From positions 1-21,868 of the IMG/VR virus record IMGVR_UViG_3300034374_003893: a stretch of DNA of 21,868 nucleotides. The stretch is one strand, 5' to 3'. The stretch's first letter is position 1. Each line of letters starts with the position of its first letter. Positions 1-21,868 of the stretch are shown piece by piece. Made by a program: the position numbers and the translations under genes. The DNA is from a virus. The notes beneath the pieces were generated by a model. The model did no database searches and was not told the DNA's origin. It saw only the letters and a list, made by a program, of their open reading frames with translations.

Positions 1-696
1 AAACGCTCCATTACCATCCATATTAATTCCTATGTTGGTTGCTGTATTGCCTACATTTAAAACTTGCTGTAAGCTTGGTGTTGTACCAGCTACACTTGAC
101 CACTCTACACCAGTTCCTGCTGAGTTAACAGTAAGGACTTGACCTGGAGTACCTACGCTACCACTATAGTCGTTGATAGTGGTTGTAGCCCCAAGGTTTA
201 GTGTTGTGCTTAAATTTACATCGCTATTAAAAGTAGATACACCACCTACAGTTAAGTACGATAGATTGTCTAATACGACTCCTCCGTTAGTTACATTAAT
301 AACTCCAGAGTCTATATCCATGTTTACTCCTGTTGCGGAGTTTCCATTATCTAATGTCTGTTGAAGTGTCTGAGTGTTTGACACTGAAGACCATTGTATC
401 CCTGAACCTGTTGATGTTAGTACTTGACCTACTAAACCTGTGCTGCCTCCAGCGGTTATACTATTTGGTATAACGCTTCCTATAATAGTAGCGTTGCCAG
501 TTAGCGTCATGTTTTGAATGGCTGAATTATTTACATCTAAAACAGACTGAAGTCCTTGTAAAGTAGATGTTCCCAGTATAGAGCTAACCTTAAATGTAAC
601 GGTCTTATTATTGTCGCTAACATCGGTTGCTATTAATAAATCCTCAGCCGATGGTACGACTGTAGGGTATACTGTAATATTTTCAATTTTTGCCAT
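1..696 (-). CDS. Tail-fibre-like structural protein, C-terminus outside window
   Basis: The reading frame is open from an ATG at 696 to the window edge, giving 232 visible residues. The product is rich in Thr, Ser, Asn and Gly and has short repeats typical of phage fibre shafts, such as GQVLTSTGSGIQWSSV and a second copy GQVLTVNSAGTGVEWSSV, and two related LQQ-L-(N/D)-GN-AT blocks. The N-terminal ~40 residues (MAKIENITVYP..., then DLLIATDVSDNNKTVTF) closely resemble the N-terminus of the gene just upstream (704-1252), suggesting a shared virion attachment module. It lies 7 nt downstream of that gene in a leftward operon. A fibre or spike role is inferred from composition and context; the exact receptor is unknown. 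Confidence 0.75.
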   Translation of the reverse strand, partial: MAKIENITVYPTVVPSAEDLLIATDVSDNNKTVTFKVSSILGTSTLQGLQSVLDVNNSAIQNMTLTGNATIIGSVIPNSITAGGSTGLVGQVLTSTGSGIQWSSVSNTQTLQQTLDNGNSATGVNMDIDSGVINVTNGGVVLDNLSYLTVGGVSTFNSDVNLSTTLNLGATTTINDYSGSVGTPGQVLTVNSAGTGVEWSSVAGTTPSLQQVLNVGNTATNIGINMDGNGAF

Positions 697-703
697 TTCT
701 TTT

Positions 704-1252
704 TTATGTTGTAGACATTAGTCTGTACTGAACACTTATTTTTAATTTACCTCCACCAACAGCAGATATTTGACTTGCACTAATAGATAAGTCAGTACCA
801 GCTACAGCTAAAGGAAAAGCTTGAGAAGTAGCTTCCCAAGTATTAACAGGAGAAATAATAGATGGTGTTACTGAGTTTAGAAGACTTGCGTTAAACTCAA
901 AATAGCTAACGGTTGTCCCTAAATATGTGGACGGCTGTATTCTAATAACATCAGTAGGCGCAAAATTAAAAGGAAGTCCAGAAGGCGTGTAGTAAGCCGA
1001 ACAACTAACTGGTATTATCAGGTCGTTGCTCGGATTATCTACATTAAGAGATACAGGGTTGCCAACTAAGTCTTGTAGTTGAACATCTGTCAGAGTAATT
1101 TCGGCAGGTGGCTGCGAACCCATAAATCCTTGGAGTGAACCGATAGAAACTGTTTTTGTGTTGTTTGAATCATTTACATCCGTTATTACAAAATAATCTC
1201 CTACGGCTGGTTGTACCAGAGGGTAAGCTGTTTGGTTCGCAATTTTTGCCAT
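704..1252 (-). CDS. Probable tail fibre / virion surface protein with shared N-terminal module
   Basis: A 182-residue protein starting MAKIANQTAYPLVQPAVGDY. Its first ~45 residues match the pattern of the following partial fibre gene (MAKI-N-T-YP-V-P, then a (V/A)TDV-D-N-KTV block), so the two look like paralogues sharing an N-terminal docking segment. The rest is predicted beta-rich (alternating hydrophobics, many Ser/Thr), with no transmembrane segment and no recognisable enzyme motif. The start codon overlaps the stop of the 80-residue gene upstream by one base (TAATG at about 1250-1254), indicating translational coupling. A structural role is inferred from position next to fibre and lysis genes. 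Confidence 0.65.
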   Translation of the reverse strand: MAKIANQTAYPLVQPAVGDYFVITDVNDSNNTKTVSIGSLQGFMGSQPPAEITLTDVQLQDLVGNPVSLNVDNPSNDLIIPVSCSAYYTPSGLPFNFAPTDVIRIQPSTYLGTTVSYFEFNASLLNSVTPSIISPVNTWEATSQAFPLAVAGTDLSISASQISAVGGGKLKISVQYRLMSTT

Positions 1253-1494
1253 TACTCTTTTTCTTCTTCTTTTTCTTTTATCTCTCCAGTTTCAAGATTA
1301 ATTACAGAGTTAGAACCGTACTTGTCCATAAGGTTTTTCTCGTTAATTTGAAACTCAACTTTGATTTCTTCTATTCTTTTACATAGAGCGAACTCCTGTA
1401 AAGATAAATCTCCAAGCTGACCTTTAATCTTGTTAAACTCCATGTTTAAAGACTGAAGGTCCTCTAATTCCTGTTTAGTTAATTTCTTTGACAT
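1252..1494 (-). CDS. Small coiled-coil phage protein
   Basis: An 80-residue, highly charged protein predicted to be mostly alpha-helical. Heptad-like hydrophobic spacing runs from about residue 8 to 58 (LEDLQSLNMEFNKIKGQL...). A short NLETGEI segment is followed by a Glu/Lys tail (KEKEEEKE). It has no signal or membrane segment. It sits between the holin and a fibre gene, and a -7 promoter box lies 31 nt upstream of its ATG. It could be an assembly chaperone or scaffold for the neighbouring fibre, but this is only inferred from size and position. Confidence 0.65.
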   Translation of the reverse strand: MSKKLTKQELEDLQSLNMEFNKIKGQLGDLSLQEFALCKRIEEIKVEFQINEKNLMDKYGSNSVINLETGEIKEKEEEKE

Positions 1495-1524
1495 TACATT
1501 AAAATTTAAAAGTTAATAATAATG

Positions 1525-1532
1525 CAAAGATA
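1525..1532 (-). promoter_or_regulatory. Bacteroidota-type -7 box, leftward
   Basis: On the minus strand this reads TATCTTTG, a perfect match to the TAnnTTTG -7 element. It would start transcription near 1518, about 24 nt before the ATG at 1494. No good TTTG -33 element is visible at the expected distance, so it may be a weak internal promoter for the fibre genes. Confidence 0.4.
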
Positions 1533-1542
1533 AGAAATTTAT

Positions 1543-1950
1543 TTACTGCTGTTGTTTACTACTGCCTCCAAAGAAAAAGTCTATAATGGTATTGACTTTT
1601 GCTGACATAGCTCCAAAGGTTGTTGATATAAATCCTATCTCATATTCTGTTAGTACAACAGTGTGTAGGACAAAGTATTGAAACATAACATATGTTAAAG
1701 CAAAGTATGCGACAGTAAAAAGACCAGCTAATATCTTTTGTATAAAGGCATCGTCTTTGTATAAAGAACGTGCGTCTTTTCTGTCTTCTACCTCTTTGTT
1801 AAAAGCTTCACGCTCGGCCTCTAACATTATCTTCTTTAACTCTAATTTAGCTTTTTCTCTTTCTTCGTCTGTAGTAATTATTTCGTCAAGTATGCCCTCA
1901 GCATTATCAACTACCTTTCCGAATAATCCTCCTAATACTTTATTAATCAT
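1543..1950 (-). CDS. Holin of the 3TM / GTA-holin type
   Basis: A 135-residue protein with the layout of the phage 'holin of 3TMs' family. It has a short amphipathic N-terminus (MINKVLGGLFGKVVD), a long charged helix with DRKDAR at residues 56-61, a clear membrane segment at about 71-91, a second hydrophobic stretch at about 105-126, and a terminal FFFGGSS. Holins form inner-membrane lesions that release or activate the lysis enzyme at the end of infection. The gene overlaps the DUF5675-like gene upstream by 8 bases, giving a compact lysis cassette. The family call is from motif recognition by eye. Confidence 0.75.
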   Translation of the reverse strand: MINKVLGGLFGKVVDNAEGILDEIITTDEEREKAKLELKKIMLEAEREAFNKEVEDRKDARSLYKDDAFIQKILAGLFTVAYFALTYVMFQYFVLHTVVLTEYEIGFISTTFGAMSAKVNTIIDFFFGGSSKQQQ

Positions 1951-2410
1951 AGTCAGTATATTTTATTGTTACCTCTTCTCCGTTAGCTATTGCTTTTGCG
2001 ATAGACGGATAAATCCTTTTATACGCATTAACGCTTTTACCCACGAATCCATCAGGGAGGATTTGATTATTTTCTTGTGCGTCCCCCACAATAAGGCATC
2101 CTGCAGTGTGTTCGTCAGTGTTGCCAGTATGTATAAGGATATACTCAAAGTTAGGAACATCAACGATATGCAACATACCACGATGAAGACCAGGATACTT
2201 TTTACTATATCTTTCATGAAACCCTCCTTCTTTTCTTAGTTCTATACAATATGTTCCAGCAGGCACTCGTGTTTCACCACGAACTTTTAATACTCTTCTT
2301 TCGTCTTCTAAGGTATAACAAAGGAATCGTCTACCCAGTGGCGTTAACTCAAAAAGCAGACCACTTGTAGAGTCTGCTTCTGAACTAAATCTTAATACTT
2401 CTAATTCCAA
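1943..2410 (-). CDS. DUF5675-like protein, putative lysis-associated enzyme
   Basis: A 155-residue protein with the hallmark pattern I associate with the DUF5675 family: TLED (33-36), KVRGETRVPAGTY (42-54), GMLHIVDVPNFEYILIHTGN (78-97) and TAGCLIVG (102-109). The conserved His (94) and Cys (105) within IHTGN...TAGC resemble a cell-wall enzyme active site, but the activity is not established from this sequence. It lies directly upstream of the 3TM-type holin and downstream of a small membrane protein, so a role in peptidoglycan cleavage during lysis is a reasonable inference. No other endolysin is visible in the window. Confidence 0.75.
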   Translation of the reverse strand: MELEVLRFSSEADSTSGLLFELTPLGRRFLCYTLEDERRVLKVRGETRVPAGTYCIELRKEGGFHERYSKKYPGLHRGMLHIVDVPNFEYILIHTGNTDEHTAGCLIVGDAQENNQILPDGFVGKSVNAYKRIYPSIAKAIANGEEVTIKYTDYD

Positions 2411-2413
2411 ACT

Positions 2414-2572
2414 TTACTTTTTAAGTATTCGGTATATTTTAAAAGCGGTATACCCTATTGCGAGTAGTAGTGATATAAATGTTAGAACTTCGTTGCACTC
2501 TGTTAATGTAAGTCCAAGCGCCCCTGCATTGGCACCTACTACTGTTGCGGTATCTTTCACTTCGTTATGCAT
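2414..2572 (-). CDS. Small single-span membrane protein of the lysis cassette
   Basis: A 52-residue protein (starts MHNEVKDTATVVGANAG) with one membrane segment at about residues 28-46 and a basic tail ending KIYRILKK. It stops 3 nt before the start of the DUF5675-like gene and follows a promoter box at 2639-2646. Size, topology and position fit a second holin, antiholin or spanin-like component; the sequence does not distinguish these. It is in a different frame from the end of the large adhesin gene upstream. Confidence 0.65.
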   Translation of the reverse strand: MHNEVKDTATVVGANAGALGLTLTECNEVLTFISLLLAIGYTAFKIYRILKK

Positions 2573-2633
2573 TTGTATTTGTTGAGACGTATGTAAAGTC
2601 CCCCATCCATGTTGTAGTTTGTGTCCAAATCAT
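2565..2633 (-). CDS. Possible 22-residue peptide preceding the lysis genes
   Basis: A 22-codon frame beginning MIWTQTTTWMGDF. Its ATG falls almost exactly at the predicted transcription start of the promoter box at 2639-2646, so it would be leaderless. Its stop codon lies inside the first codons of the next gene (ATGCATAA). The arrangement would couple its translation to the lysis gene. It could equally be chance, because the frame is also the end of a longer reading frame overlapping the adhesin gene. Confidence 0.25.
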   Translation of the reverse strand: MIWTQTTTWMGDFTYVSTNTNA

Positions 2634-2638
2634 AGTGG

Positions 2639-2646
2639 CAAAGTTA
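2639..2646 (-). promoter_or_regulatory. Bacteroidota-type -7 box for the lysis cassette
   Basis: The minus strand reads TAACTTTG, a perfect TAnnTTTG, 10 bases downstream of the adhesin stop codon. Predicted start is about 2632. No clear TTTG is seen at -33; upstream sequence is T-rich. It would give the lysis genes their own transcript separate from the 6 kb adhesin gene. Confidence 0.45.
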
Positions 2647-2655
2647 CAAAAAATA

Positions 2656-5600
2656 TTATACAGATCCTCCGTCACTAATTGTCCAGTTATTAGGAGCTGA
2701 TGTGAGTATGTTTCTTGATGCTTCAGCTGCACCACCTGCGCTATATTGAGAACCTCCAAAGTCCACTGATAGTCCGCTATTTACATTCTGATGAGCCCAG
2801 CTAACTAAAGTTAGGTTGTAGTTAGAAGTACTCAAACCAGTAGCGTTCTGCATAATTTTGTTTAAGTTAGTTACGTTTTCTATATTCCAAGCGGCTAAGG
2901 ATTGGTCGAAGCTATCGCAGTTGTATAGCATATAGCTCATGTTTTGAGCATCAGTTAAATCCCAACTATATATATCTCCATTAAATTGTACGCAACCATG
3001 AAAAGCGTAGTGCATAAACTGGACCTTAGAGGTGTCCCAGGAGTTCAAATGTTGGTTAAAGCTTGAAGCATTATAAAAGATTGCATTCATAAAAGTGATA
3101 TTACTTGTGTCCCAATCATTTAAAGGTTGGTTAAACGAAGAACATTCGAAAAATACACCTCCAGCCAACAATACAGATGATACATCCCAATTACCAATAG
3201 CTCCATTAAAATTAGTACAATCTCTAAACATTCTATAAAGGTTTGTAGTTGTGACAACAGGAGCGTCTGTAGCGGTACAAGTCATATTAGAGCAGCCATA
3301 GAACATTGCAGTATTATGTATATCTAAAGCTCCCCATCTATTGATGTTATTAAGCTTGAGGTAATCTCCAGCGTTATTAAACTGCCATCCCTGAATAGTA
3401 CCATCTATAGATATAGTCTTAGGTGTAGTGTCTGGGGTTTGTTCTACTACTGATATGTTGTTAACAAACATAGATGGACTACCTGCAGTGGCTAAATAAA
3501 AATTAAAACTTGTAGAAGAGCTTGTAGCAGTAACGTAATATTCTTTAGAGCCTGAAGTGGTAAAGTTAGGTATTGTAACGCCTCCAAACGAAGCGTTAGC
3601 AACTCCACTTATAGTAACATCAAAAGTAAGCCTATACGTTGCTCCAGGTGTTGTAATTACATTAAGACTTCCTGATAAACCTCCACCTGAACCATTATTT
3701 GTAAATCCACCACTACCATCAGCAGTCCAATTAGGACCACTTAAACTTGATACGTTTAGAAGTTCACTACCATAAGTATAATAGCTGTGTAGTTTAGCAG
3801 CGTCATCCCATGCTGTGATTTTATCTTGCTCTCCATCACCCCAGTCTACCACAAAGTCTTGTGTGCCTGAGTTAATAAGAGGAAGTTCAAACTGGTTGGT
3901 GTCTGAATTTACTTTTTTGCATGAAAAGCTCATAGATGCTGTAGCAACTCCTGCTCTTCCATATATTCTAAGTGGACCTCCAGGAGAAACAAAATAAGCT
4001 GAAACTGTTCCGTTACTACCAAGACTCAATCCGCCAAGAGATCCTGTGTTTTGGCTTGACCAACCCATGTTTCCTCCTGGTGCTATTTGATTGTAATTGC
4101 TAATTGTAAGTTCTAATTTATATTTTTCTCCAGCCTCTAAAGAAGGCGTAACATCCTCATAATAACTAACGCCAGTTGTAGCAACCTCAATAAAATCAAC
4201 GCTTGTAGCTGTTACGTTTGCCCAATGTGTTGGGTTGTCTGGTGTTCCATTTGTAATGTCTGTTAACTCATCACCCAAGGTTATTAGGTTAGGGTTGACA
4301 GTGAACTGAAAAGCATTGTCTGTAGGCACATATCCACCGTCTGTTATAGTCCAGTTGTTAGGTGCTGAGGTAAGTGTGTTCCTGGAATCAAAGGCGCTGT
4401 AAGAATAAGTAGCACTACCAAATGATGTTGTTAAATTAGGATTGACAGTCTGAGCAGCCCAGCCTATTAGAGTGTTGTTATAGTTGTCTGTAGAGATAGT
4501 CTGACCATTGTTTTTAAATGATCCAATATTAATTGCTGAAGATATATCAAGGTAACCAAAAGAAGTATCTAAAACATCCATATAATCAGCAAACGCAAAG
4601 AAATTATCTACACTTGAAGTGTCCCAACCATCAAAGCCAAAGGACATATCTCTACAGTTAAAAAACATATACTGCATATAACGAACCCTACTTACATCCC
4701 ACATGCTAACATCTTGATTGAATGCATTAGCATTAAAGAACATAGCATTCATATCTACCTCAGCGTCATTCTTTATAGTCCAATTGTTTAGTGGCTGATT
4801 AAATTTAGTAGCGTTTTTAAACATGCTGGCAAAGTTAGTACAAGAGCTAACATCCCAACTATTTAAAGGCTGATTAAACTCATCGGCATCTTCGAACATA
4901 TTATTCATTCGTGTAACCAAAGAAGTATTCCAAGAACTAATGTCTTGATTAAATATATTACAATGTCGGAACGTATTCCCCATGTTGCTTACACCTAAAG
5001 TGTCCCATCCTCCAATCTGACCGTTAAAAACAGGACAGTTATAAAACATGTAATCTATTCTGTTAGCTGAAGATATATCCCAGTTTTCAAGGCCCTTCCC
5101 TGTGAAGTCGTTACAGCTATAAAACATTTGAGCGAAGGAGGTTACATCGCTTACATCCCAATTTGATAAATCTCCATTAAAGTTACTGCAACCTCTAAAC
5201 ATTCTATAAAAGACAGTTGCTGTAATAAGCGGAGCGTCAGTTGCTGTACAGGTCATATTGCTGCATCCATAAAAAGCTTCTTGTTGATCAAGCTTAAAGT
5301 TAGATCCGCCCCAGTTAACAATGTTAGACATTTTTAATTTGTCACCACCCGAATCAAACTTAAAACCTTTTAAAGGCTCTGTGTTAGCACGAATACCTAT
5401 AGTGTATGTTCCTGATGATGGGTAGGTGTGAAGCGTTTCAGCTTGATTGTATGATGTAATAATATCTTGTGTACCATCACCCCATATCACTGTAAAGTCC
5501 AGTGTTCCTGCTGAAATCAAAGGTAGCTGGAATTGATTAGAATTACTAACTCCTGATTGAGCTGTGTTCACACTGAATATAAATTCATCACCTACCAAAG

Positions 5601-8600
5601 GATCTGGGTCTGGTGGAGAGAACGCTACAATATTATCAGGATTCATATTCTCCATAATACCTGATGTGTCAGATACTTGTTGTACTGATACGTTGTCTAT
5701 TGAGCCTTGAAAATCTTGACCTTGAAAACTTGTAGGTTGAAAATATAATGTAGTATTTACTCCCGAAACTCCATAAAAAGTATGCGTTCCACTTGCAGTT
5801 ACAGATGATAGCTGAACAGAACCACCTAAAACTATTGCAATTCCACCTTGATTAACATTTGTAGTGAATGTTATTTTGTATGTTTTGCCTGTTTGCAGTC
5901 CTACAGCTTGTCTAATAGAACTATTTGTTCCGTTAAAATTAGCAACACCATCTTCTATACTCCAACCTGTACCTAAAATCCAATCACTATTAGGGTCTAC
6001 TTGTTTAGCTACTATATTCGATATTGAAACATCAGCAATAGATGTAAGTCTGTTAAAATACAATCTGGTTACACCTGCATCAGCACCAACTGTTCTAAGG
6101 TAAACGCTATAAGATCCTGTTTGATCTATTCTCTGTAAAATTTGGCCTCCACCTTTTTCAACCTTAGCTTCACCTTCTCTAACTACTGCGTCAAAAGTTA
6201 TTAGATAAGTTTTATTTGCAGAAAAAATATTATCCTGATATAAACCACTTCCGTTAGAGTCATTACTAATTAACCTTGCTGAATCACCCTCAATGCTCCA
6301 CTTACTTGCCAAAGTCCAATGAGGAACTTCTTTGACTGATACGTTACTAATTAAAATTTGTTGATTTTGTCCAGCAGTTTGTCCAAATTTTCTATGTATA
6401 AATAAATCATAATTTCCAGTACCAATAAAATAAAATGTGAATTCTTGATATGATGTAGTCAAACTTACATCTCCAATAGTTGTTCTTGTAGCAGCTCCTT
6501 CTGTTTCTAATATTTCTGCATCGAATATTGCAGTAGCTTTCATTGTTAATACTATCTTATATGTTTTGCTATTTTCAAAGATATTTTGTTGATACAATCC
6601 AGCATTACTATTACTCCCATCAATATTTATACTTGCTACATCTGTAAATGTAACTGTAGACGAACCAGATTCATACAAATCCCAAGAGTCATTAGGGTCA
6701 GCACAAGAAAAATCTCCACAAGTAACTAACTCTGGTCCAAGTCCAAATAGTGGGTTTTTAATTAGTTGTGGTCCAAGCTCGTCAAAGTTTCCGTTGTCAA
6801 CACGTTCCTCTCCAAATGGATTGTACACAACATCATGTATAACAGGGTAGGTAGCTGGGCCTTGAGTATCACCCATTCTCCACCAGTGATCTAAATCACT
6901 CATACCTGTTAGGTCAATAGCTCTGGCATCATCCTTGTCTGTGTTAGGTGCTGCAAGGCTGGTAATAAGCTTTGATGTAATATCAGATATTGTGAAAGTA
7001 TCAGTAGCGCCTAATGGAGTAATCTTCAAAGAGTTACTTCCAGAGCCAGCGATAACTGTAACAGAGCGTGATGAGTTGTCAGTTGTACTTCTTAGTGCAT
7101 TAACAGCAGTACCTCCATTGATACTAACAGCCACACCGTTAAGTGAACCGTCAAGTTGGAATTGTACTTGGTATTTTTTACCATCTTCATAGGTAGCAAC
7201 AGTCTGTTCTAAAGCAGATGCTGTTGTTCCTGTACCATCATATTCAGCCTGATTAGAGGAGTTGACAGTCCATCCATCGCCAAATGTCCAGTCAGAAATT
7301 TCTTTGACTGAAACGTTGTCTACATCAAAGTTAAAATTACCACCACCAAATTCTCTTGATATTTCTAAATCATCTCCATTTGTGTTAGGAGATACATAAG
7401 CAGTATATGTGCCATCTGATGTAACATTAAGGTTTTCAAAATTAGAACTTGCTCCTGAAAATCCTACTTCACAAGAACCACTAACATAGTTTTTTATTTG
7501 TAACTGTATTTTATAAGTTTTAGCTGCTAAACTACTAATGTCTTGTCTCGCATAGCTATACTCATTAGTAGCACTTTCTAAATGTAAAGCGTCATTTTCT
7601 ATAGTTGCTGCTCCTCCTAAACTCCAATCTCCATTAGGGTCTACTTCTTTTACTGATAATGTATAATCTACGCTAAATGTTTGTGAACCATCAAAATCAA
7701 AACCTTGCAATCCCGATGATACAGAAGTAAAATAAAAGGTTAATGGTTGTGATATGTCGTGGTTATTTACACTTCTTGTTCCATTTTCAAAAAAATCAAA
7801 CACAGTACTGCCTGTAACTGAAGTTGGTGTGTAAACTACTTTATATGTTTTTCCATTACTTAAACCTGAGTTAGATAAAGTTACTCTTGGTCTTGAGTCG
7901 TTTGTTGTAGCATTTCCTTGCGACCTATAATTATTCGCTCCTAAAGAAGTACTAATACTTCCGTTAAGGTCTGTAAAAGCCACATTACCATCAGCATAGT
8001 TTGCATCTTCATCACCCAACTCTTCAAAATCACCATTGAGTATTAGCTCGCTTCCAAGCTCTGTGAAGTTACCGTTTACTGTAAGGTTGGGTGTGAAAGG
8101 AATACTATATAGATAATTTATATCAGCCTGCGTGAGAGCTCTATTGAAAATAGCAGCCTCATCCATATATATGTTCTTACTATTTACGCCATCAGTAGTT
8201 CCTAAAATAAACTTACCCCCATTGTCAAACATCTGAACAAAAGGACCAGGAGTATTGACTCTTGTGACAACATTGTTCAACTGATTGTTAACGTAAATTC
8301 GTATGGAATTAGATTGTGCGTTTGGAGTAGTACCATCAAAAGTAGCAACAATGTGATACCACTTGTTAGTTTCTAATACAGTATCATTTCTACCTTGCCA
8401 GTAAGATGTACTGGTGGATGAAACATTACTGTCGTAAAGTCTAATACGAACCCTACCAGCTGAATCTGTCTCTAAATTATACTCAGCATCAGCAGTACCA
8501 ACATCACCCTTACCGCATATCTGTACACTTTGAGCAGTGTCGACAAAGTAAACCCATGTTGAAATAGAAAAGGCACGATCTGAAGCGACTGTACCTGGGA

Positions 8601-8745
8601 AAGAAAACGAAGAGCTATCTCCGCAATTTATACGCTGCGCTGGAGAGTCAAAGTGTACTGAGTATATATTATCATACGCACTTACTCCGCTACCTGGCTT
8701 CTCACCAAAGACTCCACTTATTCCTGCTCCTATCGCTGTGCTCAT
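2656..8745 (-). CDS. Giant modular adhesin: LamG, jelly-roll repeats, two PKD-like + BspA-repeat modules
   Basis: A 2029-residue, probably virion-borne receptor-binding protein. An N-terminal LamG / concanavalin-like domain lies at about 28-216. It is followed by six or so divergent jelly-roll (carbohydrate-binding-like) repeats to about 1026, each ending in a variant of (I/V)(D/S)N(V/I)SVKE followed by W. A PKD-like domain with IWGDGTQD lies at about 1053-1117, then a BspA-type leucine-rich (DUF285) repeat block at about 1156-1472 (units such as MFYNCPVFNGQIGGWD). After another jelly-roll (about 1479-1611) the PKD-like plus BspA module occurs again (about 1612-2029), with a jelly-roll inserted inside the second PKD-like domain. 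No signal peptide or sorting signal is seen. The ATG follows the previous stop codon directly (TAAATG). Binding to host polysaccharide or surface protein is inferred from the domain types. Confidence 0.85.
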   Translation of the reverse strand: MSTAIGAGISGVFGEKPGSGVSAYDNIYSVHFDSPAQRINCGDSSSFSFPGTVASDRAFSISTWVYFVDTAQSVQICGKGDVGTADAEYNLETDSAGRVRIRLYDSNVSSTSTSYWQGRNDTVLETNKWYHIVATFDGTTPNAQSNSIRIYVNNQLNNVVTRVNTPGPFVQMFDNGGKFILGTTDGVNSKNIYMDEAAIFNRALTQADINYLYSIPFTPNLTVNGNFTELGSELILNGDFEELGDEDANYADGNVAFTDLNGSISTSLGANNYRSQGNATTNDSRPRVTLSNSGLSNGKTYKVVYTPTSVTGSTVFDFFENGTRSVNNHDISQPLTFYFTSVSSGLQGFDFDGSQTFSVDYTLSVKEVDPNGDWSLGGAATIENDALHLESATNEYSYARQDISSLAAKTYKIQLQIKNYVSGSCEVGFSGASSNFENLNVTSDGTYTAYVSPNTNGDDLEISREFGGGNFNFDVDNVSVKEISDWTFGDGWTVNSSNQAEYDGTGTTASALEQTVATYEDGKKYQVQFQLDGSLNGVAVSINGGTAVNALRSTTDNSSRSVTVIAGSGSNSLKITPLGATDTFTISDITSKLITSLAAPNTDKDDARAIDLTGMSDLDHWWRMGDTQGPATYPVIHDVVYNPFGEERVDNGNFDELGPQLIKNPLFGLGPELVTCGDFSCADPNDSWDLYESGSSTVTFTDVASINIDGSNSNAGLYQQNIFENSKTYKIVLTMKATAIFDAEILETEGAATRTTIGDVSLTTSYQEFTFYFIGTGNYDLFIHRKFGQTAGQNQQILISNVSVKEVPHWTLASKWSIEGDSARLISNDSNGSGLYQDNIFSANKTYLITFDAVVREGEAKVEKGGGQILQRIDQTGSYSVYLRTVGADAGVTRLYFNRLTSIADVSISNIVAKQVDPNSDWILGTGWSIEDGVANFNGTNSSIRQAVGLQTGKTYKITFTTNVNQGGIAIVLGGSVQLSSVTASGTHTFYGVSGVNTTLYFQPTSFQGQDFQGSIDNVSVQQVSDTSGIMENMNPDNIVAFSPPDPDPLVGDEFIFSVNTAQSGVSNSNQFQLPLISAGTLDFTVIWGDGTQDIITSYNQAETLHTYPSSGTYTIGIRANTEPLKGFKFDSGGDKLKMSNIVNWGGSNFKLDQQEAFYGCSNMTCTATDAPLITATVFYRMFRGCSNFNGDLSNWDVSDVTSFAQMFYSCNDFTGKGLENWDISSANRIDYMFYNCPVFNGQIGGWDTLGVSNMGNTFRHCNIFNQDISSWNTSLVTRMNNMFEDADEFNQPLNSWDVSSCTNFASMFKNATKFNQPLNNWTIKNDAEVDMNAMFFNANAFNQDVSMWDVSRVRYMQYMFFNCRDMSFGFDGWDTSSVDNFFAFADYMDVLDTSFGYLDISSAINIGSFKNNGQTISTDNYNNTLIGWAAQTVNPNLTTSFGSATYSYSAFDSRNTLTSAPNNWTITDGGYVPTDNAFQFTVNPNLITLGDELTDITNGTPDNPTHWANVTATSVDFIEVATTGVSYYEDVTPSLEAGEKYKLELTISNYNQIAPGGNMGWSSQNTGSLGGLSLGSNGTVSAYFVSPGGPLRIYGRAGVATASMSFSCKKVNSDTNQFELPLINSGTQDFVVDWGDGEQDKITAWDDAAKLHSYYTYGSELLNVSSLSGPNWTADGSGGFTNNGSGGGLSGSLNVITTPGATYRLTFDVTISGVANASFGGVTIPNFTTSGSKEYYVTATSSSTSFNFYLATAGSPSMFVNNISVVEQTPDTTPKTISIDGTIQGWQFNNAGDYLKLNNINRWGALDIHNTAMFYGCSNMTCTATDAPVVTTTNLYRMFRDCTNFNGAIGNWDVSSVLLAGGVFFECSSFNQPLNDWDTSNITFMNAIFYNASSFNQHLNSWDTSKVQFMHYAFHGCVQFNGDIYSWDLTDAQNMSYMLYNCDSFDQSLAAWNIENVTNLNKIMQNATGLSTSNYNLTLVSWAHQNVNSGLSVDFGGSQYSAGGAAEASRNILTSAPNNWTISDGGSV

Positions 8746-9024
8746 TTACCAACATGCTAAAATGTTAGTAGCTGTAGTGCTTGTAGCAACTACCTGCAAA
8801 ACCTGTACTGGCAAGAATGTACCACCAGCTACGCCAACAAAAGTGACATTGTCTCCAGCTGCCGTAACAACCTCAACATCGCCAGTTGTACCAATATATA
8901 GTATACAACCGTTGCTTTCGCCTTGAGATGTAGGGTTAGTAACTCCTGGATAATTTATTCTCTGTGTAAGAGTACCTGGTGTAACAGCTGTTACTAAGGA
9001 TACTTGTAATTTTTGATATGCCAT
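8746..9024 (-). CDS. Small beta-rich virion protein next to the adhesin
   Basis: A 92-residue protein starting MAYQKLQVSLVTAVTPGTL, rich in Val, Thr and Gly, with no charged clusters, no membrane segment and a C-terminal Trp (ILACW). The repeated VxVVTAAGDNVTFVGVAGG-like strands suggest a compact beta-sandwich such as a head- or tail-decoration or fibre-tip protein. It is followed with no gap by the giant adhesin and preceded by another fibre-like gene, so a virion role is inferred. I do not recognise a specific family. Confidence 0.6.
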   Translation of the reverse strand: MAYQKLQVSLVTAVTPGTLTQRINYPGVTNPTSQGESNGCILYIGTTGDVEVVTAAGDNVTFVGVAGGTFLPVQVLQVVATSTTATNILACW

Positions 9025-9041
9025 TTCTTTTTATTTTTTTA

Positions 9042-9512
9042 TTACCAAGCTGCTAATGCCACTCTTTTCCATTTATCTGGTGACCAACAAAAATATATAT
9101 AATCTGATGTAAACAATATATCACCTACAGTTCCTGCGCTTGTTGCAGTAGAAGGAGCTTGAGGATCCTGTGGAGCTCCAACAGTTAGTCTTGAATCTCG
9201 GCTTCCATCAGTAAGTCCCATTCTATTTACTCCACCTGGTAGAGGTGTAACCAAAAAGTTTTTTTGAATTACCTGAACATCAGAACCACTTTCGTCAACA
9301 GAACTATCACCAATGGTATTAGAGTCTGACCAAAGAGGAAGAGTTCCTGCAGTACCTGAACCATCAACACCGCCTCCTGTAGAGACTGTATCAAGAATGT
9401 CCTGCATAGTGTATGACCTTCTGTCGCTATTAGCTAAAGCTGATCCTTTGTTTTCTGTATCAACATCTGCTGCTACAGTGTGAAATTTTTGTGTTACTGG
9501 TATAGTTGCCAT
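9042..9512 (-). CDS. Fibre-like protein with a C-terminal Trp-rich cap
   Basis: A 156-residue protein. The N-terminal half is polar (DTENKGSALANSDRRSYTMQ), the middle has a typical fibre motif (TLPLWSDSNTIGDSSV), and the end reads GDILFTSDYIYFCWSPDKW followed by KRVALAAW. That type of ending (short beta motif, then K-W-KRVAL--W) is common in fibres and spikes of marine phages. It begins 2 nt after the preceding gene, at a TAATTATGGC junction that recurs in this operon. Role as tail or head fibre is inferred. Confidence 0.65.
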   Translation of the reverse strand: MATIPVTQKFHTVAADVDTENKGSALANSDRRSYTMQDILDTVSTGGGVDGSGTAGTLPLWSDSNTIGDSSVDESGSDVQVIQKNFLVTPLPGGVNRMGLTDGSRDSRLTVGAPQDPQAPSTATSAGTVGDILFTSDYIYFCWSPDKWKRVALAAW

Positions 9513-9514
9513 AA

Positions 9515-9682
9515 TTATTTTTTATAAGGGAACATTCGGTTTAAAGAATCTCTACGTGCACCGCAACCACAATCTGTATTTGTTGCTTTAGAAACTTTAT
9601 CAACAACAGTTTTTATTCCTGTTGCTTTTGTAAATTTCTCTACAGTGTCACCAAAACCTCTTGATACCTTTGTTCTTTTCAT
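9515..9682 (-). CDS. Small basic protein with DCGCGARRDSLNRMFP motif
   Basis: A 55-residue basic protein starting MKRTKVSRGFGDTVEKFTKA. The C-terminus carries a compact Cys-containing motif, DCGCGARRDSLNRMFPYKK, of a kind that recurs in small phage proteins of Bacteroidota. Its ATG overlaps the stop of the upstream gene (ATGA). The function is unknown. It is the last member of the leftward series of small lysine-rich genes before the fibre genes. Confidence 0.65.
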   Translation of the reverse strand: MKRTKVSRGFGDTVEKFTKATGIKTVVDKVSKATNTDCGCGARRDSLNRMFPYKK

Positions 9683-9876
9683 CGTTTACATCCAAAGTTA
9701 TTGGCGTAGTTCGCCATTTTTACTACTTTATCAGAATACTTTTTGGTATTCTTCATTACAACTGAAGCTGCGCTACACGCATCTTTAAATCCGTTGCTCT
9801 TTGCCCATTTAGTAAAAGCTCCTTTTCTGGACTCTTTTATCTCTGGGAATTTTCCTTTCTTGGTACGACCAGCCAT
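9679..9876 (-). CDS. Small basic MAGRTKK protein (paralogue-like)
   Basis: A 65-residue protein; the ATG at 9876 is chosen because it overlaps the upstream stop as TAATG, like other junctions in this operon. A start 27 nt upstream is possible. It begins MAGRTKKGKF, the same opening as the gene at 10849-11001, and has about a quarter Lys/Arg, two Cys and a helical centre (GAFTKWAKSNGFKDACSAAS). Unknown function; a DNA- or RNA-binding or virion role is inferred from charge and neighbours. Confidence 0.6.
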   Translation of the reverse strand: MAGRTKKGKFPEIKESRKGAFTKWAKSNGFKDACSAASVVMKNTKKYSDKVVKMANYANNFGCKR

Positions 9877-10073
9877 TACTTTAAGTGGTCGTGTGTCTTC
9901 CAAGTACAGCGGTGTCTGTAAGACATTCCTTTGTCAGCACCGTACGAGTGACCATACATTTTTTTAGACATTGCTTTTGATTCGTCTCTACGGTCTTTGT
10001 ATGACTGAGACTTATTTCCGTTTCGAGCTCCTAATGACTCGTCAAGTCTTGAATTATATCCTTGATGTTTCAT
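9876..10073 (-). CDS. Small basic His/Lys/Ser-rich protein
   Basis: A 65-residue polar, basic protein starting MKHQGYNSRLDESLGARNG and ending in a His-rich stretch (MSYRHRCTWKTHDHLK). It is likely disordered; there is no membrane segment. A perfect -7 box (10088-10095) lies 15 nt upstream. It couples through TAATG to the next gene. No known family recognised. Confidence 0.6.
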   Translation of the reverse strand: MKHQGYNSRLDESLGARNGNKSQSYKDRRDESKAMSKKMYGHSYGADKGMSYRHRCTWKTHDHLK

Positions 10074-10087
10074 CTTTAATTTTTTTA

Positions 10088-10095
10088 CAAATATA
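10088..10095 (-). promoter_or_regulatory. Bacteroidota-type -7 box, leftward, internal
   Basis: The minus strand reads TATATTTG, a perfect -7 element, next to the stop codon of the upstream gene and 15 nt before the ATG at 10073. Predicted start is about 10081, giving a very short leader. No TTTG is visible at -33. Confidence 0.4.
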
Positions 10096-10392
10096 CTAAT
10101 ATTTTCCTCTTCTACTTTTAGGACTTGATTTTTTGGAGCCGCCTTTACCAGCCCATAATTTTTTACAAGCCCAATACCGAGCTGTTAGTTTTGATTTAGC
10201 TGTACCACATTTGTGTCTTGCTTTAAAAGATTTTCGAGCAGCTGCAGAGTAATTGTGTCCATAACCCTTAGCTCCGAAGTGTATAATCTTTTCTCTACCA
10301 CCTTCGCAGGCTTTTACCATTTTCTTCTTGCCAGGTCTTGTGCTGGGACGAACCACATTGCACTTCATATTTTTCTTGCTGACTCTGGCCAT
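10096..10392 (-). CDS. Small very basic protein with FKARHKC and ARYWACKKLW motifs
   Basis: A 98-residue protein with about 30 percent Lys/Arg. An N-terminal basic arm (RPGKKKMVKACEGG) is followed by a conserved-looking core: IIHFGAKGYGHN, then SFKARHKC (55-62) and ARYWACKKLW (71-80). A Ser/Lys/Arg tail follows. The pattern of spaced Cys and His with RH-C...ARYW-C---W recurs in small marine phage proteins of unknown function. A metal-binding or nucleic-acid-binding fold is plausible. It is coupled to the upstream gene by a one-base TAATG overlap. Confidence 0.7.
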   Translation of the reverse strand: MARVSKKNMKCNVVRPSTRPGKKKMVKACEGGREKIIHFGAKGYGHNYSAAARKSFKARHKCGTAKSKLTARYWACKKLWAGKGGSKKSSPKSRRGKY

Positions 10393-10640
10393 TATGCTTT
10401 GTTTTTAAAACTAACCTTTGCGGCTGATGTGTTACTTACAAATTGTGTATTACCACCTGATCTCTTTTTCTTTTTAGCTGTAGCAGCTCTTTGGGCTTTA
10501 CTTAATCTTCTGGCTTTAGCTAAAGGCAAGCATCTGTCTGGGTTCTTTTTATTTTTACTTGTTCCGCATTCACCAAGTATAGAGCCGTCTGTACCTATGC
10601 GTACCCACTTTTGTTTTAGCCACTTGTTAAGTGCTCCCAT
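10392..10640 (-). CDS. Small basic protein with GECGTSKN and PDRCLPLAKA motifs (possibly DUF6321-like)
   Basis: An 82-residue protein with an N-terminal KWVRIGTDGS segment, then GECGTSKN (23-30), PDRCLPLAKA (34-43), an SKAQRAATAKKKKR helix (47-60) and a basic tail. This W-RI-DG / CGTSK / DRCLP-AKA / AATAKKKK order matches a small-protein family found in many marine phages; the DUF number is from memory. The two Cys about 10 residues apart may bind metal. It overlaps both neighbours by one base (TAATG), so translation is probably sequential. Confidence 0.7.
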   Translation of the reverse strand: MGALNKWLKQKWVRIGTDGSILGECGTSKNKKNPDRCLPLAKARRLSKAQRAATAKKKKRSGGNTQFVSNTSAAKVSFKNKA

Positions 10641-10849
10641 TACTTTTTAGTTTTTATAAATTCTAATATAATATTTAACTTTTCTTTTACTTCATTCATT
10701 TGTTCGTGTAATACTTCGTGTCTTTTTTCAAAACCAAGTTTTACCTCGTTAATGCTAAAAAAAGTAAACTTATATAGAACATACAAAGCTCCTATTAGTA
10801 GAACTACTGATAGTCCGTATGTTTCAATTAACTTAAAAACTTCTTCCAT
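10640..10849 (-). CDS. Small membrane protein with coiled-coil tail, holin-like
   Basis: A 69-residue protein with a single membrane segment at about residues 9-29 (YGLSVVLLIGALYVLYKF) and a charged helical tail with heptad-like spacing (EKRHEVLHEQMNEVKEKLNI). This layout resembles BhlA/XhlA-type phage membrane proteins, some of which act as holins. It stands alone among basic soluble proteins, so it may be a second holin or a virion-assembly anchor. TAATG overlaps occur at both ends. Confidence 0.6.
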   Translation of the reverse strand: MEEVFKLIETYGLSVVLLIGALYVLYKFTFFSINEVKLGFEKRHEVLHEQMNEVKEKLNIILEFIKTKK

Positions 10850-11001
10850 TACTTTTTCTTTTTAGCGTAGTTAGGGTCTTTACAATACTTAGAAGCTGCA
10901 AGACTTGCGTAAGCTGATGGCCACTTGTCAAAAGTTCTCTTAGCCCAAGCTTTGCCCGCAGCACAAATTGTGTTTCCTTTCTTTTTAGTTCTACCCGCCA
11001 T
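10849..11001 (-). CDS. Small basic MAGRTKKKG protein
   Basis: A 50-residue protein. The ATG at 11001 is chosen over one 33 nt upstream because the product then begins MAGRTKKKGN, matching the opening of the 9679-9876 gene. The core reads ICAAGKAWAKRTFDKWPSAY then ASKYCKDPNYAKKKK: two Cys, three aromatic-rich turns, strongly basic. Recognisable as a recurring small phage protein type but without known function. It stops in a TAATG overlap with the membrane-protein gene. Confidence 0.65.
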   Translation of the reverse strand: MAGRTKKKGNTICAAGKAWAKRTFDKWPSAYASLAASKYCKDPNYAKKKK

Positions 11002-11072
11002 ATAATCCGTATAATAAAAATAAACCCAATACAATAAAATATATTATAGCAGGGTGTATGTATTTAGGTTCT

Positions 11073-11291
11073 TTAGCTTCCACAGTTCTCGCAGTCTTCT
11101 GGGTTATCCATATTACATGCTGGCTGTTCGCTTTCCTCCATGTCTTCTATCCAAGCATCAAATCCTATGGATTCAATCTCTTTTTTTATACTTGCTCTCC
11201 AGGATTCTAAAGATGGTCCTGGTTCACAAACACAATTTTCTTTAATACAGTTAGGTCTTCCGCAATGCTGTTTGATTTGTTCTATACTCAT
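11073..11291 (-). CDS. Small acidic cysteine-rich protein
   Basis: A 72-residue protein from the ATG at 11291, with seven Cys: C10, C15, C20 and C22 in an N-terminal cluster and C59, C67 and C70 near the end (NPEDCENCGS). It is acidic, unlike its neighbours, and probably binds zinc. A GTG start at 11333 would overlap the upstream stop (GTGA) and add 14 residues; I prefer ATG because GTG starts are rare in this phage, but the choice is uncertain. Function unknown. Confidence 0.6.
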   Translation of the reverse strand: MSIEQIKQHCGRPNCIKENCVCEPGPSLESWRASIKKEIESIGFDAWIEDMEESEQPACNMDNPEDCENCGS

Positions 11292-11329
11292 GTTTCTTGT
11301 ATAATCGTAATAATATTTACTGTGCTTAA

Positions 11330-11515
11330 TCACCTCTTAGGTTTCTTTGGGGACTTAGGCTTAGGTTTATTTACTACAGACATTTCGTCTACAAAAGGAT
11401 TATTTGGTCCTCCTGGATAGTTGTAAGCGCCAAACTCGTTCTTCTTCTTCTTCTTCTTGTTTTTATTTTTGTTCTTATCATCATTGTAAGAACAACCTCT
11501 CATTTTGTAAGCCAT
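11330..11515 (-). CDS. Small Lys-rich disordered protein MAYKMRG
   Basis: A 61-residue protein: MAYKMRGCSYNDD, then a run of Lys/Asn (KNKNKNKKKKKK) encoded by a simple AAG-rich repeat near 11438-11458, then a Pro/Gly segment (YNYPGGPNNPFVDEMSV) and a basic Pro/Lys tail. Low-complexity and almost certainly disordered. Its start codon lies inside a 32-bp sequence repeated at the start of the next upstream gene. Function unknown. Confidence 0.6.
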   Translation of the reverse strand: MAYKMRGCSYNDDKNKNKNKKKKKKNEFGAYNYPGGPNNPFVDEMSVVNKPKPKSPKKPKR

Positions 11516-11534
11516 AATTATTTTTTCTTTTTAA
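11503..11534. repeat. 32-bp direct repeat, copy 1 (gene junction)
   Basis: A perfect 32-bp match to 11616-11647. On the minus strand it covers the last Lys codons and stop of the upstream gene, a 2-nt spacer and the start ATGGCTTACAAA of the next gene. A 16-nt core of the same junction (GCCATAATTATTTTTT) also occurs at 9509-9524. Confidence 0.9.
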
Positions 11535-11628
11535 CTCTTATTCTCATTTTAGAAACTTTTTTCTTATAAGCAGTCCGTGCCTGCTTGTCTGTAGGAACTG
11601 TTTTTGATTTATTATTTTTGTAAGCCAT
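11518..11628 (-). CDS. 36-residue basic peptide MAYKNNK
   Basis: A 36-residue peptide starting MAYKNNKSKTVPTDKQAR and ending RIRVKKKK, with nearly half Lys/Arg. It lies between two copies of a perfect 32-bp direct repeat that spans gene junctions, so recombination between copies would excise exactly this gene. The junctions on both sides have 2-nt spacers, in phase with the rest of the operon. It resembles the ends of the neighbouring basic proteins more than any known family. Confidence 0.55.
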   Translation of the reverse strand: MAYKNNKSKTVPTDKQARTAYKKKVSKMRIRVKKKK

Positions 11629-11647
11629 AATTATTTTTTCTTTTTAA
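11616..11647. repeat. 32-bp direct repeat, copy 2 (gene junction)
   Basis: Identical to 11503-11534, offset by 113 bp. It spans the stop of the histone-like gene and the ATG of the 36-residue gene on the minus strand. Confidence 0.9.
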
Positions 11648-11951
11648 TTTTAGATGCTACTTTAGCATATTTCTTTTGAACACGCTTTACTTTCTTGTTT
11701 GCTTTAGATGCTATCTTATCCAGCTTTATATAAGCACGTCCAGTGGTTTTTAGTCCTTTTTTTGTAGCACGAGCTTTTTGTTTTGGAGTTTGAGCTTTAG
11801 CATATTTCTTTTGGGCTTTCTTGACTTTCTTGTTTGTCTTACTAACCACTTTATCCATCTTCTCTTCAGCACGTCCAGTAATTCTTTGACCCCTTGCTGT
11901 TATGCGAGCTTCTTTCTTTTTTAATCTATTAATTTTTTTTGATACTGGCAT
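11631..11951 (-). CDS. Histone H1-like lysine-rich protein with internal duplication
   Basis: A 106-residue protein from the ATG at 11951 (MPVSKKINRLKKKEARIT); an upstream ATG at 12005 lies before the promoter and is rejected. About 40 percent of residues are Lys/Arg. Two 30-residue units are 20/30 identical: residues 24-53 (ITGRAEEKMDKVVSK...) and 69-98 (TTGRAYIKLDKIASK...), each ending QKKYAK. The composition resembles the C-terminal domain of histone H1 and bacterial H1-like proteins, suggesting DNA condensation, perhaps in the capsid. It is the first gene of the leftward operon, just behind a clear promoter box. Confidence 0.65.
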   Translation of the reverse strand: MPVSKKINRLKKKEARITARGQRITGRAEEKMDKVVSKTNKKVKKAQKKYAKAQTPKQKARATKKGLKTTGRAYIKLDKIASKANKKVKRVQKKYAKVASKIKKKK

Positions 11952-11966
11952 TTTTGTATATTTTTG
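11938..11966 (+). promoter_or_regulatory. Rightward promoter of the winged-helix gene
   Basis: TTTG at 11938-11941, 17-nt spacer, TATTTTTG (perfect TAnnTTTG) at 11959-11966. Predicted start about 11973, 21 nt before the ATG at 11994. It is interleaved with the leftward promoter box at 11973-11980, so the two transcripts would overlap at their 5' ends. Confidence 0.55.
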
Positions 11967-11972
11967 TAAACA

Positions 11973-11980
11973 CAAAGATA
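11973..11980 (-). promoter_or_regulatory. Leftward -7 box for the basic-protein operon
   Basis: The minus strand reads TATCTTTG, a perfect -7 element. A partial -33 element (ATTG, 12003-12006) lies 22 nt upstream. Predicted start about 11966, 15 nt before the ATG at 11951. It probably drives the small basic genes and possibly the whole leftward late region. Confidence 0.55.
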
Positions 11981-11993
11981 CAAATAAAATCAA

Positions 11994-12425
11994 ATGGATA
12001 ATCAATTAAAATACTGGAGAGTTATCAGGTACTGGGTCAAAGCTAAGTATGGTTTAGGCACACCAGAGTTAGAGATGATGCTATTCCTTTATAGCGAAGA
12101 AATATTCAACAAGTCTAAGTTCTTAGAGTTTGAAAAGATAATGTCTTGGGATGAGAAAAGGTTTAACAACCTACTGAGAGACGGATGGATTCATGTCTGG
12201 CGTAAGAGAGCTGGTAAGAATACAACACTATATGAGTTGTCTCACAAAGGGAAAAGTTTAGTACGTACAGTGTACAGAAAACTAAACGGGGAAGAGATAG
12301 GGGAATCCCCTAACATCAACCCACTGTTTAAATTAAGTGCATCTTATATGGATAAAAGGCACAGAGATATGATAATCGAAATGAATAAGTTTATAAAACA
12401 ACAACGACATCTCTCTCAAGAATAA
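11994..12425 (+). CDS. Winged-helix (MarR-like) DNA-binding protein
   Basis: A 143-residue protein. The helical N-terminus (WRVIRYWVKAKYGL) leads into PELEMMLFLYSEEIFNKSKF, then WDEKRFNNLLRDGWIHVWRK and TTLYELSHKGKSLVRTVYRK. This is a plausible helix, helix-turn-helix and beta-wing order of a MarR-type domain, with the wing at about residues 68-85. The C-terminus is a helical tail. It is the only rightward gene in the left 14 kb, diverges from the basic-protein operon and its 3' end overlaps groES by 35 bp tail to tail. A regulator of the late region is a natural inference, but a packaging or structural role is not excluded. Confidence 0.65.
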   Translation: MDNQLKYWRVIRYWVKAKYGLGTPELEMMLFLYSEEIFNKSKFLEFEKIMSWDEKRFNNLLRDGWIHVWRKRAGKNTTLYELSHKGKSLVRTVYRKLNGEEIGESPNINPLFKLSASYMDKRHRDMIIEMNKFIKQQRHLSQE

Positions 12426-12648
12426 CTGTGTAGACAGTATCCTCAATAAACATCGTGTATCCAGCAGACCCATCGTAATATATTACATCATCAGATGATA
12501 TAACATCTACGTCTGTCCCTGGTTTTATAACCTCACCCTTCTTATATCGAAAGTTAGAAGCGTCTTCTGAAGTCAATAACAAGCCTGAGTCAGACTTGAG
12601 TTGCTCTTCAATTGGTTTTATGATAATATACTTTCCTATTGGTTTCAT
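12391..12648 (-). CDS. groES: GroES-like co-chaperonin
   Basis: An 85-residue protein with the GroES layout: GKYIIIKPIEE (4-14), a mobile-loop region at about 17-32 containing SGLLLTSED, then YKKGEVIKPGTDV (35-47), DVIYYDGSAGY (54-64) and a terminal VILERDVVVVL. It is shorter than E. coli GroES (97 residues). It would cap the GroEL ring formed by the product of the gene immediately upstream, with which it overlaps as ATGA. The order groEL then groES is reversed compared with the usual bacterial operon. Its 3' end overlaps the convergent winged-helix gene. Confidence 0.85.
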   Translation of the reverse strand: MKPIGKYIIIKPIEEQLKSDSGLLLTSEDASNFRYKKGEVIKPGTDVDVISSDDVIYYDGSAGYTMFIEDTVYTVILERDVVVVL

Positions 12649-14237
12649 TTTCTTGCGTGTGTTATAATAGCGTTAGTAGATAGAATAGTAACAGCAACAC
12701 TTACTGCATTGATAAAAGCATTCTTAGTAACCTTGAGTGGGTCAATAACACCCATCTTAAACATATCACCATACTTCTCTGTCTTGACATCAAACCCTTC
12801 GTTAGGAATTAAGTCAGCATGCATGATGTTAGCTGCGTTCTTACCAGCGTTATCTAATATCTGGCATAGAGGTGCTATTAAAGCATCACGTACAATGTTA
12901 GCGGCAACCTGCATATCATCCATATCATCAGTACAATCACAGCCGTAGTTGTAATGTAAATTAAATAATGATAAGCCCCCACCTGGGATTATCCCTTCTT
13001 GCAGGGCGGAACGCACTGCACAGACAGAGTCATCGACTCTGTCAAATTTTTCTTTCTGCTCAATGTCAGAGTTAGCTCCAACGTAGATACAACCTATACC
13101 ACCGACCAGCGATGCGATACGCTCGTTCACAAAGTCACGTTCTCCTTTGTTGGTTAGTAACTGCTGTTGAACCTTGAGCTCCTCGACTCTCTTACTAATC
13201 TCTTCAGTAACTTGATTCTCTTTGATGACAACTGTGGTATCCTTACCAACTATAATCTTATCAGCGCGACCTAAGTCTTGTGCTGCTACAATTGACAGGT
13301 CATCTCCTGTCTTCTCAGAAAAGTACTTAGCTCCTACTGCCAAGGCAATGTCCTGCATCAGCTCGTGAGTTCGGTAACCAAACGATGGAACTGGGATGTG
13401 GCAGAACTTCAATCCGTTGCGCACCACATTAGCCGCTAAGGTATTGACCACATTAGTTGATAGTGATCCTATAATTAAAAGTTTATCCCCTGCGTTGATG
13501 ATTGGTTTAAGTATCCCTTCAATTTGCAAGATGTTGTTGATGTCCTGGTCGGCCACCAATATCTTGACATCCTCAAGTATACACTCATCCTTTTTCTGAT
13601 TATTAATAAACAAGGGCGATGAGTATCCTCTGTCAATCTTGATACCATGGGTTACCTCAGCATACGTCTTATCATTTTGAGAACGCTCAACTGTAACAAT
13701 ACCATCAGTACCAACCTTGTTGTAAGCGTCAGCGATAATCTTACCAATCTCCTTATCGTTGTTAGCAGATATGGTAGCAACGTCAAGTAGCCTGGACTTA
13801 GTCACCTTCTTAGACATCTTGTTTAAATTAGATACAACATCCTCACTCAAAGCTTGAATGTTTCTAATAACCTCTGTGATATTATTATGAGGCTTTATCC
13901 ATTGCATACCAGCTTTCACTAAAGCTTCAGTCAACACAATGGCTGTAGTTGTTCCATCTCCAGCTACTGAGGCTGTCTTCTCAGAAGCTTGCTTCATCAT
14001 ACTTACCGCCAAGTTCTCAATAGGGTCATCTAAGAATATAGACTTAGCTACAGTAACTCCGTCCTTAGTTACAGTTAATCCACGCAAGTGGTCAGTAGAC
14101 TCAATAAGAACTGTCTTGCCTCGTGGGCCCAGTGTACTCTTAACTGCTTTTGAAATTTTAGTAATCCCGCTAATAAGTTTCTTACGGGCATCCTCATCGA
14201 ATGAGAGGTCTCTTGGTATATAACCTTGCTGTTCCAT
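12645..14237 (-). CDS. groEL: Phage-encoded GroEL-like chaperonin
   Basis: A 530-residue group I chaperonin subunit, close to the 548 of E. coli. Nucleotide-binding motifs are present: STLGPRGKTV (34-43), TKDGVTVAKS (57-66) and GDGTTTA (93-99). The catalytic Asp equivalent to E. coli D398 is D403 in RVDDSVCAVR, followed by EGIIPGGG (414-421). The C-terminus ends NAIITHARK and lacks the Gly-Gly-Met tail. Such phage chaperonins fold viral or host proteins during infection and may replace host GroEL. It is first in a two-gene operon with a good promoter at 14264-14293. Codon use appears somewhat more GC-rich than the flanking small genes, hinting at acquisition from a cell; this was judged by eye. 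Confidence 0.95.
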   Translation of the reverse strand: MEQQGYIPRDLSFDEDARKKLISGITKISKAVKSTLGPRGKTVLIESTDHLRGLTVTKDGVTVAKSIFLDDPIENLAVSMMKQASEKTASVAGDGTTTAIVLTEALVKAGMQWIKPHNNITEVIRNIQALSEDVVSNLNKMSKKVTKSRLLDVATISANNDKEIGKIIADAYNKVGTDGIVTVERSQNDKTYAEVTHGIKIDRGYSSPLFINNQKKDECILEDVKILVADQDINNILQIEGILKPIINAGDKLLIIGSLSTNVVNTLAANVVRNGLKFCHIPVPSFGYRTHELMQDIALAVGAKYFSEKTGDDLSIVAAQDLGRADKIIVGKDTTVVIKENQVTEEISKRVEELKVQQQLLTNKGERDFVNERIASLVGGIGCIYVGANSDIEQKEKFDRVDDSVCAVRSALQEGIIPGGGLSLFNLHYNYGCDCTDDMDDMQVAANIVRDALIAPLCQILDNAGKNAANIMHADLIPNEGFDVKTEKYGDMFKMGVIDPLKVTKNAFINAVSVAVTILSTNAIITHARK

Positions 14238-14263
14238 TTAGTATTGAATTTAATTAATATGGG

Positions 14264-14293
14264 CAAATATAATAAATAAATTGTAATGACAAA
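14264..14293 (-). promoter_or_regulatory. Promoter of the groEL-groES operon
   Basis: On the minus strand: TTTG (14290-14293), 18-nt spacer, TATATTTG (14264-14271), both perfect matches to the Bacteroidota consensus. Predicted start about 14257, giving a 19-nt leader to the ATG at 14237. A TGTTAAAG motif (14295-14302) abuts the -33 box and may be an operator. Confidence 0.7.
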
Positions 14294-14294
14294 A

Positions 14295-14476
14295 TGTTAA
14301 AGTGCATCAGCACTATACTACTATATATATTTCTCTATTATTATTTTTTTTCTATACTCTATATTTTATATATATTTTTAACATTTTAACATAAAAGAAT
14401 ATAAAGTATTAATAATCAGTAAGTTAGAAGATGTTAAAAAATTTTAAGAATAACATTAAAGTGTTAAAGTTTAACA
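14295..14476. repeat. Cluster of six TGTTAAA / TTTAACA motifs, one a perfect palindrome
   Basis: The heptamer TGTTAAA occurs at 14295, 14432 and 14462 on the plus strand, and inverted at 14377, 14385 and 14470. The last two form the perfect 15-bp palindrome TGTTAAAGTTTAACA (14462-14476). The DNA around them is very AT-rich. This could be an operator array for the divergent promoters or initiator-binding iterons of an origin. Confidence 0.6.
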
Positions 14477-14486
14477 TAATTGGTAT

Positions 14487-14522
14487 AAAAAAGAGAGAGG
14501 CCTCAAAAAGAGAACCTCCCTC
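14487..14522 (-). terminator. Leftward intrinsic terminator
   Basis: An 8-bp stem with one mismatch (GAGAGAGG at 14493-14500, CCTCCCTC at 14515-14522) is followed on the minus strand by six T residues (14487-14492). It would stop leftward transcription before the groEL promoter region. Confidence 0.55.
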
Positions 14523-14980
14523 ACAACTAATCAAAACAGAACAAATGGGAAAATATTTTGTCTGAAACAAAGATAATAAAAATATTCAGATACCTGGGGG
14601 TTGAGGGTTATTATACGTTCTGCGCCACACATTGCGTTATGGAAAACGATTTTTTTTTTGAGGGGGGGATGTGCTTTTCAAAATCCTCATCCAAAGTTTT
14701 TGGCTTTTTGTATAGGGTGTGTAGACTCGGTTACCTTTAGTAACTAATGCGATGCTGGAGCGCATCTGTTGTGTTAGCTGTTGTACGATTCAATGCTCAC
14801 TGCATCACCAATCTCACTACAGATACAGACAAAGAAAAGAAAGATTCACACAATATGTGAACCAAAATCTGACGTTTTGGAAGGGAAGAGAGTCTCTTTA
14901 ATAACCCATCCATCACTTACATTCCATACATTTCAGCCCCAAAAACTCATCGTAACTGACTGACAATCAGAGATATAAAC
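14523..14980. other. Gene-free divide with several small hairpins
   Basis: I see no credible gene here; the frames present lack sensible starts and run through homopolymers (T9 and G7 near 14651-14668). It contains consecutive short inverted repeats: TTCACA/TGTGAA (14845-14861), CCAAAA/TTTTGG (14862-14880) and AAGAG/CTCTT (14886-14898). A lone leftward -7 box TATCTTTG lies at 14568-14575. Position between leftward and rightward halves makes a replication origin or regulatory region plausible, but no known origin motif is recognised. Confidence 0.4.
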
Positions 14981-15021
14981 ATAAAGTAAACTTTATTTGA
15001 TATTTATTTGATATTTATTTG
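14981..15021. repeat. 16-bp palindrome followed by 11-bp tandem repeat upstream of the early promoter
   Basis: The palindrome ATAAAGTAAACTTTAT (14981-14996) overlaps the start of a 2.7-copy tandem repeat of TTTATTTGATA (14992-15021). The repeats place TTTG elements at exactly 11-bp intervals, the last serving as the -33 box of the promoter. This looks like an operator or activator-binding site. Confidence 0.6.
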
Positions 15022-15049
15022 CGTATGAACAAAATATAAACGATATTTG
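15018..15049 (+). promoter_or_regulatory. Early rightward promoter
   Basis: TTTG at 15018-15021, 20-nt spacer, GATATTTG at 15042-15049 (one mismatch to TAnnTTTG). Predicted start about 15056. It would drive the long leader and the run of small rightward genes. Confidence 0.55.
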
Positions 15050-15055
15050 CATAAA

Positions 15056-15363
15056 TCCTAAACGAACGAGTGAGGGATATGTTCTTTGACAGATTGACAA
15101 TTATGGTGATGCCTAATGGCTATCTTACTTACTATCGTAGCAAACAATGATACAGATGTGAAATCTCTTAGTTTAGGGAGCGATAGAGCATAGGAAGGTA
15201 CAGAGCAATCGAATCAGATAGAAGCACATCAGAACAGAGCAATCAATGGGAAATGTAGTACAGATTAACTGCCTTAAGCAGTTTAGGTAACTCTGATGAT
15301 GCCAGAGAGTATAAACTCTGGAGGATGCTCAAGCATCTACTTTAAATAGTCGAAACACAAATT
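15056..15363 (+). promoter_or_regulatory. Long structured 5' leader with boxA-like antitermination site
   Basis: About 365 nt separate the predicted start from the first ATG (15421), unusual in a genome with 20-nt leaders. TGTTCTTTGACA at 15080-15091 matches the E. coli boxA TGCTCTTTAACA at 10 of 12 positions. Hairpins follow: GATGCC/GGC-ATC (15108-15124, bulged), AACTGC/GCAGTT (15267-15283), CCAGAG/CTCTGG (15302-15321), GATGC/GCATC with loop TCAA (15324-15337). ACAGAGCAATC is repeated at 15200 and 15234. A 14-codon frame lies at 15246-15290. NusB/S10-type antitermination is the inference; none of this is proven from sequence. Confidence 0.5.
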
Positions 15364-15420
15364 ACAGATACACTTGAGAATGTATCTGTGTCAGTTACAA
15401 ACAATTTTATATTTATTACG
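15364..15420 (+). promoter_or_regulatory. Stem-loop + GTCAGTTACAAA leader cassette, copy 1
   Basis: Stem ACAGATACA/TGTATCTGT (9 bp, 15364-15389, 8-nt loop) is followed at once by GTCAGTTACAAA (15390) and an AT-rich leader of 31 nt to the ATG at 15421. First copy, at the end of the long leader. Confidence 0.75.
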
Positions 15421-15672
15421 ATGAAAATTACAAGCATTACAAAGAAGAATCAAGCTATGGTAAACAGAGCAGTTAATTGGTTAATTAAGTACAATGAATT
15501 TAATGCTCAAAGAGATTTTATCTCTGATAATTTAGAGTGTGAAGAGTATGAATCTAAAGAATGGAAAGCAATCAACAGAAAATGTGAGAATGCATTCGAT
15601 AAATACTTGGATTATATGAGTGAATTACCCAAGAGAGAACAAGCACAGATTGAGAAATCTGAATTGTATTAA
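15421..15672 (+). CDS. Small helical protein of unknown function
   Basis: An 83-residue charged protein starting MKITSITKKNQAMVNRAVNW, mostly predicted helix, with an acidic centre (NLECEEYESKEWKAINRKCE). No known domain. The ATG at 15421 is chosen because it sits at the fixed distance from the GTCAGTTACAAA leader; the in-frame GTG upstream lies inside that leader. First of thirteen small rightward genes, probably early host-takeover functions by analogy with other phages, which is inference. Confidence 0.6.
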   Translation: MKITSITKKNQAMVNRAVNWLIKYNEFNAQRDFISDNLECEEYESKEWKAINRKCENAFDKYLDYMSELPKREQAQIEKSELY

Positions 15673-15676
15673 GATT

Positions 15677-15725
15677 ACCCCTCGATTGAGGGGTGTTAGT
15701 TACAAACAATTTTAAATATACTACT
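15677..15725 (+). promoter_or_regulatory. Stem-loop + leader cassette, copy 2
   Basis: Stem ACCCCTC/GAGGGGT with loop GATT (15677-15694), five bases after the previous stop. GTTAGTTACAAA begins at 15695; leader 31 nt ending TACTACT before ATG 15726. Confidence 0.8.
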
Positions 15726-15923
15726 ATGAACAATTTTCAAGATGAGTTAATCAAGAAATTACTAAAAGATTTTCGAGAAGCAGAAGATAGGTACATTTCT
15801 TGGATTGGAGAAGAAGATTCTCCATATAAAAAAGAAGCAATGGCTTTCAATCGAGGAGTTATGAGTCAAATTAGAATTGCCTTGTTTGATATACGAGAGA
15901 TGAATGCTGAATTAACTCAATAA
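15726..15923 (+). CDS. Small charged helical protein
   Basis: A 65-residue protein starting MNNFQDELIKKLLKDFREAE. Two probable helices surround a turn (WIGEEDSPYKKEAM); the second (FNRGVMSQIRIALFDIREMN) is amphipathic. No recognised family. Start fixed by the upstream leader cassette. Confidence 0.6.
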   Translation: MNNFQDELIKKLLKDFREAEDRYISWIGEEDSPYKKEAMAFNRGVMSQIRIALFDIREMNAELTQ

Positions 15924-15930
15924 TCCATTG

Positions 15931-15980
15931 CCAATGTCGAGAGACATTGGTAGTCAGTTACAAACCAATTTTTTACTACA
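15931..15980 (+). promoter_or_regulatory. Stem-loop + leader cassette, copy 3
   Basis: Stem CCAATGTC/GACATTGG with a GAGA (GNRA-type) tetraloop (15931-15950). GTCAGTTACAAA begins at 15953; leader 28 nt before ATG 15981. Confidence 0.8.
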
Positions 15981-16295
15981 ATGACAATAGGAATGAAAGC
16001 AAGAGTATTATCTCTTGTAAGCGAGTATAGAAATGAGTACAATTCATTTCTTTATCAAATGGATAATCCTACTGAATCTGATAAGGAGGAAGCAAGACTT
16101 AAATTAGGATTGAAATACTACTCTAAATTGAGAGAGATACTATCTCCTTTGAATCTTGAATTTGATACAATGTCTCTGATTGGCAACTTAATGTTTGATG
16201 AAATACCATCTAAAGATTTAGATGCTATCAAGTTTTTCACAATGCCAACAGAATTTGTTATGGGAAGTCTTGATGAGAATGGAGATTTAGTGTAA
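15981..16295 (+). CDS. Small protein of unknown function
   Basis: A 104-residue protein starting MTIGMKARVLSLVSEYRNEY. Helical N-terminal half with many charged residues (ESDKEEARLKLGLKYYSKLR), then a more hydrophobic C-terminal half (NLMFDEIPSKDLDAIKFFTM). No membrane segment, no catalytic motif. Lies between two cassettes whose stems share the same CAATGTC/GAGA/GACAT design, which might reflect recombination or duplication of this module's borders. Confidence 0.6.
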   Translation: MTIGMKARVLSLVSEYRNEYNSFLYQMDNPTESDKEEARLKLGLKYYSKLREILSPLNLEFDTMSLIGNLMFDEIPSKDLDAIKFFTMPTEFVMGSLDENGDLV

Positions 16296-16303
16296 AGTAA
16301 AAT

Positions 16304-16355
16304 ACCAATGTCGAGAGACATCGGTAGTCAGTTACAAACAATTAAATTTACTACT
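16304..16355 (+). promoter_or_regulatory. Stem-loop + leader cassette, copy 4
   Basis: Stem ACCAATGTC/GACATCGGT (one A-C mismatch) with GAGA loop (16304-16325). GTCAGTTACAAA begins at 16327; leader 29 nt ending TACTACT before ATG 16356. Confidence 0.8.
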
Positions 16356-16547
16356 ATGAATAAGAATTGGATAATAGAAGATGAATTTGGAAACCATTGC
16401 TTTCCTCAAGAATCATTTAAAGATTACGAAGATGGATGGGAATTTTTATATGTGAAATTTCCCGTAATATATTTTGAAGATGGCACACAAGATGACCAAG
16501 AAGAAGAACTTGATTCTTACTTTGTTGTGCATAAAAACAGAGGGTAA
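16356..16547 (+). CDS. Small acidic protein of unknown function
   Basis: A 63-residue acidic protein starting MNKNWIIEDEFGNHCFPQES, predicted beta-rich (WEFLYVKFPVIYFEDGTQDD), ending SYFVVHKNRG. Its stop codon TAA (16545-16547) lies in the loop of the next stem-loop. A longer in-frame start would run back through the leader cassette and is rejected. No known family; charge suggests a possible DNA-mimic or inhibitor role, which is speculative. Confidence 0.6.
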   Translation: MNKNWIIEDEFGNHCFPQESFKDYEDGWEFLYVKFPVIYFEDGTQDDQEEELDSYFVVHKNRG

Positions 16548-16585
16548 CTCCTCTGTGTTAGTTACAAACAATTAAATTTACTACT
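16537..16585 (+). promoter_or_regulatory. Stem-loop + leader cassette, copy 5
   Basis: Stem ACAGAGG/CCTCTGT (16537-16556); the 6-nt loop GTAACT contains the stop codon of the previous gene. GTTAGTTACAAA begins at 16557; leader 29 nt before ATG 16586. Confidence 0.8.
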
Positions 16586-16753
16586 ATGATTACAAGTTAT
16601 TTTATTGATAATGAAGGTACAATGCATACATTCATTGGCGAAAAAAAGCACATCACTTTCTCGAATGTTGATAGCATATATCACGCAGAGATGTTAATCG
16701 AGGAAGAGAATCGAAGACTATTAATCGAATCGTTTAATCTAACAAATCTTTAA
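16586..16753 (+). CDS. 55-residue protein of unknown function
   Basis: A short gene starting MITSYFIDNEGTMHTFIGEK and ending NLTNL. The N-terminal half looks like a beta hairpin, the C-terminal half an amphipathic helix (MLIEEENRRLLIESF). The start is set by cassette copy 5. It is followed only 3 nt later by the next gene without a cassette, so the two form one unit. Confidence 0.6.
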   Translation: MITSYFIDNEGTMHTFIGEKKHITFSNVDSIYHAEMLIEEENRRLLIESFNLTNL

Positions 16754-16756
16754 GCT

Positions 16757-16966
16757 ATGCTACTTTACATCCTTGAAATTATTATTATTCTTTCAATCTT
16801 TGGTACATTCTTCTACTTTATGGAGAAGTTCATCATTGAAGGTAATGAAACAAATCACAAAGGTTATTGCTACCATTGTGAAGAGCAAAAAACTGATATT
16901 AATTACGACTATTGTTGTAAAGAATGCGAAGATGCTGAAATTAGGTTTAATGAATTAGACAATTAA
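16757..16966 (+). CDS. Small membrane protein with zinc-ribbon-like Cys cluster
   Basis: A 69-residue protein: N-terminal membrane segment at about residues 2-22 (LYILEIIIILSIFGTFFYF), then a hydrophilic tail with C38-x2-C41 and CC-x2-C (53, 54, 57), suggesting a bound zinc. The tail would face the cytoplasm or periplasm depending on topology. It follows the 55-residue gene by 3 nt and shares its cassette. A membrane-anchored regulator or exclusion protein is possible; the sequence does not tell. Confidence 0.6.
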   Translation: MLLYILEIIIILSIFGTFFYFMEKFIIEGNETNHKGYCYHCEEQKTDINYDYCCKECEDAEIRFNELDN

Positions 16967-16970
16967 AAAT

Positions 16971-17016
16971 ACCCCTCATACGAGGGGTGTCAGTTACAAA
17001 TTAAATTTATACTACT
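16971..17016 (+). promoter_or_regulatory. Stem-loop + leader cassette, copy 6
   Basis: Stem ACCCCTC/GAGGGGT with loop ATAC (16971-16988): same stem as copy 2 but a different loop. GTCAGTTACAAA begins at 16989; leader 28 nt before ATG 17017. The leader has an in-frame stop, so it is not translated as an extension. Confidence 0.8.
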
Positions 17017-17238
17017 ATGAATGATTATTACACAGATGCTTTATCCAAGTTAAAATCTGCATCCAAGAGAAAGGAATTTCTTAATAAGGAGATGGATAAG
17101 GTAGAGAATGCTCTTGGAGATATCCTTTGGGCATTAGATATGAACGGATGGTTACTTGGAGAACGAGTAACAGAAGATGATGCCATATCTCTTGAGGAAG
17201 AGTTAGAGCATATCAAATCACTTTACAACTCTCTGTAG
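17017..17238 (+). CDS. Small coiled-coil-like protein
   Basis: A 73-residue protein starting MNDYYTDALSKLKSASKRKE. Two helices separated by MNGWLLGERVTEDD, with heptad-like hydrophobic positions. Its TAG stop (17236-17238) lies in the loop of the next stem-loop. No known family. Confidence 0.6.
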   Translation: MNDYYTDALSKLKSASKRKEFLNKEMDKVENALGDILWALDMNGWLLGERVTEDDAISLEEELEHIKSLYNSL

Positions 17239-17275
17239 ATAGAGAGTGTCAGTTACAAACCAAAATTATACTACT
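17228..17275 (+). promoter_or_regulatory. Stem-loop + leader cassette, copy 7
   Basis: Stem ACTCTCT/AGAGAGT (17228-17247), with the previous gene's TAG in the 6-nt loop. GTCAGTTACAAA begins at 17248; leader 28 nt before ATG 17276. Confidence 0.8.
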
Positions 17276-17479
17276 ATGAATGATAATGATTTACAAGGAT
17301 TCGCAAGTTTTATTGACTCACTTTACGACAGACCAAACGATGATGCAAGGGATGACAATCATACCAAGCAATGTAAGTGGTGTGAAGAGGATATGCCAAT
17401 CGAGAAATCTGGAAGGTTTTGCAGTAAATTCTGCACATCTGAATACTATGGAGAAGACTTTAATGAGCCAATCTTATGA
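17276..17479 (+). CDS. Small acidic zinc-ribbon protein
   Basis: A 67-residue acidic protein starting MNDNDLQGFASFIDSLYDRP. A treble-clef or zinc-ribbon-like motif C33-x2-C36 ... C49-x3-C53 (KQCKWCEEDM, GRFCSKFC) resembles short zinc proteins that bind nucleic acid or protein. Its stop TGA lies within the following stem-loop. The start is set by cassette copy 7; an in-frame GTG lies in the leader. Confidence 0.65.
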   Translation: MNDNDLQGFASFIDSLYDRPNDDARDDNHTKQCKWCEEDMPIEKSGRFCSKFCTSEYYGEDFNEPIL

Positions 17480-17513
17480 TTGGTGTCAGTTACGAACAAT
17501 TAAAACTACGATT
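17468..17513 (+). promoter_or_regulatory. Stem-loop + leader cassette, copy 8
   Basis: Stem CCAATC/GATTGG with loop TTAT (17468-17483); the previous TGA stop overlaps loop and stem. The leader starts GTCAGTTACGAA at 17485 (one change from consensus) and runs 29 nt to ATG 17514. Confidence 0.75.
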
Positions 17514-17948
17514 ATGGGTTATAATACCGAATGGAATGGAGTACTTACAACAAGTAGACCATTCACAGAAATTGAATTAGATACTTGGAATGAAATGACT
17601 CGAGAAAGGCACGATAGTCAATATGGCTATGATGACCAAAGAAGAGAATTTCCTTCGATATGGTGTAATTTTGAAATCAGTAACCACGACAACAAAGGTT
17701 TGTTTTCTTGGGATGAAACCGAGAAGACATACGAAGGTATCGGATGGATAAAACACTTTCTCAAGTTTCTAATCGAGTGTAGTAAGGAAACTCCTATCTA
17801 CGCAGAAGGGATTATGTATTGGCAAGGAGATGATTCTGAAGATACTGGATATGTTTCAGTAGAAAAGAATAGAATCAGAACTTTCGAGGGTACTATCGAG
17901 TACCACGAAGTCTCTTGTGAGTATATCCTTCAGCCAACAAATGTGTAA
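17514..17948 (+). CDS. GYNT-W-G type phage accessory protein
   Basis: A 144-residue protein starting MGYNTEWNGVLTTSRPFTEI. It has a pattern I have seen in conserved hypothetical proteins of phages and plasmids: GYNT-W-G at the start, IWCNFEISNH, WDETEKTYEGIGWIKHFL, and YAEGIMYWQGDDSEDTGYVS followed by a V-KN-I strand. Probably a compact alpha/beta domain. Function unknown. The ATG is set by cassette copy 8; a longer frame upstream overlaps the zinc-ribbon gene and is rejected. Confidence 0.65.
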   Translation: MGYNTEWNGVLTTSRPFTEIELDTWNEMTRERHDSQYGYDDQRREFPSIWCNFEISNHDNKGLFSWDETEKTYEGIGWIKHFLKFLIECSKETPIYAEGIMYWQGDDSEDTGYVSVEKNRIRTFEGTIEYHEVSCEYILQPTNV

Positions 17949-17956
17949 TGCATTTA

Positions 17957-17998
17957 CCCTCTTACGAGGGGTCAGTTACAAATTTTAAATATACTACT
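17957..17998 (+). promoter_or_regulatory. Stem-loop + leader cassette, copy 9
   Basis: Stem CCCTC/GAGGG with loop TTAC (17957-17970), nine bases after the previous stop. GTCAGTTACAAA begins at 17971; leader 28 nt ending TACTACT before ATG 17999. Confidence 0.8.
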
Positions 17999-18304
17999 AT
18001 GAACAAAGTTATGATACCACAAGATGTGTGGTGCGAAAGGTTACAATCAGAAATTGACAATAGCAACGGCAGATTCTTCTCCGTTACATTTATCAAGAAG
18101 GATGGCACGACTCGAAAGATGGTGTGTCGTACGGGAGTAACCAAAGGTTTGCAAGGTGGCGAACTGAAGTATGATGCAAGAGCAAGAAAGAATGCTATTG
18201 TATGGGATACCAAAGTGAAAGGATACCGAACAATACCTTTGAAACGATTGATTGATATGAGAATCAACGGAACTGAATTTACTAACACTTTATTGCCTTT
18301 TTAA
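17999..18304 (+). CDS. DUF2693 / WYL_2-like SH3-barrel protein
   Basis: A 101-residue protein starting MNKVMIPQDVWCERLQSEID. The centre FFSVTFIKKDGTTRKMVCRT is followed by GVTKGLQGGELKYDA, a variable stretch, and KGYRTIPLKRLIDMRINGT. That order matches small Sm/SH3-barrel proteins (DUF2693, PF10902-type) found in Bacteroidota phages and mobile elements. The basic, beta-rich fold could bind nucleic acid. It is followed after 1 nt by a lipoprotein gene that lacks its own cassette. Confidence 0.7.
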   Translation: MNKVMIPQDVWCERLQSEIDNSNGRFFSVTFIKKDGTTRKMVCRTGVTKGLQGGELKYDARARKNAIVWDTKVKGYRTIPLKRLIDMRINGTEFTNTLLPF

Positions 18305-18305
18305 G

Positions 18306-18422
18306 ATGAAGAAGTTAATTATTGCAACACTTGTTATTGCTACTACTATGGTAGCTTGTTCATCTCCTAAACAACTTACTGCAAATGGCTACACCAAGTC
18401 AAAGTGTAAGTTAAAGAGATAG
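18306..18422 (+). CDS. Tiny lipoprotein
   Basis: A 38-residue protein: Lys-Lys, hydrophobic core (LIIATLVIATT) and a lipobox-like MVAC with Cys at 18, then a short polar mature part SSPKQLTANGYTKSKCKLKR. Cleavage would leave a lipid-anchored peptide of about 21 residues. Early-expressed phage lipoproteins can block superinfection (for example Llp of T5), so exclusion is a reasonable hypothesis. Coupled to the DUF2693-like gene, 1 nt apart. Confidence 0.65.
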   Translation: MKKLIIATLVIATTMVACSSPKQLTANGYTKSKCKLKR

Positions 18423-18427
18423 AATAT

Positions 18428-18469
18428 AGAGGGGAAACCCTCTGTCAGTTACAAATCAAATTTATTATT
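18428..18469 (+). promoter_or_regulatory. Stem-loop + leader cassette, copy 10
   Basis: Stem AGAGGG/CCCTCT with GAAA (GNRA) tetraloop (18428-18443). GTCAGTTACAAA begins at 18444; the shortest leader, 26 nt, ending TATTATT before ATG 18470. Confidence 0.8.
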
Positions 18470-18793
18470 ATGAAAACTACAAATGAAATTCAAAAGCAAC
18501 TTGAAAGAAAGTCTGATGACTATTTAGAAGCGAAAGCAGAAGAGATAGTAAAAATCATCAAAGACATTCAAGAAGAGTGTAATGGTAGAGGAATGAATTA
18601 CGATTACATTACAAATTGGAGTGAATGGTGCAATACTGCTGGACACGATGATGATAAACGAAATACTTTAAAAAGGTTTATCGAATGGAGTGGTCTTAAG
18701 CATAAGTTACACAGAGAACTTCAAATGAACTTCAAGGAAAAATTAGTTAGTAAACACACTAAAGAATTACTTTCCAAGTTAGAGATGTTCTAA
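18470..18793 (+). CDS. Helical protein of unknown function
   Basis: A 107-residue protein starting MKTTNEIQKQLERKSDDYLE, almost wholly helical and charged, with a central Trp-rich turn (YITNWSEWCNTAGHDDDKRN) and a C-terminal helix (FKEKLVSKHTKELLSKLEMF). No known family. It is followed by a stronger terminator-like hairpin than its neighbours. Confidence 0.6.
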   Translation: MKTTNEIQKQLERKSDDYLEAKAEEIVKIIKDIQEECNGRGMNYDYITNWSEWCNTAGHDDDKRNTLKRFIEWSGLKHKLHRELQMNFKEKLVSKHTKELLSKLEMF

Positions 18794-18795
18794 TA

Positions 18796-18829
18796 AATAA
18801 GAGGGGTGGTGAAGCCATCCCTCTTTATT
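18796..18829 (+). terminator. Extended hairpin, probable terminator
   Basis: The arms AATAAGAGGGGTGG (18796-18809) and CCATCCCTCTTTATT (18815-18829) pair over about 14 bp with one bulge and one G-U. A T-rich but broken tract follows. It is much longer than the other junction stems and may be the real end of most transcripts from the early promoter. Confidence 0.55.
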
Positions 18830-18842
18830 ACTAAATTATTTT

Positions 18843-18870
18843 GTCAGTTACAAATTTAAAAACTACAATT
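18843..18870 (+). promoter_or_regulatory. GTCAGTTACAAA leader, copy 11
   Basis: GTCAGTTACAAA at 18843, 13 nt after the extended hairpin (the other copies have 0-2 nt). Leader 28 nt before ATG 18871. Confidence 0.75.
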
Positions 18871-19167
18871 ATGAAAGAATTAAAGAGAGATGAGATGATG
18901 CAATGGATATTGGATGTATTGACTCAAGAGAACAATGACAGAATATTCGTTGGAACATCTGAAGATTTCAATGGCTCTGAAGGAGGTATACACTTGTGTG
19001 GAGAATCTATGGATGAGTACAAGGGTGAGGTGATCTACGATTACTACTCTGAAGACTATGTGAATAGAGAATTTGGGGTACTCAATAAGTGGGAGAAAGA
19101 ACTTAAGAAGAGAGGGTGGTACTCTGAATGGTACGATGCTGGTACAATAAGTTTGTACACAATTTAG
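18871..19167 (+). CDS. Small acidic protein of unknown function
   Basis: A 98-residue protein starting MKELKRDEMMQWILDVLTQE. Acidic centre (FVGTSEDFNGSEGGIHLCGE, YDYYSEDYVNREFG) and a C-terminal KKRGWYSEWYDAGTISLYTI. Probably alpha/beta. No recognised family. Last gene of the cassette series; the region after it lacks genes for about 350 nt. Confidence 0.6.
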   Translation: MKELKRDEMMQWILDVLTQENNDRIFVGTSEDFNGSEGGIHLCGESMDEYKGEVIYDYYSEDYVNREFGVLNKWEKELKKRGWYSEWYDAGTISLYTI

Positions 19168-19220
19168 AAGGAGGGCATCTATAGTAACTAAACTACATTT
19201 CCCATTATGTCAAAGAATAA

Positions 19221-19252
19221 TTTGGATATAAACAAATTATACTATATATTTG
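19221..19252 (+). promoter_or_regulatory. Consensus rightward promoter of the putative small RNA
   Basis: TTTG at 19221-19224, 20-nt spacer, TATATTTG at 19245-19252 (perfect). Predicted start about 19259. It is one of the two best promoters in the window. Confidence 0.7.
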
Positions 19253-19258
19253 CACAAG

Positions 19259-19440
19259 ATATGAAAATAAGGTGTGTAATGAGTGGCGTATGCCGTACAC
19301 ACTTAATAAGAGAGAAATCATTTGCGATACCAATCTCTTACCTTATTTCCTAAAACAAGTGAGAGTCGTAAATAGTCAGTCGGCAAAAGACTCCATCAGC
19401 CGAGATGGATACTGCAGAACACGACTCTCCTTTTTATACT
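19259..19440 (+). ncRNA. Putative structured small RNA (~180 nt)
   Basis: Between a consensus promoter and a T-run terminator, the sequence can fold into three domains: GTGTGTA/TACACAC (19272-19302) enclosing GGC/GCC; TAAGAGA/TCTCTTA (19307-19340); and a 9-bp closing stem GAGAGTCGT/ACGACTCTC (19361-19369, 19421-19429) around two small hairpins, AGTC/GACT and CCATC/GATGG, whose loops carry complementary GGC and GCC. The last stem is followed by TTTTT. A 30-codon frame starts at 19261 (MKIRCVMSGVC...) and could be a leaderless peptide instead. No known RNA family is recognised. Confidence 0.55.
19361..19435 (+). terminator. Terminator-like closing stem with T-run
   Basis: The 9-bp stem GAGAGTCGT/ACGACTCTC closes a branched loop of about 51 nt and is followed by C then TTTTT (19431-19435). 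The large internal structure is unusual for a simple terminator and is counted as part of the RNA. Confidence 0.5.
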
Positions 19441-19453
19441 TGTTTGTAACGAG

Positions 19454-19522
19454 GGGATGGTAATGCGTACTTTAGAGGGCTTCGCAACCCTCCATCCCAC
19501 TAACCAACTAAATTAAATTATT
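19454..19522 (+). promoter_or_regulatory. Hairpin and AT-rich leader before the next gene (degenerate cassette?)
   Basis: GGGATGG (19454-19460) pairs with CCATCCC (19492-19498) and encloses GAGGG/CCCTC (19475-19492, sharing one base). A 24-nt AT-rich leader (ending AAATTATT) follows before the ATG at 19523. The layout mimics the 11 cassettes but lacks GTCAGTTACAAA. Confidence 0.5.
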
Positions 19523-19702
19523 ATGTCAAACAGAATTAAAGTGAAGAAAGACCTACTCGACAGAGTCGAAGATGGGTTAGATTATTTTTTAGGTTTCCGT
19601 ATGGAAGAACTCAAGTCAGATGATAGGTACTACCTTGAAGCTATGTTTGAGTATATGGAATACTTGGAGAAGAAAGTTAATGAATTAACTAAAACTAAAT
19701 AA
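19523..19702 (+). CDS. 59-residue helical protein
   Basis: A small charged protein starting MSNRIKVKKDLLDRVEDGLD and ending KKVNELTKTK. Predicted as two helices with acidic and aromatic patches (YYLEAMFEYMEYLEKK). It is followed 2 nt later by the YubB-like gene. No known family. Confidence 0.6.
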   Translation: MSNRIKVKKDLLDRVEDGLDYFLGFRMEELKSDDRYYLEAMFEYMEYLEKKVNELTKTK

Positions 19703-19704
19703 CT

Positions 19705-20352
19705 ATGCCTAATCACGTTTATCACAACATTTCTATTGGTAGTGAGATTACCAAAGAAAGACAAGAGATTTTAGATGCTATTGAAGAATTGGGATGTATC
19801 TGTAGATACTACAATCCAATGCCTAAAGAACTTGAAGGAACTACATCTCCACAAAGAATTGGAGATACAGAGAACTGCACTATTACAGAAGCAAAGTCTG
19901 CCGAACTTAAACACAAGTACGGACACGACAATTGGTACGATTGGTGCAATGATAATTGGGGTACAAAGTGGGGATGCTACGAATTTGAGAAAGATGATGA
20001 CCAACTTCGTTTTACTACTGCTTGGTCTCCAATGGATGAACTAATCATCAAGCAAATGGCTCAAGACTTTCCTAATATGTTTTGGACTTTCGAGGAAGAG
20101 ACAGGATGGGGGGCTGAAATATCCATTGAAGGAGGAGACTTTATAGATGTTGTACAATATGATGAACCTACTTGGAGTGGAGAAGAAGAAATAGATTGTG
20201 GAGGAAGACTTCCAACAACACTAACTAAATTAGCACACCATCATCCAAACTTTGATGATGGCATCGGATGGTATGTCGATTGGAGCAAGGAATTTGCTGG
20301 AAAAACATTAGAAGAAGCTAAGGAATATGTTCTTAAAAACTGCTATCTATGA
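19705..20352 (+). CDS. YubB / Api92-like protein with ferredoxin-like domain
   Basis: A 215-residue protein with the family's marks: short N-terminal strand MPNHVYHNISIGS, NPMPKEL (37-43), the hallmark NWYDWCNDNWGTKWG (76-90), then FTTAWSPMDELI (103-114). A C-terminal extension contains GWGAEISIEGGDFIDV and Trp-rich segments. Such proteins are common on phages and plasmids (Api92, YubB, DUF1281); their biochemical role is not known to me. The C-terminus overlaps the next gene as ATGA. Confidence 0.75.
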   Translation: MPNHVYHNISIGSEITKERQEILDAIEELGCICRYYNPMPKELEGTTSPQRIGDTENCTITEAKSAELKHKYGHDNWYDWCNDNWGTKWGCYEFEKDDDQLRFTTAWSPMDELIIKQMAQDFPNMFWTFEEETGWGAEISIEGGDFIDVVQYDEPTWSGEEEIDCGGRLPTTLTKLAHHHPNFDDGIGWYVDWSKEFAGKTLEEAKEYVLKNCYL

Positions 20353-20465
20353 AAAGGAGTATAAGAAAAATCATATTATGGCGTAAAGTATTAATGGAGA
20401 AACTCAAGCCGTTCCCCAACAAACGATTAATACAAAAACTACAACAATTAATAGATAAGTTATGA
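20349..20465 (+). CDS. 38-residue basic peptide
   Basis: Starts MKRSIRKIILWRKVLMEKLK, with 11 Lys/Arg and an amphipathic helical pattern. It overlaps both neighbours by four bases (ATGA), which supports it as a real translated gene. Function unknown; possibly membrane-surface or nucleic-acid binding. Confidence 0.5.
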   Translation: MKRSIRKIILWRKVLMEKLKPFPNKRLIQKLQQLIDKL

Positions 20466-20617
20466 ATATATCAGATGCTATTACATTAATAGTGTGCATA
20501 CTTGGTATTGCGTACACTTCTTTATATCTTTACTTTGACTATAGAGTACAAGTAAGACAGAAAGAATTTGAAGAACGAGTAGATAATTTTAAAAAAAATG
20601 AAGATGAACAGAAATAG
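20462..20617 (+). CDS. Small single-span membrane protein
   Basis: A 51-residue protein: membrane segment at about residues 6-26 (AITLIVCILGIAYTSLYLYF), then a charged helix (YRVQVRQKEFEERVDNFKKN). Begins in an ATGA overlap with the 38-residue gene and overlaps the next gene by 20 bases. Unknown function. Confidence 0.55.
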   Translation: MNISDAITLIVCILGIAYTSLYLYFDYRVQVRQKEFEERVDNFKKNEDEQK

Positions 20618-20768
20618 TAGTAACAATACCTACACAAATGTTGTGAAGGATGAAACCAAAATTAAAGAAAACTTAGCAAGATTTCTTCATTCGTTGGGGT
20701 ACTCTAAAGAGGGTATCGCAACGATGATGGAACTAAGTATAAGTAGAATTAACGAATATTTAAAGTAA
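20598..20768 (+). CDS. Small helix-turn-helix-like protein
   Basis: A 56-residue protein. The C-terminal half FLHSLGYSKEGIATMMELSI followed by SRINEYLK has the spacing of a helix-turn-helix (about residues 29-55), with the recognition helix at SISRINEYLK. The N-terminus is polar and probably disordered. A small DNA-binding regulator is inferred. The ATG lies inside the previous gene; an alternative start is the second Met, 6 nt later. Confidence 0.55.
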   Translation: MKMNRNSSNNTYTNVVKDETKIKENLARFLHSLGYSKEGIATMMELSISRINEYLK

Positions 20769-20769
20769 G

Positions 20770-21048
20770 ATGAAAAAAACAGATGAACTAATTAAGGAGG
20801 TAGCAAGAGAAGTAGTAATGTTGCTACTTGAAAAGAACAAAGCATATGGCGATACTGCCAATGATCCTCCAAAAATATTTTCAAAGCTTTCAGCGAAGGA
20901 AGGAATACTTGCACGAATAGATGATAAGCTAAGTAGAATCAAGACAATGGGACTCAACGATAAAACAGAGGATACAATGTTAGATCTAATTGGCTACCTC
21001 ATACTATATAGGGTGCAATGCAGAAAGGAAGAAAATAAAAAAGTATAA
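20770..21048 (+). CDS. DUF1599-like (nucleotide-modification-associated) protein
   Basis: A 92-residue protein with the DUF1599 pattern: EKNKAYGDTANDPPKIFSKL (21-40), ILARIDDKLSRIK (46-58) and TEDTMLDLIGYLILYRVQ (66-83). Acidic and His/Asp/Glu residues in helices resemble the all-alpha MazG/NTP-pyrophosphohydrolase type. Members occur in phage nucleotide-modification loci. It lies 1 nt after the HTH gene. Catalytic activity is not proven here. Confidence 0.7.
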   Translation: MKKTDELIKEVAREVVMLLLEKNKAYGDTANDPPKIFSKLSAKEGILARIDDKLSRIKTMGLNDKTEDTMLDLIGYLILYRVQCRKEENKKV

Positions 21049-21108
21049 ACAAGTCTTGCTAAAGTTATATTAAAATTGTACATTAGCAGACTAATCAAAT
21101 CAAATCAA

Positions 21109-21402
21109 ATGAAGAAGGAAGTATTCAATAGATATGCTCAAGCAATAGCAGAGCAGTTTCATCTATCCCTCGACCAAATGTTCGACAAAACACGAAGAAG
21201 AGATTGTGTAGATGCACGACAAATGCTTTACTATCTCTGCATGGAAAGACCAATCAGAATATCTTATATTCAAAGATTTATGGAGGACAATGGACACTCT
21301 GTCACACACTCTACAATCATTCACGGATACAAGAAAGCAAAGCAACTTATAGATAGCGATGCTGATTTTAAGGACTTGGTCAAAGAAATCAGCGATGTAT
21401 AG
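21109..21402 (+). CDS. Stand-alone DnaA domain IV-like DNA-binding protein
   Basis: A 97-residue protein with the features of the C-terminal domain of DnaA: DARQMLYYLCMERPIRISYI (35-54), FMEDNGHSV (57-65), then THSTIIHGYKKAKQLI (66-81), which matches the DnaA signature DHSTV-HA. The AAA+ domain is absent, so it could bind DnaA-box-like sites without ATPase activity, for example to recruit or block replication initiation. ATG 21109 is chosen (after repeated CAAAT sequence); an in-frame start 33 nt upstream is less likely. It overlaps the next gene by 8 bases. Confidence 0.7.
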   Translation: MKKEVFNRYAQAIAEQFHLSLDQMFDKTRRRDCVDARQMLYYLCMERPIRISYIQRFMEDNGHSVTHSTIIHGYKKAKQLIDSDADFKDLVKEISDV

Positions 21403-21790
21403 CATAGAAGACATATATCAAGAGGCAGTAACCGACAGATCAACCATCAAAACTTATTCTGACAACAAAGAAACTTTGATTAAGTTAGGTGTAATGATTA
21501 GGAAGTTTCCCAATAAGATAGAATTAATAAACTGCCATAAAGGTGGTGATTACTTTTCCAGCGTTGAGGATCACGAGATGAAAATCTTTACTCAAAACGG
21601 ATGGAAGAGAGGTGTTTTGATATTTTCAATGCACACATATAAGCGTAAGCTTAATATGATAGAATTTAGAATACAACAAGAGATGAACTCAAGAAAGAAC
21701 GATAAGTTTATTAAAGGGCTTAAAGTTCAAAGAGAGAAGATATTGAATAAGTATTCTGATAGACAACAACAATTAACAAAATTAAATTAA
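21395..21790 (+). CDS. Protein of unknown function in the replication operon
   Basis: A 131-residue protein starting MYSIEDIYQEAVTDRSTIKT. Predicted alpha/beta with a basic helical C-terminus (FRIQQEMNSRKNDKFIKGLK). No known motif. The start codon lies within the end of the DnaA-like gene, and the gene ends 1 nt before the probable annealing protein, so a replication or recombination link is likely. Confidence 0.6.
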   Translation: MYSIEDIYQEAVTDRSTIKTYSDNKETLIKLGVMIRKFPNKIELINCHKGGDYFSSVEDHEMKIFTQNGWKRGVLIFSMHTYKRKLNMIEFRIQQEMNSRKNDKFIKGLKVQREKILNKYSDRQQQLTKLN

Positions 21791-21791
21791 A

Positions 21792-21868
21792 ATGGAAAAA
21801 AACAATTTCAAAAAGTTATCTGCAATAGATATTAAAAATCTTGTAGAGAAGAAAGGAAAGTTTAGCTA
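21792..21868 (+). CDS. Probable Sak/DUF1071-type single-strand annealing protein, 5' end only
   Basis: Only 25 codons are in the window: MEKNNFKKLSAIDIKNLVEK then KGKFS, ending before the next codon (TA-). The pattern IDIKNLVEKKGKFS resembles the start of phage DUF1071 (Sak) recombinases, which continue with YLSWA. Such proteins anneal single strands in phage recombination. The call rests on a short segment and on the replication context. Confidence 0.45.
   Translation, partial: MEKNNFKKLSAIDIKNLVEKKGKFS

Follow-up and report, generated by a model that had tools for sequence, protein, structure and literature searches.

The window, a 21,868-nt fragment of a virus record, contains ahead of its replication genes a gap without any credible gene (19168-19522) in which a consensus promoter is followed by foldable sequence. 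The question raised by this locus is whether the interval encodes a self-contained small RNA gene, as an initial annotation proposed, or a structured leader of the genes behind it. Our reading, which we hold at slightly better than even, is that the interval serves as a modular 5' leader or attenuator, acting in cis on the replication-side operon of a Bacteroidota podovirus. All features of the interval and the genes downstream of it lie on the + strand.

The examination of the promoter region agrees with the perfect -33/-7 promoter and the gene-free gap described in the initial annotation. Positions 19221-19252 fit the Bacteroidota-type pattern TTTG-N18..21-TANNTTTG exactly, with the -33 box TTTG at 19221-19224, a 20-nt spacer and the -7 box TATATTTG at 19245-19252 (TTTG-N20-TATATTTG), and transcription is predicted to start at ~19258-19260. 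The window as a whole holds two matches to this pattern, where chance would give 0.78, the second lying just upstream of groEL, and the pattern scan of the window returned no further consensus promoter between 19221-19252 and the downstream genes. A small ORF at 19207, which spans the promoter and was considered as a coding explanation for the gap, is disrupted by a frameshift in one close relative (L007) and by a stop in another (L009); in L009 the -33 box is also altered to TTAG, while the -7 box is kept. Known RNAs did not account for the interval either: 19180-19520 gave no credible Rfam match at the gathering threshold or at E up to 5, the interval search matched no Rfam riboswitch, ARAGORN reported no tRNA or tmRNA, and similarity to GenBank phage DNA was limited to short chance matches. 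The whole 180 nt folds with a z of -2.9 relative to shuffles. Three downstream genes define the setting, namely a first gene of 59 aa without a family match (19523-19702), a second with a weak DUF1281_C match (19705-20352), and a protein with a DnaA C-terminal helix-turn-helix (21109-21402; PF08299, E 9e-10), which marks the replication side.

Three nested stems of 7, 7 and 9 bp had been described in this stretch. All three are present, but they do not form one nested set, as the 7-bp stems belong to one domain, module A, and the 9-bp stem to another, module B. Module A (19265-19348), separated from the promoter by 12 nt, is a three-way-junction RNA composed of P1 (19265-19272/19341-19348), P2 (19273-19277/19297-19301, with a 5-nt bulge and a variable apex), a conserved junction CUUAAU (19302-19307), P3 (19308-19312/19335-19339) and P4 (AUC/GAU, 19317-19328). 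By itself it folds with a z of -3.4 (1/200 shuffles equally good); single-copy MFE folds are often unexceptional, as they are for several copies, and the argument for module A rests on covariation and recurrence. In an alignment of nine sequences, hand-cut to helices and conserved loops and with the structure drawn from these same sequences, 92.6% of structure cells hold standard pairs and 10 pairs are changed on both sides, whereas slid controls gave 35-52% and none of 500 shuffles reached any measure. The picture was unchanged in a program-made alignment of 12 sequences. Covariation extends to P1, in L190 and in L071 (where the helix is lengthened, ATATCA/TGATAT), and to P3 and P4; the G-U pairs indicate that the structure is one of RNA and not of DNA, and the junctions and loops are strongly conserved. 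These observations are further strengthened by a covariance model that found unseen copies in L253/L256 at E 4e-14, and by a model built without L190 that ranked the L190 copy at the top in 0.9 Mb (E 0.004). Preservation of the stems in homologues, which had been set beforehand as the point on which the proposal could fail, is thus strongly borne out for module A. This comparative evidence identifies module A as an RNA family whose structure is under selection; it is not listed in Rfam and, combining covariation with no Rfam match, is a new structured RNA family. A literature search of incomplete coverage found no publication on it.

Profile and pattern searches yielded 13 distinct module A sequences in phages (window, L036, L113, L045, L110, L116, L056, L115, L071, L225, L177, L190 and L253/L256), with at most one copy per phage record (nine of 50 records in one set). 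Pattern searching of 84,980 bacterial and archaeal species genomes gave 26 matches, none of which was convincing, and within the sequences searched the module looks phage-specific. A weak model match in L229 (E 0.5-0.9) was rejected on account of many broken pairs, and neither module A nor hammerheads were seen in the GroEL phage MW202828 (L165). In most GroEL phages the module sits near the replication side, following the stop codon of a small gene, and the start codon of the next gene lies ~20-30 nt beyond its end. Both L225 and L177 have a consensus promoter followed directly by module A and then by a gene with a DnaA C-terminal domain, and in L253/L256, from a phage whose structural genes are different, the promoter is followed by a further structured stem, then by module A and the gene. 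L190 has a complete hammerhead core whose stem III consists distally of an A-like domain, and this hammerhead directly precedes a homologue of the window's gene 19705. Ten of the 13 copies close on a weak, A+U-rich P1 beside a U-run; those of the window, L253 and L190 have no U-run behind P1, so a terminator role for module A cannot be general. The genes behind module A in the different phages bear no visible relation to one another.

Very near relatives reveal how the interval is divided. Searches with the downstream gene and with the module B core yielded eight such contigs; five of them (L002-L006) are identical to the window across the interval, and in the other three (L007, L008 and L009) module A is gone as an exact 89-nt block (~19264-19352, with AAA microhomology at the joint), the promoter, module B and a third hairpin being kept. 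Module B (19353-19445; fold z -3.77, 0/200 shuffles) is built on a 17-bp helix in which AAACAAGT and GAGAGTCGT (19353-19369) pair with ACGACTCTC (19421-19429) and ACTTGTTT (19438-19445). This helix encloses hairpins with a possible kissing or pseudoknot contact, as the initial annotation had observed; the complementarity read from the sequence extends over 5 bp, UCGGC (19380-19384) with GCCGA (19399-19403), and not 3, the second strand sitting in the loop of the hairpin CCAUC[AGCCGA]GAUGG (19393-19408). The T-run exit previously described, CUUUUUAU at 19430-19437, does follow the 9-bp stem (19361-19369/19421-19429) directly, and this stem and run upstream of genes have the geometry of an attenuator. 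The run lies, however, within a longer helix, the stem extending 8 bp beyond it through AAACAAGT (19353-19360) and ACTTGTTT, so that in a transcript continuing past this point it would be an 8-nt bulge of the 17-bp helix.

The third hairpin (GGGATGG/CCATCCC, 19454-19498) is a stable fold before the ATG at 19523 and is unchanged in L007 and L009. Module B is known solely from near-identical relatives of the window, in which a single substitution (L007/L009) turns an A-U into a G-U pair, and searches for diverged homologues by core, promoter and profile returned close relatives only, plus a leader in L055 with a different sequence. Between the window and L009, a single change separates module B and the third hairpin (148 nt together), whereas gene 19705 has 46 in its 648 nt; this low divergence is no more than moderate evidence, given that conservation along the contig is patchy. 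In L055, a similar promoter is followed by TATGAAACA and then by a leader with a module B-like folding plan and a gene directly after it, with no U-run and no Rfam family match. This arrangement favours a leader; we do not count its similar topology as proof of homology. At the position matching the window's interval, L010, which shares gene 19705, has a promoter, a hammerhead directly behind it and then a gene. Another promoter-plus-leader RNA with a strong hairpin was observed before an early gene in L189 (6217, +) and L185 (5261, +), and there a probable pseudoknot joins an upstream GCTAGG or CTAGGT with the hairpin loop GACCTAGC.

Sequence comparison demonstrates three things: that the promoter matches the consensus, that modules A and B are separable, and that module A stands shortly before start codons as an RNA family under selection. 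The leader reading builds on a consensus promoter lying so close to module A with no other one before the genes, on the strong covariation of a module with G-U pairs and no more than one copy per record, on its placement between a promoter and a start codon in L225, L177 and L253/L256, on the short distance to start codons in most intergenic copies, on the exact block absence with its surroundings kept in L007-L009, and on the near-invariance of module B and the third hairpin together with the layouts of L055 and L010. Under this model, the strong promoter would start an untranslated leader of ~265 nt in which the separable modules A, B and the third hairpin fold on the nascent transcript and act in cis before gene 19523. 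The message would run on to 19523, part of it lost, in a regulated manner or otherwise, at the U-run, which in the window would be supplied by module B, and the folding of A and/or B would set the amount of polymerase or of translatable message reaching the replication genes. A ligand, a protein or the module's own tertiary fold may stabilise A. Attenuator-type control is what we infer from the stem-plus-U-run geometry. Of the three roles suggested in the initial annotation (regulatory RNA, host-factor decoy and leader controlling the replication operon), the leader is the best supported, by modularity, promoter and the placement of module A near start codons. Several points weigh against it: a discrete RNA could terminate at ~19437, on the U-run behind the 9-bp stem, the -33 box of L009 is degraded, module B is a predicted fold known from near-identical copies, and the differing genes behind module A are odd for a gene-specific switch.

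Lambdoid put/nut-type antitermination leaders are single structured cis RNAs that lie close to where a phage operon begins, independent of which gene comes next; the interval resembles them in that arrangement, and its fold differs. Most module A copies also resemble attenuators and terminator-type riboswitches in being 5' leader domains with a closing stem beside a U-run and a start codon close by; they differ in that the copies of the window, L253 and L190 have no such run.

The alternatives are best weighed against this modularity. A free-standing regulatory small RNA of ~180 nt, ending at the U-run and acting in trans or as a decoy, would account for the stable fold in a gene-free gap and for the U-run directly after the 9-bp stem, and the exact promoter match provides it with the promoter of its own that a small RNA gene needs. 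We nevertheless regard it as unlikely, because the two modules can occur apart, A recurring on its own in cis beside start codons, the helix extends beyond the U-run, the downstream genes have no other consensus promoter, and 6S RNA, tmRNA and all other Rfam RNAs failed to match. The 6S RNA (RF00013) is a bacterial small RNA of similar length, but it forms one long bulged rod, whereas two separable domains are found here with no Rfam match. The proposal of a self-contained small RNA gene is not supported by this comparison: the interval is not conserved as one unit, as L007-L009 lack A and keep the promoter and B, and elsewhere A occurs alone near start codons. Chance folding of AT-rich spacer DNA deserves mention because such phage DNA folds easily and the MFE folds of several A copies are unexceptional. 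It is very improbable for the interval and already largely refuted for module A by covariation in both the nine- and the 12-sequence alignments, far above the slid controls and unmatched by 500 shuffles, and by the model's detection of the unseen L253/L256 copies, to which is added the near-constancy of B and the third hairpin between diverged relatives.

Two further readings address what module A itself may do, and the probabilities we attach to them overlap with those of the whole-interval readings, so that no total of one is to be expected. The first, in which module A is a new self-cleaving ribozyme or a processing signal shortening the message at its 5' end, would be in keeping with the hammerheads and pistols of related phages, which stand just before start codons and appear to trim message 5' ends, with the L010 hammerhead in a leader right behind a promoter, and with the strong conservation of the module's junctions and loops; enrichment near other ribozymes is moreover the rationale of published ribozyme discovery (PMC10085705, PMC4604425). 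Yet module A holds no known ribozyme motif in Rfam, most copies are backed by a U-run that is absent as a feature of the hammerheads here, and the copy embedded in a hammerhead would place two cutters at one site, and we consider this reading improbable, more so than the small RNA. A ligand- or protein-binding domain, that is, a riboswitch or operator placed on a stem as its controlling cap, with L190 as a natural allosteric ribozyme, seems to us possible though doubtful. It draws on the A-like top of stem III in L190, recovered by the held-out model, and on the different stem III inserts of other hammerheads in these phages; against it, only one such hammerhead was seen and its score is modest, no relation is visible among the genes that follow A, and the context suggests no ligand or protein. 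The broader proposal that module A is a new functional class of RNA, either self-cleaving ribozyme or sensor, interchangeable with hammerheads and pistols before early or replication genes and grafted onto a hammerhead in one phage, we put forward as tentative and less likely than not. If true, early-gene control in these phages would be largely RNA-based and modular.

The ribozyme setting in which this covariation-supported family outside Rfam occurs is a dense one, as the early regions of these phages are punctuated by hammerheads and pistols. Type I hammerheads (RF00163) lie in the same region, between or just before small genes, in related GroEL phages; L010 carries nine in its early region (3395-7650, +) before successive small genes, four of which Rfam reported as Hammerhead_1 below its curated threshold and none at gathering level. 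Over all loci ~70 distinct hammerhead cores were counted, a few of which are likely false. Pistol ribozymes (RF02679) above the Rfam threshold lie between small genes in the sister GroEL phages L042 (2156-3129, -) and L043 (6510-8234, -). Hammerheads, pistols and module A, singly or combined, take the same slot, and the one phage that fuses module A with a hammerhead makes simple cleavage and reporter tests possible. Neither known class describes the window's modules: the core scan of 19221-19440 found no hammerhead core (CUGANGA + GAAA, three stems), this core being absent from A and B alike, and the pistol model RF02679 matched neither A nor B even at E 5, although a loop pseudoknot is common to pistols and module B. 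Tandem hammerheads, including a triple arrangement, have been described in bacteria (PMC3088659), and an unexplained clustering of ribozymes close to phage genes has been reported (PMC10085705, PMC4604425); no published description of phage hammerhead arrays as dense as these was found in literature of incomplete coverage. Long structured inserts were also observed in stem III of the hammerheads of L058, L045, L056, L059, L062, L064 and L220, those of L058 and L045 having a common motif AAACCACGTTGGTAGAT.ATTAC, and such hammerheads are possible natural allosteric ribozymes.

The cassette repeats of the window itself (15287-15402 and the sites preceding 15698, 15956, 16330, 16560, 16992, 17251, 17488, 17974, 18447 and 18846) resemble the 3' halves of hammerheads, with a hairpin, then GU(C/U), then the stem I strand AGTTAC. 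In most of these half-hammerhead sites the hairpin ends no more than 2 nt from the cleavage triplet; between 15300 and 18900, T-H-AGTTAC turns up 12 times where 0.2 would be expected. The array is headed by a near-complete core with an enlarged stem II (GTAACT-CTGATGA ... GTCGAAAC ... GTC|AGTTAC). Inspection by eye found no permuted hammerheads at the half sites, which could belong to a trans-acting hammerhead or be decayed copies. The same plan with another stem I is seen in L094, where a GGTTAT head accompanies four GGTC|ATAACC half sites. Perfect palindromes, each phage having its own, are repeated before genes in L032 (-), MW202828 and L043 (-) (CTAGYCGACTAG, GTCGTTAACGAC and CGTTTAAACG, respectively), and in the pistols of L042 and L043 the palindrome CGTTTAAACG sits in the variable hairpin.
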